DNA of 64,000 bases from Acetobacter sacchari (lineage in GTDB: Bacteria > Pseudomonadota > Alphaproteobacteria > Acetobacterales > Acetobacteraceae): assembly GCF_017377715.1 (NCBI RefSeq), contig NZ_JAFVMF010000015.1, positions 1 through 64,000 of the forward strand, given 5' to 3'. Positions 1-64,000 of this stretch are shown here, piece after piece. Position 1 is the stretch's first letter; every line of letters begins with the position of its first letter. Both the position numbers and the translations under genes were made by a program. Below the pieces are notes generated by a model. That model ran no database searches. It was given only the letters and a program-made list of their open reading frames with translations, and was not told the DNA's origin.

Positions 1-134
1 CGTCCACATCCAGAGCTTGAATCACATCAGACCGATTTTCCAAACAGGCTCTGAGAACTCGACCGCTCAGGCTCACGATATAAAAAAGAAATTCAATTAA
101 TTTTCTTAATAAATTCAAAAAAAAGAAATAGAAT
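1..134. other. Left-edge sequence, possible end of an insertion sequence
   Basis: The first ~55 bases are more GC-rich than the AT-rich tad genes that follow. Rightward, a short open frame ends in a TGA at 52-54. The stretch 37-54 (ttttccaaacaggctctga) resembles the outer end of an IS5-type element, in which a transposase stop lies close to a terminal repeat. Only one end is inside the window and no transposase motif is visible, so this is a guess. The remainder (about 55-134) is AT-rich and follows the stop of the last tad gene; I see no terminator hairpin in it. Confidence 0.2.
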
Positions 135-893
135 CTAACCGTGATGCACGCCATCGTAAATCGCTTTAGATTTTCCAGAAAAATACGTCCAGAATTTAGA
201 CATTTCATTTATAGCGCGAATAACGTCTTCACTTGGTTCGATATTTTCCAAAACGCGCATAGCGCGCTGACGTTGCCCATCTCCAACCAATATCAACGCA
301 TAATCTTGTCGCGCTCTCGAAGAAGTTTCACTCGTTTCGGCATACGGCTCAATAAAATTTATTGCCGCCTTAAATTCTCCCGAAAAAGCCAAAGATAACG
401 ATAAATTTACTACCGCAGAAACTTGCGCGGGATCTAATTCTATCGCGCGCCTATATATTGCCTGTGCCTCTGAATACCGACCAGATCCATCCAAACTGAC
501 ACCATAATCGTTCAAAATATCAAAATCTTTTGGATATTTTTGGTATAAATTTTTAAATATTTCGACAGCCCTATCGTTTTCCTTTTTCATATACAACTTG
601 CCTAAACCAACCTGCGCAATACGAGACGTCGGTTCCAAATTTATTGTATTTTTGTACAACTGTACGGCCGCTTCATATCTTCCCGCACTTTCGTGCACAT
701 TAGCGAGTTGAAGAAGAATTTCTACGTTACGAGGGTATTTTTTTTGAATTTTTCTTAACCTACTAATCGCGCTGTCTACATGACCACTATCGACTTCTAC
801 CTCCGCGACGGATATCTCATGCGGAATATCATCCCCGCGAATATTGCCCTGACAGCCACACAACACAGAACATAAAAATACATTTAAAAGCAC
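135..893 (-). CDS. tadD: TadD-like tetratricopeptide lipoprotein
   Basis: 252 residues. The N-terminus is a short lipoprotein signal with a lipobox ending VLCGC, so the mature protein is probably anchored in the outer membrane. The rest is a series of TPR-type helices (for example around residues 35-65, 70-100 and 135-170, with patterns such as GRYEAAVQLYKNTINLEP and GRYSEAQAIYRRAIELDP). In Tad systems TadD is the pilotin-like TPR lipoprotein that helps the secretin assemble. It is the last gene of the leftward tad operon, 37 bp after tadC. The gene is AT-rich compared with the rest of the window. Assignment rests on TPR content, lipobox and position; generic TPR proteins look similar. Confidence 0.75.
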   Translation of the reverse strand: MLLNVFLCSVLCGCQGNIRGDDIPHEISVAEVEVDSGHVDSAISRLRKIQKKYPRNVEILLQLANVHESAGRYEAAVQLYKNTINLEPTSRIAQVGLGKLYMKKENDRAVEIFKNLYQKYPKDFDILNDYGVSLDGSGRYSEAQAIYRRAIELDPAQVSAVVNLSLSLAFSGEFKAAINFIEPYAETSETSSRARQDYALILVGDGQRQRAMRVLENIEPSEDVIRAINEMSKFWTYFSGKSKAIYDGVHHG

Positions 894-930
894 AATGCGG
901 CGAGAACAAAAAAAACTCTCTCATTCATCA

Positions 931-1815
931 TTAACGCCCCAAAACATCCATGATCTTGATAACCGCGGGCCCTGCAATCACGATAAAAACACACGGCAGA
1001 AGAAAAATTATCATGGGAATCGTCAATAAAACTGAAAGGCGCGCGGCTTGAGTCTCAAATCGAATGAGATTCTCCTCCCGGATTTCCGCAACCAGGACTT
1101 TTACAACTGATCGAAGCGAGGCCCCCGTCTCCAGCGTTTGGATCAATGCAGAACTCAGCCGAAGCATTGCCGGAAGCCCCGTTCTCGCCCCAAGACCTGT
1201 TAGCGCGGCGGCGTGATTAGGGTTCACCTTCATCTCATCTACAGTCAACAGAAACTCTAACGCTGTTTTTCCATTGAGATATTTCATTTCCTTCGCAACG
1301 CGCTCCATACTGGTTTCCATACCCAATCCAGCATCGGCACAAATCAAAAACAAATCTAAAGCATCAGGTAGACCAGAATCCACACCTGACAAGTGGATTT
1401 TTTTCAGATAACCAAACATCATATCTGGAGTAATTATGCCCAGGACAATCGATGCGACAAAAGACATTTTTAAAACATTGAAAGACATATAACCAAATAT
1501 AAAAAAAGAAAAAAACACGATATCCACGCCAAAATTGAAACGATCTTTACAAAAAAATTTTCCAGCAATCGTTCCATCTTTGCCAGCTTGATGAGCACCA
1601 TTAGAGATATAATTTTTTTGGATGACAATACGTGCATATTTTATTATTTGCGTCTTAACTTTTGATAAAATATTATCATTTCGAGTCCTTACCTGCCCAG
1701 CGGAGCAAATTTCCATTAATCGATTCACTCTTCGTTGCTTATTTGTATTAATTCTTTCAATTGCGACTAAGAAAAATACAAAGACAATAAATATTTGTAG
1801 AATCAAAAAAATCAT
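931..1815 (-). CDS. tadC: TadC-like inner-membrane platform protein of the Tad pilus
   Basis: 294 residues, with an N-terminal hydrophobic segment (residues 1-20), a middle hydrophobic pair around 95-130 and a C-terminal hydrophobic hairpin around 260-290. The central T2SSF/GspF-type domain shows the usual LPDALDLFLICADAGLGMET pattern near residues 145-165 and GLPAMLRLSSALIQ near 215-230. TadB and TadC form the inner-membrane platform on which the ATPase TadA/CpaF acts during pilin assembly. It starts 1 bp after the end of tadB on the same strand. Length is normal for TadC. AT-rich codon use like its neighbours. Confidence 0.85.
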   Translation of the reverse strand: MIFLILQIFIVFVFFLVAIERINTNKQRRVNRLMEICSAGQVRTRNDNILSKVKTQIIKYARIVIQKNYISNGAHQAGKDGTIAGKFFCKDRFNFGVDIVFFSFFIFGYMSFNVLKMSFVASIVLGIITPDMMFGYLKKIHLSGVDSGLPDALDLFLICADAGLGMETSMERVAKEMKYLNGKTALEFLLTVDEMKVNPNHAAALTGLGARTGLPAMLRLSSALIQTLETGASLRSVVKVLVAEIREENLIRFETQAARLSVLLTIPMIIFLLPCVFIVIAGPAVIKIMDVLGR

Positions 1816-1816
1816 C

Positions 1817-2350
1817 TCAACGCAACACTCGCTTAGAAATCACCACCATAGATCCAATGCCTAAAAAAAACGAGGAGAATGCAACGTACATCAATCTTTT
1901 TCCTAAATCAGTTTCGTATAACACACGCATGTAATCAGGATTCATCAGATACATAACTATAGCCATGACTGGAGGCATTCCACCCAAAACATAGCAACTA
2001 GCACGCGCCTCCGACGCCAACGCCAGTGCCTTTTTTCTAGCAAAAATTCGTTTTTTTATGGACGCTCCAAAAATCTCCAACATCTCGGCCAATCCACCTC
2101 CCGTACTAATCTGTATTCCTATAACCGTGGAAAAAAATATGTACTCTTGAACATTAATATTACGTGCAACCTCTCTAAGCGAATCCCCCAGATCACGACC
2201 AACAACCGTGCTTGCAACGACCTCGCGAAAGAGTTCTTTAGTCGGAGAACTCGCTTCTCTCGAGACAATTTCTATAGACTTGATTAAAGAAACACCCACT
2301 TTGAGGTTGCGCGAAATCATCAAAACCACATCTGGTAATTGTTCAACCAA
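1817..2350 (-). CDS. tadB: TadB C-terminal part (separated by a frameshift)
   Basis: 177 residues corresponding to the C-terminal T2SSF domain of TadB: the EQLPDVVLMISRNLKVGVS motif at the very start, then STGGGLAEMLEIFGASIKKR near residues 85-105, and two hydrophobic segments at about 120-140 and 152-170. A complete TadB also has an N-terminal membrane region, and that is found just upstream in the adjacent frame (2407-2763). This reading frame stays open back past its apparent TTG start at 2350 to beyond 2414, and the extra residues (for example CRLYIHRAKRIYTAI) are exactly what joins the two halves in TadB. There is no convincing ribosome binding site for an independent start, so this part is probably made only if the frame is restored. 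Confidence 0.8.
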   Translation of the reverse strand: MVEQLPDVVLMISRNLKVGVSLIKSIEIVSREASSPTKELFREVVASTVVGRDLGDSLREVARNINVQEYIFFSTVIGIQISTGGGLAEMLEIFGASIKKRIFARKKALALASEARASCYVLGGMPPVMAIVMYLMNPDYMRVLYETDLGKRLMYVAFSSFFLGIGSMVVISKRVLR

Positions 2351-2406
2351 AATCGCGGTATAGATTCTCTTGGCACGGTGAATGTAGAGCCTACATGCGC
2401 AAAAAA

Positions 2407-2763
2407 TTAAAAAAGGGCTGAATATAAAAAAATACGAAAAAAATCTAAACTTAAAAAAATAGACAACAATATTACAGCAAATATGATTAATGCACTTTTC
2501 AAATAAAAATTCTTTGTAAAAATCGTTCCATCCAGGGAAGATCCATACAGAATTTTTCCGATAACATAAAATAAATTTTCGGAATTTTTATTTTTTATGA
2601 TTGACAGATCGTCTTGTATCACTCGAAAACTGGGTACGCTGCACACCTTTCCGATTCGGTAATATCTACCCTGCATTATATTGTTATTAGCTTTAACAGA
2701 AAAATATCCAACAGCAGACAGAACAAAAACCAAAAAAGAAAAAAGCCAAATTGAGTTTAACAC
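2407..2763 (-). CDS. tadB: TadB N-terminal part (ends early at a frameshift)
   Basis: 118 residues: an N-terminal hydrophobic segment (4-22), a soluble linker of about 60 residues, and the first half of a second hydrophobic segment (from about residue 88) that is cut by a stop codon. It matches the N-terminal layout of TadB but lacks the whole T2SSF domain. The stop lies in a run of six identical bases (2409-2414, T in the coding strand). One extra T there would continue the membrane helix into LIFCACRLYIHRAKR and then the C-terminal part, giving a TadB of about 315 residues, the usual size. The gene starts 6 bp after cpaF ends. Either a broken gene, a frame-switching gene or a sequencing error. 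Confidence 0.75.
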   Translation of the reverse strand: MLNSIWLFSFLVFVLSAVGYFSVKANNNIMQGRYYRIGKVCSVPSFRVIQDDLSIIKNKNSENLFYVIGKILYGSSLDGTIFTKNFYLKSALIIFAVILLSIFLSLDFFRIFLYSALF

Positions 2764-2769
2764 GATAAT

Positions 2770-4116
2770 TCATTCACCCAAGGCTGCATTCCAGCTTCTA
2801 TCTAGCTGAAAATATCGAAGTTTGTTATAAAAACTCGTTTTTATTCTAGATATTTTGTAACTTCCTCTTATGTGTCCATCTTGTCCTTCCCCATCCATAA
2901 CAAACGAAACGACATCATTCAGAACTACTATATCACCCTCGAGGCCGGACACGTCTGTAATTTGAACAATCCTTCTGACTCCGTCTCTATGTCGCTCTAT
3001 TTGCACCAAAAGATCAACAGCACCGATTATTTGAGCACGAATTGCATTCGGCGACAAACCAAGATTTCCCATTTGAACCATATTTTCAATTCTAGTAATA
3101 GCTTCCCGCGTATTATTTGCGTGAATAGTGGACATGCTGCCGTCGTGGCCTGTATTCATTGCCTGAACCATGTCAAACGCCTCCCCCCCTCTAACTTCTC
3201 CTATAATTATTCGGTCAGGACGCATACGTAAGGCGTTACGTACCAAATCCCTCTGAGTGACTTCCCCTGTCCCTTCAATTGACGGCGGTCTGGTTTCCAA
3301 TCTCACCACGTGAGGCTGCTGAAATTGCAATTCTGCAGCGTCTTCTACAGTAACCACTCTTTCACCTGGATCGATTAATTTCGACATCGCATTCATCAAG
3401 GTGGTTTTTCCGGAGCCTGTTCCGCCAGATATTATGACATTTAATCTACATTTTGCAGATATTTCTAATATTCTCGAAACCTGATGAGAACATCCTCCAT
3501 TTTCTACGATTGACTTAAAATCAATACTCCTTTTTGCGAACTTTCGTATAGACAAATACGGGCCATCTAATGCCAACGGCGGGAAAACTATATTCACCCG
3601 GGAACCATCAGAGAGTCGAGCATCTACCGTTGGGCTGGATTCGTCTATACGACGCCCCACTGCTGATGCGATTCTTTGACTCACCGCCATGAGATGCTTT
3701 TTATTTCGAAAGTTTACGTCTGTTTCTACAAGCGCTCCTTGTCTCTCGACAAATATCTTAAAAGGCCCGTTAACCATTATGTCTGTTATCTGGTCGTCAT
3801 CTAATAACGGTTGAATTGGACCGAGGCCCAACATATCATTAACTAGATCGTTCGCGAGTAATTTTTGCTCTCTAGCGTTTAGTTGAATTCTTTTTTCGTT
3901 TGCAATTTCGTTCACAACATGTTCGATTTCCGACATCAACCTGTCCGGCGGAAACTTGTTAATCGCAGCCGGATCAAGTTTTTCTAGACAAGCACTGTGT
4001 AATTCTGTCGCTTGAGCTGCATAGTCGAAATTTTGAACTTTTATTGCAACAACAGGATCTGACTGCTCCCTCGCAGTTCCAAGGATCTTCTTGCCAAATG
4101 TTCGCGCGCCGTTCAT
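2770..4116 (-). CDS. cpaF: TadA/CpaF secretion ATPase of the Tad pilus
   Basis: 448 residues. A hexameric cytoplasmic ATPase of the type II/IV secretion family that powers Flp pilus assembly. An N-terminal domain (about 60-200) carries the family motif LLDDDQITDIMVNGPFKIFV. The ATPase core has Walker A GGTGSGKTTL near residues 230-240, an Asp-box (VVTVEDAAELQF), Walker B-type RIIIGEVRGGEAFDM near 300-315 and a His-box (STIHANNTREA). All nucleotide-binding residues look intact. Its start overlaps the stop of cpaE by four bases (ATGA on the coding strand), which indicates translational coupling. AT-rich but fully open. Confidence 0.95.
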   Translation of the reverse strand: MNGARTFGKKILGTAREQSDPVVAIKVQNFDYAAQATELHSACLEKLDPAAINKFPPDRLMSEIEHVVNEIANEKRIQLNAREQKLLANDLVNDMLGLGPIQPLLDDDQITDIMVNGPFKIFVERQGALVETDVNFRNKKHLMAVSQRIASAVGRRIDESSPTVDARLSDGSRVNIVFPPLALDGPYLSIRKFAKRSIDFKSIVENGGCSHQVSRILEISAKCRLNVIISGGTGSGKTTLMNAMSKLIDPGERVVTVEDAAELQFQQPHVVRLETRPPSIEGTGEVTQRDLVRNALRMRPDRIIIGEVRGGEAFDMVQAMNTGHDGSMSTIHANNTREAITRIENMVQMGNLGLSPNAIRAQIIGAVDLLVQIERHRDGVRRIVQITDVSGLEGDIVVLNDVVSFVMDGEGQDGHIRGSYKISRIKTSFYNKLRYFQLDRSWNAALGE

Positions 4117-5360
4117 CGTTTAGTTCTTTCAGCATATTGTATGATTTTTTTTAGTAATTTTTTATCATTTCCAATTCTTTTGACACTTGCGATTGATGCC
4201 GCCTCTTGTGCCAAGGAAATGATTGCGTCCTTAAATGGTCCATCAACAGATGCAGCGGGCACACCAGATATCTCGGAATTATTTATCAATTTCGGTAGGT
4301 AAGGAAAAATAACATCTATCTTTCGTCCCACCCCCCCCTCTATCTCTCGTATCGAGAGTCCTCCCGGTTGCCCAGATTTATTCAAAACCAAAACAGGACG
4401 AGTTCCATGACTGCTAGAAAATGCCGATGAGATCTCTCTAATTGTATCACGCAGCCCAGGAAGCGTCGGATTCAGCACTATTATTTTCTGTTGACACAAA
4501 GCATTCAGTGAAAGCGAAAGATCATTTTTGAAATTTGGAACATCTATGACAATAAAATTGTATTTTCTTCTCACGACATCGATTAAATGCTGTGGTCCGT
4601 TTTCCGCCACAACCACGGATTCTGAAAAATCAACCTGACTACTTAATAAGTCGCATCGCTCCGCTACCTTCTGCGCGCTGCGCTCTATGAATAATTCATC
4701 AACGCGGTGCGGCGACTCGAATGCGGCGCGCAATCCATTATCCGTTTTCACACCCAGCAATACCGCGGCGGAGCCTTTATAGATATCACCGTCTACGGCC
4801 AGCGTGTAACGACGAGACACTTCACCTAAATACCACGACAGATTTGCCGCAATTGTGGTCGAACCCCCACCTCCTCGCGCTGACGTAACACCTAAGACAC
4901 GCCCTCCACGACTTACATCCGGCACGTAATCCCCTGTTGCCAAAAACGGCCCAAAAAACCGCACCACCATCGCACGCGTTAACGGTTTGTACAGGTACTC
5001 CGCAGCGCCAAGACCCCGTGTTACCAACCTATAGAAATTAGCGTCCTGGCGATCTCCTATGACAAGAACCTTCACATCAGGTTCCAATGTGGCAGCCAAT
5101 TCCTCCAGAATAATAATGGGTTGTTTTTCATTACTTACATCGACGATAAGAACTCTAGGACTACCGCCCCTCCGCAGTTTCTTTGCTGCCTCTTGACAGC
5201 GCATAGCTGCAACGGAGTACTGACCTGAACGAAATTCTTCCAAAACTTCACGAATGACCGTTTCGCTATCCTCATCTACAACGAACGCTTGAGCATAATA
5301 TTCTTGTACTGACGGCACATTCCCGCTATCGGGTTTATATTTTTTTTTAAATTCCATCAT
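4113..5360 (-). CDS. cpaE: CpaE/TadZ pilus localisation ATPase
   Basis: 415 residues. An N-terminal receiver-like domain (about 25-150) is followed by a MinD/ParA-type ATPase domain (about 155-400). TadZ/CpaE proteins place the pilus machine at the cell pole. The phosphate-binding loop reads GVTSARGGGGSTTIAANL: the glycines are there, but the usual lysine before TT is replaced by serine and the signature lysine by arginine. Such departures are known among TadZ proteins, many of which bind ATP weakly. A DxPN motif (VIDVPNF) stands at the Walker B position. It lies between the short lipoprotein gene (4 bp gap) and cpaF (4 bp overlap). Confidence 0.85.
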   Translation of the reverse strand: MMEFKKKYKPDSGNVPSVQEYYAQAFVVDEDSETVIREVLEEFRSGQYSVAAMRCQEAAKKLRRGGSPRVLIVDVSNEKQPIIILEELAATLEPDVKVLVIGDRQDANFYRLVTRGLGAAEYLYKPLTRAMVVRFFGPFLATGDYVPDVSRGGRVLGVTSARGGGGSTTIAANLSWYLGEVSRRYTLAVDGDIYKGSAAVLLGVKTDNGLRAAFESPHRVDELFIERSAQKVAERCDLLSSQVDFSESVVVAENGPQHLIDVVRRKYNFIVIDVPNFKNDLSLSLNALCQQKIIVLNPTLPGLRDTIREISSAFSSSHGTRPVLVLNKSGQPGGLSIREIEGGVGRKIDVIFPYLPKLINNSEISGVPAASVDGPFKDAIISLAQEAASIASVKRIGNDKKLLKKIIQYAERTKR

Positions 5361-5364
5361 TTCG

Positions 5365-5676
5365 CTATTGGTCCTTAGAGGAAGACCCTTGTGAATTTCC
5401 GACTTTACTTAGGGCTGCGTCTTGTAATGGCTTCACCTTTCCTTCTCTCAAACGTTTAACAGCATCAGCTCCCAACGAAATATCATGTTCTTGTTCATAT
5501 CTTCCGGAAGACAAATCTTCCGCGCTCTCTACTTGCAGAGTCAAATTTTTTGCGTTCGCACTCGAGGAATTCCATGAAAAGTTTGAGTACACCGGATCGA
5601 TTTGCGCGCATCCCCCGAATACCGAGCAAGACACACACAAAAGCAAATCACGAAGAAATATTACCATCGTCTTCAT
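5365..5676 (-). CDS. Short lipoprotein in the CpaD/RcpB position
   Basis: 103 residues from the ATG at 5676, which follows the cpaC stop after one base; a longer reading starts inside cpaC. The N-terminus is a lipoprotein signal with lipobox VFGGC, and the mature part (about 75 residues) is polar, with SLGADAVKRLREGKVKP-type sequence. In tad operons a lipoprotein (CpaD/RcpB) of roughly 200 residues normally sits between the secretin and CpaE. This one has the right place and targeting but half the usual length, and I see no clear CpaD motif beyond that. It is either a reduced CpaD or an unrelated secretin accessory lipoprotein. Confidence 0.6.
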   Translation of the reverse strand: MKTMVIFLRDLLLCVSCSVFGGCAQIDPVYSNFSWNSSSANAKNLTLQVESAEDLSSGRYEQEHDISLGADAVKRLREGKVKPLQDAALSKVGNSQGSSSKDQ

Positions 5677-5677
5677 A

Positions 5678-7093
5678 TTAGTTAACCATAAATCCAACAT
5701 TCAATTCATTATTACTATTATCGTCATCTTTATTTATGGTTTTCTCATAAAATTCACGGTCGCTGGCACTATGTTTAGCTTGAAATATTCTCTGATAATC
5801 TGAGGGCGGTGCCCATCCCGCATCCGGAGTTTTTAATACATCTGGATTTTGAACTGGACGCACAACATATGGAGTAACGATAATCACTAATTCACTTTGA
5901 TTGTGCTGAAAGCTGTTAGAGCGAAACAGCGCTCCAAGAATGGGTAAGCCTCCAAGTCCCGGCAATCCAAGATTTTGATTCGTCGTATTGTCCTGAAACA
6001 GCCCCGCGATAGCAAAGCTTTGCCCGCTTCCCAGTTCTACAGTCGTATCCGCACGGCTTACTGTAAGAGCAGGAATACTAATCGTAGAATTACCCTCTCC
6101 CATTTGCACAGCGCCGTTAGTTGACAATTGACTGACTTCCGGTCTGACATGCAGGTTGATTCTACCCGAAGTCAAAACGGTCGGCACAAAAGATAAGGAA
6201 ACTCCATACTGCTTAAATTGAACAGAGACTGTATTATTATAAGAGGAGACCGGTATAGGGTATTCCCCTCCCACGAGAAAACTGGCGGGTTCTCCGCTCA
6301 TCGTCGTAAGATTAGGCTCTGCCAGAACGTGGATAAGTTGATCCTGAGATAACGCATCTATTACCGTCTCAAGGTTCATTGAACGTCCAGCCACTTTGAA
6401 TTTTGACAGAAATGACAGACTACTCTGGTAAGATGTCATCGCAGCCAATGGATTTTGAGTAGCTATTCCAATTGCCGCGCTTGTTCCAAGAGCATTCATG
6501 TTTTCCCAATTCACACCAATCTCACGCACCAGTTGCCGGGACATTTCTACAACTTTTACTTGCAGGTTCACCTGCAGCGATCGATTTCCGCTCATATGAT
6601 TGTAGATATGGTCTTTCCCAACTTCGTCCTGAGCTTCTTCGGCGATTTTTTGCGCTTGCTCGGGGTCCCTCGCGTATCCATCCAAAATCATGCCATTGGG
6701 AAGCATCTTCGGCGTGACGGAATTTCCGAACTCTTTCGCAGAGATTTTTTTCGCTTGAGAAGCTGGATATTGAGCCGGCATTACCGTTACGTCATACTGC
6801 GCAAGCGAATGTCCAGCATCATCTGACGCAGAAATTGTTGTGTGACCAACCCCCGTTCCGAAGACAAACAGCGTCGAGGAGTTCGCCGGCCTCACTTCCG
6901 CAATTTTGGGATCAGCGGCAAATACGTTTCTTACCTGGTTTTTTAATTCTATTAAACGACCCGATCCAAGCTGTAGAACAATCCCCGTTGACGGTGTTTC
7001 GGCCTGTGCGCAAGCCCAAACCGAGACCGTCGCGCAAATGGAAAAAATGAGATTCGTACATATTCTTTTTATAATATATTCTTTAATTTTCAC
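5678..7093 (-). CDS. cpaC: CpaC/RcpA outer-membrane secretin of the Tad pilus
   Basis: 471 residues. A signal peptide (about 1-31, ending CAQAE) is followed by the pilus-type N-domain (IVLQLGSGRLIELKNQV, about 38-110), a BON-like stretch (MLPNGMILDGYARDPEQA) and the secretin core (about 170-420) with VNLQVKVVEMSRQLVREIG, LAEPNLTTMSGEPASFLVGG and the C-terminal signature ELVIIVTPYVV. It forms the ring through which the Flp pilus crosses the outer membrane. Its start overlaps the end of cpaB by 11 bp. The C-terminal tail after 420 is short and polar. All expected secretin elements are present. Confidence 0.93.
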   Translation of the reverse strand: MKIKEYIIKRICTNLIFSICATVSVWACAQAETPSTGIVLQLGSGRLIELKNQVRNVFAADPKIAEVRPANSSTLFVFGTGVGHTTISASDDAGHSLAQYDVTVMPAQYPASQAKKISAKEFGNSVTPKMLPNGMILDGYARDPEQAQKIAEEAQDEVGKDHIYNHMSGNRSLQVNLQVKVVEMSRQLVREIGVNWENMNALGTSAAIGIATQNPLAAMTSYQSSLSFLSKFKVAGRSMNLETVIDALSQDQLIHVLAEPNLTTMSGEPASFLVGGEYPIPVSSYNNTVSVQFKQYGVSLSFVPTVLTSGRINLHVRPEVSQLSTNGAVQMGEGNSTISIPALTVSRADTTVELGSGQSFAIAGLFQDNTTNQNLGLPGLGGLPILGALFRSNSFQHNQSELVIIVTPYVVRPVQNPDVLKTPDAGWAPPSDYQRIFQAKHSASDREFYEKTINKDDDNSNNELNVGFMVN

Positions 7094-7931
7094 TTTTTAC
7101 CTCGACCCGACCATTAAAGACGCGAAGAGCAGTAGCAGGCGCAACAGAGGACTTTGACCTGTTGTTATCAAAAAAATCGAAAGAAGATGAATCACTAACC
7201 AGATCTTTCTCTCCCACCCCATGGAAAGCCGATCGCAACGATAATGTTATTTTTCCTATTTTCGTCGCCAGGGACAGTTTTTGAGCCTGGATTGGTGTGA
7301 GTTCTAAAACAATATTTTTTGGATATTCTTCAGATTTGGAAGGATCTTTTCCTCGAACCAAACGCCGATCCACCGCGACGACGCGTATATCACTCAAGAT
7401 GATTTTGGACGTTGTGTTTTTTGGCCCGACACCTTCTGACGTATCAGAAACTGTCAGTATTACGTCAACAAAATCACCTGGCCAAATCAGGCCGCCCGCA
7501 GACGTTGCAGGATCAACTGCCACGGCCACGCCACGAAGCCCCGCCCCCAGTAGCGACGCAAGGAATCCACCTTCTCCCGGATGCACCACATCCTCAGCCC
7601 TGATTTGTGCCCCTTTTGGAATGGACACTCTCAACAGAGCTCCAGTCAGATCATGCCTGGACGAGTCCGATTCTACAATGGCGCCCGGAAACACAAACGA
7701 TTTTGGTGTCTGCACCCCCGCAAGATCCCCACTCTTTATGACTGATCCGGCATAAAGCTGATGTTCAGCCACCAAAACCGAAATTTTTGGCTCCGGCTTG
7801 ATCGTCGCAACGGCATCGTGAATTTGCGCTGGCGGCCGAGCCGCTGATTTGAGAAGTGCGTACAGCGACGTTCCGCCCAAAAAAAATATACATACATAAG
7901 GTATATATCTATGTATATTTTGATTTAACAT
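7083..7931 (-). CDS. cpaB: CpaB/RcpC pilus assembly protein with SAF domain
   Basis: 282 residues. One N-terminal hydrophobic segment (about 8-26) and then a periplasmic SAF domain (about 48-115: VLVAEHQLYAGSVIKSGDL ... VSIPKGAQIRAEDV), followed by the RcpC/CpaB domain with WPGDFVDVILTV near 155-165 and LELTPIQAQKLSLATKIGK near 225-243. CpaB proteins are thought to bind peptidoglycan or septate the secretin channel in Tad systems. Positioned between the prepilin peptidase (3 bp gap) and the secretin (overlap). Normal length. Confidence 0.9.
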   Translation of the reverse strand: MLNQNIHRYIPYVCIFFLGGTSLYALLKSAARPPAQIHDAVATIKPEPKISVLVAEHQLYAGSVIKSGDLAGVQTPKSFVFPGAIVESDSSRHDLTGALLRVSIPKGAQIRAEDVVHPGEGGFLASLLGAGLRGVAVAVDPATSAGGLIWPGDFVDVILTVSDTSEGVGPKNTTSKIILSDIRVVAVDRRLVRGKDPSKSEEYPKNIVLELTPIQAQKLSLATKIGKITLSLRSAFHGVGEKDLVSDSSSFDFFDNNRSKSSVAPATALRVFNGRVEVKSEN

Positions 7932-7934
7932 TAC

Positions 7935-8426
7935 TTACACCAAATGATTCACAACATATCCAACGACTATAGCGACCGCATAAGGAAGCGTCCCCTCGTC
8001 ATGAAGGCTTCGTGAGCTTGTTTCCGCATGATTTCGATGTATCTTGCGGCATTTCGCAATACGGACTACGTCACGCCCGAGAATGGGCAATAATTGATAA
8101 AAAATCGCTAATAACGCTCCCGATATTGCGATCCAAAACGCCACCCGCACAAAACTTTCTGGGGACAAAAGAAGACTCACACCCGCAAGAAGTTTCACGT
8201 CACCGCCACCGAGAAGACCCAGGCGCCAACATAAAAGCAGTACAATCAACGTCATAAGGAACGTCGCAACTCCAACCGCCCCACGTCCACTACAAAAAAA
8301 CGAGAATAATCCGAGGAGAAATAGCGTCCCCGACACGCGGTTCGGTATAAGCCGCGTCCGCCAGTCGGCGATCGCCGCGGCGCCTAGAAGAAGGAGAGCC
8401 GCGCCATTTACGAAAACGTGCAGCAT
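7935..8426 (-). CDS. cpaA: CpaA/TadV prepilin peptidase
   Basis: 163 residues, a small membrane aspartic protease (A24 family) that trims the Flp prepilin. The two catalytic aspartates are visible: one in AAIADWRTRLIPN (about residue 21) and one in the GxGD-type motif LLGGGDVKLLAG (about residue 76). Several hydrophobic segments span the protein. It follows the pilin gene by 18 bp and precedes cpaB by 3 bp. Codon use is intermediate between the GC-rich pilin gene and the AT-rich genes downstream. Confidence 0.9.
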   Translation of the reverse strand: MLHVFVNGAALLLLGAAAIADWRTRLIPNRVSGTLFLLGLFSFFCSGRGAVGVATFLMTLIVLLLCWRLGLLGGGDVKLLAGVSLLLSPESFVRVAFWIAISGALLAIFYQLLPILGRDVVRIAKCRKIHRNHAETSSRSLHDEGTLPYAVAIVVGYVVNHLV

Positions 8427-8444
8427 CTCCTGAATGACTATAAT

Positions 8445-8642
8445 TTAGCCGCCAGTGCTGCCAGGCGCACTTTTGACGTCAGTGGCAATCGTATTGAACA
8501 GAGACGTCAGGTTTGTGCCGAGCGTCTGCATCGCCGTGAACGCTACGACGGCGACGAGACCAGCGATCAGTGCGTATTCAATTGCAGTCACCCCCTCGCG
8601 GTCCCGAAGGAATAGGGTAGCCGCCCGCCAGAATTTCGTCAT
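8445..8642 (-). CDS. flp: Flp/Fap-type pilin
   Basis: 65 residues from the ATG at 8642, which has a GAGGG ribosome binding site a few bases upstream; an in-frame GTG at 8681 would add 13 residues but has no such site. Prepilin cleavage is expected at REG/VTAIEYALIAG, the class IVb Flp signature with Glu at +5 and Tyr at +6, followed by a hydrophobic helix (about 15-40) and a short polar tail ending in APGSTGG. It is the major pilus subunit and the first gene of the leftward operon, matured by the peptidase encoded next. Its base composition is like that of the GC-rich genes to the right, unlike the distal tad genes. Confidence 0.92.
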   Translation of the reverse strand: MTKFWRAATLFLRDREGVTAIEYALIAGLVAVVAFTAMQTLGTNLTSLFNTIATDVKSAPGSTGG

Positions 8643-8859
8643 AACGCCCTCGTAAGCTATAGTGTCCTTTGGCAGGCGCACCGAACCTCGCGAACGTCTG
8701 GATCAGGCTATGCCGTACGGAATAGGACCTGTATGCCCAAAAACGATTGATATTTTGTTAATTTTTCCGCTTCCGAGCATCGCCGTCGACCCGCGACTAT
8801 CCGTCACAGCCCGTCATAAGCACTGCAGATCCTCTCCGTCGCATCGGACGTAACGGCCA
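8643..8859 (-). promoter_or_regulatory. Leader region of the tad operon
   Basis: About 215 bp between the mprF-like stop and the flp start, the only gap large enough to hold the promoter for the ten-gene pilus operon. It contains an AT-rich patch (8736-8766 on the plus strand), but no clear sigma-54 or sigma-70 match that I would assign. No terminator hairpin with a T-run follows the mprF-like gene, so read-through from lysS-mprF into the pilus operon is possible. Confidence 0.35.
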
Positions 8860-10956
8860 TCAGCGCTCGACGAACAATGGGCGGCGGCGAAAAAGCACAG
8901 CCCTCACAAGACCTATCTGTTCGGACGGACAGCAAAGATATGCGCCCGGTGTGTCGCTCAGAGGCCAGTTGACCAGGCCAATATCCGCGTAAATCGGTAG
9001 AAAGGATGTGCCTGTCCGCCAGAAGACCGGCTGCAGCCCATCCTGAAGAGCCAGATCGCGCAAACGCCAGATCACGGAAGCACAGTCGGCGTCGTCTCCG
9101 GCCGGATCACCGAGCGCCACGACAAATCCGCCCTTCCGACGAAATGGAATCGCTGCAGCCCCGGCCTCTCCCTTGATCAAACCGTCCGGCGCAGGCCCGG
9201 GTATCGTATCGAGCGCATGAGACAACCCCCGGTACCAGTTCTCCGTGTCGTCGCTCCATGGCTGTTCCGCGACCTTACCCGGCCTTGCAAGACGGGCGAT
9301 GATGATCAGCCCCAGCAACGTCGCCAACAAGACGATCCATCGTGCGTCGTTCGCCTCCGGCACAAATACAATCATGTCCCACCAGTTGCCGATCTGATGG
9401 CTTGTCGCGACCACAAACGCGCAGCCTATCAACAACAGCAACGACAACAATGTGGAGAATGACAACGGTTCGCTCAACAACCGCGCGCGGCGATAATAAC
9501 ACTTACGGAAGGGCGCAATCAGAAACGCCGACATCGCAAGCATTGCAGGCGCCAGAAGCGAATTGCCGCGCATGAAGGTAATGACGGCGGACAGGACCAG
9601 CAACGACAATGTCGCGCCCCACGACAAGGTCACCCGCTGCGAAAGACCGATGGCGAGCGCGATCAGCATGGCGCCGATCAATGACAGCATATAGCCGCTG
9701 ATCGCCCCTGCAGCCGCGAACACTACATGCCCCCCAGGCGTGGATACGATCGGATTGATGATCGGCAGCAGCAGCAGCAGTATCCCGCACAGTGACACCG
9801 TGCCCGTGGCGACGCCGACGGAAAAGTCTGCCTCGCTCTCACGCACGACGATGCTGCGCCGGGCCGGGCGTGGCGTAGCGCCAGCCATGCGCGCCTGAGC
9901 CTTTCGAGCCAACGCGGCGTCGCCGCGCAGGAACAGTTCATGCCCGGCGAACATCCCCCCGGCGATAAACAGCGGGATGATGTAGTAGAACAGGCGGAAT
10001 ACAAGGATGGCGCCGAGAATCTGCGGAGCTGGAATATACGGGCCCAGAGCAAGCAGCATCGCCCCGTCGAAGACACCCAATCCGCCAGGAACACTAGCGA
10101 CAAGGCCCGCCGTATAGGACGCGATATAGATCCCCAGAAAAGCGCCGTACCCGAGCGGCGCACCAGCTGGCAGCAGCACATAGGCGATCGCCGCAGTAGC
10201 AGCCATATCGGCGGCGGAGACGATGGTTTGTGCGACCGCCATGGGAGCGGTGGGCAACTCTATGGCCTTTCCTCGTACGCTGACCTTCCGCCACATCAGT
10301 GTCGCCGCGACATAAGCCAGCACCAGCGCCCACAGCAGGCCGCCAACCACACGCATCAGCAGTTGCGGCGAGTGAGCGCCCACAAACGGGATCGCCCGAG
10401 GCTCCAGAATAAATACGCCGCCCGCCAGAGCGGCGGCGCCGAGAAGATACGTCGCAGAACAGAAAGCTATGATCTGGGCGATCGCAAGCGGCGGCAGGCC
10501 CCAGTTACGGTAAAGCCTGAAACGAACTGCCGCCCCGGACACGGCCGAGAAACCGAGATTATGTGACAGGACGTAAGAGCAGAACGCCGCGAATGCGGTG
10601 CGCAGGTAGGATATCTTTCGATGCCCTACCTGAATCACCGCCAGGCGGTCGTAAAATGAGAGAATGAAGTAAGACAGAACGGTGCAGCCGACCCCGGCCA
10701 GAAGCGCTTCGTTGGGAATGCCGCGAAGCGCCGCGCGGATATCGGCCATGCTCAACGTCCGGACTTCCCGCCGGACGACGAAAATGGCGCCTATCATCAA
10801 CAGAAGCCCGACAAGATGCGGCGCGTGATGCAACCACGCACGCCAGCGAGACGGCGGCGCACAGGGGCGTGTCTGTTCGGACTCCACGCTCACACCATCG
10901 GCCCCTCTTCTATCTGCGGAGTTTTCGTCTCGCTCCGCACGATATCGCTCCTGCAA
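8860..10956 (-). CDS. mprF: MprF-like lysylphosphatidylglycerol flippase with truncated synthase domain
   Basis: 698 residues. After a polar N-terminus come many membrane segments (about residues 48 to 570). The first block is the UPF0104-type flippase domain (AGVGCTVLSYFILSFYDRLA near 92-111, LSHNLGFSAVSGAAVRFRLY near 134-153, PGGLGVFDGAMLLALG near 290-305). The C-terminal part begins like the DUF2156 transferase domain that puts lysine from Lys-tRNA on phosphatidylglycerol (GFVVALGDPAGD, then PVFWRTGTSFLPIYADIGL), but it stops about 45 residues later, whereas full MprF proteins are usually around 850 residues. The catalytic end is therefore missing. It lies 13 bp after the lysyl-tRNA synthetase gene on the same strand. 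It may still flip lipids; synthesis of lysyl-lipid by this protein looks doubtful. Confidence 0.8.
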   Translation of the reverse strand: MQERYRAERDENSADRRGADGVSVESEQTRPCAPPSRWRAWLHHAPHLVGLLLMIGAIFVVRREVRTLSMADIRAALRGIPNEALLAGVGCTVLSYFILSFYDRLAVIQVGHRKISYLRTAFAAFCSYVLSHNLGFSAVSGAAVRFRLYRNWGLPPLAIAQIIAFCSATYLLGAAALAGGVFILEPRAIPFVGAHSPQLLMRVVGGLLWALVLAYVAATLMWRKVSVRGKAIELPTAPMAVAQTIVSAADMAATAAIAYVLLPAGAPLGYGAFLGIYIASYTAGLVASVPGGLGVFDGAMLLALGPYIPAPQILGAILVFRLFYYIIPLFIAGGMFAGHELFLRGDAALARKAQARMAGATPRPARRSIVVRESEADFSVGVATGTVSLCGILLLLLPIINPIVSTPGGHVVFAAAGAISGYMLSLIGAMLIALAIGLSQRVTLSWGATLSLLVLSAVITFMRGNSLLAPAMLAMSAFLIAPFRKCYYRRARLLSEPLSFSTLLSLLLLIGCAFVVATSHQIGNWWDMIVFVPEANDARWIVLLATLLGLIIIARLARPGKVAEQPWSDDTENWYRGLSHALDTIPGPAPDGLIKGEAGAAAIPFRRKGGFVVALGDPAGDDADCASVIWRLRDLALQDGLQPVFWRTGTSFLPIYADIGLVNWPLSDTPGAYLCCPSEQIGLVRAVLFRRRPLFVER

Positions 10957-10969
10957 CGCCCCTCGTCCC

Positions 10970-12625
10970 TCAGGCCTCCCCGCCTCTGATCAGAGCGGCG
11001 TCGATGAGGGCGATTGTATTACGCACTCCATACAACGCGATGAAGCCGCCGAAGCGCGGTCCCTCGGCCTGACCCAGCAGCACCTCGTAAAGGCAGCCGA
11101 ACCATGAACGCAGCGGCTCGAACCCGTGCCGCTTGCCGACCTCGAAAACCAGCTCCTGCAGCGTCTCGGCCGTCGCGCCCTCGGCTTCGTAGATCGCCAG
11201 GGCCTGCGAAAGATCGGCCAGAGCTGTGCGTTCACGCTCATCCGGCAGGCGGTAGACTTTCGCCGGGCGCACAAAATCCGCGTAGAAGACGATCGCCCGC
11301 TCGACCAACGTGGCGAGCGTAGGATGCGTCTGCGGCGACACGGTCGCGTCATATCGCGCGAGAAAGCCCCACAGCACTTCCGGCGTCTCGGCGTTCGCGA
11401 CGCTGGCCAGATTCAGCAGCATGCCGAATGAGACCGGGCTGCCCGCATGAGCCGGCACGTGCCCGTTATGAATGAACCACGCCGGATTGACGCACAGGGT
11501 CGCTGCGTCCGCCTGCTCCGCCTCGTCAGCAGCGCCATCCAGCCGCGACTGAAGCGCCGCAGCCTTTTCGACATGCGACAGGTATTCGTCGGTCGCCTTC
11601 GGAATCACGTCAAAGAACAGACGCTTGGCGCGCTGCGGTTGATTGAACATGTACTGGCCGAGACTCTCCGGAGGCGCGTAACGCAGCCACTCTTCAACCG
11701 ACAGGCCATTACCTTTCGATTTCGATATCTTCTGCCCGTGCTCGTCGAGAAACAGCTCGTACGTAAGGTTGACCGGTGGCGGCGCGCCAAGAATGCGGCA
11801 GATCCGTCCGGACAACCGAACGCTGTCGATCAGATCCTTACCCGACATCTCGTAATCGACGCCCAGCGCGTACCAGCGCATCGCCCAGTCTGCCTTCCAC
11901 TGCATCTTGGCCGCGCCGCCGGTGACGGGCGTCTCGAACCGTTCGCCGTTATCGTCCGTCCAGCTTACCGTTCCTGCGTCAGGATCGACGGCGTCCATGC
12001 GAACCTGCATGACCTGCCCGGTCTTCGGATGGATCGGCAGCACGGGCGAATATGTCGCGCGACGCTCCGGGCCAAGCGTCGGCAGGATCACCGCGACGAT
12101 CTCGTCATGCGTCTCAAGCACCCGGCGAAGCGCCGCATCAAAACGGCCAGACGTGTAGTAATCTGTGGCTGAAGCGAATTCGTATTCGAAGCCGAAGCTG
12201 TCGAGGAAGGAACACAGCCGCGCATTGTTATGCGCCGCGAAGGAGGAATGCGTGCCAAACGGGTCAGGAACGCGGGTCAGTGGCTGCCCAAGATGGGCGG
12301 ACAGCATCTCCTTGTTCGGAACGTTGTCCGGTACCTTCCTGAGCCCGTCCATATCGTCCGAAAAGGCGAGCAAGCGGGTCGGACGGCCCGTCATCGCCGT
12401 AAACGCCTGACGGACCCAACTTGTGCGCGCGACTTCTCCGAAGGTGCCGATATGCGGCAGACCGGATGGACCGTACCCGGTCTCCAGCAGGGCTGGCCGC
12501 TCCGCCGGTTTCGACGCCACATGCTCGGCAAGCTTGCGGGCTTCCTCGAACGGCCAGGCTTTCGGCTGGAAACCGGGCTGCGTCCGAAACAGGCGGGAGA
12601 CGGGGGATGTGGAAAGGTCAGACAT
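10970..12625 (-). CDS. lysS: Class I lysyl-tRNA synthetase
   Basis: 551 residues. The archaeal-type (class I) enzyme found in many alphaproteobacteria in place of the class II LysRS. The HIGH-type signature is [12 protein letters not shown] near residues 53-64, and the KMSKS-type loop is [15 protein letters not shown] near 298-312. A Rossmann catalytic core is followed by the helical anticodon-binding region. It charges tRNA-Lys in the cytoplasm. The mprF-like gene follows 13 bp downstream, a functional pairing because MprF consumes Lys-tRNA. The start chosen gives [14 protein letters not shown], with the rightward promoter region of the protease gene upstream. Confidence 0.95.
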
Positions 12626-13039
12626 GGGGGCGGAAGCTATGAACTGGCCGCCGCCGGGTCAATCCAAATCAAATATGCAGCAAGCTCGATTGGCCGTTAA
12701 CTGCGGATCTGAGCCCCTGCGTTGCTCGATCGCCAACGCAGCAAAGCGTCAAAACGTCGCGAAATTAACCACCTTCTCACCGCCATGATGCATAATGGGG
12801 CGGTTTCGCCATGCATTCGAGGCCGTAGCCGGGCCCTACCCATATTCCATGCCGTCCACCATGTGGACACCCTCGCGAATCGTCGTAACCAGCTCCAATA
12901 AGGGAGCCTGTCCAATCAAACCGACCACGCCTCTGGTTCACGGCGAAGCCCCGCGCTTTTCATCACGCCGAAGGCTGGGCGGCGGAGCAAGCGTGGTCTA
13001 GTCTTGCCAACGACGACTATAAATAGAGCAGCCCTGTCC
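12626..13039. other. Divergent intergenic region between lysS and the Deg protease gene
   Basis: About 410 bp without a gene I can support; it must hold promoters for both divergent units. A hairpin with an 8-bp stem (ctgcgttg/caacgcag) lies at 12717-12741. The sequence around 12786-12825 repeats the motif atgcat within a short distance. I cannot assign promoter boxes with confidence. Short open frames here lack ribosome binding sites. Confidence 0.4.
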
Positions 13040-14620
13040 ATGCGCCTTTCCGGCCCCGTATCGCCTGCGTCATTCCTGTCCGCCCTCTCCCGTATCGGCG
13101 TCCTCGCCGCAACGACGGCGCTCCTCCTTCCCTCCTCGCCACACGACGCGCTGGCGGCGCCTGAGCCCGCTACGCTTCCCGCGACGGCCGCAGCCGCCAT
13201 GCCTATGCGCGGGGCGCCGGACAGTTTCGCCGACCTTGCGGCGCGGCTTCTGCCAGCGGTGGTGAACGTTTCAACCACACAGACGGTCAAGGGCGACTCG
13301 GATGACGAGGATGAGGGCGGCGGTGACGATCAGGGACCGCAGATCCCCAGCTTCCCGCAGGGCTCCCCGTTCGAGAAGTTCTTCCACGACTTCATGAACA
13401 GGCAGAACGCGCCAAACTCGCCGCCACGCAAGATGCAGGCGCTGGGCTCCGGCTTCATCATCGATCCCGCCGGATACGTGGTGACGAACAACCACGTGAT
13501 CCGTCACGCGGACCGTATCACCGTCACGCTTCAGGACAACACGGTGCTGCCCGCGAAGCTGATTGGCCACGATGATCGTTCCGATCTCGCAGTCCTGAAA
13601 GTCGAAAGCAGCCACCCGCTGCCGTTCGTCACCTTCGGCGACAGCGACGCCGATCGCGTCGGCGACTGGGTTCTCGCCATCGGCAATCCATTCGGGCTGT
13701 CCGGAACGGTGACGGCGGGCATCATCTCCTCGCGCGGTCGCAATATCGAACAAGGCCCTTACGACGACTTCATCCAGACCGACGCCCCGATCAACAAGGG
13801 CAACTCAGGCGGCCCGCTGTTCGATATGCGCGGCGCTGTCATTGGCGTGAACACCGCCATCTATTCGCCGTCCGGTGGTTCGGTCGGCATCGGCTTTTCG
13901 ATCCCGTCCAACGAGGCGCGCGGCATTATCGAACAACTCCGCAAGACGGGAAAAGTATCGCGCGGCTGGATCGGCGTCCGTATTCAGGACGTCAGTCAGG
14001 ATATCGCCGACGGCCTTGGCCTCAAATCAGCCAAGGGCGCCCTGGTCGCCGGCGTGGAGCCCAACGGCCCGGCGGCGAAGGCGAAATTGCAGACCGGCGA
14101 CGTCATTCAGGGCCTGAACGACAAGCCGATCGAAGGGAAGGCGCTCCCCCGCCTGATCGCCGACCTGCCCGTAGGGTCACAAGCGCATCTCAAGGTCTGG
14201 CGCAAAGGCGCCGCCGTTGACGTGCCCGTGACGATCGGATCCCTCCCGGAGCCCAAGGCTGAAGAAACGCCCGATAAAAAACCTGACGCGGCGAAAGTGG
14301 AAAAATCCGTCAACCTGTCGATGTTCGGCTTCAGCGTCGGCTCGATCACTGACGACGCACGCCATAAATACGACCTTCCCGCCGACCAGAAAGGCGTCGT
14401 CGTCACCGACGTGACCGATGGCGGACTGGCCTCCGACCGCGGTGTTAAAGCAGGCGACGTCATCACTGAAGTCCAGCAGCGTACGGTGACGAGCCCCGCC
14501 GATCTCCGCAAAGGCATAGACGCCGCGCAAAAGGAGAAACGTAAATCGGTTCTGATGCTTGTGCGCGATCAGGACGGTTTGCGCTGGATACCGTTCCCTC
14601 TGGACGGCGACGGCCACTAA
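13040..14620 (+). CDS. degP: HtrA/Deg-family periplasmic serine protease
   Basis: 526 residues from the ATG at 13040; a TTG at 13004 would add 12 residues without a better ribosome site. A signal peptide spans about 1-45 (hydrophobic VLAATTALLLP, cleavage near ALAAPE). The trypsin-like domain has a complete triad at about His152 (NNHVIRH), Asp182 (DRSDLAVLKV) and Ser256 (GNSGGPL), with spacing like E. coli DegP. Two PDZ domains follow (about 285-370 and 415-510). Between signal peptide and protease lies an acidic stretch (DSDDEDEGGGDDQ). It degrades or refolds damaged envelope proteins. MucD or DegQ would be equally good names. Confidence 0.93.
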   Translation: MRLSGPVSPASFLSALSRIGVLAATTALLLPSSPHDALAAPEPATLPATAAAAMPMRGAPDSFADLAARLLPAVVNVSTTQTVKGDSDDEDEGGGDDQGPQIPSFPQGSPFEKFFHDFMNRQNAPNSPPRKMQALGSGFIIDPAGYVVTNNHVIRHADRITVTLQDNTVLPAKLIGHDDRSDLAVLKVESSHPLPFVTFGDSDADRVGDWVLAIGNPFGLSGTVTAGIISSRGRNIEQGPYDDFIQTDAPINKGNSGGPLFDMRGAVIGVNTAIYSPSGGSVGIGFSIPSNEARGIIEQLRKTGKVSRGWIGVRIQDVSQDIADGLGLKSAKGALVAGVEPNGPAAKAKLQTGDVIQGLNDKPIEGKALPRLIADLPVGSQAHLKVWRKGAAVDVPVTIGSLPEPKAEETPDKKPDAAKVEKSVNLSMFGFSVGSITDDARHKYDLPADQKGVVVTDVTDGGLASDRGVKAGDVITEVQQRTVTSPADLRKGIDAAQKEKRKSVLMLVRDQDGLRWIPFPLDGDGH

Positions 14621-14650
14621 ATAACGAATGATCGGGTAAACTGCGCCCGG

Positions 14651-14666
14651 TCAGGCTAACGCCTGA
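14651..14666. repeat. Short perfect hairpin after the Deg protease gene
   Basis: tcaggc-taac-gcctga: a six-base stem with four-base loop 30 bp after the protease stop. No T-run follows directly. It may act together with the larger hairpin at 14682-14731 as an end-of-transcript structure. Confidence 0.4.
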
Positions 14667-14681
14667 ATAGCATCATAATTC

Positions 14682-14731
14682 ACGGCGGGGGTGGGCAGAA
14701 CGAAAACAAACGCTCCGCCCACCCCCGCCGT
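14682..14731. repeat. Long G/C-rich inverted repeat between degP and the FUSC gene
   Basis: A 13-bp perfect stem, ggcgggggtgggc (14684-14696) with gcccacccccgcc (14717-14729), extended to 15 bp by two more pairs, encloses a 20-base A-rich loop. It ends 13 bp before the ATG of the FUSC gene and lies inside any longer reading of that gene, which supports the downstream start. It could be a factor-independent terminator for degP without a T-run, or a structure in the leader of the FUSC gene. Confidence 0.6.
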
Positions 14732-14744
14732 CATCGAGAGTTTC

Positions 14745-15785
14745 ATGTTGAGATCAGGAAAGATGGATTGGATCGGCGGAAAGGTCCAACGCCAGACAAT
14801 CCGTCTGCTGACCGCCGTCGGTCTCTCCGAAGCCATCGCCTACGGCTTACACCTGTACGATCCCGGCTGGGCCGTCATCACCGCCGCAGTCGTGACGCAG
14901 ACCACGATCAGCGCCACCTACACGAACGGACGGAGCCAGCTTCTTGGCGCGTTCATAGGCGGAACAGCGGGAATTCTCGCTCTTTGCGCCAAATTCGCGG
15001 GCGTCCCCGCCCATCTGGCCTACTGGGGAGCCTTGATTCCACTGGCCGCGCTGGCCTCCTGGCGTCCGCAGACGCGCCTCGGCCCTGTCACGCTCACGAT
15101 CGCGATGCTGTTCCCGTCGGCCAGTTCGCCATTTGGCGTCCCGTTCGAATGCGTGCTCTGCGTGTTGACCGGCGTGATCGTCTCCATGATCGTCTCGTTC
15201 GCTGTGCTACGGGAACAGCCCCGGCGCGATGCGTTCCGGGAAGCCGGGATCATGATCCGGGGGCTGCGTGACATCCTCGCACAAGCCTCCCACGACGCGA
15301 TCGGGTGGAAGGAAATCCGGGCACTCGGCGACGCCTGCACGACGTCCCTCCGGAACGTTATCGCCAATGTCGACGAAGCGCGTCGGGAACACTGGCGTCC
15401 GCTGGAAAGCCGCGATCCAATGCTGGCTGCGCTCCCATCCACATTGCGGCAGTTGCAAACCGACGCCATGGTGGTCGCACGCGTTGCGCTGGCGCGCCCG
15501 GTGCATGAGATCGCCAACGTCGAACAGTTCGAACGCGGCATGACCGCCGCACTGGACTGGATCGCCGATCATTGCGACGCCGAGGCTGGCGACAAGCCAC
15601 GCGAAAGCGCCGATGCTGACGCGGCGCTGGCCGGGCTTCCCGACGAAGCGGCCATCGACGATCAGGTCTGGCGTTTCGTACTACGCGTGCTGCGCGTCGA
15701 CCTGGGCGACTTCGCCTGCTTTCTCACCGGGACGGGGCGTCATGCGAAAAGCGCGAGCGCATGCCCGATCAGTGACCAAGGATAA
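14745..15785 (+). CDS. FUSC-family membrane protein (half-size aromatic acid exporter type)
   Basis: 346 residues from the ATG at 14745; a GTG at 14691 would run through the large hairpin, and an ATG at 14763 is also possible. The N-terminal half is hydrophobic with several membrane segments (about 20-165), including the FUSC-like DPGWAVITAAVVTQTTIS near 43-60 and LTIAMLFPSASSPFG near 125-139. The second half is helical and polar. Full FUSC/AaeB-type exporters are about twice as long with two such halves, so this is a half-size form, which may act as a dimer. Substrate unknown. The next gene, a ModE-like regulator, starts one base after the stop. Confidence 0.7.
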   Translation: MLRSGKMDWIGGKVQRQTIRLLTAVGLSEAIAYGLHLYDPGWAVITAAVVTQTTISATYTNGRSQLLGAFIGGTAGILALCAKFAGVPAHLAYWGALIPLAALASWRPQTRLGPVTLTIAMLFPSASSPFGVPFECVLCVLTGVIVSMIVSFAVLREQPRRDAFREAGIMIRGLRDILAQASHDAIGWKEIRALGDACTTSLRNVIANVDEARREHWRPLESRDPMLAALPSTLRQLQTDAMVVARVALARPVHEIANVEQFERGMTAALDWIADHCDAEAGDKPRESADADAALAGLPDEAAIDDQVWRFVLRVLRVDLGDFACFLTGTGRHAKSASACPISDQG

Positions 15786-15786
15786 G

Positions 15787-16155
15787 ATGCCAATGAGCGA
15801 AAAAGACGCCTCGCCCCCACGCATCAGGCTGACGCTCCGGATCGACGTGGACGGCCGCGCTGCTCTCGGTCATGGCAAGATCCGACTGCTTGAAGAAATA
15901 GCCGCGACTGGCTCGATCTCGGCAGCCGGTCGGGCGATGGGCATGTCCTATCGGCGCGCGTGGCTTCTGATCGACTCGCTCAACGCCCAGTTCGCCTATC
16001 CTCTGGTCGAGACAAAGCCCGGCGGCGGCGGGGGCGCCCGGCTTTCCGAAGCGGGCCAGCAGGTGATCCGGTGCTATCGCGAGGCCGAACAGCGCGCCTG
16101 CGACGGCGCGCACGAAAGCCTGCGCGCGGTGGAGAGCTTGCTGCGCCGCCCTTAA
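15787..16155 (+). CDS. ModE-like winged-helix regulator (N-terminal domain only)
   Basis: 122 residues from the ATG at 15787, preceded by AAGGA. The LysR/ModE-type winged helix covers about residues 15-85: GKIRLLEEIAATGSISAAGR, then AMGMSYRRAWLLIDSLN and a wing with LVETKPGGGGGARLSEAG, which is characteristic of ModE. The molybdate-binding Mop/TOBE domains of E. coli ModE are absent, as in many short ModE homologues. It probably binds DNA as a dimer. One base separates it from the FUSC gene, so both are likely on one transcript. Whether it senses molybdate is not visible from sequence. Confidence 0.8.
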   Translation: MPMSEKDASPPRIRLTLRIDVDGRAALGHGKIRLLEEIAATGSISAAGRAMGMSYRRAWLLIDSLNAQFAYPLVETKPGGGGGARLSEAGQQVIRCYREAEQRACDGAHESLRAVESLLRRP

Positions 16156-16242
16156 AAAGCCACAGCCTTGTGAAAAACGCGGCCGCCCCTTTCGCGCTGT
16201 TCCTGATCGTCGCGGCGGGCCGATTTTGGGAGACCCCGTAGC

Positions 16243-17790
16243 GTGTCATCTTCTGTTTTACGCCGCGACCTGTTCCGTGCAGGCGGCGGCGCGGTTATCG
16301 CCTCCCTCGCCGCCGAACTGTTCGGCGTTTCGAGCGCCGCCGCCGCTCCCGCAGGCGCGACCCCCTTCGACAGCAACAGCACGGTCGTCGGACTTGCCCG
16401 CAAAATCGCGGGAAGCGCCTATCAGGCGCCCAGCCAGAGCTTGCCGAAAGCGATCGATTCCCTGAATTTCGATCAGTTCCGGTCGATCGATTACAAAGCC
16501 GATCAGGCGCTCTGGCACGGACAGAATCTGGCCTTCGACGTGGAATTCTTCCCGCGCGGCTTCCTCTACCGCCCGCGTATCGAGATTTTCGAGGTCGTCG
16601 ATGGCAAAGCCGCGCCGGTCCCGTACAACCCCGATCTGTTCTCCTACGGCGACCCTTCGCTGCGCGTGACGGACGACATCGGGTTCGCGGGCCTGCGCCT
16701 GCGTACGGCCATCAACACGCCCGGCGTGATGGAAGAGTTCTGCGTGTTCCTTGGCGCGTCCTATTTCCGTGCGGTCGCCAAGGGACAGAACTATGGTCTG
16801 TCCGCGCGCGGATTCGCCGACGGCACGGGCGATCCGAAGGGCGAGGAGTTCGCCCTGTTCCGCGCATTCTGGCTGGAGAAGCCGCAACCCGGCGTCGATT
16901 CTGTCGTCGTGCACGCGCTGCTGGACAGCCCGTCCGTCGCGGGGGCCTTCCGCTTCACAATCCGCCCCGGCGACACGACGGTGTTCGACGTGCAATCGAC
17001 CATCTTCCCACGCACCGAGATCGCGGAATCCGGTATCGCGCCACTGACCGGCATGTTTTATTTCGACGCCAACGACCGCAATCACGTCGACGACTGGCGC
17101 CCTGCCGCCCATGACAGCGAGGCGCTGCAGATCTGGACCGGTTCTGACCAGCAGCTTTTCCGCCCCCTGCGCAACCCGCTGGATTTGCAGTTCTCCGCCT
17201 TCGCAGACTCCTCTCCGCGCGGGTTCGGCCTGATGCAGCGCCGCCGTTCATTCCACGATTTCGAGGATCTTGCGCTCAATTACGAAAAGCGCCCGTCGCT
17301 ATGGATCGAGCCGATCGGCGACTGGGGGGCTGGCGCGGTCGATCTCGTCGAAATCCCGACGCCCAACGAAGTCAACGATAACATCGTCTCCTTCTGGCGT
17401 CCGAAGGACTCCCTGAAGGCCGGACATGAATACGGCTACACCTACCGCATGTACTGGGGTTGGGACGCGCCGGGGACGACGCAACTGGCACGGATCGGCG
17501 CCACACGCGTCGGCGCTGTCACCGACGACAAGCACGCTCGCTTCTTCGCCATCGACTTCACGGGCGGCGCAGTTGCGAACGCCCCGCCGGATGCGAAATT
17601 CCATCTCATCCCGCAAACCTCGGCGGGCGCGATCCGTAACGTGGTGGTGGAGCCTAACCCCAACATCAAGGGCTGGCGCACCACGTTCGAATTCGCGCCG
17701 GGCGACGCCAAGTTGGTGGAACTGACCGCCGTTCTGGCCAACGAGCAAGGCCCTGTCTCTGAACGATGGATGTACCGTTGGACACCCTGA
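16243..17790 (+). CDS. opgG: Periplasmic glucan biosynthesis protein OpgG/OpgD (MdoG family)
   Basis: 515 residues from a GTG at 16243. The N-terminus has a Tat-type signal (RRDLFRAGGGAVIASLA, cleavage near SSAAAAPAG), as in OpgD rather than the Sec signal of E. coli OpgG. The MdoG domain fills the rest: FDQFRSIDYKADQALWHG near 70-87, YFRAVAKGQNYGLSARGFA near 170-188, GDWGAGAVDLVEIPT near 360-374 and FWRPKDSLKAGHEYGYTYRM near 384-403. These proteins shape or branch osmoregulated periplasmic glucans. The stop overlaps the start of opgH by 25 bp, so the two genes form a unit. Confidence 0.93.
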   Translation: MSSSVLRRDLFRAGGGAVIASLAAELFGVSSAAAAPAGATPFDSNSTVVGLARKIAGSAYQAPSQSLPKAIDSLNFDQFRSIDYKADQALWHGQNLAFDVEFFPRGFLYRPRIEIFEVVDGKAAPVPYNPDLFSYGDPSLRVTDDIGFAGLRLRTAINTPGVMEEFCVFLGASYFRAVAKGQNYGLSARGFADGTGDPKGEEFALFRAFWLEKPQPGVDSVVVHALLDSPSVAGAFRFTIRPGDTTVFDVQSTIFPRTEIAESGIAPLTGMFYFDANDRNHVDDWRPAAHDSEALQIWTGSDQQLFRPLRNPLDLQFSAFADSSPRGFGLMQRRRSFHDFEDLALNYEKRPSLWIEPIGDWGAGAVDLVEIPTPNEVNDNIVSFWRPKDSLKAGHEYGYTYRMYWGWDAPGTTQLARIGATRVGAVTDDKHARFFAIDFTGGAVANAPPDAKFHLIPQTSAGAIRNVVVEPNPNIKGWRTTFEFAPGDAKLVELTAVLANEQGPVSERWMYRWTP

Positions 17791-19940
17791 ACGCCACAGA
17801 CCACGCCGGACCGACCGACGCCGCAACAACGTTTCGCGCCCTTCCGCCCGAAGCGCCGCTGCGGATGCCCGTCCAGAATCTACATTCTGCGCCCGACCGG
17901 CATGGTCGCCCGACATTCTCACGCACCGAACCGGGCATGATCCGGCTCCGTCGCACGCTCGTGATCGGCTCAGCGCTCGCGCTGACCGCTTACGGCGCGT
18001 GGCAGATGCATCTCGTGCTGGACGCGAACGGCGTGTCGATCCTCGGCGTCGTCATGCTGATCCTGTTCATCACGCTGTTTTTGTGGATCGCGCTGGCGCT
18101 CACTTCGGCTGTCGCCGGTTTCGTATCTTTGCTGACGCATGGCGGGCTGGGGCTCGGCATCGACGCTACCGGCTCTCTGCCAACGTTACGCACTCGCGTG
18201 GCGCTGCTGATGCCGACGTATAACGAGAGCCCGCACCGCGTTATGGCTGGACTGCGCGCCATTCACGCCAGCCTGCGAGAGACCGGGCGCGCGGACGATT
18301 TCGATATTTTCATCCTTTCCGACACCACAAACCCTGACGTGTGGATCGAAGAGGAAGCCGCTTTCCTCGCGCTGCGCGAAGAAACAGGCGATTCATCGCG
18401 TATCTTCTACCGTCGACGCCCAAAGAACACAGAACGCAAGGCGGGCAATGTCGGAGAATGGGTGCACCGCTTCGGCGCGGCCTATCCTCTGATGGTCACG
18501 CTGGACGCCGACTCGGTGATGGACGGCGGAACCCTGGTGCGTATTGCCGCAGCCATGGAGCGGAACCCAGAGGTAGGACTGATCCAGACCCTGCCAATCA
18601 TTGCGGGCGGCACCACCCTGTTCGCACGCATGCAGCAGTTCGCCGGGCGCGTGTACGGCCCGCTGATCGCGCATGGGATCGCATGGTGGCACGGAGCCGC
18701 CAGCAATTACTGGGGCCATAACGCAATCATCCGCACAGCAGCCTTTGCAGAGCAGGCAGGACTGCCGCATCTGCCGGGCCGCAAACCGTTTGGCGGGCAC
18801 ATCCTCAGCCACGATTTCGTCGAGGCCGCGCTGATGCGACGCGGCGGATGGGCGATCCACATGGTCCCGGCGCTTCTGGGCTCTTACGAGGAAAGCCCGC
18901 CCTCCCTGACCGACGTCGCCATCCGCGACCGCCGCTGGTGTCAGGGGAACCTGCAACATTACAAGGTGCTGCCGACGCAGGGGCTGCACTGGCTGAGTCG
19001 CCTGCACATGGCGATGGGCATCGGCTCCTATATCACCTCCCCGCTGTGGCTGATCTTCCTGCTGGTTGGCATCCTGATCTCGTTGCAGGCCCGCTTCGAC
19101 AAGCCTGAGTATTTCGGCGACACTAAGACTCTCTATCCCCACTGGCCTCAAGTCGACCCGGTACAGGCAAAATTCGTGTTCATCGGCACGATGGGCGTGT
19201 TGCTGGCGCCCAAGCTGCTTGCTTTCGCAGCGCTTCTGTTTGACCGCCGGACGATGTCGGGATGCGGCGGCGCGATCCGCGTAGCGGCGTCGATCGTCGT
19301 AGAGACGCTCATTGGCGGCCTGATCGCGCCGATCGCCATGTTGATCCAGACGTCCGGCGTGATCTCCATCCTGAGCGGTCAGGACTCCGGCTGGAACGCG
19401 CAGCGTCGCGACGATGGCGGCGTTCCGTTCGGCGAGATCGTGCGTGGTTACTGGCGCTTCACCGCCTTCGGGCTGATCCTTGGCACATGTGCGTGGATCG
19501 TCTCGCCAGCCCTGTTCCTCTGGATGTCGCCGGTGCTGCTGGGGCTGGTTTTGGCGATTCCCCTCGCCGCCTGGACCGCCAGCCGCAACGCCGGACTGGC
19601 GATGAAGCGCGCCGGCCTGCTGCTGGTGCCCGAAGAAACATCGCCCCCCGATGTTCTGAAGAAAGCCGCCGCCGCGATGACCGCGCCGGAACCCGACGGT
19701 CCACGCGAAGCGATTGCCGCGCTACGGGCGGACCCGGTCCTGTTGGCGGCGCATAGAGCGATGCTGCCGCCGCCCCGTCGTCCAGGCGACGCCATTGATG
19801 CGGAGCGGCTTGTCGGCGTGCTTAAACTGACGGAAGCGGGCACGGTTGCGGACGCCCAACGCGCACTCACGCCTCGTGAAAAAGCGGCCGCGCTATGCGA
19901 CGCCACAGGCGTGGAACGCGCGGTGTCATTGCCGGATTAG
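17766..19940 (+). CDS. opgH: Glucan biosynthesis glucosyltransferase OpgH (MdoH)
   Basis: 724 residues, inner-membrane GT2-family enzyme that polymerises glucose from UDP-glucose and exports the chain to the periplasm. Two membrane segments near 60-115 precede the catalytic domain, which shows LLMPTYNESPHRVMAGLRAI near 148-167, the DAD metal motif in VTLDADSVMDGG near 246 and the QxxRW-type box IRDRRWCQGNLQH near 388-400. Further membrane segments follow between about 415 and 620. It overlaps the upstream opgG by 25 bp. A hairpin directly after the stop probably ends the operon. Confidence 0.95.
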   Translation: MDVPLDTLNATDHAGPTDAATTFRALPPEAPLRMPVQNLHSAPDRHGRPTFSRTEPGMIRLRRTLVIGSALALTAYGAWQMHLVLDANGVSILGVVMLILFITLFLWIALALTSAVAGFVSLLTHGGLGLGIDATGSLPTLRTRVALLMPTYNESPHRVMAGLRAIHASLRETGRADDFDIFILSDTTNPDVWIEEEAAFLALREETGDSSRIFYRRRPKNTERKAGNVGEWVHRFGAAYPLMVTLDADSVMDGGTLVRIAAAMERNPEVGLIQTLPIIAGGTTLFARMQQFAGRVYGPLIAHGIAWWHGAASNYWGHNAIIRTAAFAEQAGLPHLPGRKPFGGHILSHDFVEAALMRRGGWAIHMVPALLGSYEESPPSLTDVAIRDRRWCQGNLQHYKVLPTQGLHWLSRLHMAMGIGSYITSPLWLIFLLVGILISLQARFDKPEYFGDTKTLYPHWPQVDPVQAKFVFIGTMGVLLAPKLLAFAALLFDRRTMSGCGGAIRVAASIVVETLIGGLIAPIAMLIQTSGVISILSGQDSGWNAQRRDDGGVPFGEIVRGYWRFTAFGLILGTCAWIVSPALFLWMSPVLLGLVLAIPLAAWTASRNAGLAMKRAGLLLVPEETSPPDVLKKAAAAMTAPEPDGPREAIAALRADPVLLAAHRAMLPPPRRPGDAIDAERLVGVLKLTEAGTVADAQRALTPREKAAALCDATGVERAVSLPD

Positions 19941-19943
19941 GGC

Positions 19944-19979
19944 GTCATCCGATCAGCCAGAAACGGCTGGTCGGGTGAC
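19944..19979 (+). terminator. Hairpin directly after opgH
   Basis: A 15-bp stem with two G-T wobbles (gtcatccgatcagcc pairing with ggctggtcgggtgac) and a six-base loop, starting three bases after the opgH stop. There is no T-run behind it, so it could stabilise the 3' end of the transcript rather than terminate by itself. Confidence 0.55.
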
Positions 19980-20304
19980 ACGAAACGCTGAGCCAGAATA
20001 TCGCCGCCAGAGCATCATCCGAACGGACGAACTCATCGGGTCGAATGAATAGGCTCTAATATAACAACGTTCTAAATCCATATCGGCAAACCATTTTGAA
20101 CAGATATGGATTTAGTGGCGATTCAACGAAAACGTTTCACCCGTTGATTTTGCCAGACGTCTCACCTGTTCAAACGGCGACGTCCATCAAGGGATTCAGT
20201 CCCGGGCCTTTGCCGCGAAGCCGTGCGAGCAAACACAGTTCGTTCGAGCTCATTTTCAAAGTAACCCTGCCCGACGACGCGCGGCCCGACAGCCGCGCGG
20301 AAAA
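19980..20304. other. Intergenic region after opgGH
   Basis: About 325 bp between the opgH hairpin and the convergent small periplasmic gene. Its main structure is the 13-bp perfect inverted repeat at 20072-20115 (listed separately). I see no gene, RNA or promoter here that I can support. Confidence 0.4.
20072..20115. repeat. AT-rich 13-bp perfect inverted repeat
   Basis: ctaaatccatatc (20072-20084) and gatatggatttag (20103-20115) are perfect reverse complements separated by 18 bases. It lies between opgH and the leftward small gene and has no T-run on either side. Size and symmetry are compatible with an operator or the core of a small mobile repeat; nothing else in the window matches it. 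Confidence 0.6.
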
Positions 20305-20685
20305 TCAGTTCGGGACACTGCCCAGCATCTCGCAGGCATGCGCCAACTTGTTCGACGGGTTGTGCTTGCCGCACATGCGGCGGGCGTCCGGTCCGCACAT
20401 TTCGATAGCGTTCTCAAAATCGGACTCGAGCACGTCCTGGGCTACCGCCAGATCCTGATCGTGACTCCGCTCTTGTTCCGCCGACAGCTTGTCCTGCGTC
20501 TCATGCAGTTCCTTGAGCGCATCAAGACAGGCTTGGCTTGCTTCCTCGGGATCGCTCTGCAGCACTGCGACCTCCTTCTGCAACTGGGCGTTTGGGACGC
20601 TGCCAGCGCCCGGCGGCTCAGCAAATGCGGCGTGTGTCGAAAGAGCGGCGGCTGTCAGGCCCAGCCAGATTCGGCGGAATGTCAC
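20305..20685 (-). CDS. Small periplasmic protein of unknown function, cysteine-containing
   Basis: 126 residues from the GTG at 20685, which has GAGAGG about nine bases upstream; a longer reading to 20730 lacks this. A signal peptide covers about 1-23 (WLGLTAAALSTHAAFAEPP). The mature part is helical and charged, with a heptad-like region (about 65-100, LKELHETQDKLSAEQER) and four cysteines (ACLD, MCGPDARRMCGKH, ACEML), a spacing that suggests disulfides. I do not recognise a family. It faces opgH and is divergent from gmd. Confidence 0.65.
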   Translation of the reverse strand: MTFRRIWLGLTAAALSTHAAFAEPPGAGSVPNAQLQKEVAVLQSDPEEASQACLDALKELHETQDKLSAEQERSHDQDLAVAQDVLESDFENAIEMCGPDARRMCGKHNPSNKLAHACEMLGSVPN

Positions 20686-20794
20686 GAAGAAAACCTCTCG
20701 CGGGTCGAATATGCGGTCGCCCGCTGACATGGCGCGATCCTAGCCGCGCTCCCGCGAAAGGGTAAAGTCGCACTGTAAACATATCAGAACGTAA

Positions 20795-21913
<1,119 letters not shown>

Positions 21914-21927
21914 CGCGGGAGGCCGCG

Positions 21928-22842
21928 ATGCGGGTTCTGATCACCGGAGCGCGCGGCTTCGTCGGAAAGCATCTCCAGTCCATGCTCGCGAAAGAGCGCC
22001 CGGACTGCACGGTGCTGACCCCTTCTTTCGACGTGACGGACAGGCAGGCCGTATTCGACGCAGTCGAGGCGGTTCAGCCACAGATATGCTTCCACCTGGC
22101 CGCCGTCTCCAGCATCGGGCAGGCCCGCAGCGAGCCGGATCTGGCATGGCGGGTCAATCTGGGCGGCGTTCTCAACGTCGCGGATGCGCTGAAGAGCGCC
22201 GCGCCAGAGGCCCTGCTGGTCTTCACCTCGACCTCCGAGGCCTATGGCGACAGTTTTCGGGGCGGCGCGCCGCTCGACGAAACAGCCGCCCTCGCACCCG
22301 GAAACACGTATTCGGCCACGAAATCGGCCGCCGATCTCGCTCTTGGCGCGCTCGCCAACGACGGCCTGCGCGTCGTGCGGATGCGCCCGTTCAATCACAC
22401 GGGCGCCGGTCAGACCGACAGCTTTGTCGTGCCCGCTTTCGCGCGCCAGATCGCTCGCATCGAAGCAGGCCGGCAGGAGCCGCTGATCTCGGTCGGCAAC
22501 CTGTCCGCCGAACGGGATTTCCTCGACGTTCGCGACATATGTGCGGCCTATGCTTCCTGCCTCACGCACGGCGCGACGTTGCCAAAAGGCGCGATCCTGA
22601 ACCTCTGCTCTGGCCAGACGCGTTCGATCCGCAGCATTCTCGACGACCTGCTCCGCCTCTCTGGCGTCGCGGCGAAGGTCGAGATCGCCGCCGACAAGCT
22701 CCGTCCGGTCGATCTGCCTCGCGCAGCAGGGTCATCCGCCCGCGCCGCCGAGTTGCTGGGATGGCGCCCCCGGATCGCGTGGGACGACACCCTGCGCTCC
22801 GTGCTCGACGATTGGCGGCGACGCGTCCGGGACGACGCATGA
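21928..22842 (+). CDS. rmd: GDP-6-deoxy-4-keto-mannose reductase (GDP-D-rhamnose forming)
   Basis: 304 residues, NAD(P)-dependent extended SDR. GARGFVGKHL at residues 7-16 is the dinucleotide loop, TSTSEAYGDSF near 99-109 and YSATKSAADLALG near 127-139 hold the catalytic residues. Directly behind gmd, it most likely reduces the keto sugar to GDP-D-rhamnose. A GDP-6-deoxy-talose route or fucose synthase (GMER) is possible, but the latter proteins have a recognisably different C-terminus. Its stop overlaps the ATG of the glycosyltransferase (ATGA). Confidence 0.85.
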   Translation: MRVLITGARGFVGKHLQSMLAKERPDCTVLTPSFDVTDRQAVFDAVEAVQPQICFHLAAVSSIGQARSEPDLAWRVNLGGVLNVADALKSAAPEALLVFTSTSEAYGDSFRGGAPLDETAALAPGNTYSATKSAADLALGALANDGLRVVRMRPFNHTGAGQTDSFVVPAFARQIARIEAGRQEPLISVGNLSAERDFLDVRDICAAYASCLTHGATLPKGAILNLCSGQTRSIRSILDDLLRLSGVAAKVEIAADKLRPVDLPRAAGSSARAAELLGWRPRIAWDDTLRSVLDDWRRRVRDDA

Positions 22843-24278
22843 CCGTGCAGGGGCAACCGCAAGGCGATCCGACGTCAGCGGCAATTTCCAGCGTGGCTTC
22901 GCGACCGACCTTCTGGATCGACGTCGAGGACTTCTTCGAATATGCGCGCGCTAACGGACGTCCCAGCGGCATCCAGCGCGTCGCATTCGAAATCTGCTTG
23001 GCCCTGCAAAGCGATCCTGCGCTTGCTGGACGGGTGCGCTTTGTGCGCCACACCGTCTCGGGCGGCGATCTCATCCCGGTGCAATGGGAAGAGATTTACA
23101 CGCTCTACCGCCGCATGACCGCCGAGACGGGCCCCGCCGGCGTTCTTGAAAGAGGCGGAGCGGGTGAAGCGGCGCCGTCGCGTCTTCGCCGTCTCGCGCT
23201 GAAACTCCCGACGCAATTGCGCGTGCCGCTGGGACAGACGATCAGCCATTCGGTAGCCGCTGCGAAAAGTGGCGGCGCCCTGCTTCGTGCGGCAAAAGGC
23301 GCCGCCGTGCGCGCCCTCGACGAACGGCGGGGCGTTAAAGGCGACAGTGACGCGTCCCCCGCAGTGTTCTCGCCCGCACAGGGCGACGTCCTGCTCGTCC
23401 TCGGCGCTGCATGGTCGCACGCTGATTATGCATCCCTGCTCCGGCGATGCCGCGACCAGCACGGAATGCGTATCGGGTTGCTGATCTACGACCTGATCCC
23501 TCTTCTCTGGCCCGAATGGTGTCGCCCGGGACTCAGCCGCGTCTTCCGCCGTTGGCATGACGCTGTGCTGCCTGAATGCGACGCAGTTTTCGCGATATCA
23601 AACGCGACACACGATGACATCATATCCTACGCCGCCAGCGCATCGCTGAATCTGCGCGCGCCTGTCACCGTCATTCCGATGGGCAGCGGTTTCACCGGCG
23701 CATCAGCAGAAGACCACGAAGCCGCCGCAATGGCCGAAGGGCTGGGACGGTATGTCCTTTGCGTCGGCACGATCGAAGCGCGCAAGAACCATGCGCTTCT
23801 GTTCCGCGTCTGGCGGAAATTGCTGAAGAGCCACGCGCCTGAGACCTTACCAAAACTGGTCTTCGCCGGGTCTCCCGGCTGGCTGGTGGACGATCTCATG
23901 CAGCAGATCCGAAACAGCGATTACCTGAATGGGCATCTGGTCATTGTGCGTGGGCCGTCGGACTCGCAGATCGACGCGCTGTACAAAAGGTCGCTGTTCA
24001 CGGTGTTTCCATCTTTTTACGAAGGTTGGGGCTTGCCGGTGACGGAGAGTCTCGCCCACGGGCGCCCCTGCCTGATCTCGAACCGGGCGTCGCTGCCAGA
24101 AGCCGGAGGCGGGCTGGTCGACAGTTTCGATCCGGATAACGTGTCCGAAGCATTTCAGGTCATTGAGCGAATGATTTTCGAGCCGCCTACGCTCGCACAG
24201 GCGGAAGCCGTAGTGACGGGGTTCAAGCCTGTTTTGTGGAATGACGCGGCGCAGCGGATAGTGACGACTTTCGCGTAA
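22839..24278 (+). CDS. Family 4 glycosyltransferase
   Basis: 479 residues from the ATG at 22839, overlapping the rmd stop by four bases; the same frame is open far upstream inside rmd but that part is not protein-like. The C-terminal half shows the GT4 pattern: LCVGTIEARKNHALLFRVW near 305-323, the donor-site motif FPSFYEGWGLPVTESLAHG near 389-407 with the two glutamates, and GRPCLISNRASLPEAGG. The N-terminal acceptor domain begins FWIDVEDFFEYARANGRPSG, common in rhamnosyl/mannosyl transferases of exopolysaccharide and O-chain loci. It likely transfers D-rhamnose or mannose made available by gmd-rmd. Confidence 0.88.
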   Translation: MTVQGQPQGDPTSAAISSVASRPTFWIDVEDFFEYARANGRPSGIQRVAFEICLALQSDPALAGRVRFVRHTVSGGDLIPVQWEEIYTLYRRMTAETGPAGVLERGGAGEAAPSRLRRLALKLPTQLRVPLGQTISHSVAAAKSGGALLRAAKGAAVRALDERRGVKGDSDASPAVFSPAQGDVLLVLGAAWSHADYASLLRRCRDQHGMRIGLLIYDLIPLLWPEWCRPGLSRVFRRWHDAVLPECDAVFAISNATHDDIISYAASASLNLRAPVTVIPMGSGFTGASAEDHEAAAMAEGLGRYVLCVGTIEARKNHALLFRVWRKLLKSHAPETLPKLVFAGSPGWLVDDLMQQIRNSDYLNGHLVIVRGPSDSQIDALYKRSLFTVFPSFYEGWGLPVTESLAHGRPCLISNRASLPEAGGGLVDSFDPDNVSEAFQVIERMIFEPPTLAQAEAVVTGFKPVLWNDAAQRIVTTFA

Positions 24279-25475
24279 CAGCTCACCATATCGTTCTGTC
24301 TGTTTGTTTTTATTAAAAATACGTGGAAAATTTGACGGTTGGGACCTAAACGTCGCCGTCAAACATTTCCAAAGTCACCCTCATACAACAAACGCCGTAC
24401 AATTTGCGCAATACGTCCGTCTCGAGAGCGAAGTCAGGAAAACGATCCGATACAAACGCCAAGCCCAAGGCTTATGATGCCGACCTGCTTTCAGGAGGCG
24501 CCATCACCATCTCAGTTGGAGCCCTGTGCAAAGCTGGAGGCTCGCCACCATCCAGCACATCAAAGGCCATTCGATGGAAAATTCTACATGCTCCGAGGAA
24601 AAATCCAGAATTAGAATTTTAGAAAATGCCACTTCGTCTATCCAGATTCATAATACAGCATCCCAAAACCAAATCAGGTGACTTACAGACATATTCGAGT
24701 TTTTTATGAAAAAAACATCACCTCAATTTTCTTATGATCTTTATTTTTCCTTCCGGTTTTTACCAATGGCATTTCAAGATTAATGACGACAGCGGCAACA
24801 GACCACTCGCCGTCCTTTTGCAGAAAGCATCTCAGAAAAATACATCACGAAAAATCCTCGCAAAATCACCATTTTATGAAATATATTATGACTCTCTGAC
24901 TTGCGATGCTGATTACCTTATCATGCTCAGGATATACATTACGAGCGCTCTTCATCCGTACACGCGTAAACCGTAGAACGTTCCGACGACACGGCATTCG
25001 TCCAGCCTCATATCGGCAATAAAAAAGCTTTGAAGTATTCGCGCTGTATGAGACTGACGCACGTCGAAGGATTGAGGAAAATACACCACGCAAGGCGGAC
25101 CACTTCAAGAACCAGATCCAAAACAGCCAGGAGAGGAATAATCATCGGCTCCCTGTCGCCATCTGAGCTTACCCTGAGAGCGCCTTTCAAAATAGTACAA
25201 GGAGTTTGAAAGGCGCTCTAAGCGCACCCAGCTCCTGGCTTCCGATAGATTTCAGATGTTATGAAGAAAACTTCGCGCCCACGTTTTTTGAGTCATCTTC
25301 TTAAGCCATCCCCAAGTCCGGTCACATCGCTGTCGGGCCGTTACGAGCCGCAGATACTGTCCTTCCAGAGAGACGTCGCCAAAAAAATCGCCCTTCTAAG
25401 TCACGCCCCCTACTCGGCGCTGCGGCCCGGCGGGTCGGATTTCACTTCTGCGACGCCAATACGCTATGATACGCT
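24279..25475. other. AT-rich gene-free stretch of about 1.2 kb
   Basis: Between the glycosyltransferase stop and the MetF-like start I find only short overlapping open frames on both strands, without ribosome sites or recognisable protein sequence. The base composition is clearly more AT-rich than the flanks. It contains a small hairpin (tttgacgg/ccgtcaaa, 24331-24363), a strong 15-bp inverted repeat at 25177-25219 and a tandem 10-bp repeat at 25459-25478. It may be a decayed gene, the scar of a mobile element, or hold an unannotated RNA. Confidence 0.45.
25177..25219. repeat. 15-bp perfect inverted repeat
   Basis: agagcgcctttcaaa (25177-25191) and tttgaaaggcgctct (25205-25219) are perfect reverse complements with a 13-base spacer. 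It lies about 255 bp before the MetF-like gene in an otherwise featureless AT-rich stretch. No T-run follows on either strand, so a classical terminator is unlikely. Confidence 0.65.
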
Positions 25476-25478
25476 ATG
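25459..25478 (+). repeat. Tandem 10-bp repeat at the start of the MetF-like gene
   Basis: atacgctatg occurs twice without a gap. The second copy ends with the ATG used as the start (25476-25478); the first copy ends with an ATG in a different frame (25466-25468). Confidence 0.6.
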
Positions 25479-26261
25479 CCTGACGTAAGCCCCATCGCCT
25501 CCGCCCTCACCAATCAACGCCGCGTCTCCGTAGAGCTCATCCCTCGGGATGAAGCCAGCCTGCGCAACGACGCTGAAGAGGCTCTGGCCCTCGCGCCGCA
25601 AGCCGACACGATCAACATCCCGGACCTGATGCGTTTTGATCTTCGCAGCTGGAAGGCGGTCAGCCTCGTGCGCGACCGGGTCAGCGCCGCAATCCCGCAT
25701 ATACGGGCTATCGACGTCGATCCCAACAAACCGCTTCCTGGAACCGACGACCCCGCGATCCGGGAAGTGCTGGTCATTCGAGGCGACCCGCCAGCGGACC
25801 TCAACCGGCGCACGTTCCCGAACTCCAGCGAAAGCATTATCAGACGCTATCAGCGCGAAGCCCCTGAGATCGCCGTCTATGCTGCTTTCGATCCATATCG
25901 CCAGGCGCCATATCAGGAACTCGACGCCATTCAACGCAAGCGCGACGCCGGAGCCCGCGGGTTTTTCACGCAACCCATATTCGACATGCGTATGCTTGAT
26001 CTTTGCAGAGAGTGGCTTTCGGGCGAGACCGTATTCTGGGGCCTGTCTCCCGTTATCGGCCCCCGGTCCCGTTCTTACTGGGAAACCACGAACCGTGTAA
26101 TCTTCCCGCGAAACTTCGAGCCAACGCTCGACGCGAACATCGCATTTGCCGACGCGGCCATTCGCGCCGTCCGAAGCGACGGCGGATCGGTCTATCTGAT
26201 GCCTTTACGCGTGAAACTGGCGAATTATCTTACGCCGTTGGCAGCGGCTCTCTCATCCTGA
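25476..26261 (+). CDS. Methylenetetrahydrofolate reductase-like (MetF family) protein
   Basis: 261 residues. TIM-barrel-type sequence with similarity to MetF: VSVELIPRDEASLRNDAEEAL near 11-31, then DTINIPDL, EVLVIRGDPPADL near 107-119 (the MetF strand with GDPP), IAVYAAFDPYRQ near 140-150, KRDAGARGFFTQPIFD near 164-179 (the lysine/GA/TQ/FD pattern of MetF) and FWGLSPVIGPRS near 200-212. It is shorter than E. coli MetF (about 296 residues). It may reduce methylene-THF for methionine synthesis, or be one of the shortened paralogues that work elsewhere in one-carbon metabolism. Stands alone between an AT-rich gap and the convergent flagellar operon. Confidence 0.7.
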   Translation: MPDVSPIASALTNQRRVSVELIPRDEASLRNDAEEALALAPQADTINIPDLMRFDLRSWKAVSLVRDRVSAAIPHIRAIDVDPNKPLPGTDDPAIREVLVIRGDPPADLNRRTFPNSSESIIRRYQREAPEIAVYAAFDPYRQAPYQELDAIQRKRDAGARGFFTQPIFDMRMLDLCREWLSGETVFWGLSPVIGPRSRSYWETTNRVIFPRNFEPTLDANIAFADAAIRAVRSDGGSVYLMPLRVKLANYLTPLAAALSS

Positions 26262-26505
26262 ACTGATTTGTCTGAGCGTCGGCGCGCCGCCATCTCGCTG
26301 ACGGCATTCAGAGAGATGGGATGGGACGGGACGCTTCACCCAACCCCGCTAAACCTGCAGGCCTGTTCACTCACTCAGAAGGATGCGCACGCAGCCGGCG
26401 GGACCAGACGCCGCCTGAAACTCCTTCTGCAGAAAACCATCTTTCCGATCGTATCTACGGACGCCACGGCTACGCGCATTGTCGGGGATCGGCTTCCACT
26501 CCGCT

Positions 26506-27273
26506 TCACGCACCGGACGAGGTCGCCGACGATGCAGAGGACGATGCGCTGGTCCCTGAAAACGACGATACTTTCGACATATCGACCTGGGATGCGCCCA
26601 TATCGACATAAATCACGCCGTCGCCCGAAGTGACGCCCGTGACCTTGCCTGACACGGTAAACGGCACCGCCGTTGTGTTGCCCGCAGAATCGCTTGTCTC
26701 GATCGCGATGTTGTAAGACCCGTCAGACAACTGATTCCCGCTGTTATCGACGCCGTCCCACGTCCATGTGTTGCTGCCAACGGCGGAGGTCAGTTCTTCT
26801 GTCTTGACCAGCGTTCCGGCGCTGTTGGTGACCGCAATCGCAATCGGCTCCGCACTCGTCGTCGTGAAGGACACGTTCGCCGCACCGCTTTGCAGCGGCA
26901 GCTCGCTCGTCGTCGCAATCGCTGTTTCCCCAACCAGAGAAAGGTTTGAGGACTCCTGACCGTCCTGCGTCAGATCGATCAGTGTCTGAAGATTCGTGTT
27001 CGTCTGCACCTGCTGTTCGACGCCGGCGAACTGCGCCAGTTCCGACGTGAAACTGTCGCTGCTCATCGGGCTGGATGGGTCCTGATTTTTCAACTGCGTC
27101 GTCAGCAGGGTCAGGAAAGTGCTATAATTACTCGAAAGGGACGCCAGCGCATTCGACGAGGAGCTGGTCGAGGAAGATGTCGTCGTCGATACGGAAGAGT
27201 TTGTCGCCGCAGCCGACTGAGCCGCCGACATGGCTGCTGACAAGGCTGAGGTCGTCGAGGATGTGGTTGTCAT
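26506..27273 (-). CDS. flgD: Flagellar hook capping protein FlgD
   Basis: 255 residues from the ATG at 27273; the frame is open further upstream into fliK but the flagellar sequence begins here. A Ser/Thr-rich start is followed by the FlgD signature (YSTFLTLLTTQLKNQDPSSP near 49-68 and FTSELAQFAGVEQQVQTN near 74-91). The C-terminal part is a FlgD-type Ig-like domain (WTWDGVDNSGNQLSDGSYNI near 176-195). FlgD forms the cap on which hook subunits polymerise. It is the second gene of the leftward unit, 13 bp after fliK. Confidence 0.93.
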   Translation of the reverse strand: MTTTSSTTSALSAAMSAAQSAAATNSSVSTTTSSSTSSSSNALASLSSNYSTFLTLLTTQLKNQDPSSPMSSDSFTSELAQFAGVEQQVQTNTNLQTLIDLTQDGQESSNLSLVGETAIATTSELPLQSGAANVSFTTTSAEPIAIAVTNSAGTLVKTEELTSAVGSNTWTWDGVDNSGNQLSDGSYNIAIETSDSAGNTTAVPFTVSGKVTGVTSGDGVIYVDMGASQVDMSKVSSFSGTSASSSASSATSSGA

Positions 27274-27286
27274 TGGCGCCGTTCTT

Positions 27287-29389
27287 TCACGCTGTAATGT
27301 TGAGGGCGCCGGAACGCCGATAGGGTGACGCAGCAAAAACTGATTCTGCCGGGTCGTCGGAACGACCGGTCGCGCCGGGGAAAGGCATTCCGCCGGAAAG
27401 CCGGCTGCCGCTGTCGCGACTGCTTCCGCCATACCCGCCGTCTCCAAACGCACTGAAGCCAAGATCGAACCCTCTGGACGCTCCGCTGTCGCCCCCTTGC
27501 GGCTGACCACTGGGCAAATCCTGCCGGGCGTCGCCACCGATATTTGAAGCAAGACCGAACGTCACCTGAGCGGATCGGGCGTCCACACCCGAACTTTCCA
27601 ATGCTCGCGTCAGTTCGGTCCGATCAGTCTGCAACGACTGCAAAACGTCGGCTGCACCAGCTTCGATATGAATACGCAAGCCCTCAGCATTGTCGCCTTT
27701 GCTGATCGCGACATTTACAGAGGAATCCGTTCCGTCGAACGGAAGCGTCATGGTGACTACGGAGCTTCCATCCGCCGATCGTGCGACATCGATCTGGGCC
27801 GCCTCTCCGGAGTTCGCCTGAGTCGCGTGCGACATCCCGGTGTCGGGAAATGGCGCCTGCCCAATAGTCGAGGCGAGTTTCTGCTCCGACAGCACTGGAG
27901 CGAAGCCCATTTGAAGCGCGGCGGTAGCGCCCGGTGCGTCGCTCATTGCAATGCCCTGCCCGCCGGCAGACAACGACCGTCTATCTTCGTTTTGCCCGGA
28001 AGAGTCGCCACGAGGCCGATCACCTGCGGTGGCCAGCGGCCGCGTGCTCAATCCGGTCGGAACAGTTGAAGTTATGTCCGGACCATTCGCGGCCTGAACG
28101 TCACGTCCGTTGAGGTTCGCCTTCTTCGTCACGTCCGGTAGCGGCGAGACACCTCCACTCTGCTGTGCTGCGGCGGCCGAGGCCACGCCAACTGTGCCCT
28201 GAGCCACTTCGGGAGACGTTACAGAGGCCGCACTCACCCTTACAGCGTTCCCGACGCCCGCCGCGGATAGTTTTTGAGCAAGCGCGCGGACGCCAAGTTT
28301 CGCGACGCCGTTGGACGTCGCCGGGCCATCCGCCTGTCCACCGCTCGCCTGCAGCGTCGTAGCTTGTGCGCCGCCAGAGTTTCCTTGATCAGGCGAAGTC
28401 TGAGACTGCATGTCCGCCAAAGCTTGCGTATACGATGATCGCATATCTGCGGACATAGACGGAGCGTTCTGAGGAAGCGCATCAGCCACGACGTGCTCGT
28501 CAACCTTCAGCGCCTTCCCAGGCATGGCTTCGCTCGCCACGTCATCCGAGGTTACGGGCGCAACATCCTGAGCCTGCGATTTATCGTCAGTTATGGTCGC
28601 GAGTTGCGCACTCTGCATCACAGGCGCCTCCGGAGACGATAAGCCTGGGTTCACACCCCCCACCACATCGCCAGCGCTAGTCTCCCCTCCCTTCGTAAAA
28701 ATCCGCGTGGCTGACCGGGATACATCCGGCGCAAGGATTATTGCGCCAGCAAACAGCTGCATCGTCGCCGTGCTCACATCACCCGAAGAGGCATCCTGCG
28801 ATACGGAAGCGGATGAAGACACCGCTGCGTCGTCCTCATGACGCGCGCGACTTCCCTTCTCCGTCGACACGCCCGATTGGACCTGCACCGGCGCCGAAGC
28901 GACGACGCTCTGATTTGCGTCCTCCACGGTCATCGCCCGTAACGTCTGCTGATCATCGGCGGTCGTCGGATCGTCACTTTCCTCTCCCGGCTCCAGCGGA
29001 CGAGCCTGAACGTCGCCGTCCGTCGCATCGACTGCCCCCTGCCCGTCGGCCGCCGATTTTGATCCATCCTGCATGCTCGCTTCGACGGTCGCGCGGCCGG
29101 ACGTCGTCGCCGTTCCAGAGGAACCGCCGGGGGCGACCCGCGAAGCTGCAGTGGTGGGTTTGTTCGGTAACGACGCATCCTTAGTCGATACTGTCCGGGA
29201 AAAATTTACATCTCGTATAGACGCAGTCCTGCCGCCATCGGTCGTCTCGTTGGCCAGCACGCTTGAAAACGACCGACGCGCCTGCGTCGCGGATATCGAA
29301 CGCGACGCGCCGGAACTGATGTCCGCGTCCTCGGACGAAGAAACCAACGGTGCAATTTTAGAGCCAGTCAAATGTACTATGGGCGTCAT
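27287..29389 (-). CDS. fliK: Flagellar hook-length control protein FliK
   Basis: 700 residues from the ATG at 29389, which lies about 35 bp downstream of a sigma-54-type promoter; a longer reading would run through that promoter and is rejected. Most of the protein is low-complexity (Ser, Thr, Ala, Gln-rich), as in FliK rulers. The conserved C-terminal hook-length domain is near 580-650 (VVTMTLPFDGTDSSVNVAIS, then EGLRIHIEAGAADVLQSLQ and LTRALESSGVDARSAQV). FliK measures hook length and switches export from hook to filament proteins. It is followed by flgD. Confidence 0.82.
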   Translation of the reverse strand: MTPIVHLTGSKIAPLVSSSEDADISSGASRSISATQARRSFSSVLANETTDGGRTASIRDVNFSRTVSTKDASLPNKPTTAASRVAPGGSSGTATTSGRATVEASMQDGSKSAADGQGAVDATDGDVQARPLEPGEESDDPTTADDQQTLRAMTVEDANQSVVASAPVQVQSGVSTEKGSRARHEDDAAVSSSASVSQDASSGDVSTATMQLFAGAIILAPDVSRSATRIFTKGGETSAGDVVGGVNPGLSSPEAPVMQSAQLATITDDKSQAQDVAPVTSDDVASEAMPGKALKVDEHVVADALPQNAPSMSADMRSSYTQALADMQSQTSPDQGNSGGAQATTLQASGGQADGPATSNGVAKLGVRALAQKLSAAGVGNAVRVSAASVTSPEVAQGTVGVASAAAAQQSGGVSPLPDVTKKANLNGRDVQAANGPDITSTVPTGLSTRPLATAGDRPRGDSSGQNEDRRSLSAGGQGIAMSDAPGATAALQMGFAPVLSEQKLASTIGQAPFPDTGMSHATQANSGEAAQIDVARSADGSSVVTMTLPFDGTDSSVNVAISKGDNAEGLRIHIEAGAADVLQSLQTDRTELTRALESSGVDARSAQVTFGLASNIGGDARQDLPSGQPQGGDSGASRGFDLGFSAFGDGGYGGSSRDSGSRLSGGMPFPGATGRSDDPAESVFAASPYRRSGALNITA

Positions 29390-29423
29390 TAACGTTTCCG
29401 ATCGTCCAGAACGTCTAGATCCC

Positions 29424-29440
29424 ATGCAAAAACCGGGCCA
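29424..29440 (-). promoter_or_regulatory. Sigma-54-type promoter for fliK-flgD
   Basis: On the minus strand the sequence reads TGGCCCGgtttTTGCA(T), against the consensus TGGCACGn4TTGC(A/T): one mismatch in the -24 element and a perfect -12 element, with GG and GC ten bases apart. Transcription would begin near 29415, giving a leader of about 25 bases before the fliK ATG. Confidence 0.75.
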
Positions 29441-29637
29441 ACTCACATCCCGTAGTTCCGGTAAGGCTGGACTGCATTCCAGCCGAACGCATGACGCCCC
29501 ATTTTTGCCTACTGGGCACAAATTGCCGATCAATATTGACCTACCTGAGAGTTTTCAGGCGTCACGTCGTCACCAATCGACTCACTCTAACGGCATCCAG
29601 CCGCGAACAGGGCGTTGAAGTGCGCTCCCGAAAAAGT

Positions 29638-29654
29638 TGGCACGATTCCTGCAT
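29638..29654 (+). promoter_or_regulatory. Sigma-54-type promoter for flgE-flgK-flgL
   Basis: TGGCACGattcCTGCAT matches the consensus TGGCACGn4TTGC(A/T) with one mismatch and correct spacing of GG and GC. It lies 63 bp before the flgE ATG, so transcription would start near 29664. The region between the two divergent sigma-54 sites (about 200 bp) would be the natural place for enhancer-binding protein sites; I cannot identify them. Confidence 0.8.
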
Positions 29655-29716
29655 AGAGTTTCAGCGTCGTGGTTCGGCGACGCTGGCCGTCGCAAAACCC
29701 GCCTGAGGAGTGTTTC

Positions 29717-31027
29717 ATGTCGATTTTCAATTCTTTGACGACCGCCGTGGCTGGCATCAACGCTCAGTCCACCGCCTTCACCAATTTGAGCAACAACATC
29801 GCCAACAGTCAGACGGTCGGCTACAAGGCCTCGACAACAAGTTTTCAGGATTTCGTCTCCAATTCCCTCAGCTCCAGCAGCTCGGACGCCGTGTCCGACG
29901 GCGTCGGCGCCGTGACGCACACCTCGACGCAGCAGCAGGGAACGGTCTCGGCCAGCACCAACTCGCTGGCCGTCGCGATTTCCGGAAACGGATTCTTCGA
30001 CGTTTCCAAGGAGACCGGGCAAGCCACGTCAGGGACCGAAAGCTTCAGCGATCAGCAGTACTACACCAGAAACGGCGATTTCTACGCGGACAAGAACGGC
30101 TATCTGGTGAATACGTCGGGCTATTATCTCGACGGATATCAGGCCGACGCGACCACAGGGACGCTCGGCACGTCGCTGACCCAGCTCAACGTTTCCAACG
30201 TCGTGTTCCGCCCCACAGAAACCACCAAACTGACCATGACGGGAGACGTCGGCAGCACGACCCTGCCGTCAAGCGGCGCCGCCACGACGACGACCAGTTC
30301 GACAATCTACGACTCCCAAAGCGGCAGCCACACGCTGGACGTCACCTGGACGCAGGATAGCGCCAACCCGCTGAAATGGACCGTCTCCGCCAGCGACCCG
30401 TCGGATTCCTCCGCCATAAGCGCAACGCCCTATACCGTCACCTTCGACTCAAGCGGGGCTATCGCGTCGGTCACCGATTCTTCCGGCGACGCCGTTGGCT
30501 CCAGCCTGAGCGGGGCTACCGCATCCATCCCCATCACCGCCAATTATAACGGCACGTCCCAGAGCATCGCGCTGAATATCGGCACGATCGGCAGCAGCAG
30601 CGCCACGACGCTTTCAACGACCAGTTCAACCAGCACCACGCCAACCCTGACCAGCGACAGCGTGACCAGCGGGACGTACGAGGGCGTCGAAATGGAAAGC
30701 GACGGCTCGGTCATGGCAGAGTTCAGCAACGGCGACACGCAGCTCGTCGGTAAAATCGCCCTGTCGAGCTTCGCCAATGCAGACGGACTGTCAGCTGTTG
30801 ACGGACAGGCCTACGTCGGCACCGCCCAGTCCGGCTCCGCCACCACGGGCGTCGTCGGCGCCAACGGCACGGGCACGCTGGAGACCTCGTCCGTTGAGTC
30901 GTCCACCACCGACCTGACGTCCGACCTGTCGGGTCTGATCGTCGCGCAGGAAGCCTACACGGCGAACACAAAAGTCGTGACCACGGCGAACCAGTTGCTG
31001 CAGTCGACGATCGCCATGATCCAGTAA
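29717..31027 (+). CDS. flgE: Flagellar hook protein FlgE
   Basis: 436 residues from the ATG at 29717, preceded by GAGGAG. The N-terminal rod/hook signature is SIFNSLTTAVAGINAQST and FTNLSNNIANSQTVGYKAS (residues 2-40). The central part is Ser/Thr-rich, and the C-terminal signature with EAYTANTKVVTTANQLLQST forms the coiled coil of the hook core. FlgE is the main hook subunit. First gene of the rightward unit behind a sigma-54-type promoter. Confidence 0.95.
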   Translation: MSIFNSLTTAVAGINAQSTAFTNLSNNIANSQTVGYKASTTSFQDFVSNSLSSSSSDAVSDGVGAVTHTSTQQQGTVSASTNSLAVAISGNGFFDVSKETGQATSGTESFSDQQYYTRNGDFYADKNGYLVNTSGYYLDGYQADATTGTLGTSLTQLNVSNVVFRPTETTKLTMTGDVGSTTLPSSGAATTTTSSTIYDSQSGSHTLDVTWTQDSANPLKWTVSASDPSDSSAISATPYTVTFDSSGAIASVTDSSGDAVGSSLSGATASIPITANYNGTSQSIALNIGTIGSSSATTLSTTSSTSTTPTLTSDSVTSGTYEGVEMESDGSVMAEFSNGDTQLVGKIALSSFANADGLSAVDGQAYVGTAQSGSATTGVVGANGTGTLETSSVESSTTDLTSDLSGLIVAQEAYTANTKVVTTANQLLQSTIAMIQ

Positions 31028-31053
31028 ACCAATTTCATATATTGTTTACGGAA

Positions 31054-31087
31054 GCGGGATAGGCTGAACCACTGCAGAATATCCCGC
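31054..31087 (+). repeat. Hairpin between flgE and flgK
   Basis: gcgggata (31054-31061) pairs perfectly with tatcccgc (31080-31087) around an 18-base loop, 27 bp after the flgE stop. A short T-run follows only at 31099. It may weaken read-through so that hook protein is made in excess over FlgK/FlgL. Confidence 0.4.
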
Positions 31088-31160
31088 AGGTTCGTCGGGT
31101 TTTATATCGTCTCTTGGAGCCCATATCCGCCGAAAGAGCGCAGTGCCGGAGAAGGTCAGG

Positions 31161-32675
31161 ATGGATCTGAACTCATCGCTCTCGATCGCCACCAGCGGAC
31201 TGGAAGCCACCCAATATGCGCTGGGCGTCGTCTCGCAAAACGTTTCGAACGCCAGTACAACCGGATATGTCGAGGAAATTTCGCAGGTTTCCTCTCGCGA
31301 CAGCGCTGGCGTCGGGTCCGGCGTGTCAATCGGCCTTACGACGCGTAACGTCAACAACGCCCTGATGGCCGGGCTTTATACACAGAACGCCAGCGTGGCG
31401 GCCTTGACCGCAACAAGCGATTCGCTGTCCTCAATCACGGCATTACAGGGCTCGACCAGCGCGACATCCGGATCGAGCAACACGCTGTCTGACCTGCTGG
31501 GAAACATCTCCAACGACTTCACTGCGCTGGTGTCCAACCCGACAAGCGACACCGAACGCTCGACGGTTATCTCCGACGCCCAGACCCTGACATCGACGAT
31601 CAATTCCCTGTCGAACGAGTATCAGACTCAACGTCAAAACGCGCAGGACACAATCGTCACCAGTGTTTCCGACGTCAATACGGACCTGACGACGATCGGC
31701 GCCCTGTCGCAACAGATCATGAAACTTCAGGTCACCGGCGCCAGCGTCGCTGACCTCGAGAACCAGCGCGCCAGCGCAATGTCCGATCTTTCGTCGAAAA
31801 TATCTGTGACATTCACGGAAACATCGACCGGAGACATGCTGGTCAAGACGGCTGACGGCACGGAGCTGCCCACGCAGCCGTCAAGTAGTTCCGGCGTGAC
31901 CATCCCGACCTCCACATGGCCTTTGTCGACCGAATCCGCCTCCGTCGACGCCACGAGCAGCTATCCCGGAACCACCTCGGGTTCCGCCATTCCTGACATC
32001 GAACTCAACGGCACCGACATCACCACCAGCCTGACCGGCGGAACTCTGGGCGCAAACATTCAGCTTAGAGACAGTGTTTACCCGACGATGCAGGCTCAGC
32101 TCGATTCCTTTTCCTATACGCTCGCCAATCGCTTCAACGCCGCAGGACTGACGCTGTTCACCGATGGAACAGGCAGCATGCCGTCTTCTTCGACAACAGC
32201 CGGCACTCCAGACGGCATTGTCGGCCTGGCCAGCACACTTGAGGTCAATCCGGACATCGTCAGCGACACGTCCCAACTCTCGCCGAACGGTTCGACGACG
32301 TTGGCGTCCGCAGTGCTGTCGACCGCCTTGGGTTCAGCGACAAATGACGTCTCCGGGACGCTCTCGGCGCCGAGCTCCGGGCTTGGCATGACCGGAACAT
32401 TATCCACAGGATACAGCTCAACGCTCAGCCTCGCCAATCTCGCAACGACGCTGACATCCGCACAGGCTCAGGTCGCGTCTACGGCGTCTTCAAGCCTGAC
32501 GACGGCGACGTCAGTCCAGACCAGTCTTTCGACGCAGGTCTCCAATGTTTCCGGCGTCAACGTGGACGATGAGATGTCAAAAATCGTCGCCTTGCAAAAC
32601 GCCTACACGGCAAACGCAAAGATCGTCACGACTGTCCAAAGCATGTTCACAGCCCTTCTGGATGCGATCAACTGA
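31161..32675 (+). CDS. flgK: Flagellar hook-associated protein FlgK (HAP1)
   Basis: 504 residues from the ATG at 31161 with GGAGAAGG upstream. The N-terminal signature is LSIATSGLEATQYALGVVSQ and VSNASTTGYVEE (residues 7-38). A long Ser/Thr-rich middle follows, and the C-terminus has VNVDDEMSKIVALQNAYTAN and KIVTTVQSMFTALLDAI, typical of FlgK. It connects hook and filament together with FlgL. The stop is two bases before the flgL start. Slightly shorter than the enteric protein but with both conserved ends. Confidence 0.92.
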   Translation: MDLNSSLSIATSGLEATQYALGVVSQNVSNASTTGYVEEISQVSSRDSAGVGSGVSIGLTTRNVNNALMAGLYTQNASVAALTATSDSLSSITALQGSTSATSGSSNTLSDLLGNISNDFTALVSNPTSDTERSTVISDAQTLTSTINSLSNEYQTQRQNAQDTIVTSVSDVNTDLTTIGALSQQIMKLQVTGASVADLENQRASAMSDLSSKISVTFTETSTGDMLVKTADGTELPTQPSSSSGVTIPTSTWPLSTESASVDATSSYPGTTSGSAIPDIELNGTDITTSLTGGTLGANIQLRDSVYPTMQAQLDSFSYTLANRFNAAGLTLFTDGTGSMPSSSTTAGTPDGIVGLASTLEVNPDIVSDTSQLSPNGSTTLASAVLSTALGSATNDVSGTLSAPSSGLGMTGTLSTGYSSTLSLANLATTLTSAQAQVASTASSSLTTATSVQTSLSTQVSNVSGVNVDDEMSKIVALQNAYTANAKIVTTVQSMFTALLDAIN

Positions 32676-32677
32676 TC

Positions 32678-33760
32678 ATGAGCACCAGCATCGGACAATA
32701 CGGAGCCTCTGGAACATTATATGTTCTCGAACAGGCGATCTCGAACCTCAACACTCAGGAAACCAATCTGAGCGGAGAAGCGTCGACAGGCGTCACCTCC
32801 ACAAGCTACGCCGGACTGGGCGACAACCGTTCGGCGGCGCTCAGCCTTGAACCTCAGATCACGGCTGTGTCGGCGTGGCAAGGCAGCATCACGACGGCTC
32901 AAGGCACGCTGTCCACGACCCAAACCGCCCTGACGCAGATATCGTCGATGGTGACGACGCTACAGACGAATCTTCTGTCCTTGAGCGGAAGTCTGGGGCA
33001 AAGCGAGTTGAAGTCGATCGTAAGCACCGCCACGAGCGACCTCGCCACTCTGGGCACTCTCCTGAACACATCGTCGGGTTCCGGCTACGTCTTCGCTGGC
33101 ACGGACGCCAACGACCCACCAGTCACCGACCCCAGCGGCCTGAGCACCAGTTCGCTCGCACAGGCGACGTCGTCCGTCGTCTCCTCTCTGTCGTCGTCGT
33201 CGGCTGCAAGCGTTCTCGAGCAGGCGACCGCTCTCGCGACCGGGACAGGTTCGAACGCAAGCTATTCAGTTTTCTCGTCCGCCCTTTCAGTCGACGGAAC
33301 ATCCGCGTCCTCCCTTCAGAGTTCCGCCGTTATCGGTTTGAACGATACCGTCAGCGTTGGAATGATCGCGACCCAGGGCTCTGACGCCACGGCCACATCC
33401 ACAGGTTCGCCTATCCGCGATTTGATCCGCAACCTGATGGTTGTCGCTTCGTTGGGATCCGCCGACACGTCCAGTACGCAGTTCTCCGACTTGATCAGCA
33501 GCCTGCAGGCGTCAACTTCCTCCATCTCAACATCGCTGACGAATGAGGAAGGGCTTCTCGGCATCAGTCAGGATTCGCTTTCCTCCCAATCGACGATGCT
33601 GTCCACGATGAGCACGATGCTCAACACCCAATTGGACAACGCAAAATCTGCCGACCTCGCAAGCGTATCGGTGCAAACGACAGCAATACAGAATCAGCTC
33701 GAAGCGTCTTACTCTCTTGTCGCAAGCCTCAAGAGCATGACGCTCGCGAGTTACATCTAA
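32678..33760 (+). CDS. flgL: Flagellar hook-associated protein FlgL (HAP3, flagellin-like)
   Basis: 360 residues. Flagellin-type N-terminal helical region (YVLEQAISNLNTQETNLSGE near 15-34, then LSLEPQITAVSAW and TALTQISSMVTTLQTNL) and a C-terminal coiled-coil region (QDSLSSQSTMLSTMSTMLNT). Ser/Thr-rich in between. It begins two bases after flgK, and together they make the hook-filament junction. A terminator hairpin stands 22 bp after the stop. A flagellin itself is not in the window. Confidence 0.87.
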   Translation: MSTSIGQYGASGTLYVLEQAISNLNTQETNLSGEASTGVTSTSYAGLGDNRSAALSLEPQITAVSAWQGSITTAQGTLSTTQTALTQISSMVTTLQTNLLSLSGSLGQSELKSIVSTATSDLATLGTLLNTSSGSGYVFAGTDANDPPVTDPSGLSTSSLAQATSSVVSSLSSSSAASVLEQATALATGTGSNASYSVFSSALSVDGTSASSLQSSAVIGLNDTVSVGMIATQGSDATATSTGSPIRDLIRNLMVVASLGSADTSSTQFSDLISSLQASTSSISTSLTNEEGLLGISQDSLSSQSTMLSTMSTMLNTQLDNAKSADLASVSVQTTAIQNQLEASYSLVASLKSMTLASYI

Positions 33761-33782
33761 ACTGGCACAAAAACAAAAAAAG

Positions 33783-33804
33783 AGTTCGCATTCGAACTGT
33801 TTTT
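33783..33804 (+). terminator. Intrinsic terminator after flgL
   Basis: Stem agttcg/cgaact with a four-base loop (33783-33798), followed by GTTTTT. The upstream side is A-rich, so it could also act on the opposite strand for the cytochrome gene. Confidence 0.65.
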
Positions 33805-33926
33805 CGCTCTTGCCATCCCTTGCGATTGTGCCGAGCAAGAACGCGCCAAAAGCGCGTTCTCAATGCCAGGGGCATTCAAAACAGATACGGGAGCCCCCTA
33901 AACCAATACAGCAAGACCTCATCTCA

Positions 33927-35195
33927 TCAATTGCTGCTGTCGCGCGCCTTCGTCACTTCCGTCACATCGACATGTCCCTGCGCATGCCCGATACTGGCGA
34001 GAACATAATTGGCGATGTCGGCGATATCGCGGTCGTCATAGCCATGACCGAATTCCGGCATGGAAGCCGCGCCGGTCTGAGTTTCAAGCGACGTCCCTTC
34101 GATCATGGCCTGCACGAGATTGCGACCATCTGAGGCCCTTGCCGTATGGCTTCTGTGAATATCGCCGAAATGCGTATTGCGCCCGTCACCGCTCTCCAGA
34201 TGACAGCCTATGCAAGCGCCCTGATACAGGCGCGCGCCACGGTGGATCGACGCCTTGTCGGCCGCAGCACGCTCAACGACGCCGGTCTGCGACTGGGGCG
34301 GCACACTCCGAAGATATGTCACCATCGCGCGAATATCGTCCTGCGTCAGGAAGCGAAGGCTATGCCCCACGACCGACCCCATAGGACCGGCCGCAGAACC
34401 ATGGTTCTGCGTATGCCCCGTCGACAGGTATTCAATGAGCTCCGCATCGGTCCAGGCGCCAAGGCCGTCTGAGCGATCGGAGGAAAGATTGTAGGCCAGC
34501 CAACCATCCGTCACATTCCCGGCGAAGGCGCGACCATCGGACGCCGCCATCATCCAGTTCCGCGGCGAATGGCATTCCTGACAATGCCCCAGCCCCAAGA
34601 CAAGAAAACGTCCGCGATTCCACGCGCCTGAACGGCCATGATCGTCAGGATAATCCGAACGCGGACCGTATAGCAGATTCCAGCCGATCATGGCGGAACG
34701 CACGATCCCGTACGCGAACACGCCTGTATTCTCAGGTCGCAGCGAACGAGCCGGAGGCAACGTCTTCAGATAAGCCCAGATAGCCTGAGCGTCTCCCACA
34801 CTCATCCTGCCGTAATCCTGATACGGCATAGCCGGGTAGAGACGTCCCTCCGGCCCTTTCCCTTCACGCACGGCCCGCACAAACGCAGCTTCCGACCAAC
34901 CGCCCAGTCCGGAGTCGCGATCAGGCGTGATATTCCCCGAATAGATTGCGCCAAAGGGCGCAATGTCGAACTTCAGCCCACCGGCGAACGGAACGCCTCC
35001 CTTCGCCGTGTGGCAGACCTCGCAATCGGCTGCGCGGGTCAGATACTCGCCCCGCGCCACCAGATCTGCATGCGTGTCCGCTCTTGCGAAATTTGCCGAA
35101 CAGAACGACAGAACGAAAACGACAGCAGCCGTGCATAACCGACCCACGCCGCACAAGCGACGGCGATGGTCGTTCGTCTCCCGGGGCCCATTCAT
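33927..35195 (-). CDS. Triheme cytochrome c subunit of a membrane dehydrogenase
   Basis: 422 residues from the ATG at 35195, which overlaps the stop of the 2Fe-2S gene by four bases. A signal peptide (about 10-40, [19 protein letters not shown]) is followed by three c-type heme sites: CEVCH, CQECH and CIGCH (near residues 57, 205 and 330). The layout is that of the cytochrome subunits of alcohol, aldehyde or gluconate dehydrogenases of acetic acid bacteria, which pass electrons to ubiquinone on the periplasmic side. Coupling to a 2Fe-2S subunit points to the molybdenum-type aldehyde dehydrogenase (AldFGH-like) or an isoquinoline-oxidoreductase-like complex. No large catalytic subunit is nearby. 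Confidence 0.88.
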
Positions 35196-35650
35196 GCGCC
35201 TGCCGCCGCGGCATTGTGGATGGCGGCCCGTATGCGGACATAAGCGCCACAACGGCAGATATTTCCCGACATCGCCGTATCAATCTGCGCATCGGTCGGG
35301 TTCGGCGAGCCTCTCAGCAGCGCTATCGCGGCCATGATCTGGCCCGGCTGGCAATAACCACATTGCACGACATCAATATCCACCCACGCCTTCATCACAG
35401 CGTCAGCAAGCGTATCGCCCGAAACGCCCTCGATCGTTGTGACAGAAGCCTCGCCAATGGCGCCCACCGGCGTAACGCAAGCGCGCGCCGCCTTTCCGTC
35501 GATATGGACCGTGCAGGCGCCGCATTGCGCGATGCCGCAGCCGAATTTGGTTCCCGTCAGTCCGAGAACATCGCGCAACACCCAAAGCAACGGGGTGTCG
35601 GGCGTGACGTCGACGGGGGTGTCCTGTCCGTTGAGCCGCAATGTGATCAT
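35192..35650 (-). CDS. 2Fe-2S subunit of a xanthine-oxidase-family dehydrogenase
   Basis: 152 residues from the ATG at 35650 with GCGGAGAC upstream; a longer frame to 35773 is not protein-like. Plant-type 2Fe-2S domain with [15 protein letters not shown] near 42-56 and a downstream Cys (RAC), then the helical second cluster domain with CGYCQPGQ near 100 and CRCGAY near 138. This is the small subunit found in aldehyde dehydrogenases, isoquinoline 1-oxidoreductase and CO dehydrogenase-type enzymes. It normally pairs with a large molybdenum-cytosine-dinucleotide subunit, which is missing here. It is coupled to the triheme cytochrome gene. Confidence 0.92.
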
Positions 35651-35930
35651 GTCGTCTCCGCTACCGCCCCAACGCCAAACAATGCACAGGAGATGCGCCC
35701 GACGGCAAGCCGGATCGATTTCGCAACAAGCCGTCCGCACTGAACGCATCAAAACGCAATTCGAACATCTCACCTCTGACGAATAGCGACTTTCCGCGTT
35801 TCTCTACCGTAGCAATCCTCGCAACGCCCAGAGATCGCGAACCCGCACGACGTTTTCAAGATATGCGAGCCCGAATGGAGACGCGAGCAGCACCCCCTCG
35901 CACCGACGAAATCTTGAACGCCCAAACGCT
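35651..35930. other. Upstream region of the 2Fe-2S/cytochrome pair
   Basis: About 280 bp between the 2Fe-2S start and the terminator of the lipoprotein gene. It must hold the promoter of the leftward pair. I see no gene and no trace of a molybdenum subunit in any frame. Confidence 0.4.
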
Positions 35931-35965
35931 AAAAATGCGCGCTGGATAGCCTCCAGCGCGCATTT
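35931..35965 (-). terminator. Strong intrinsic terminator of the LpoA-like gene
   Basis: A 14-bp perfect stem (aaatgcgcgctgga at 35933-35946 with tccagcgcgcattt at 35952-35965) and a five-base loop, followed on the minus strand by a run of T. It lies 22 bp after the lipoprotein stop on the same strand. Confidence 0.85.
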
Positions 35966-35987
35966 CGAAAGACCGTTGGCTCCGGCG

Positions 35988-37400
35988 TCAGGAAGCGCCG
36001 GGCGCTGGCGCGGCCCGCCGCGACGCAGCGCTGACGAGGCGGCTTCCGCCGCCTGTCTGGACCTCGAAGATCGCCAGTTCGCGCGTCGTTCTTCCATCCG
36101 GCGTCAGAGCGAAGACGCCGTCGACACCCGCGAAACCCTGCTGCCTCGTCAACTCGGCGATCGGATATCCCGCGCCGCCGGTGGCGGTGTTCACAGCACC
36201 CGCCAACGCTCCGGCGTCGTAAGCCAGATCGGCAAGGGGCTTGGGCGTGCGATGCGTCTGGGCAAGGAACGCCTGCACAAAGGCGCGGCGGTTAGCCGGA
36301 TCAGGCGCGGCGTACCATGCCCCGGCCAACCCGCCCAGCTTGCCGGCAAACGCCGCCCACAGCCCCGGCCCCATAATCCGCACCTTGTCCCTCGTCACCT
36401 TGTTCGCCGCGAGGGCATCAATCGTCGATTTGAGGGCGAGGCCAGTATCGCCAAGAAGCAGCGCGTCGAAGGGCGGTGCAGCCAATTCCGCCGGTGCCGT
36501 CGCCGCAGGCGTAGCGACAGCGCCAGAAGCGGTGGACTGCGCCCCTGAAGATGAGGCTGTGTCGTCCGATCCATCGAGAGGTTTTGGCGCGGCGACGGCC
36601 GAAGTGGCCCCCGGCGGATGATTGAGCGCCGCCGCAAGGTCCGGGGGAAGCGCGTCGGAAGCGCTCGAAGCCGCGCCATTGGCAGCGTCGACCCGACTTT
36701 GATACGCGGAAAGCGTGGCGACGCCGGTCGTAATCGCATCGGCCCCGGTCGCGTGATAGACGATCTGGGCCGGGGCCAGGCCACGCGCCTGACAGGACCG
36801 AGACAACGCCTCACCAAGAGCGCGCCCGAGCGGATTGTCCGGAAGAAAAGCAGCGAATTGCCGCCGTCCCTCGGCTTGAGCCGCCGACACCAGCCTGTCG
36901 ACCTGCTGCTCAGGCGTGACGCCCAGAATCCAGACGCCGGGCTGCGCCTGAGCCACATCGCTGGTGAACGCCAGCATCGGCGTTCCCGCCTGTCGCGCCA
37001 TAGCCGAAATCTGCCCCGTATCCGCGCCGGTCAGGGGGCCAAGAATAATGCCGTCCCCGGAAGCAAGCGCCGCCTGCATGGCCGCCGCAGCGCCGCCGGT
37101 CGTGGCCGTATCGTGCGCATCGATCTGCAACACGCCCGGATTGTTCCCTGCACCGCCTTGAGCGCCATGCCCTTGCGGGCCGACCGCGCGAGACACCGAT
37201 CCCGTGACAGCCAGACGCGCGGCGGCCAGCATCTCGCTACCCAGAGCAGCGTTCGGGCCGCTTAGCGGAAGGAGCACGCCTATAGTCTTCGAACCCGTCG
37301 CCCCTGCTGCTCCGGCGCCGGCTTCGCCGCCGCCATTCGCGCATGCTGAAAGAGCCGCCAGCGCCGTGACGGCGGTCAACGCCATACAGCGCCGCCCCAC
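35988..37400 (-). CDS. LpoA-like penicillin-binding protein activator (lipoprotein)
   Basis: 470 residues from a GTG at 37400 (an ATG at 37385 is an alternative; a start at 37499 would overlap rsmI). The lipoprotein signal is RRCMALTAVTALAALSAC. The rest is a periplasmic-binding-type fold: TIGVLLPLSGPNAALGSEML near 47-66, GIILGPLTGADTGQISAMA near 117-135, LGVTPEQQVDRLV near 158-170 and ALLLGDTGLALKSTI near 312-326. A low-complexity Ala/Ser/Pro insert lies near 245-310. LpoA activates PBP1A in the outer membrane of E. coli. The divergent neighbour is rsmI, as lpoA-rsmI in E. coli, which supports the call. Confidence 0.78.
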   Translation of the reverse strand: MGRRCMALTAVTALAALSACANGGGEAGAGAAGATGSKTIGVLLPLSGPNAALGSEMLAAARLAVTGSVSRAVGPQGHGAQGGAGNNPGVLQIDAHDTATTGGAAAAMQAALASGDGIILGPLTGADTGQISAMARQAGTPMLAFTSDVAQAQPGVWILGVTPEQQVDRLVSAAQAEGRRQFAAFLPDNPLGRALGEALSRSCQARGLAPAQIVYHATGADAITTGVATLSAYQSRVDAANGAASSASDALPPDLAAALNHPPGATSAVAAPKPLDGSDDTASSSGAQSTASGAVATPAATAPAELAAPPFDALLLGDTGLALKSTIDALAANKVTRDKVRIMGPGLWAAFAGKLGGLAGAWYAAPDPANRRAFVQAFLAQTHRTPKPLADLAYDAGALAGAVNTATGGAGYPIAELTRQQGFAGVDGVFALTPDGRTTRELAIFEVQTGGGSRLVSAASRRAAPAPGAS

Positions 37401-37486
37401 GTAAGCGCCGACAAAGCCGCCTTCGGACTTGCGCGCAGCCCCGGATGGGGCGACAGCTTGGATGGCCCCGCGCAACAGGAAGCCGC

Positions 37487-38521
37487 ATGTCCGATCCATC
37501 TTTCGCCTCTTCTTCTAAACGCCTCAGCGACGGGGACGACGCCGACGCCGCCCTCCCCCATAGCGAAGGATTGCGGCCACGTCATGTCCGCGATGACTCA
37601 ACCGAGACCGACGCAGGGGAAGATCCTCCGGCTTACGAAAGCGAGGAACACGGACCCGTCCCGGGGTCACAACGCGGCGGCCTGACGCTGGTCGCAACGC
37701 CGATAGGAAATCTCGGAGATCTCCCCCCTCGAGCCGTCGAAGCCATGCGGGACGCCGATCTGGTGCTCTGCGAGGACACGCGCGTCACGGCGCGGCTGTT
37801 CTCCGAGCATGGCATCTCGCCACGATCAGAAGCCCTGCACGAACACAACGAGCGCCAGCGAACGCCAGCCCTTGTCGAGCGGTTGCGGCGGGGCGCGCGG
37901 ATCGCGCTGGTCTCGGACGCGGGCATGCCGCTTCTGTCTGATCCGGGCTATCGCCTCACCCGCGCCACCATTGACGCGGACGTACCAGTAACAGCGGTGC
38001 CCGGCCCGAACGCAGCACTGACTGCGCTGGTACTGTCTGGTCTGCCGCCGCACCCTTTCCTGTTCCTTGGCTTTCCGCCGCCGCGTGGCGCGGCGCGGCG
38101 TAGCGCGTTCGCGACATTGCGCGCTGCTGAACTGGCGGGCCTGCGAGCGACCCTGATATGGCACGAGGCGCCGCACCGGTTGGGCGAGATGCTTGCCGAC
38201 CTCGCCGCCGCCTTTGGCGACGGACGCGCAGCCGTAGTGGCGCGGGAGCTGACCAAGCGTTTTGAGGAAGTGCGGCGCGGCGGCACGGCGGAACTCGCCG
38301 CCGCCTACGCCGACAAACCGCCAAGGGGAGAGATTGTCGTACTGCTCGGTCCGCCCGACGAAGATGAGGCCGGGGCGGACGATCTCGATACGAGCCTGTC
38401 GCAGGCTTTGGAGACGCATTCGGTCAAAGACGCCGCCGCACTTGTCGCCGCCGCAAGCGGCCTGCCGCGAAAGCTGGTCTACGCCCGCGCTCTTGAGCTT
38501 TCCGCCGCCCGTAAGAAATGA
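37487..38521 (+). CDS. rsmI: 16S rRNA (cytidine1402-2'-O)-methyltransferase RsmI
   Basis: 344 residues from the ATG at 37487. SAM-dependent tetrapyrrole-methylase-fold enzyme that methylates C1402 in the ribosomal P site. Motifs: LTLVATPIGNLGDLPPRAVE near 66-85, VLCEDTRVTARLF near 93-105, LVSDAGMPLLSDPGYRL near 143-159, PGPNAALTALVLSGLPP near 171-187 and LGFPP. An N-terminal acidic extension of about 65 residues precedes the conserved part and is not usual in the family; a later start is possible, though no better ribosome site stands out. Divergent from the LpoA-like gene. Confidence 0.92.
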   Translation: MSDPSFASSSKRLSDGDDADAALPHSEGLRPRHVRDDSTETDAGEDPPAYESEEHGPVPGSQRGGLTLVATPIGNLGDLPPRAVEAMRDADLVLCEDTRVTARLFSEHGISPRSEALHEHNERQRTPALVERLRRGARIALVSDAGMPLLSDPGYRLTRATIDADVPVTAVPGPNAALTALVLSGLPPHPFLFLGFPPPRGAARRSAFATLRAAELAGLRATLIWHEAPHRLGEMLADLAAAFGDGRAAVVARELTKRFEEVRRGGTAELAAAYADKPPRGEIVVLLGPPDEDEAGADDLDTSLSQALETHSVKDAAALVAAASGLPRKLVYARALELSAARKK

Positions 38522-38525
38522 GGTC

Positions 38526-41327
38526 TTAAGCCGCTTTTCGCGCCCCCAGCGCATCTATGATGGCCGAAATCACGGTCCGGACTTCGTAAGGTTTGGCGAT
38601 GACCGGCGCATCGCTAAACTCCTTCAGACTCTCGATGCGGTCTGCGTAACCGGTTGTCAGAATGAACGGCACGCCGCGCGTGCGCAGCGTGAACGCCACG
38701 GCCTCGCTGGTTTCATCGCCCAGGTTGACGTCCAACAGGACAACATCCGGTTCGGCGGCGTCTATGCAGACGATCGCCTCTTCGACCGAACTCGCCGTCC
38801 TCACCTTGCAACCTTCGAGTTCCCCGAGATCCTGCTCCACTTCGAGCGCGATCAGCAACTGGTCCTCAACCACCAGGACGTCGAGCCCATCAAGCGAGAT
38901 ATGGTCTCCCGTCACGCCGCCCAGATCGGCTCGTTCTTCATGAACGGCGATCCCGGCCTTTACGGGCGGGCCAAAACTTCCGGTCATCTGGGCTGCATCG
39001 ACCCGTTCGACCCAATCGTCGCCGAAGCGCGCCTCCCCAGCGTAGCGGGCGGGAATTTCCAGCGTAACCTGCAAGCCAGCGGGATCGTAGGCGACCCGCG
39101 AAGCCCCCCCGAGTTCATATGCCATACCCCGCTCGATCAATGCGGAGCCAAAGCCACGCCTGACCGGCTCCCCAACCTGCGGTCCACCCTCCTCTCGCCA
39201 GGACAGGATCCACATCTTCCCGTCCGCCGACAGACGCCACTGAATGCGCACGCCGCCGCCGGATACACTGAGGGCGCCGTATTTCGCGGCGTTCGTGGCC
39301 AACTCGTGCACAGTCAGAGCCGTGACAGAAAGCGCCTCGCCCTCAAGCCACAAGGCGGGGCCATCCAGCACGATCGACCGCCGACCATCCGAGTACGGCT
39401 CAAGCTCACTCTCCAGCATGTCCCTCAACATCCCCCCTCCGGAGGTGCGGACAATCTGGTCATGAGCGGACGCGAGAGACCTTACCCGCCCCCGCATGTG
39501 GTGCAGATGCTCTTCCACCGCCCGCCCCTCGGGCGCCCGCTGCATAACGAGAGACTGCACGACGGCGAGAATATTCTTGACCCGGTGCGTCAGTTCCTCG
39601 TTCAGGGTGCGCAACCGCTCGTCGTTCGAAGCCCGCTCGGCGAGCATGCGCTGGTGGTAGGCTCCCATGACTTCAATCAACGCGGATCGCAGCAACCCCG
39701 CGACCTCGACGTCCTCATCGCTCCACGGCAGAGCATGTCCGATAATGAAATCGCCGTAGAGAGCGAAGGAATTCTCCGCTTTCGCATCGGCGTCTCGCTC
39801 GCTTCCCGCCGGAGCGTCTTCGAGAGCGTTTTCCGGGACAATAGCGCCGGTGTCCCCGGATTCGTCATGCTCCTGCCGTACTTCCTCGCGCAGCTTGTAG
39901 ATGAGCTGCAGCGCCTCGTTACGAAACAGGAAAAGATAGTTTCCTGGTTCGGACGAAATCGGCACAACCATGACCCCGGCGATCCCGGGCGCAACAAGCG
40001 ATACGTCGGAAAGCGTCCCGACCAGTTTGCGGGTGCTCCAAAGCTGTGAACCCGCGCGCTCGAGCGCCAGCTCCGCGAACGGTCCGACCACGCTCGGGGC
40101 GGCCCCACACGGCGTCCACTCTCCGCCCAACCAAAGAGCCGCGCCGTCACAAGGAACAAACGCCTTCAGTTCCGCGAGCCGGGTCCGTAAATGCATCGGC
40201 ATGTCGGAAGCCCGGGCCGCCTCCTTCAGAAATCTATCGATGAAGGCAAGCGTGCCGCGCGTGTACCGCAGTCGGTTGGTCCGCAGCAACGTGACGATCT
40301 GAAGAGAGACGTACTCCCCGAACATCTTGACGAGAACGCGTTGCGCCTGGGTCAGTCGCCTAGGCGTCCTGTGGTGACAGACGAACCCGCCCCAGGGTTC
40401 GTCGTCTGCGATCAGGATATTGGATATGGCCGCCCGCGCATTCAGACATTCTAATGTCGCGCCAGCCCTAGTCAGATACGCAGGAGCAAGGCCGTCCGAA
40501 GTCGCTTCCGTAGCATCGACCGACGCGCGCTCACCCGACAGAACGGGAACAGGCTCAGCCCGCGTATCCGCCAGCATACGAAATCGCGTGCCGGGATAAG
40601 GCGGCAAATCGTGCGACGGCAGCAGGTTTTCGGCAAAACGCCGACGCAACAGGCTGGGCATTGCGGGATAGCGCGCTTCCGCCACCACCAGACTGAGCCC
40701 CTCTGGCTGATAACGGAAGAACACGACGCGATCGAAACGCAGCGTATCCCGCAGGAGACGGACAACAGCGTCGAACAGATCCGGAAGGGAGCTGATATCG
40801 CGCATCCGGTCGACCATTGTCCGGAGCGCCACCAGATAGGCTCCTGAATCTTCCCCGGGCACGACGGGTTCGAACTCGATCACCACGCGATCGGGCCCAT
40901 CGAACGCCGAAACGTCGAACGCCTCGCCTGACGGCAAAGTCACGTGGAAGAACAAGACCGGGCGACGCACCCGTGGCGTCGCGCCCAATGCTTTCCTGAT
41001 TGCGCGGGCCGCCTCGGCTCCCAGAAGCTGCTCGATAGAACGACCCGGAATATCCCCGGCTATCCCAAGCATTTCGGGCGCATTCGCCGAAAAATGCGTA
41101 GCTGCGCGCATAGCTGCGTCAAATGCGATGAGGCAACTGTGAGGCGGGACACTCGGCGGGATCGACCGTGTTTCCGTATAGGAACGAAATGTGGCGGTCG
41201 CCGCTCTCGTTATTTCCTCGTCAACCCGCATGTCCGTGTCGAAAGACCCGAACCAGCCCTGTCCGCCATCACCCCTTTCGGCGGCGTACAGGCAAGCGGA
41301 AGGACCAAGGGGACTTCCCACGTTCAT
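38526..41327 (-). CDS. Phytochrome-like HWE hybrid histidine kinase
   Basis: 933 residues. Domain order is that of a bacteriophytochrome kinase: PAS (about 55-155, beginning IPPSVPPHSCLIAFD), GAF (about 170-325, with PSHDLPPYPGTRF and a CHH), PHY (about 345-545, with NSFALYGDFIIG), an HWE/HisKA_2 kinase (phospho-acceptor in LTHRVKNILAVVQS near 580, ELATNAAKYGALS, WREEGG) and a C-terminal receiver (VLVVEDQLLIALEVEQDL, phospho-Asp near 866 in LLDVNLGD). The N-terminal biliverdin-binding Cys is not found (an ungapped alignment puts Ser49 there), and the conserved GAF histidine before the ACHH segment appears to be Thr. So it may be a chromophore-free sensor. It is convergent with rsmI. Confidence 0.85.
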   Translation of the reverse strand: MNVGSPLGPSACLYAAERGDGGQGWFGSFDTDMRVDEEITRAATATFRSYTETRSIPPSVPPHSCLIAFDAAMRAATHFSANAPEMLGIAGDIPGRSIEQLLGAEAARAIRKALGATPRVRRPVLFFHVTLPSGEAFDVSAFDGPDRVVIEFEPVVPGEDSGAYLVALRTMVDRMRDISSLPDLFDAVVRLLRDTLRFDRVVFFRYQPEGLSLVVAEARYPAMPSLLRRRFAENLLPSHDLPPYPGTRFRMLADTRAEPVPVLSGERASVDATEATSDGLAPAYLTRAGATLECLNARAAISNILIADDEPWGGFVCHHRTPRRLTQAQRVLVKMFGEYVSLQIVTLLRTNRLRYTRGTLAFIDRFLKEAARASDMPMHLRTRLAELKAFVPCDGAALWLGGEWTPCGAAPSVVGPFAELALERAGSQLWSTRKLVGTLSDVSLVAPGIAGVMVVPISSEPGNYLFLFRNEALQLIYKLREEVRQEHDESGDTGAIVPENALEDAPAGSERDADAKAENSFALYGDFIIGHALPWSDEDVEVAGLLRSALIEVMGAYHQRMLAERASNDERLRTLNEELTHRVKNILAVVQSLVMQRAPEGRAVEEHLHHMRGRVRSLASAHDQIVRTSGGGMLRDMLESELEPYSDGRRSIVLDGPALWLEGEALSVTALTVHELATNAAKYGALSVSGGGVRIQWRLSADGKMWILSWREEGGPQVGEPVRRGFGSALIERGMAYELGGASRVAYDPAGLQVTLEIPARYAGEARFGDDWVERVDAAQMTGSFGPPVKAGIAVHEERADLGGVTGDHISLDGLDVLVVEDQLLIALEVEQDLGELEGCKVRTASSVEEAIVCIDAAEPDVVLLDVNLGDETSEAVAFTLRTRGVPFILTTGYADRIESLKEFSDAPVIAKPYEVRTVISAIIDALGARKAA

Positions 41328-41804
41328 GATGCGGGGAACTTCGAGGCGTCCGAAATCAGACTCCGGAAAGAGCAGCGCCTGAAGAGAGAAAAGACGGCAC
41401 GACGTCGCCCGACCTTTCCGCCGTACTTTGGAGAAATTCTTCCCCCCCTCCGACTGATCGCCAACGCCGCTATAGTCATGCCCCCCGACATGTCGTCAGC
41501 AGCCGGGCGGACCGCCCCGATCCAGATCGCCCAGCTGCCTGCATTTTTAAGTTCTCATAACTCTCAAGACGGCACTTCGCAAATTCTTCGCATTTCCAAT
41601 CGGCTTTCCTCTCCCTGCGCATAGTTCTCATGCGTCCTGTTCGCCTACGTCCCTTTTGCAAGCGCCTGCGTCGCCGGATCTTCCGCCGTCACCTTCCCTA
41701 CTCTGTCGCTTTACGCTCAATCGCCGCCATGCGGCTCACCGCACCGCTTAACGGAAGGGCCCGACAGCGCTATGAACAGAGGATGAACATCAGCAGGCAT
41801 CGTC
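41328..41804. other. Intergenic region between the hybrid kinase and rarA
   Basis: About 475 bp between divergent genes. Only short open frames without ribosome sites are present. It should contain the promoters of the kinase gene and the rarA operon, but I see no box I would assign. Confidence 0.4.
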
Positions 41805-43199
41805 ATGGCGTCAAACCGTAACGCCCCCGACCCGGGCGACGATCTCTTCGGCGGAGGCCCGCCCGCCCCCGGCGGCGTGCAAACTGGGGAACGTGCGCCG
41901 TCCACCAGCGGGCGTCACGCCGCCACCCAGCCGCTCGCCGACCGCCTGCGTCCGCGACGGCTGCAGGACGTGGTCGGGCAGGATCACCTGCTCGGCCCTG
42001 ACGGCGCGCTGACGCGGATGCTGGCGCGCGGAACGCTCGCCAGCCTGATCCTTTGGGGAGGGCCGGGCGTCGGCAAGACCACCATCGCGCGGCTGCTCGC
42101 GGACGCAGCTTCCCTCCGGTTCGTGCAGATTTCCGCGGTGTTCTCGGGTGTCGCTGATCTGAAGCGCGCTTTCGACGACGCGCGCCGCCTCGCGGGGGCG
42201 GGGCGCAGCACGCTGTTGTTCGTCGACGAAATCCACCGCTTCAATCGCGCCCAGCAGGACGGCTTCCTGCCTGTCGTGGAGGACGGGACCATCGTGCTCG
42301 TCGGCGCTACGACGGAAAATCCCTCTTTCGCGCTGAACTCCGCCCTGCTTTCGCGGTGTCAGGTGATGGTGTTGCGTCGGCTGGACGACGCGGCGCTCGA
42401 AGCGCTGCTCGTCCGGGCGGAAGAGGAAGCGAAGCATCCCCTCCCGCTCACCGAACCCGCGCGGGCGACATTGCGTGCGATGGCCGATGGCGACGGGCGA
42501 TATCTGCTCAACATGGTGGAGCAAATTCTCGCGCTGAACGCGACAGAACCGCTTGACCCTCAGGCGCTCGCCTCGCTGCTGGCCAAGCGGGCCGTTCTGT
42601 ATGACCGGGACCGGGAGGAGCATTACAACCTCATCTCCGCGCTGCATAAATCCCTGCGCGGCTCAGACCCTGACGCGGCGCTCTACTGGTTCGCCCGCAT
42701 GCTGGAGGGCGGCGAGGATCCCCGTTACCTCGCGCGCCGCCTGACGCGTTTCGCCGCCGAGGACGTCGGCATGGCCGATCCGTCGGCGCTCCGGCTGGCC
42801 ATCGCAGCGTGGGAGACGTACGAACGGCTGGGCTCACCGGAGGGAGAACTGGCGCTTGCGCAACTGGTCGTGCATCTTGGAACAGCGCCGAAGTCGAACG
42901 CCGTCTACAAGGCTTACGGCGCTGCGCGGCGCGCCGCCAAGGCGACCGGCAGCCTGATGCCGCCCGCTCATATTCTCAACGCACCGACGAAGCTTATGAA
43001 GGAAATCGGCTACGGCGCGGGGTATCAGTATGACCATGACGCCGACGACGCCTTCTCCGGCCAGAATTACTTCCCTGACGAGATGGAGCGGCAGAGTTTC
43101 TATCGGCCGACGGGGCGCGGTTACGAACACGAAATCAAGCGAAGACTGGACACATGGACGCGAATGAGGGCAAGCCGCGCCTCCGAAGAAGAAATGTGA
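41805..43199 (+). CDS. rarA: Replication-associated recombination protein RarA (MgsA)
   Basis: 464 residues, clamp-loader-like AAA+ ATPase acting at stalled replication forks. LADRLRPRRLQDVVGQDHLL near 45-64, Walker A WGGPGVGKTTIARL near 85-98, Walker B LLFVDEIHRFNRAQQD near 138-153, sensor VGATTENPSF near 166-175, and the C-terminal MgsA region (DPDAALYWFARMLEGGEDPR near 288-307, then PKSNAVYKAY). All ATPase residues look intact. It leads a rightward set of four closely spaced genes. Confidence 0.95.
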   Translation: MASNRNAPDPGDDLFGGGPPAPGGVQTGERAPSTSGRHAATQPLADRLRPRRLQDVVGQDHLLGPDGALTRMLARGTLASLILWGGPGVGKTTIARLLADAASLRFVQISAVFSGVADLKRAFDDARRLAGAGRSTLLFVDEIHRFNRAQQDGFLPVVEDGTIVLVGATTENPSFALNSALLSRCQVMVLRRLDDAALEALLVRAEEEAKHPLPLTEPARATLRAMADGDGRYLLNMVEQILALNATEPLDPQALASLLAKRAVLYDRDREEHYNLISALHKSLRGSDPDAALYWFARMLEGGEDPRYLARRLTRFAAEDVGMADPSALRLAIAAWETYERLGSPEGELALAQLVVHLGTAPKSNAVYKAYGAARRAAKATGSLMPPAHILNAPTKLMKEIGYGAGYQYDHDADDAFSGQNYFPDEMERQSFYRPTGRGYEHEIKRRLDTWTRMRASRASEEEM

Positions 43200-43209
43200 G
43201 GACGGTATT

Positions 43210-44184
43210 ATGAGCGTGGCCATGTTGACGGTGAGCGAGGACGAGGCCGACATCCGGCTCGACCGCTATTTCCGACGCCACTATCCGCACCTCACACAGG
43301 GCGCATTGCAGAAGTTGTGCCGCACGGGACAAATTCGTGTGGACGGCAAGCGCGTCGAGGCCAGCACGCGCCTCGCGCCTGGGCAGTCTGTGCGCGTTCC
43401 GCCGATCCCCGTGGCCTCCGGCCCCGCCCGCGATGCGCCAAAGACGCTGGACCCGCGTCTGGCGCGCGAAATTCAGGGCATGGTCGTCTATTCCGATAAG
43501 CAACTCATCGTCCTGAACAAGCCCTCGGGCCTCGCGACACAGGGCGGCCCCGGCATCACCCATCATGTCGACATGATGCTCGACGGGCTGCGCGAGGGGG
43601 ACGATCCACGTCCCCGGCTCGTACACCGCATCGACCGCGACACGTCCGGCCTGCTGCTGCTGGCCCGCACACCGGGCGTTGCGGCGAAACTCGCCGCCCT
43701 GTTTCGCGGGCGCGACGTGAAAAAGACCTACTGGGCCGTGGTGGTCGGACGGCCCGACCCGCTTTCGGGAGAGATCGATCAGCCGCTCGCACGATTGGGC
43801 GCAGGTCCCGGCTCCATCACCGTGCCCGCGCAACGCGACGACGAGGACGCGCAGTTCGCTCGCACCGAATACGAAGTGCTCGACTCTGCTGGCAAAAAAT
43901 TCTCCTGGCTGGGCCTCTCACCCCTGACGGGCCGGACGCATCAGTTGCGCGTGCATTGCCAGTCCATCGGCACGCCGATCCTCGGCGACCCGAAATACGG
44001 CGCCGAAAAAGCGCACGCCGACGGCTTCACTGACCGGCTGCACCTTCATGCGCGCAGCCTCGTGCTGCCGCATCCCGCGGGCGGATGGCTGGAAGTCAGC
44101 GCCGAATTGCCGCCACATATGCGCGAGACTTTCCGCGCGCTCGGGTTCACGGCTGGCTCCACGCCAGCGCCGCGCAGGAGATAA
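43210..44184 (+). CDS. rluC: RluC-type 23S rRNA pseudouridine synthase
   Basis: 324 residues. An S4 RNA-binding domain (about 15-75, ADIRLDRYFRRHYPHLTQGA) precedes the RluA-family catalytic domain with HRIDRDTSGLLLLART near 138-153, where the Asp is the nucleophile, and LTGRTHQLRVHCQSIGTPIL near 239-258. It converts uridines in 23S rRNA to pseudouridine. Sequence alone favours RluC over RluD because the S4 domain and HRIDRDTSG motif fit both. It lies 10 bp after rarA and 3 bp before the AsmA gene. Confidence 0.88.
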   Translation: MSVAMLTVSEDEADIRLDRYFRRHYPHLTQGALQKLCRTGQIRVDGKRVEASTRLAPGQSVRVPPIPVASGPARDAPKTLDPRLAREIQGMVVYSDKQLIVLNKPSGLATQGGPGITHHVDMMLDGLREGDDPRPRLVHRIDRDTSGLLLLARTPGVAAKLAALFRGRDVKKTYWAVVVGRPDPLSGEIDQPLARLGAGPGSITVPAQRDDEDAQFARTEYEVLDSAGKKFSWLGLSPLTGRTHQLRVHCQSIGTPILGDPKYGAEKAHADGFTDRLHLHARSLVLPHPAGGWLEVSAELPPHMRETFRALGFTAGSTPAPRRR

Positions 44185-44187
44185 GGC

Positions 44188-46359
44188 ATGGGTTTGAAGC
44201 GCAGGATCGGCGTCGCCGCTGGCGGGCTGGCCATCGTTCTGGTCGGCGCGACTGCGGCGTCGGCGCTTATGGACGCCGACTGGCTGCGCGCGCGCCTCGT
44301 CAACGCGATGCAGCGCCAGACCGGGCGGCAGTTGAGGATCGACTCGCTGCATGTCTGGCTGCTCCCCTATCCATGGATCGACGCCAAAGGCGTGGGGCTG
44401 ACGGACATGCCCGATGGCGGGCGGGTCGAGATGTTCACGGCGGAAGAGGTGCGCGCCCGACTGGCGCTGACGCCGCTGTTCTCCCACCGGTTCGTGCTCG
44501 ACGACGTGACGTTCATGAAGCCCTCCCTGTCGCTGGAGCGGAGTGACGACGGGCGCGCCAACTGGCGTTTCGCCGCGCCGCCTCAAATCGCGACGACCGG
44601 TGAAGAAAAGTCCGATAGCAGTGCGCATGTGCGGTGGAACGTCGCCGTCGACGCCGTCCACGTGCGCGAAGGCTCCCTTACCTGGGACGACCGCGTGCGT
44701 CGCATGTCCGGCGCGACGACGCTCGACAAGGCCGATATTTCAGGCCTGACCAACAACGTCGTTTCCCTCGACATTCATGGCCGCCGCGCCGCCGCGACCT
44801 ACACGCTGGCTGGATCAACTGGCCCGTTCCCGCCTTTCGCCGTCGCCCCGGGGACGCCGCCCTGGCCCGTTCACCTGACCACCACTCTCGCCGTCGACAA
44901 ACGCCCTTCCGGGGCGCTGCATGTCGATGGCGCGATCCAAAACCCGGCGAACGCCACCGGCTACGCATTACAGATCACCGGGACGCTCGACGACCTTCGT
45001 TCCCTGAACGCGCTGTTTCCACACGCAAATCTACCGGAGTCGAGAAACGTCTCCCTTCAGACAGCCGTCAGCGGCGACGGCGCGGCCGCGGTCCTGAAGA
45101 CTCTGCATCTGCACGCGGGATCGACCGACCTCCACGCTGTCCTGCCGAATCTGCGGACAAACAGCCTGGCCTTCGACGCTTCGCAACCCACCGACCGTGT
45201 TGCTGTGGCGGTGGACGGCAAGCTGGGAGACCAGATTGTCAGTTTGCACGGCCTGCTCGGGACGCTTGAAGAAACCGGACGAGCATTGCGCGCGCCTGAC
45301 GATCAGGCCCTACCGGTGAAGCTCGCCCTTGTTGAAGGGCAGTCGTCGCTTACGCTGGACGGCGTCGCGGGCGGGCGTCGCACGGCGCTGGACATCCACG
45401 GTTCACTGCCATCCCTCGCCTTCGGTCCAGAAAAACCAACGCTGAACGGCCTGAAAGCCGACGGTCACGTCTCGAGCGACGCCCCTGTGTCGGTCCTGCG
45501 CGCGCATGACCCGACGGCGCTGATGCGCGCGACACAGGCGACGCTCGACGTCGCGGCGCAGCGCGTGACGTGGCGTTCCGTGGCGTGGACCGACTTTTCG
45601 GCGCACGTCACGCTCGACAAGGACGTTCTGACGGCGGACCCCATACGCGGCTCCGGCTCCGGCGTCGCGCAGACGGCCCGCTTCACCTACGACGCATCAA
45701 ACGAAACGCCGCATCTGACCATTAGCGCTTCCCCCATAGTCGTCCCCTCGACGGCCGCCGCGTTCTGGTCGGGCGCACAGGGCCTTGTCGATGGATCGCT
45801 GCAGATCGTAGGCGACGTATCCGCCGACGGCGCATCCGCAGCAGCGTGGCGAAGCAGCCTGACCGGACATGCCGGAGCGTCGATGGTCGGCGGTCGCGTG
45901 AACGGCGCGGTGCTGGCCAGCCTGATTGGCCAGAGCATTCCCGTCCACGGCAATATCGGTCTGCGTTGCTTCGGCGCGCATATGCAGTTTGCGGACCAGC
46001 GAGCGACGATCGACCGGCTGGGGCTGGAAGCCGATCTCCTGTCCATGAGCGGGCATGGAACCGTCGGCCTTGCCGACGGAGCGCTGGACCTGCATCTGCT
46101 TCCGCATATCGGCGTCGGCGGCGCGTCAGCCTCATCCCCCGTCGGCGTCGGCGGCTCGCTCGCCTCCCCATCGCCGCACCTGGAGCCGGGGTCGAACGGA
46201 CGTTTCGCCATCACCGTCGGCGGAAGCGGCGGAGAGGCGGACCCCTGCCCCGATCTTCTGGCCGCAGCCCGCGAGGGAGGTCCAGGTCCGGCCGCGGCTC
46301 CGGCCTCCACCCGGAAAGCTGACAAACTGATGAACCTGCTGCACGGGTTGTTCCATTGA
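44188..46359 (+). CDS. AsmA-family envelope protein
   Basis: 723 residues with AGGAGATAAGG before the ATG. One N-terminal membrane anchor (about 8-28) and then a long periplasmic beta-rich part. The AsmA signature is near the start (LRARLVNAMQRQTGRQLRID, LLPYPWIDAKGVGLTDMPDG) and again near the end (GRVNGAVLASLIGQSIPVHG, then LGLEADLLSMSGHGTVGLAD). AsmA-like proteins are thought to act as bridges for phospholipid movement to the outer membrane. The C-terminus is Pro/Ser-rich. Part of the rarA-rluC-asmA-atp12 set. Confidence 0.85.
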   Translation: MGLKRRIGVAAGGLAIVLVGATAASALMDADWLRARLVNAMQRQTGRQLRIDSLHVWLLPYPWIDAKGVGLTDMPDGGRVEMFTAEEVRARLALTPLFSHRFVLDDVTFMKPSLSLERSDDGRANWRFAAPPQIATTGEEKSDSSAHVRWNVAVDAVHVREGSLTWDDRVRRMSGATTLDKADISGLTNNVVSLDIHGRRAAATYTLAGSTGPFPPFAVAPGTPPWPVHLTTTLAVDKRPSGALHVDGAIQNPANATGYALQITGTLDDLRSLNALFPHANLPESRNVSLQTAVSGDGAAAVLKTLHLHAGSTDLHAVLPNLRTNSLAFDASQPTDRVAVAVDGKLGDQIVSLHGLLGTLEETGRALRAPDDQALPVKLALVEGQSSLTLDGVAGGRRTALDIHGSLPSLAFGPEKPTLNGLKADGHVSSDAPVSVLRAHDPTALMRATQATLDVAAQRVTWRSVAWTDFSAHVTLDKDVLTADPIRGSGSGVAQTARFTYDASNETPHLTISASPIVVPSTAAAFWSGAQGLVDGSLQIVGDVSADGASAAAWRSSLTGHAGASMVGGRVNGAVLASLIGQSIPVHGNIGLRCFGAHMQFADQRATIDRLGLEADLLSMSGHGTVGLADGALDLHLLPHIGVGGASASSPVGVGGSLASPSPHLEPGSNGRFAITVGGSGGEADPCPDLLAAAREGGPGPAAAPASTRKADKLMNLLHGLFH

Positions 46360-46381
46360 CGCACCGGACGAACGGACGCCC

Positions 46382-47128
46382 ATGAGTCCACGCCCTGTCC
46401 CCGGCTCATCGTCCGGCCTGAAAAAACGCTTCTGGAGCGAAGCGTCCATCGTTGACGAGATGGAGGAGTTCGGCGTCGCTCTCGACGGGCGCCCTGTCCG
46501 GCTTCCCGGAGGGGCGCCGTTGCGCGTGTCGTCTCGGGCGCTGGCCGAGGCGCTGGCGGAAGAATGGAGCCGCGCGGGGCGGGACGATGTGGAGAAGCGC
46601 TTCGGGCCGCTCGACCTGCCGCTGACCCGGATCACCGGCACAATGATAGAGCGCGTCGCGCCGGACCGCACCCATTCGATCAGCACGCTTATGGAATACG
46701 GCAAGAACGACGCACTGTGCTACTGGACCGACGAAGGCGGAGCGCTTGCTGAGCGGCAGCAAGCCGAATTGGCGCCGTGGCTTGCGTGGAGCGCCACGCG
46801 ACTGGGCGCCAATCTGGTCAAGACGACTGGCCTGATGCCCGTCACGCAGCCACAGGAAGCTCTTGAGCGGCTTGAAGCCACGCTTGTTGCGGCGTCTGAT
46901 TCCGATCTGGCTGGTCTGGGCGTGGCGGTCCCGGCGCTCGGGAGTCTCGTGCTGGGTCTCGCGCTTATGGACGGCGTCCTGCCCGTGGACGACGCCGTCT
47001 CCCTGACGACTCTGGACGAGCAGGTGCAGATGGCGCGGTGGGGCGAGGACAGCGCGCTGCTTGACCGGATTGCGACTATCGCCGCCGACCTTTCCGACGC
47101 TGCGCGTTTTATGACTCTTGCGCGCTGA
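46382..47128 (+). CDS. ATP12-family chaperone for F1-ATPase assembly
   Basis: 248 residues. KKRFWSEASIVDEMEEFGVAL near 16-36 and LDGRPVRLPGGAPLRVSSRA form the conserved N-terminal part; LPLTRITGTMIERVAPDR near 78-95 and DALCYWTDEGGALAERQQAE near 110-129 are the family core, with PWLAWSATRLGANL following. ATP12 binds the alpha subunit of F1 before assembly; it is found in mitochondria and alphaproteobacteria, supporting the taxonomic placement. It ends the four-gene rightward set. Confidence 0.9.
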   Translation: MSPRPVPGSSSGLKKRFWSEASIVDEMEEFGVALDGRPVRLPGGAPLRVSSRALAEALAEEWSRAGRDDVEKRFGPLDLPLTRITGTMIERVAPDRTHSISTLMEYGKNDALCYWTDEGGALAERQQAELAPWLAWSATRLGANLVKTTGLMPVTQPQEALERLEATLVAASDSDLAGLGVAVPALGSLVLGLALMDGVLPVDDAVSLTTLDEQVQMARWGEDSALLDRIATIAADLSDAARFMTLAR

Positions 47129-47924
47129 AATCGCACCCACAGGGTCTCGCGGGCGAAAATTATTCCGTCGTTTTGTAACGAACCTGCTGTGACGTTTCTG
47201 TTTGCGCCCCGATTTTGGGATGTGTTCCCGAAGTCGTCGGGGGCGAGATTGGCACATCAGAGCTTTTTTTATGGCTGAACATTTGCAGCTTTTGCTTCGG
47301 TCCTGAGTAGCCGTCACCCGCATTGTGCGTTGGCAGGATCAGCGCCCGCACAGCAGATTATGTCACGCCGCGGCGCCCCTGCGAGCCCTTGCGTTCAGCA
47401 TGGTCGGCGCTCCGCCGCCATTGATCGAAATTCGTCACAACTTCGGGGACCGCGGCGCTTATCGTCAGATATCGATCAAAGCAAGACATTGAAATAAAAC
47501 GCATATATTTATTTTCTCCGCGCAGTCGACATCTTTTTCTGGTACGCTGACCGCTCTCTCGACACCGCCCAACACGCCGCGAACCATTCCTGTCATCACG
47601 CAGGCAAAACCGCGAGGCGCCGTCGCGTCCTCCCCGCCGACTCGCAGTGTTCGAGAGATTTCGCGTCCATTTCCATGAATGGGCTAAGGCCGCCGCAAGG
47701 TATTGAACCGTTACGCGCCTGCTCTTCTATCGGCATAACAGCGAAAAGATGTCCGTCATCTTACAAATACGCCACGATTTCGCCTTAGAGCCGCGCTTTA
47801 TCTCACAACACAAAATAACCGAACCGCCAGAGACAGTTGGTAACTTGCAACTCTGACGCAGCCGGGAGCACGGTCGGCGCGAACGCAACGGCGGCGCATC
47901 GTCGGGACAAGCTGGAAAGGGAAC
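47129..47924. other. Gene-poor gap of about 800 bp
   Basis: No convincing open frame on either strand. It contains a branched hairpin followed by a T-run (47219-47270, listed separately) and an AT-rich patch around 47480-47515 that could be a promoter for a short transcript. The gap is unusually long for this otherwise compact region, so a small RNA or a decayed gene is possible. Confidence 0.4.
47219..47270 (+). terminator. Candidate terminator after the ATP12 gene
   Basis: gatgtg (47219-47224) pairs with cacatc (47253-47258), and an inner hairpin cccga/tcggg lies within the loop. Seven T follow at 47264-47270. The structure stands about 90 bp after the ATP12 stop. Stem strength is only moderate. 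Confidence 0.4.
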
Positions 47925-48137
47925 ATGATGGAGCACTCCGCATATCAGACGCCCGGTGACACTCTCGCCACGCGAGCGCGCAACTCTTGGCAAGTCGGGA
48001 AGATGGGAGGCGTGACGCGCAGCACGCCGGAGCGCATCCGACGTAAGGCCGCTCATCTCTTCGCCACCTTCGCCATGGGCGCATGGCTGTTGCTGGCGGT
48101 GGTTCCGTTCGTCGTGGTGCTGGTCGAGATCGGTTGA
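47925..48137 (+). CDS. Small single-span membrane protein, unknown
   Basis: 70 residues from the ATG at 47925 with GGAAAGGGA upstream. The N-terminal half is polar and basic (TRSTPERIRRKAAHLF), and the C-terminal half is one strong hydrophobic segment (about 47-68, AMGAWLLLAVVPFVVVLVEI). An inner ATG at 48003 would give 44 residues with the same membrane part. The second half shows GC-rich third codon positions as in real genes here. It is convergent with uvrB. I do not recognise a family. Confidence 0.45.
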   Translation: MMEHSAYQTPGDTLATRARNSWQVGKMGGVTRSTPERIRRKAAHLFATFAMGAWLLLAVVPFVVVLVEIG

Positions 48138-48177
48138 GCCTGAACGCGATCTCCACCTGAGGCTTTGAAAATCTCCC

Positions 48178-50415
48178 TCAGGCCGAAGTGGTCTTCCGCG
48201 CCTTTCCCCTCCCGGAAGCTCCGCTGCGCCTTTTCGAAGGGTCGTAGCCTCCGCCCCCCGGCCCCAGCGGCGTCGGAGCAAATTCCTTCTTCCGTCCCGA
48301 AGCCTCGCCCTTACGCCCCTGGCGCGACGTGGCGACAGGCGGCGGTTCGAGCCCAAGTTGCAGCGCCTCGAGCCGCTTGACCTCGTCGCGCAATCTTGCG
48401 GCTGTTTCGAATTCCAGATCCGCGGCAGCGGCGCGCATGCGCTTCTCCAGTTCGGCGATGCTGGCCTCCAGAGACTTGCCGACAAACTCCTCGTTACCCT
48501 CCTGCGTCGGCGCGACCGTCACATAATCCTGCTCGAACACCGAATTGACGATAGAACCGATCTGCTTGCGGACGCTCTGAGGCGTCACCCCGTTGGCGGC
48601 GTTCCATGCAGCCTGCTTTTCCCTGCGGCGCGCGGTCTCCTCGATGGCGTATCGCAGGCTGTCAGTCATCTTGTCGGCGTAGAGGATCACCCGGCCGTCC
48701 ACGTTACGGGCGGCGCGGCCAATCGTCTGAATCAACGACGTGCGAGAGCGTAGAAAGCCTTCCTTGTCCGCGTCCAGAATCGCGACCAGAGAACACTCGG
48801 GAATATCCAGTCCCTCGCGCAGCAGGTTGATGCCGATCAGCACGTCGAACGCGCCCAGGCGCAGATCGCGGATGATCTCGATCCGCTCCAGCGTGTCGAT
48901 GTCGGAATGCAGATAGCGCACCTTGATCCCCGCCTCGTCGAGATACTCGGTCAGATCCTCCGCCATCCGCTTGGTGAGCGTCGTGACCAGCACCCGCCCC
49001 CCCTTCGCCACCGTGTCGCGACATTCGGCAAGCAGGTCGTCCACCTGCTTCTCGACGGGACGCACCTCTGTCACGGGGTCGATCAATCCGGTCGGGCGAA
49101 TCACCTGCTCGCTGTACGTGCCCTGCGTCCGTTCCATCTCCCATGGTCCCGGCGTCGCGCTGACGAAGACAGTCTGGGGGCGATAGCTCTCCCACTCCTC
49201 GAATTTCAGAGGGCGGTTGTCGAGACATGACGGCAGCCGGAAACCAAACTCCGACAGTATCGACTTGCGCGCGTGGTCTCCGCGCTCCATGCCGCCGATC
49301 TGCGGCACGGTGACGTGGCTTTCGTCCACGATCAGCAACGCATCCTCGGGCAGATACTCGAACAGAGTCGGCGGCGGCTCCCCGGCTTTCCGACCCGACA
49401 GATAGCGCGAGTAGTTTTCGATGCCCTTGCAGACGCCCGTCGTCTCGATCATCTCCAGATCGAAGGTCGTACGCTGCTGGAGGCGTTCGATCTCCAGCAA
49501 TTTGCCCTGTTTCGTGAACTGGTCGAGCCGCTCGCGAAGTTCCTGCTTGATGGAGACGACGGCCTGATTAAGCGTAGGGCGCGGCGTGACGTAGTGGCTG
49601 TTTGCGTAGAGGCTGACCTCTTGCAAATCTGCGGTCTTCTCACCCGTCAGCGGATCGAATTCGATGATCTGGTCGATCTCGTCCCCGAACAGGGTCACGC
49701 GCCACGCGCGGTCCTCATTCTGTACGGGAAAGATATCGACGCTTTCGCCGCGCACGCGGAACGAGCCGCGCACGAAAGCCGCGTCATTACGCTTGTACTG
49801 AAGCTCAACCAGCGCCTTGATCAGCCTGTCCCTGTCGATCTCTCCGCCCGCCTCCAGACGGACGACCATGCGCGAATATGTCTCGACCGATCCTATGCCG
49901 TAGATACAGGACACGGAAGCGACGATGATCACGTCGTTCCGCTCCAGCAACGCCTGCGTGGCGGCGTGGCGCATACGATCGATCTGTTCGTTTATCTGGC
50001 TGTCTTTTTCGATGTAGGTGTCGGTGCGTGGCACATACGCTTCCGGCTGGAAATAATCGTAGTAGCTGACGAAATATTCGACCGCATTATTTGGAAAGAA
50101 CTGCTTCATCTCTCCGTAAAGCTGCGCCGCCAGCGTCTTGTTCGGGGCGAGGATTAACGTCGGCTTCTGCGTCGCCTCAATGACCTTCGCCATGGTGAAG
50201 GTCTTGCCGGACCCGGTGACGCCAAGCAGCACCTGATCCCGCTCGCCCTCCATGACCGCCTTCGACAGTTCGGCTATGGCCTGCGGTTGATCGCCCGCAG
50301 GCTCATATTCCGAGACCACCTCCATCCGGAAGCGCTTTTCCTTCGCCGGAAGCCGCTCGGGCTGGAACAGAAGCGCTGGATTAGCTTGCAGGGAGGATCG
50401 GGAGGGTGCGGCCAT
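48178..50415 (-). CDS. uvrB: Excinuclease ABC subunit B
   Basis: 745 residues. Nucleotide-excision-repair helicase-like protein. Walker [18 protein letters not shown] near 65-81, the DNA-binding beta-hairpin [20 protein letters not shown] near 118-137, DEAD-like DESHV, motif with [20 protein letters not shown] near 527-546, and the C-terminal UVR motif [20 protein letters not shown] that contacts UvrA/UvrC. The tail after residue 700 is basic and Gly-rich. An ATG at 50325 would remove 30 N-terminal residues; I keep the longer start without a strong reason. Confidence 0.96.
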
Positions 50416-50520
50416 TGAAGAAAAATGGGCGCTTCGGTCCGACGCCGCAAGTCATCTCGCACGGCGTCACAACGCTTTTATGGTCGGGATGCAGCGCCCA
50501 ATCCAAAGCGTGGCGCAAGA

Positions 50521-50598
50521 TGGTCGTCCATGGTTTTTAGAGCCGTGGACGACCAGTCTGTTCGGCTGCCTGCCAGCCGTTAATGGCCGGCAGGCAGC
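50521..50598. repeat. Two tandem inverted repeats between rne and uvrB
   Basis: First: tggtcgtcca (50521-50530) with tggacgacca (50546-50555), a 10-bp perfect stem and a 15-base loop containing TTTTT. Second: gctgcctgcc (50565-50574) with ggcaggcagc (50589-50598), also 10 bp perfect, with a further 3 bp inside. They begin 5 bp after the rne stop on the minus strand and probably form the 3' end of the rne transcript. Confidence 0.65.
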
Positions 50599-50602
50599 AG
50601 GC

Positions 50603-53479
50603 TCAGCGCTTCCACCAGCCGGTGCGCGCCTTGCCCGTCGGGGCGTCTTCGCCGATCACCACCGGCTCCACGACGACAGCGTCACGCGGGGCGGGCTTCG
50701 TCGCAGCCGGAGTCTCAACCTCGACAACGGCCGATTCGATCGGCGCTTCCGCGTCGGTCGTCTTGGCGCGGCGCGTACGGGTCCGGCGACGCGGCGCGGG
50801 CTCCGCCGCCTCCCCCTCAGCCGCGTCCTGCGCAGGGGCATCGGCAACGGATACGCTTTCCTCCACCGCGGCCTTAGCCGAACGGCGGCGACGGGCCGGA
50901 CGACGCGCAGGCTCTTCCGCGACGGCAGGTTCCGGCGCCGGTTCCACGGCAGGCGCTTCCACCTCGGCCACCACCGGCTCGGCAGGCTCCGCCACGACGG
51001 GCGTCTCCACTTCGACTGCGACAGGCTGGTGCGCGCGCGGCGGCGGAGGAGCCTCTTCGCGCTCAGCCTGATCCATCATGTCGAAAATGTCGAAATTGCC
51101 GCCAAACGGGTCAGCCGGAGTGGGGCCACGCCAGACCGGAGCCGCAGCAGGACGCGGCTGTTGCGGACGCGCGGGCGCCTGCTGGAAAGCAGGACGGGCC
51201 GGAGCCTGAGGCTGGCGCTGCTGCGGCCGTTCCTGAACGGCCTCGCTTTCCGACTGCCCTTTACGGGAATGACGCGTACGCATTCGCCCCGGCACGAGGT
51301 TCTCGGCCGCACGTGCGGCGTCTTCGCTATTCGGCGCGTCCGCCGCGATGACAGGGGCATCGTCCGCGTCATCATCGTCGTCCTGCGCGCCGAACGCCTC
51401 GTCAGCCTGACCAGACTGCGCCTGCTCGCCATTCTGAGCGTTGTCGCGCTGACCGCCACGACGACGGCGACGGCGACGGCGACGGCGCGGTTGCTCACCG
51501 TCCCCTTCCTCGGAACGCGGAGCCGCAGAAGCTTCGGAACGTGCGTCGGAGGGCGCGTCCACTGAAACGTATTCGTCCTGCTCATCCGCAGTCACGACCG
51601 GCGGAGCGTCCGCAATCGGGATGGAGCGGGCGGGCCGGGACTGTGTCGGCCGCTCGTCATCAGCCACGACTTCCGGGCGGTTCTCAAGAGCGGCGACCGT
51701 CGCTTCCGTCGTCACCGGCGTCGCGGCAGCCTCGGGCGCGTCGAAACGCGCGGTCTGCGGCTTGTGACGCTCGATCCGCACCTGCGGCGGCGGCAGCGTC
51801 GCATCGGCTGCGAAGTAGACGCGCATCTTGTGGCGCGTCTCGATGCCGTTCACCCAGTCGCGCTTGTTGTTGAGGATGTAGAGCGCGATGTCAGCCGCCA
51901 CATGGACGGTGACTTCCGAAGCGCGGCGCAGCGCCCCTTCGTCCTCCACGGCGCGCAGCACATGCAGCGCGGAGCTTTCGATCCCGCGGACAATGCCCGT
52001 GCCCTGACAGTGCGGGCAGGCCATGAACGCCGTTTCGGCGACCGACGGGCGAAGCCGCTGGCGCGACATCTCCAGCAGGCCGAAATGCGAGATGCCGCCG
52101 ACCTGAATGCGCGCCCGGTCGTTGCGGAGTGCGTCTTTCAGACGCCGCTCGACCTGTGCGTTGTGACGACGGGACTCCATATCGATGAAGTCGATGACGA
52201 TCAGACCGGCCAGATCACGCAGACGCAACTGACGCGCGACTTCGTCGGCTGCTTCGAGGTTGGTCTTGACCGCCGTTTCTTCGATGTTCCGCTCGCGTGT
52301 CGCGCGGCCGGAGTTGACGTCGATCGACACCAGCGCCTCGGTCTGGTTGATCACCAGATAGCCGCCGGAGCGAAGCTGGACGGTGGGCGACAGCATCGCG
52401 TCGAGGTGCCCTTCGACCTGATAATGGCTGAAGAGCGGCTGGTGCTCCTTGCGCCACAGCACGACCTTCTGCGCGCTTTGCGGCATCAGCATGCGCATGA
52501 AGTCGCGCGCCGAGCGCCAGCCGGGCTCTCCATCCACGACGATCTCTTCAACGTCGCGGGTGTAAACGTCGCGGATCGCCCGTTTGACGAGGCTGGCCTC
52601 TTCATAGATCAGCGTCGGCGCGACCGACTTCATCGTATGCTCGCGAATCTCGTCCCAGAGATGCAGCAGATACTCGCAGTCCCGCATGACCTCAGGACGC
52701 GGACGCTGCGCCCCGGCTGTGCGGACGATCATGGCCATGCCGCGCGGAAGCTGCAGCTCGGCGATGATCTCCTTCAGGCGCTTGCGGTCGCTGACGGCCG
52801 TGATCTTGCGGGAGACGCCGCCACCGCGCAGGGCGTTCGGCATCAGCACGCAGTAACGACCAGCGAGCGAAACGTAGGTGGTCAGCGCGGCGCCCTTATT
52901 GCCGCGCTCCTCCTTGACGACCTGCACCAGCAGAATCTGGCGGCGGCGGATGACTTCCTGAATCTTGTAGCTGCGCAGGAAGCGCGCCATGCGCTTCTGG
53001 ACGAGAGCTTCTTCTCCCGTGTCGGTCTCGCCCCCCACGTAATCCGGGGTCGACCGTGCATGATCGTCGGAAGCGACAGACTCGCCGCCCTCAGCCTCGG
53101 CCGTTACGTCAGCCGAAGGATCGACATCACCGCTCTCAGCGGGTGCCCCCTCAACCTCGGCGGCCTCTTCAGCCTCCTGCGCTGCGGCTTCGTCTTCTTC
53201 CTGAAGGGCCAGCAGCTTCTCTCGGTCAGCGACCGGAATCTGGTAATAGTCGGGATGGATTTCGCTGAAGGCGAGGAACCCGTGGCGGTTGCCGCCATAT
53301 TCGACGAACGCAGCCTGCAGGCTCGGTTCGACGCGGATCACCTTGGCGAGATAGATATTTCCCTTGAGCTGTTTGCGGTTGGCGGCCTCAACGTCATAAT
53401 CCTCGAGACGGTTACCATCCATCACGACGACGCGGGTTTCTTCCGCGTGCGTCGCGTCGATCAGCATACGCTTGGTCAT
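50603..53479 (-). CDS. rne: Ribonuclease E
   Basis: 958 residues. The S1 domain (about 35-180, GNIYLAKVIRVEPSLQAAFV) is interrupted by an acidic, Ala/Glu-rich insert (about 90-165), a feature of alphaproteobacterial RNase E. The catalytic domain carries the two metal-binding aspartates in SIDVNSGRATR and VIDFIDMESRRHN (near 390 and 430), and the Zn-link CPHCQGTG (near 490). The C-terminal 400 residues are disordered, with basic RRRRRRRRR and Pro/Ala/Glu-rich tracts, the usual degradosome scaffold. It cuts mRNA and processes rRNA and tRNA. Upstream hairpins suggest the leader is self-regulated. Confidence 0.95.
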   Translation of the reverse strand: MTKRMLIDATHAEETRVVVMDGNRLEDYDVEAANRKQLKGNIYLAKVIRVEPSLQAAFVEYGGNRHGFLAFSEIHPDYYQIPVADREKLLALQEEDEAAAQEAEEAAEVEGAPAESGDVDPSADVTAEAEGGESVASDDHARSTPDYVGGETDTGEEALVQKRMARFLRSYKIQEVIRRRQILLVQVVKEERGNKGAALTTYVSLAGRYCVLMPNALRGGGVSRKITAVSDRKRLKEIIAELQLPRGMAMIVRTAGAQRPRPEVMRDCEYLLHLWDEIREHTMKSVAPTLIYEEASLVKRAIRDVYTRDVEEIVVDGEPGWRSARDFMRMLMPQSAQKVVLWRKEHQPLFSHYQVEGHLDAMLSPTVQLRSGGYLVINQTEALVSIDVNSGRATRERNIEETAVKTNLEAADEVARQLRLRDLAGLIVIDFIDMESRRHNAQVERRLKDALRNDRARIQVGGISHFGLLEMSRQRLRPSVAETAFMACPHCQGTGIVRGIESSALHVLRAVEDEGALRRASEVTVHVAADIALYILNNKRDWVNGIETRHKMRVYFAADATLPPPQVRIERHKPQTARFDAPEAAATPVTTEATVAALENRPEVVADDERPTQSRPARSIPIADAPPVVTADEQDEYVSVDAPSDARSEASAAPRSEEGDGEQPRRRRRRRRRRGGQRDNAQNGEQAQSGQADEAFGAQDDDDDADDAPVIAADAPNSEDAARAAENLVPGRMRTRHSRKGQSESEAVQERPQQRQPQAPARPAFQQAPARPQQPRPAAAPVWRGPTPADPFGGNFDIFDMMDQAEREEAPPPPRAHQPVAVEVETPVVAEPAEPVVAEVEAPAVEPAPEPAVAEEPARRPARRRRSAKAAVEESVSVADAPAQDAAEGEAAEPAPRRRTRTRRAKTTDAEAPIESAVVEVETPAATKPAPRDAVVVEPVVIGEDAPTGKARTGWWKR

Positions 53480-53525
53480 AAAAAGAAAAACTCCGGTGCC
53501 CGCGCGTTCTTCCAGCCGGGCGCAA

Positions 53526-53563
53526 CCGGTCGGACAACGACCGGGCTACGCGGGGGAACGCGT
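53526..53563 (-). promoter_or_regulatory. Hairpins in the rne leader
   Basis: ccggtcg (53526-53532) pairs with cgaccgg (53538-53544) around five bases, and acgcg (53548-53552) with cgcgt (53559-53563). They lie 47-85 bp upstream of the rne ATG. RNase E leaders in other bacteria form hairpins through which the enzyme limits its own mRNA; a similar role here is inference. Confidence 0.45.
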
Positions 53564-53993
53564 CGGGAAAATCGACTGAACGATCAGTGGTGGCGTTGGC
53601 GATCGCGGTCGGCGGAGCGCTCTTGAGCAGTGCGGACAGAAGCGGCGCCGGGACCGGGCGAATGTCGCCACGACCTGCCTTGCGCGCTGTCAGCCTGATC
53701 AGACTAGCTTTCATCCATCCTTACGATCGGCAATAGGTCTGCGCCGACCCGTAACCGCGCCGTTCGCCGAAAAACGGCGACAGGCGGTGTCAGAAGGCGG
53801 CCACGCGGCAGGCCTGTGATCGACCATGCCACATGACAATACCATGACCGAAATGGGCGCCCCGCGCAAGCGGCGCGTGACGCGTCTGCCCGGACAGATC
53901 CCTCGTGACATCAAGAAACCGCCACAAGTGCATGAATTAATGACTTAGGCATGAAAATATGAAACTGTCCCCCTGTCATACCCGGAAGGCCAG
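53564..53993. other. Divergent region between rne and the amidase gene
   Basis: About 430 bp containing the distal part of the rne leader and the promoter region of the amidase gene, plus one short open frame (53826-53948, listed separately). No promoter box I can assign with confidence. Confidence 0.35.
53826..53948 (+). CDS. Candidate 40-residue basic peptide
   Basis: An ATG at 53826 opens a 40-codon frame ending TAG at 53946-53948, with inner ATGs. The product is basic and Pro-rich (APRKRRVTRLPGQIPRDIKK). Third codon positions in its middle part are GC-rich as in real genes of this window. There is no good ribosome binding site at the first ATG, and no family is recognised. It may be a chance frame. 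Confidence 0.25.
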   Translation: MPHDNTMTEMGAPRKRRVTRLPGQIPRDIKKPPQVHELMT

Positions 53994-54986
53994 ATGACGA
54001 AAAACGAGAGAACATGCGCCCCTGTCCCGACCGGGCATGCTGCGCAAACCCGACAGTTCAAACAGGGGCTGCTTGACGGTTGCGGCTCGAAGGGGATCGA
54101 CGTCGCCTCCCGGCCGACCGAACGCGTCGATCTTGTCCGCCGCGCGACCCTTTTCGTGGGCCTCGCCCCTCTGGTCCCGGCAGCGACCTTCGCGCGATCG
54201 CACTCCCACGCCCATACATTAAGCGCGCCGCATTCATCTCCCACGCATACCGCCCCCCTGCATGCGCCTGCGGTGATCCGGAAAGCCGCCGCCCCCCTTC
54301 CGCTCGTCATGCTCGATCCGGGTCATGGCGGAAAAGACCCGGGCGCCATTGGATATTCAGGCACCTTCGAAAAACACGTCGCTGAAGCGGCCGCCAATGA
54401 GCTTGAGCGGCAATTGCTCGCCACGGGCCGCTATCGCGTGGCGATGACGCGGACCGGCGACCGTTTCATTCCCCTCGAAGGGCGCGTCGATATGGCGCAG
54501 GCGCACAAGGCGGAACTGTTCATCTCCATGCACGCCGACGCTCTGCACGACGCTTCCGTCCGGGGCGCCAGCGTCTACACCCTGTCCAGCAACGCCTCCG
54601 ACAGCCAGACCGCGACCATCGCGCAGAGCGAAAACAGCGCGGACCTGTTCGGCGGACCGCATGTCCACGCGACGTCGCCCGCCGTGCAGCAGATTCTGGC
54701 GAGCCTTGTTTCAGAAGAGACAAGACGCGGATCGGCGCATATGGCCAGTTCCGTCGTCTCTTCCCTGTCGTCCCGCCTGACGATGCTCAGCAATCCGCAC
54801 CGACATGCGGCCTTCGTTGTCCTGAAGGCGGCGGACATCCCGTCCGTGCTTGTCGAGATGGGCTTCATGTCCAACCGCATGGATGAAGCCGCCCTGCGCG
54901 CCGCCGGACACCGCGCCATGGTCGCAGGAGCGATGCGCGACGCCGTCGATCGCTATTTCATGTCGGCGGGCGTTGGCGTCGGCTGA
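53994..54986 (+). CDS. amiC: N-acetylmuramoyl-L-alanine amidase (AmiC type)
   Basis: 330 residues. A long N-terminal leader includes VRRATLFVGLAPLVPA (about 49-64), which looks like an export signal with a twin arginine. The amidase_3 domain (about 103-325) has the zinc ligands in LDPGHGGKDPG (His), FEKHVAEAAANEL (Glu) and ISMHADAL (His), plus the catalytic Glu in VLVEMGFMSN near 289. It cleaves the bond between muramic acid and the stem peptide during cell separation. Divergent from rne, an arrangement often seen in alphaproteobacteria. Confidence 0.9.
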   Translation: MTKNERTCAPVPTGHAAQTRQFKQGLLDGCGSKGIDVASRPTERVDLVRRATLFVGLAPLVPAATFARSHSHAHTLSAPHSSPTHTAPLHAPAVIRKAAAPLPLVMLDPGHGGKDPGAIGYSGTFEKHVAEAAANELERQLLATGRYRVAMTRTGDRFIPLEGRVDMAQAHKAELFISMHADALHDASVRGASVYTLSSNASDSQTATIAQSENSADLFGGPHVHATSPAVQQILASLVSEETRRGSAHMASSVVSSLSSRLTMLSNPHRHAAFVVLKAADIPSVLVEMGFMSNRMDEAALRAAGHRAMVAGAMRDAVDRYFMSAGVGVG

Positions 54987-55070
54987 ACGCCACGCCTCCT
55001 GACTCCCTACGGCATGGGGCCGTCCGCGGGCTTATGCGTCGCGGACGCCTTCGACGCGACCGAACGCCCA

Positions 55071-55613
55071 TCATTCTCCCGTGGCCCTTCGAACGGCAGG
55101 ACAGGCGTTATCGACGACCCAACTCGCAATCCCACCAACATCGCTCAGCCTGAATGTCACGAGAGCGGGCGGCAGGTCGGCCAGGTCGCAAGCGTCACCA
55201 AGAGCGACGGCGCGCACAGCAGGACGTTCGGGCCATAGCGGCGGCTTGCTGACTTCCCGACGCCACACCTCCAGAGCGACTGGTAAACGGGCGCCGAACC
55301 CTTCGACCAGAATGATGTCCACCGGTTCCATGCGCCCCACCAGACTGTCGATGTCCGGCTCTTCCTGCGTCGACTGCTGCTCATGCATCAACGCCCAGCG
55401 TGAGCCCGTCGCCAGCATGATCTCACGCGCGCCCGCTTCCCTGTGACGAAAACTGTCCTTTCCCGGCCGATCGAGATCGAAGCCGTGATGGGCGTGCTTG
55501 ATCGTCGACACGGTCTTTCCCAAGGCGGCCAGCGCCGGAATCAGTCGCTCGATCAGCGTGGTTTTTCCCATTCCGCTTCGTCCGGCGATTCCCATCAGCA
55601 ATGGAGGCTTCAT
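55071..55613 (-). CDS. mobB: Molybdopterin-guanine dinucleotide biosynthesis protein MobB
   Basis: 180 residues, GTP-binding adaptor in the last step of molybdenum cofactor synthesis. Walker A GIAGRSGMGKTTLIERLIPA near 9-28, then VSTIKHAHHGFDLDRPGKDS near 35-54, RHREAGAREIMLATG and DIILVEGFG near 99-107, all typical of MobB. It is divergent from mobA-fdhD, whose products complete the same pathway. Confidence 0.92.
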   Translation of the reverse strand: MKPPLLMGIAGRSGMGKTTLIERLIPALAALGKTVSTIKHAHHGFDLDRPGKDSFRHREAGAREIMLATGSRWALMHEQQSTQEEPDIDSLVGRMEPVDIILVEGFGARLPVALEVWRREVSKPPLWPERPAVRAVALGDACDLADLPPALVTFRLSDVGGIASWVVDNACPAVRRATGE

Positions 55614-55783
55614 CCGTTACACCGTCCTTCTCACGCCATGCGCTCGCCCGGCAGGGCTGCGTAATCGCAGTGCAGCGCGTATGCTATTTCAGGAACGGGC
55701 CTGTGGCCGCAAGGGCCGCCACTGCTCACGGAGGCGATCATAAAGCAATGCGCGAACTTCCTGCACGCATCCGGGAGGACGAC

Positions 55784-56437
55784 GTGAGCGACGACCGCCG
55801 CCATGCCGCGCTTATTCTTGCTGGCGGCGAAGCGCGGCGTTTGAATGGCGTCGACAAGGCCAGCCTGGATCTCGGTGGCGCGACGCCCCTGTCCCTGCTC
55901 GTCGCCGCCTTGCAGGACGCCTGCGACGCCATCGCGATCAGCACGAACACGCGGAACCCGGCGTCGGCGGCCCTTGAAAAGCCCATGCTCGCCGACCCCA
56001 TCCCCGGCGTCGGCCCTCTTGGAGGCGTGCTTGCCGGACTTGAATGGGCGCACCGCGAAGGCTTCGCCAGGCTTCTGACCGTACCAGGCGACACGCCCTT
56101 CATCCCGTCCAATCTAACCGAGAAACTGACTGCGCCGCTCTCCGTAGCGTCATCAGGCGGGCGAACGCACCCACTGGTCGCCTGCTGGCCGACAGCAGCC
56201 GCGCCAAAACTTCGGCGGTGGATCGAGGAGCGCATGGCGGACGCCCGCCCGACCGAAGGAAAATCGGCTGCGTGGCGGGTCCGTGATTTTATGGAAACTC
56301 TTGGCGTCTGGCGGGTTGTTGAGTTTCCTGTCGAGAACGGCGACCCTTTCTTCAACATCAACACCCCGCATGATCTGGCCATGGCGCGCACGCGCCAAAA
56401 GGCGTCATGCGTCGATACGAAAAATATCCGGCCATGA
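55784..56437 (+). CDS. mobA: Molybdenum cofactor nucleotidyltransferase MobA
   Basis: 217 residues from the GTG at 55784, which has GGGAGG five bases upstream; an ATG at 55748 would add 12 residues. The nucleotide-binding loop LILAGGEARRLNGVDKASLD follows within the first 30 residues, then PMLADPIPGVGPLGGVLAGL near 66-85, TVPGDTPFIP near 98-107 and FFNINTPHDLAMA near 188-200. It attaches GMP (or CMP in the MocA branch) to molybdopterin. Its 3' end overlaps fdhD. Confidence 0.9.
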   Translation: MSDDRRHAALILAGGEARRLNGVDKASLDLGGATPLSLLVAALQDACDAIAISTNTRNPASAALEKPMLADPIPGVGPLGGVLAGLEWAHREGFARLLTVPGDTPFIPSNLTEKLTAPLSVASSGGRTHPLVACWPTAAAPKLRRWIEERMADARPTEGKSAAWRVRDFMETLGVWRVVEFPVENGDPFFNINTPHDLAMARTRQKASCVDTKNIRP

Positions 56438-57255
56438 CGAATTCTTCCCAGACTTCTTACGATCCTGCGTTCTGGAGAACTGTCGCCCGACTGGGGGACG
56501 GCTCACACGACGCGCGCAGACTGGCGATAGCGGACGAGACGCCGCTGTCGCTGATTTACAGCAGCGTCCCTTACTCGGTTATGATGGTGACGCCCTGCGA
56601 CATCGAAGATTTCATTATCGGTTTCTCGCTAACCGAGGGATTGGTTTCAGCGCCTGACGAAATCGCTTCGATACAAATTCGCGACGGCGTGGACGGTCTT
56701 ATCGCTGAAATCGCGACATCGGGCGCGGCGATGAAAACCGTGCTCGCGCGCCGCAGGAGCATGCCGGTTCGAAGCAGTTGCGGCGTCTGCGGCGCCGAAG
56801 ATACGGACGCGCTCATGCGTCCGCTGCGCCCCGTCACCTCTCCCGCACTGAGGGCTGCAGCAGTCGCACGAACGCTTGCTGAGCTACGCGGCAGGCAGAT
56901 TCTTAACAGAGACGTTCATATGCTGCACGCTGCGGCCTGGTCGACTCTCGATGGCGATATCGTTCTCGTGCGGGAGGATGTTGGGCGGCACAATGCGCTC
57001 GACAAGCTGATCGGGGCGACGTCGAGGAAAAATCTTGATATGTTAGATGGATTTTGCACGATAAGCAGCCGCTGCTCGTTCGATATGGTGCAGAAATCGG
57101 TCGCTGCGGGGATTGGCGCGCTGGTCGCCGTGTCCGCGCCAACGGAGCGAGCCGTGAAACTGGCCGAGCAGGCCGGTCAAACGCTGGCGGCGCTGGCGCG
57201 CGGCGACGACGCGTGGGTGTTCACGTCGCCCGACCGGAAAAATCCCGGCGTTTAA
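56407..57255 (+). CDS. fdhD: Formate dehydrogenase accessory sulfurtransferase FdhD
   Basis: 282 residues from the ATG at 56407, which has AAAAGG upstream and overlaps mobA by 31 bp; the ATG at 56434 (four-base overlap with mobA) is the alternative. PLSLIYSSVPYSVMMVTPCD near 48-67, DFIIGFSLTEGLV near 69-81, the sulfur-carrying Cys pair in SCGVCG near 121-126, HAAAWSTLDGDIVLVREDVG near 174-193 and HNALDKLIG. FdhD passes sulfur from IscS to the bis-MGD cofactor of formate dehydrogenase. A formate dehydrogenase itself is not in the window. Confidence 0.93.
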   Translation: MRRYEKYPAMTNSSQTSYDPAFWRTVARLGDGSHDARRLAIADETPLSLIYSSVPYSVMMVTPCDIEDFIIGFSLTEGLVSAPDEIASIQIRDGVDGLIAEIATSGAAMKTVLARRRSMPVRSSCGVCGAEDTDALMRPLRPVTSPALRAAAVARTLAELRGRQILNRDVHMLHAAAWSTLDGDIVLVREDVGRHNALDKLIGATSRKNLDMLDGFCTISSRCSFDMVQKSVAAGIGALVAVSAPTERAVKLAEQAGQTLAALARGDDAWVFTSPDRKNPGV

Positions 57256-57440
57256 AGCGCCACCCGATTAGAGAGAAGCCTCCGGCGGGATCACGATGCT
57301 CGCCAGGACAACAAGCTGGAGCCTCGTCCGTGAATCGGCGCAAACAGTTAAGGCTCCAATACGTCATTCGATCAAAAAATCGTCTGATCAGATAGAAATA
57401 TCCGCGCAAGCCGGGCACTGGTCCGCGAATGGATCACGCC

Positions 57441-59168
57441 CTACAGCATCGGCGCGTCGGCGCCGGTCAATTCACGGCGAATGATCTTCATCGGCACCAA
57501 CCCGGAAGATAACAACCCGTCATGAAACTTCTGCAAAGAGAATGAGGCTCCGTCCCGCTTCCGCATATCCTCACGCAGATGCAGGATCATCAACTTTCCC
57601 AGCAGATACGAGTAATATCCGGGATCGGCAGTACCACGACGCGCTTCCTTGTACGCCATGACGGACGACTGATAGCACTCGCGCTGCATCATTCCGGTCG
57701 CGTCCTTCAGAGACATTCCCTGCGTATGCATACCAAAAGCCGCAAGGAAACGGCAGTCGCGAAGAAGAGCGTCCTGCAACTGCGCCAGATGCAGCCTGGC
57801 GTCCTGAGCGTGAAAACCCTGCTCCACCATCATCTGCTCGGTGTAATGTGCCCATCCCTCCGTCGTGGAATAGGACTGCGCCCCTTTCCGCGTCAGGGTC
57901 CAGTCCGGGTTGGCGCGCAGATACAGACCCTGCACGAAATGTCCGGGCATCGCTTCATGAACAGTGATGTTCAGGAGTGAAGGCGTATTGAAATCCTCCA
58001 GGGACTCCTCAGCCTTCTTCGCATCCAGCTTCGGGTCGATGGGCGTCACGTAGTAAAACGACGTCGTCGCCTTCATCTCGAAAGCACCCGGCCAATCCGT
58101 CGCGGCGGTGATCAGGGAACGCTGGAAGCTCGGCGTGTCCATCACGACCGGCAAGGTCGCGTTGGGCAACGTCACGATACGATGCGTCGTCACGAAACTT
58201 TGCGCGTCCTTCAACTGATCGCGCACCAGCTGGTTGAGCGCATCAGCCGCGACGTGATCCTTGCGGATTTCGGCGAGCGCGTTTTTCGGGTGGGATGGAT
58301 CGACCTCTCGCTCGGCCTGATGGAACGCGACCTGATCCCGCTTCAGTTGCGCGCGGCCCGCAGCGATCACTGTATCGAGCGGAGCATCCACCATATCCGC
58401 CGCCAGCATCGCCTTCATCGTATCGGCGCCAAGCGCGAAACCGCCGGACGGCTTGATGCTTTCGAGCTTCGTTCCAAACGTATGCAGAGCGTCAAGCACG
58501 CTGGCGGTGCTGGCCCGTAATTGCGCCTGCAACGCAGGGTCCTTCACCTCGGCGAAAGCTTCGGGCACGTTGTCTTTTACGAAAGACACTGCTCCGGCGA
58601 GATTTTCTTTGGAAATTTCGATGAAAATCGCGGGAACCTGTGTAAGTTGGCTCTCGCCTGTCGCCAGCATCGCTGGGATTAGCTTCTCCCGCGCTATGAC
58701 GTTCTTCATGCGATCAGAAAGCGGCGCGAAGTCCCGATCAATCAGGCTGTAGAGCGCGTTGGTCGCAAGCGAGACATAGCTGTCGGGATTATGCGCATAA
58801 GGCTGGAGACGCTCGTTCGAGAGTAACTCGCCATTGATCTCGGCGACAAGGACATCCCTGTCGTCCTGACGCCGCTGAGACAAGCCGGAGACGTCAAGCG
58901 CGGTCAGCGCATCCTTCTCGCGGTGCAGGCGCGCCGTCTGCGCGGCGGTCGCGGCGACGGAGACGTCATCCAGTGCGCTATCGGCATTGTGGACGCCGAA
59001 CAGGGTCGAAGAAACCGGACTCGCCGCCCATTCGGCGTCAAAATGCGCTTTCTCGATTGCATCGAGTGTGGACGAGGCCGGCGGCGCGGCATGAGCGGCG
59101 ATACCGACCATTGAGACCGTCACGGCCAGAAAGATGCGCCGGACGGCGCGTGGTGCATGTATGTTCAT
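57441..59168 (-). CDS. DUF885-family secreted peptidase-like protein
   Basis: 575 residues from the ATG at 59168. A signal peptide covers about 1-25 (RRIFLAVTVSMVGIAAHAAPP). The rest is largely helical with the DUF885 hallmarks: a metal-binding HEAMPGHFVQG near 395-405, followed by STTEGWAHYTEQMMVEQGFH near 425-445 and RGTADPGYYSYLLGKLMIL near 520-538. The HExxxH-type site suggests a zinc carboxypeptidase-like enzyme in the periplasm; substrate unknown. Stands alone on the minus strand. Confidence 0.85.
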   Translation of the reverse strand: MNIHAPRAVRRIFLAVTVSMVGIAAHAAPPASSTLDAIEKAHFDAEWAASPVSSTLFGVHNADSALDDVSVAATAAQTARLHREKDALTALDVSGLSQRRQDDRDVLVAEINGELLSNERLQPYAHNPDSYVSLATNALYSLIDRDFAPLSDRMKNVIAREKLIPAMLATGESQLTQVPAIFIEISKENLAGAVSFVKDNVPEAFAEVKDPALQAQLRASTASVLDALHTFGTKLESIKPSGGFALGADTMKAMLAADMVDAPLDTVIAAGRAQLKRDQVAFHQAEREVDPSHPKNALAEIRKDHVAADALNQLVRDQLKDAQSFVTTHRIVTLPNATLPVVMDTPSFQRSLITAATDWPGAFEMKATTSFYYVTPIDPKLDAKKAEESLEDFNTPSLLNITVHEAMPGHFVQGLYLRANPDWTLTRKGAQSYSTTEGWAHYTEQMMVEQGFHAQDARLHLAQLQDALLRDCRFLAAFGMHTQGMSLKDATGMMQRECYQSSVMAYKEARRGTADPGYYSYLLGKLMILHLREDMRKRDGASFSLQKFHDGLLSSGLVPMKIIRRELTGADAPML

Positions 59169-59489
59169 GGCGGCACGATATCCGGGGCGCAACTCTGTGC
59201 AAAGCGTGCGTCAGGCTTCAGGAGGCGACGCACTCACCAATCGTCGCGCGCTTCGTATCTAAGTCACAACCGACGAAATTTTTTATCTGCACACAAATTG
59301 TTGCAACCAGATAGAAATGCCCTCTTTCGCGTGTCCGCCGTGTTGTGAGGCCTGTGCAGCCGATAGGCGAAACAGGCCTCACAACGCGGGCTCCAAGCTG
59401 ACGACGGCTTACGAAAAGAAGATGGGCCGCTTGCGCTCCTAAAGTCGACTACCCTAAAAGTCCAAGAACATAGGTGGAGAAGTAGTGGC
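59169..59489. other. Region upstream of the unknown gene, with long inverted repeat
   Basis: About 320 bp between the DUF885 gene and the rightward unknown gene. Its main feature is the inverted repeat at 59338-59389. Composition shifts from GC-rich to AT-richer near 59260. Otherwise nothing recognisable. Confidence 0.4.
59338..59389. repeat. 14- to 18-bp inverted repeat
   Basis: gttgtgaggcctgt (59342-59355) and acaggcctcacaac (59372-59385) are perfect reverse complements with a 16-base loop; four more pairs outside (one G-T wobble) extend the stem to 18 bp. It lies about 100 bp before the unknown gene. No T-run follows on the plus strand. Confidence 0.7.
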
Positions 59490-60338
59490 ATGTTCGATGA
59501 CTACCTAGTGGGAGATCTCATCCGTCCCAAACCAGTGCCAAAGGATAGTAGACCAAATTCTATGCTCCACAAACCTTGGTTTCTAAAGCGTAGGCCTGCC
59601 TTGGTCCTCAATCGTATTAATCATGGCAAGATTACCCCTCCGGTGGGAATAGTCGCCTATCGCCGAGAGAACAGGACCTGGGTTCAGAGCCGCATCATGA
59701 ACCTTACCATGTTCGATGTCGTCGCAAGGCCTGCCGCCAGCCCCATACTGAACCGCTTTCATCCTCACGAACCACCCACCCAGAACCGGCACATCAGTAT
59801 TATGCTACACAAGAAATGCGTCATTAGCTGGCAGTGGGCGAACGGTACTTCTGGAGTCGATCCCGACCACCCGATCATGTATGCGCCACTGCCAATGTCG
59901 CCCGCTCAGCTTGGGACCTATGTGCAAAACGCGCTATCGAAGTCATCATGCCATGAGCATATTCGTCGCGACGACTTCGAGGGGCGAGCAGAGTATATTA
60001 CCCAGCTCCGCGAGCGTGCAGTTGAAAGAAGTAAGGTCATTAAGTCGCAGCTAAAGGCTGAGCTTGGCGTTGATGTTGACACGTTAGGCGAAAGTCGCAG
60101 GTACACCAATATTCGTACGACCTTGGATTGTCTTCAACTCTCCAAGGCCAAGATGGCTGACAGGTGTGCGATGGATATCCACATCGGGTATGACGCATCG
60201 AACGAAGAACTCGGGCACGCCGTCTTCGAGATGTTCCACCGCCCCTATCTCAAGCAAGCCGCGTTTGACGCGCAATGGTCGTATCTGGTGCAGGTGACGC
60301 CCTATCTCGAGCCAGCCATCCTCGACGCGTGGTTTTAA
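59490..60338 (+). CDS. Unknown protein in an AT-richer segment
   Basis: 282 residues with GGTGGAGAAG before the ATG, so translation looks real. I do not recognise a family. No signal peptide or membrane segment is visible. The N-terminal part is Pro-rich and basic (residues 10-45, ending KRRPALVLNRINHGK), the middle has VISWQWANGTSGVDPDHP near 110-127, then a charged helical stretch (about 160-200, YITQLRERAVERSKVIKSQL), and the C-terminus is hydrophobic-aromatic. Base composition is lower in GC than its neighbours, suggesting transfer. It stands alone between a long inverted repeat and a repeat-bearing gap. Confidence 0.65.
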   Translation: MFDDYLVGDLIRPKPVPKDSRPNSMLHKPWFLKRRPALVLNRINHGKITPPVGIVAYRRENRTWVQSRIMNLTMFDVVARPAASPILNRFHPHEPPTQNRHISIMLHKKCVISWQWANGTSGVDPDHPIMYAPLPMSPAQLGTYVQNALSKSSCHEHIRRDDFEGRAEYITQLRERAVERSKVIKSQLKAELGVDVDTLGESRRYTNIRTTLDCLQLSKAKMADRCAMDIHIGYDASNEELGHAVFEMFHRPYLKQAAFDAQWSYLVQVTPYLEPAILDAWF

Positions 60339-60860
60339 TCATATTTCCCAAAGCGATTCGCCCTGAGACTATCGACAATCTGTGACCTTTTCGGCATATA
60401 TCACAAAACAGACACTCCGTTACACCAAAAAAAAAGACGTCACTTATCACTGACTTCTCGCGGTAAGGCGAGCCTGGCTTGCGGCCAAGTTTTGTGCCTG
60501 CGGGCTCAAGCCAAAGTGCGCCTCTTCATGAGAGTAATGACCTAAGGGCGTTGCGCAGCCGTAAGGCGGAGCGGAGCGGAGCGGAGCGGTGCCACGCGCG
60601 CACAGGCGCTCCAGGCAGGCGACGGCCCTGGCGTGCGAATCCCGCACAGCAGCACCTCGGACAGCACCCCAACCCGGCGCAGGTCTCGATCATCCATCAA
60701 CACCAGTCCCATGTCCGGCCTCCAGAACAGTACAACCTGAGCGACGACACACTAACGCCAAAGCCGACAGGAAGAACATTTCTATTCAGCCAAAGTAGGA
60801 CATTTCAATCCGGCGCTGACACAAATCAGGTCCGAGCGCGCTCCACTTTTGCACGTCGAT
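60339..60860. other. Gap with pentanucleotide repeat and a possible small frame
   Basis: About 520 bp between the unknown gene and the convergent DUF2721 gene. It holds the GCGGA repeat at 60566-60589. On the minus strand a 66-codon frame (60447-60647) reads through that repeat (product includes HYSHEEAHFGLSPQAQNLAA); I cannot say whether it is translated. The start of the gap has an A-run (60427-60434). Confidence 0.4.
60566..60589. repeat. Pentanucleotide tandem repeat (GCGGA)n
   Basis: Four complete GCGGA units followed by GCGG, 24 bases in total. Perfect short tandem repeats of this kind can change length by slippage. Five-base units shift a reading frame when the copy number changes. 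Confidence 0.8.
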
Positions 60861-61358
60861 TCACCCAGCTTTTCCGCTGCGCTTCACGCTTTTCGGCAAC
60901 GGCCCTTCACTCTTCAGACTGTTCCAGGAGAGCAGGCAATCGACAAGGAACGCGGCCAGCGCGGCCACGGTCGCAAGCAGGGCGGCGCCGAACATAAGCA
61001 CCAGCCACAGGGCGATAGACGCGTCGCGGACGCTGCCGAGAAACAGCACAAAAGCGGCGCCGCAAGTGGTCGCGCCTGCGAGGCCAGCGAACAGAATCGA
61101 CACGTCGAGCACGAACGTCCGTCGGCGGAGATGAAACAGGTGGCGGTGCAAACTCTGCCGGGCGTGCATGTCCACCTCGTCGTCCAGCAGGTCGGACGCC
61201 TTTTCGATATGATCGGCCACGCGTGCGGAGCGGGTGTTGAAAAGATTCAACAGGGTGCCGACGCCGGACAACATGAAAACCGGCGTCAGCGCGGTTTCAA
61301 TCAGATGGGCGACGTCGCCTGCTGAATCCGTGGCGAGCGAGGACAGGGGGAGAGGCAT
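60861..61358 (-). CDS. DUF2721-family membrane protein
   Basis: 165 residues from the ATG at 61358, preceded by a purine-rich site; a longer reading to 61439 adds unlikely sequence. The DUF2721 start HLIETALTPVFMLSGVGTLL near 17-36 with RSARVADHIEKASDL near 43-57 is clear. Two membrane segments follow near 80-105 and 115-140. Function of the family is unknown. A conserved Asn-Arg pattern (LFNTRSARVADHI) is present. Confidence 0.82.
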   Translation of the reverse strand: MPLPLSSLATDSAGDVAHLIETALTPVFMLSGVGTLLNLFNTRSARVADHIEKASDLLDDEVDMHARQSLHRHLFHLRRRTFVLDVSILFAGLAGATTCGAAFVLFLGSVRDASIALWLVLMFGAALLATVAALAAFLVDCLLSWNSLKSEGPLPKSVKRSGKAG

Positions 61359-61481
61359 CAGATCAGACACAGTTTGTTGCGATCCGGGCGTTCTACCCTT
61401 TTGATCGTCCAAGTTCAAAATTTCGTGCAAACCACGCATTGGCGCGACCGCGATAGTCGCGCCAATGCGTCGCCCCCAAAA

Positions 61482-62522
61482 TCACTCCCGGATGAGCACC
61501 CGGTCGGCCGCCGAGAGCCGATCTTTCGCCGTGCTCGCCTGATGCCAGTAGGGGTAAATCAGCGGCGGACGACTCGCCTCCTCCAGCTTCGTCGTCTCCT
61601 CCGCCGACAGATGAAGTTCCGCCGCCTTCAGGTTCGAAAGAAGTTGCTCCTCCGTTCGGGCGCCGATGACCAGAGACGTGACGCCGGGGCGCGCAACCGT
61701 CCATGCAAGAGCCACTTCGGCTGGTGAAACGCCACGCTCTTCCGCGATGGCGACCAGCACGTCCACGACGTCGAACAGACGCTCCTTGTCATGAACCGGG
61801 GGCTCGCCCCAGTTCTCCAGTTGGCGCCCCTGTGGCGTCGGTTGATCGCGGCGGTATTTGCCAGAGAGAAGACCGCCTGCGAGCGGGCTCCACACCTGTA
61901 CGCCGATTCCCTGATCCACGGCGATCGGCAAAAGTTCATACTCCGCGTCGCGCGCCTGCAACGAGTAATAAATCTGTTGCGCGGTAGGGGCGATCAGACG
62001 GTCACGCTCCGCGATGGACAGGGCTTTCATCAGATGCCAGCCGGAAAAATTGGAAACGCCCGCATAGCGGATCTTTCCTGCGCGACGCAGCGCATCCAGC
62101 GCCTCCAGCGTCTCATCCAGCGGCGTCAGGCCGTCCCATTCATGCAGGTAGTAAAGATCGATGTGGTCGCGATCCAGTCGCTTCAGACTGGCCTCGCACG
62201 CCGCGATCAGATGCTGGCGGGACAGGCCCGCGTCATTCTGGCCCGGCCCCATGCGAAAGCGCGCCTTCGTGGTGACGAGCGTCTCCTCCGTACGCCCCTT
62301 CAGGGCTTGACCGAGAATTTCCTCGGACGCGCCGGTGGAGTAGATGTCCGCCGTGTCGAACATCGTGATCCCGGCCTCGATGCAGAGATCGATCTGACGT
62401 TTCGCGCCCGCCAGATCGACATTGCCGGTCTTCGCGAAATTTCCGCGCCCGCCGAACGTCATCGTTCCCATCGTGAGCGCGGAAATACGCAGGCCCGAAC
62501 GGCCCAGTTGGCGATATTCCAT
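61482..62522 (-). CDS. Aldo/keto reductase
   Basis: 346 residues from the ATG at 62522, with AAGGAG upstream. TIM-barrel NADPH-dependent oxidoreductase. MEYRQLGRSGLRISALTMGT at the start, the catalytic Asp and Tyr in MFDTADIYSTGASEEILGQA near 50-69, Lys in TLVTTKARF near 80, His in DLYYLHEWDG near 123, and cofactor-binding SLVIGARTEEQLLSNLKAA near 295-313. Substrate cannot be told from sequence. It follows the FAH-family gene by 62 bp on the same strand. Confidence 0.92.
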   Translation of the reverse strand: MEYRQLGRSGLRISALTMGTMTFGGRGNFAKTGNVDLAGAKRQIDLCIEAGITMFDTADIYSTGASEEILGQALKGRTEETLVTTKARFRMGPGQNDAGLSRQHLIAACEASLKRLDRDHIDLYYLHEWDGLTPLDETLEALDALRRAGKIRYAGVSNFSGWHLMKALSIAERDRLIAPTAQQIYYSLQARDAEYELLPIAVDQGIGVQVWSPLAGGLLSGKYRRDQPTPQGRQLENWGEPPVHDKERLFDVVDVLVAIAEERGVSPAEVALAWTVARPGVTSLVIGARTEEQLLSNLKAAELHLSAEETTKLEEASRPPLIYPYWHQASTAKDRLSAADRVLIRE

Positions 62523-62584
62523 CGTCGTGCTCCTTTTTCTGTCGCGCGCGTGCGCCACGCAGGGATTACGAATGACTGCCGCTA

Positions 62585-63277
62585 TCAATCCCGCGCCACG
62601 TAAGTCACCTGCAAAGAGCCGACGCCCTCGCACTCCGCGCGCAATATGTCGCCAGCCCGCACAGGGCCGACGCCCGACGGCGTTCCCGTCATGATCAGGT
62701 CGCCGGGACGCAGGGTAACATAGGTCGACAGAAACGCGATGATCTGCGGCACGGACCAGATCAGATCATCGAGATTTCCTGACTGCCTTACTTCCCCATT
62801 TACCGTGAGCTCAATTTTCCCCGATGTCGGATGTCCGTTTCGCGCTGCGGGCGCGATGGGGCTGATCGGGCAGGACTGGTCGAAGCCCTTGCTCAGATCC
62901 CACGGCTGCCCCCCTTTCTTCGCGATCGCCTGAAGGTCCCGACGGGTCATGTCGAGGCCAACGGCGTAGCCGTAGACAAGGTCCAGAGCGCGTTCCTCCG
63001 GAACGTCAGCGCCCTCCTCACCTATGGCGACCACCAGTTCGACCTCGTGATGCAGGTCGTCCGTGTGAACAGGGAAAGGCAGATCCTGCTCTTCGGTGAC
63101 GGCGTCGGAGGGCTTGGAGAAGAAAATCGGCGGATCGCGCGACGGGTCGCCGCCCATTTCACGCGTGTGTTCGGCGTAGTTGCGTCCGACGCACCAGATC
63201 CGGCGCACCGGAAACCGTGCTTCCTCGCCAGCCACACTCACGCTCGCCTGCTTCGGCGCGTCGATCACATACGTCAT
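62585..63277 (-). CDS. Fumarylacetoacetate hydrolase (FAH) family protein
   Basis: 230 residues from the ATG at 63277, with GGAAC upstream. Short FAH-domain protein of the acylpyruvase (FAHD1/YcgM) type: RIWCVGRNYAEHTREMGGDP near 26-45, FFSKPSDAVTEE, the metal ligands in HHEVELVVAIGEEG near 75-88 and GLDMTRRDLQAIAKKGGQPW near 112-131, GKGFD-like SKGFDQSCP, and MTGTPSGVGPVRAGD near 195-209. It likely cleaves acylpyruvates or decarboxylates oxaloacetate. Probably co-transcribed with the aldo/keto reductase. Confidence 0.9.
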   Translation of the reverse strand: MTYVIDAPKQASVSVAGEEARFPVRRIWCVGRNYAEHTREMGGDPSRDPPIFFSKPSDAVTEEQDLPFPVHTDDLHHEVELVVAIGEEGADVPEERALDLVYGYAVGLDMTRRDLQAIAKKGGQPWDLSKGFDQSCPISPIAPAARNGHPTSGKIELTVNGEVRQSGNLDDLIWSVPQIIAFLSTYVTLRPGDLIMTGTPSGVGPVRAGDILRAECEGVGSLQVTYVARD

Positions 63278-63554
63278 TACGGTGCTGTTCCTTGCTCGCC
63301 GTGTTTCTGTCGGGCGCAGGCTACCGCATCGGAAGAACGCTGTTGAGCAGTCGCGCCCGAACTTCCCGCGATTGTGTCGAGAGCTGGACGACCAAAATAA
63401 TGCGAAAGAGTCCCCCTGCGACGTCTCCACTTTTTGGATACGTTACTTTATGTCAAAATATTAGCGGCGGCGTTCGGTTAAGCTGGCGGCGTATTTTGCC
63501 CGGATTTCGGCGCAAAACCGGGGTCGATCGCCGGATTTTAGGAGCAGGGCGTTC
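63278..63554. other. Divergent promoter region at the right end
   Basis: About 275 bp between the FAH-family gene and the rightward membrane protein gene. It should hold both promoters. A T/A-rich patch near 63445-63465 (tttatgtcaaaatatt) is the best candidate area. No hairpin or gene is seen. Confidence 0.35.
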
Positions 63555-64000
63555 GTGCAGCGACCGGAATTGAGTCTGACCCTCCCCGCGCGACTGCATT
63601 GGAGCCGCTTTCCACTGCGGCTGGCGTTGACGACGCATGCAATTCTTCTCGCGCTCGGCGTTATGCTCGCATGGCGTTCGGGCGTCGTCCGCTCGGCCTG
63701 CCATTGGGACTGCGAGTGGTATTCCGCCATCGCACGGTCAGGTTATGGCGCTCTTGTGAAGTCTGGTCCCGAGGCCCTGCCAGGTCAGGGCTCATGGGCT
63801 TTTTTTCCGCTTTTTCCTCTCGCCATGCGACTGGTGAGCGTCGTAACGACATTGAACGTCGCGGCAGCTGGCCTGTTGCTGAACGCCGTGTCGCTCCCGA
63901 TCCTGCTCTGGCTCACTTTTGACTGGACCCGCAAACAGCACGGCATCAGAGACGCCCGTTTCTTCTGTTTCTTTTTCCTGCTGTATCCATTGGGACTGTG
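63555..64000 (+). CDS. PIG-V-like membrane mannosyltransferase, N-terminal part (runs off the window)
   Basis: At least 148 residues, incomplete at the right edge. The GTG at 63555 has GGAGCAGGG a few bases upstream. The first membrane segment is near residues 25-42, followed by CHWDCEWYSAIARSGYG (about 50-66), which matches the HWDxxWYxxIAxxGY signature of the PIG-V/Gpi18-like dolichol- or polyprenyl-phosphate-mannose-dependent transferases, and then WAFFPLFPLAMRLVS near 82-96. Further membrane segments follow. It probably adds a sugar to an envelope glycan or protein outside the membrane. Call limited by truncation. Confidence 0.7.
   Translation, partial: MQRPELSLTLPARLHWSRFPLRLALTTHAILLALGVMLAWRSGVVRSACHWDCEWYSAIARSGYGALVKSGPEALPGQGSWAFFPLFPLAMRLVSVVTTLNVAAAGLLLNAVSLPILLWLTFDWTRKQHGIRDARFFCFFFLLYPLGL

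Follow-up and report, generated by a model that had tools for sequence, protein, structure and literature searches.

The MprF-like gene beside the tad pilus operon of Acetobacter sacchari encodes a short MprF that is the normal form in the Acetobacteraceae and no defect of this locus. We consider it likely that the protein is an old, intact variant of that family, a putative flippase or scramblase that lacks the synthase and carries its one GNAT fold as a cytoplasmic cap. In the proposed mechanism, the membrane region and the first GNAT fold would have been retained and the second GNAT fold lost, the end of the protein would close the first fold with a strand and a helix, and the remaining fold would dock on the membrane part as the cap, giving a protein that may act on lipid without lysyl-transferase activity.

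The window is the whole stretch of DNA analyzed, 64,000 nucleotides of contig NZ_JAFVMF010000015.1, and its features are listed in Table 1. In Pfam, LPG_synthase_TM matched the short protein with 46.4 bits (cut-off 33.4) and the key flippase residues are kept, in agreement with the first-pass annotation, which had called the flippase part intact-looking. The second membrane subdomain is also present, as the profile alignment to solved MprF runs through it. The LPG_synthase_C match covered residues 597–661 and only positions 29–93 of the 298 in the profile (E 1.6e-7), which leaves the usual domain about 200 residues short; the annotation had likewise described a DUF2156 domain cut short, with the coding sequence for the catalytic end absent. 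It had also placed the pilus operon about 215 bp beyond mprF, and 217 bp were measured between the mprF stop and the ATG of the Flp pilin (8642–8640). The neighboring genes form a tad pilus locus in which RcpC/CpaB, secretin, prepilin peptidase and CpaE were all detected, the CpaE-like ATPase being called from AAA_31 and weak response-regulator matches. A search of the A. sacchari genome (99.68% complete) for the separate DUF2156 protein that the annotation had suggested looking for yielded no second LPG_synthase_C (PF09924) locus at E values up to 10; PF09924 matches this locus alone, and a separate gene for the missing synthase half was excluded.

Table 1. Features of the lysS–mprF–tad region, in positions of the window
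Feature	Positions	Strand	Basis and remarks
Short-form MprF-like gene, 698 aa	8860..10956	-	TTG start as listed; start provisional
Flippase transmembrane part 1, LPG_synthase_TM, residues 48–331	9964..10815	-	Pfam; charged pair D297-R321
Second transmembrane part, ~residues 373–556, contains R489	9289..9840	-	Predicted secondary structure; residue mapping
Single GNAT-like fold, ~residues 567–698	8863..9258	-	Predicted models; Pfam match only 8974–9168
Terminal strand and helix, residues 673–688	8893..8940	-	Predicted models, superposition on full-length MprF C-terminal end
Class I lysyl-tRNA synthetase gene lysS	10970..12625	-	tRNA-synt_1f, 2.7e-124
Intergenic gap, mprF stop to Flp pilin	8643..8859	.	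217 bp, read from sequence
Flp-type pilin gene, tad gene nearest mprF	8445..8642	-	Identified by reading, not profile
tad genes: A24 prepilin peptidase, CpaB/RcpC, secretin, CpaE-like ATPase	4113..8426	-	Profile matches

Distribution and phylogeny of the short form

Within the genus, the short MprF-like protein was found in 48 of 49 genomes. In 45 genomes it is one open frame of 686–758 aa from stop to stop, in three the gene is in pieces, and the sole genome without it is 68% complete. All 80 named loci compared (the best 80 of 529) encode the short form, the same ~700-residue protein with a conserved C-terminus (629–723 aa with script-chosen starts), and they span Acetobacter, Gluconacetobacter, Komagataeibacter, Novacetimonas, Gluconobacter, Asaia and other genera. 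The closest among these best 80 was that of Acetobacter nitrogenifigens (98% identical).

At the level of the family, PF09924 matched in 217 of 249 genomes and, among the matches listed, its rows lay within profile positions 12–109, except in 17 genomes that bear a full-length MprF. At 1e-60, a profile of the short form matched 105 of 110 family genomes and gave no match in the other five; the match reached model position 543 or beyond, of 621, in 102 genomes (two of these near-complete matches being cut by a contig end) and was confined to the first membrane part in three. Neither PF09924 nor the short-form profile matched in G050, G071, G100, G138 and G143 in the family search, while G113, G077 and G163 carry the short form despite having no PF09924 match. 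The 17 genomes with full-length MprF (L032–L048) have two PF09924 matches each, the second of which is half-length in 15 (including G154); in G054 the short form was found by the short-form profile, and in G121 the half-length match was absent among the matches listed. In at least 16 of the 17, the full-length copy is thus an addition and not a replacement.

In searches of the class (192 and 241 genomes), the form with a lone first fold was seen only in Acetobacteraceae (three and four genomes, respectively), a result that leaves out weak PF09924 matches elsewhere, such as G378 and G442. The gene-order search matched Acetobacteraceae genomes only and is uninformative on sister families. In another alphaproteobacterial family, the ORF at 3516–6005 of L234 (G341) is full length, with a degenerate-looking GNAT fold 2 that has a gap in its middle; synthase function may have been lost there independently.

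A tree of the membrane region was built by a quick method from 68 rows and 478 columns, comprising the window, 11 of the 80 named loci, 41 short forms from other genera, 14 full-length proteins and L234. All 53 short forms fell on one side of one branch with an SH-aLRT of 100, and the full-length proteins L238–L241, which come from within the family, grouped among the full-length MprFs of other alphaproteobacteria. With midpoint rooting, the root lands within the short forms, and the tree alone fixes no single gain; since full-length MprF is widespread outside the Acetobacteraceae, a single old loss is the natural reading.

Predicted C-terminal fold and origin of the tail

AlphaFold2 models were made of the full-length protein (46 sequences; pLDDT 82.0, pTM 0.74) and of the C-terminal domain (42 sequences; pLDDT 84.5, pTM 0.78), using alignments of the window with 45 (A2) and 41 (A3) of the 80 named loci, respectively; alignment A1 held 19 rows, with L016 left out. 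MprF structures took the top ranks in Foldseek (E 1e-25 to 3e-21). In VIA-align, 117–119 residues of the domain model were superposed with an rmsd of 2.2–2.6 in nine of 11 MprF entries, the remaining two being 6lv0 (3.3) and 9j8q (5.4). The chain ranges, which report just the first and last aligned residues, were for example 544–858 and 550–860, about 310–320 residues that reach the chain C-terminus, and the full model agreed with the domain model on this C-terminal placement. Because about 118 residues cover a span of about 315 at low rmsd, the alignment appears to pass over GNAT fold 2 and to keep the final strand and helix. The models contain one GNAT fold, compared with the tandem GNAT folds 1 and 2 of bifunctional MprF, and predict that the first fold is closed and that the protein lacks about 195 residues, corresponding to GNAT fold 2. 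The predicted GNAT fold also gave VIA Z scores of 7–8.5 to many single GNAT chains, far below those to MprF chains. The loop considered for the acetyl-CoA binding motif of single-domain GNAT acetyltransferases has the MprF-like sequence GDPAGDD.

The tail could instead be new: in a common ancestor of the family, a stop may have arisen after the first fold, and the residues that followed may have evolved into a strand and helix. Tails such as RYLVCRAERDL resemble the full-length segment that follows the first fold (LRYAVRRAERDG), the tail is the least conserved part of the protein, and Foldseek, which aligns locally, matched the domain to MprF chains over its first 71–75 residues only, without the tail, whose placement on the full-length C-terminus comes only from VIA-align. 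Against such a truncation, the modeled tail sits where the C-terminal strand and helix of full-length MprF sit. Sequence comparison of the tails, which are mutually related, was decisive in neither of two tests. In the first, tails gave no excess over shuffles when compared with the full-length C-terminus; in the second, which took 38 of 41 other-genus tails and 79 of 80 named tails, there was a weak excess, with the rival segment also scoring weakly. There, the C-terminal segment exceeded the 95th percentile of the shuffles for 61% of the other-genus tails versus 39% for the rival segment (n = 38), and for 27% versus 8% of the named tails (n = 79). We regard an ancestral truncation with a new tail as possible but somewhat doubtful.

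Flippase residues and the lysS neighbor

Flippase residues were mapped onto R. tropici MprF (RtMprF) as described in passages of PMC8131360, with R. tropici numbering assigned manually from the R. etli alignment, at an offset of two. Across the 121 short forms compared, the barrier arginine R321 and P290 were always kept, the barrier acid at 297 is D in 120 and E in one, and position 250, whose acid binds the lysyl head, has D or E throughout. At the docking interface, two residues do not vary among the same 121 proteins: R489, which corresponds to the arginine of RtMprF in contact with GNAT fold 1, and D634, its acidic partner. RtMprF D604 is replaced by S or A in most short forms and R639 mostly by T or S; these two interface positions vary also in the 14 full-length rows. 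Contacts made by GNAT fold 2 must be lost in the short form. The position of RtMprF N117 (residue 132, at 10561–10563) is His in 80 of 80 named short forms and in 32 of 41 from other genera versus 2 of 14 full-length proteins, and because this lipid-head contact is His, the substrate may be other than lysyl-PG.

The active site of the MprF synthase lies in the cleft between both GNAT folds, according to passages of PMC8131360, and since GNAT fold 2 is absent, synthesis of lysyl-PG by the short protein is unlikely. That the protein flips but does not make lysyl-PG, as the first-pass annotation had proposed, is plausible. In vitro, the MprF of P. aeruginosa acts as a scramblase of broad specificity, as stated in part of PMC11980842, and a lone flippase should therefore be workable as a protein.

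Upstream of mprF, the lysS gene ends 13 bp before the listed TTG start. At 80 of 80 named loci it is the immediate upstream neighbor on the mprF strand, the matches being no more than about 245 bp apart and in some loci overlapping (at L124 the contig cuts lysS), and it was likewise upstream at four of four other-genus short-form loci with flanks. A class I lysS, the only class used as the query for these loci, was found beside none of 16 other MprF-like loci (15 full-length and L234; about 3–5 kb of flank). With this neighbor, and with a GDPxG...W motif that never varies among the 80 named loci and hardly varies among the 41 others, the protein might still be a transferase whose single GNAT fold moves lysine onto lipid alone, as a dimer or together with LysRS. 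The inter-fold location of the active site in the portion of PMC8131360 cited above argues against this. In addition, a search for a class II LysRS in the A. sacchari genome gave three matches, none above the cut-off, so that the neighboring class I lysS is probably the only LysRS of the genome, and its adjacency therefore need not imply a lipid role. A surviving transferase is accordingly considered unlikely. It is more improbable still that the short MprF works as one unit with its class I LysRS neighbor, in which the single GNAT fold would dock charged tRNA or LysRS at the membrane and the flippase, with its Asn-to-His head-group pocket, would handle some aminoacyl lipid different from lysyl-PG or sense lysine charging.

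A flippase or scramblase that lacks the synthase remains our preferred reading, and the Acetobacter mprF product, although annotated as a phosphatidylglycerol lysyltransferase, probably makes no lysyl-PG. In the part of PMC10269862 that deals with mprF, transposon mutants of A. fabarum were tested for persistence in flies, and one of two differed from wild type; the gene is discussed there as a lysyl-PG flippase and listed as a lysyltransferase. A. fabarum LMG 24244 carries the short form (L146), and the gene disrupted in those mutants would be the short-form mprF. Explanations of such Acetobacter mprF phenotypes that are based on lysyl-PG thus need testing.

Tad neighborhood, selection and comparison with known systems

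The boundary between mprF and the tad operon had been read as a deletion or insertion junction; in such an event the tad operon would recently have taken the place of the 3′ coding end of a full-length mprF in this strain, and a synthase domain that is cut, with a pilus operon beginning 217 bp further on, would fit. This reading is refuted by relatives that share the ~700-residue protein and its C-terminus, the finding that the first-pass annotation had named as decisive against it, and that lack tad genes in the flank. With prepilin peptidase, CpaB, secretin and CpaE as queries (tblastn, 1e-8), tad genes were absent from the flank at 80 of 80 named loci, all of which encode the short form; up to 10 kb was covered, and less at contig ends, the L115 contig stopping right past mprF. 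A CpaB relative was found in 20 of 49 genus genomes. It lies 0.7–1.9 Mb from mprF in the five genomes with both on one contig (G001, G002, G013, G040 and G048); in the other CpaB-bearing draft genomes the two are on separate contigs with no measurable distance. Comparison of the gap (8643–8859) with eight full-length MprFs detected no DUF2156 remnant (best E 0.38). A. nitrogenifigens has the same intact mprF end as the window, and its tad and mprF contigs (the end of L252 and the start of L253) break at a C run in the same intergenic gap. The gap of the window has no such C run, and the contig ends fit the gene order of the window with an assembly break.

Selection was estimated from 21 close pairs, hand-picked for closeness and some sharing a row, using Nei-Gojobori counts with Jukes-Cantor correction in a custom script. 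Pooled dN/dS came to 0.052 in the GNAT part, compared with 0.068 in the membrane part and 0.143 in the tail. Purifying selection on the C-terminal part is strong; it extends to the tail and also speaks against a recent junction, to which we give a very small probability. A decaying pseudogene family, to which the loss of one catalytic half and the three genus genomes with the gene in pieces might point, is contradicted by dN/dS of 0.05–0.14 and by near-universal retention in the family, and its probability is negligible.

The gene downstream of the short mprF varies among relatives. Among 10 proteins scanned, drawn from 22 loci, four were MarC, two gluconate dehydrogenase subunit 3 and one aldehyde dehydrogenase, and three had no Pfam match. 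A conserved downstream partner, suspected to be AcvB/VirJ-like, was rejected because the downstream gene differs between relatives. A gene for a MarC-family membrane protein lies 3′ of the short mprF at L122, L133, L184 and L192, in several genera, and at L184 the MarC ORF overlaps the mprF stop.

The short form was not described in the literature searched on MprF, lysyl-PG and acetic acid bacteria, which consisted of open-licence papers, largely as titles and abstracts. Acetic acid bacteria and their kin appear to hold a natural MprF that is a flippase without a synthase and is under strong selection, and it offers a ready system for studying the flippase half on its own, both its function and the lipid it moves.

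With the bifunctional MprF/LpiA proteins (R. tropici 6lvf and 7duw, R. etli 7f47, P. aeruginosa 9goe and 9j8q), the short form shares the membrane region and GNAT fold 1. The short-form profile matched solved MprF/LpiA with E values from 5e-86 to 7e-95, and the full model aligned with them in VIA-align at Z 28–31 over 524–581 residues. The membrane region of RtMprF, which has 14 helices, is kept. The short form differs in having no GNAT fold 2, a tail of its own, mostly His at the N117 position and a class I lysS next to it. The charged pair of the flippase barrier, a conserved Glu-Arg in bifunctional MprF, is kept in the short form as Asp-Arg. Of the DUF2156/LPG_synthase_C structures (5vrv, 4v34–4v36 and 6lv0), the first half is shared, with 71–73 residues at 0.8–1.2 Å, but the short form lacks the second fold and hence the inter-fold cleft. 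Mycobacterial LysX, an MprF-like part fused to a class II LysRS, also links MprF to LysRS; there the synthetase is fused and of class II, whereas the short MprF has a class I enzyme as its neighbor. In C. perfringens, according to part of PMC11980842, MprF1 is a synthase without a flippase, which shows that the two activities are separable, and the split is the opposite of that in the short form.
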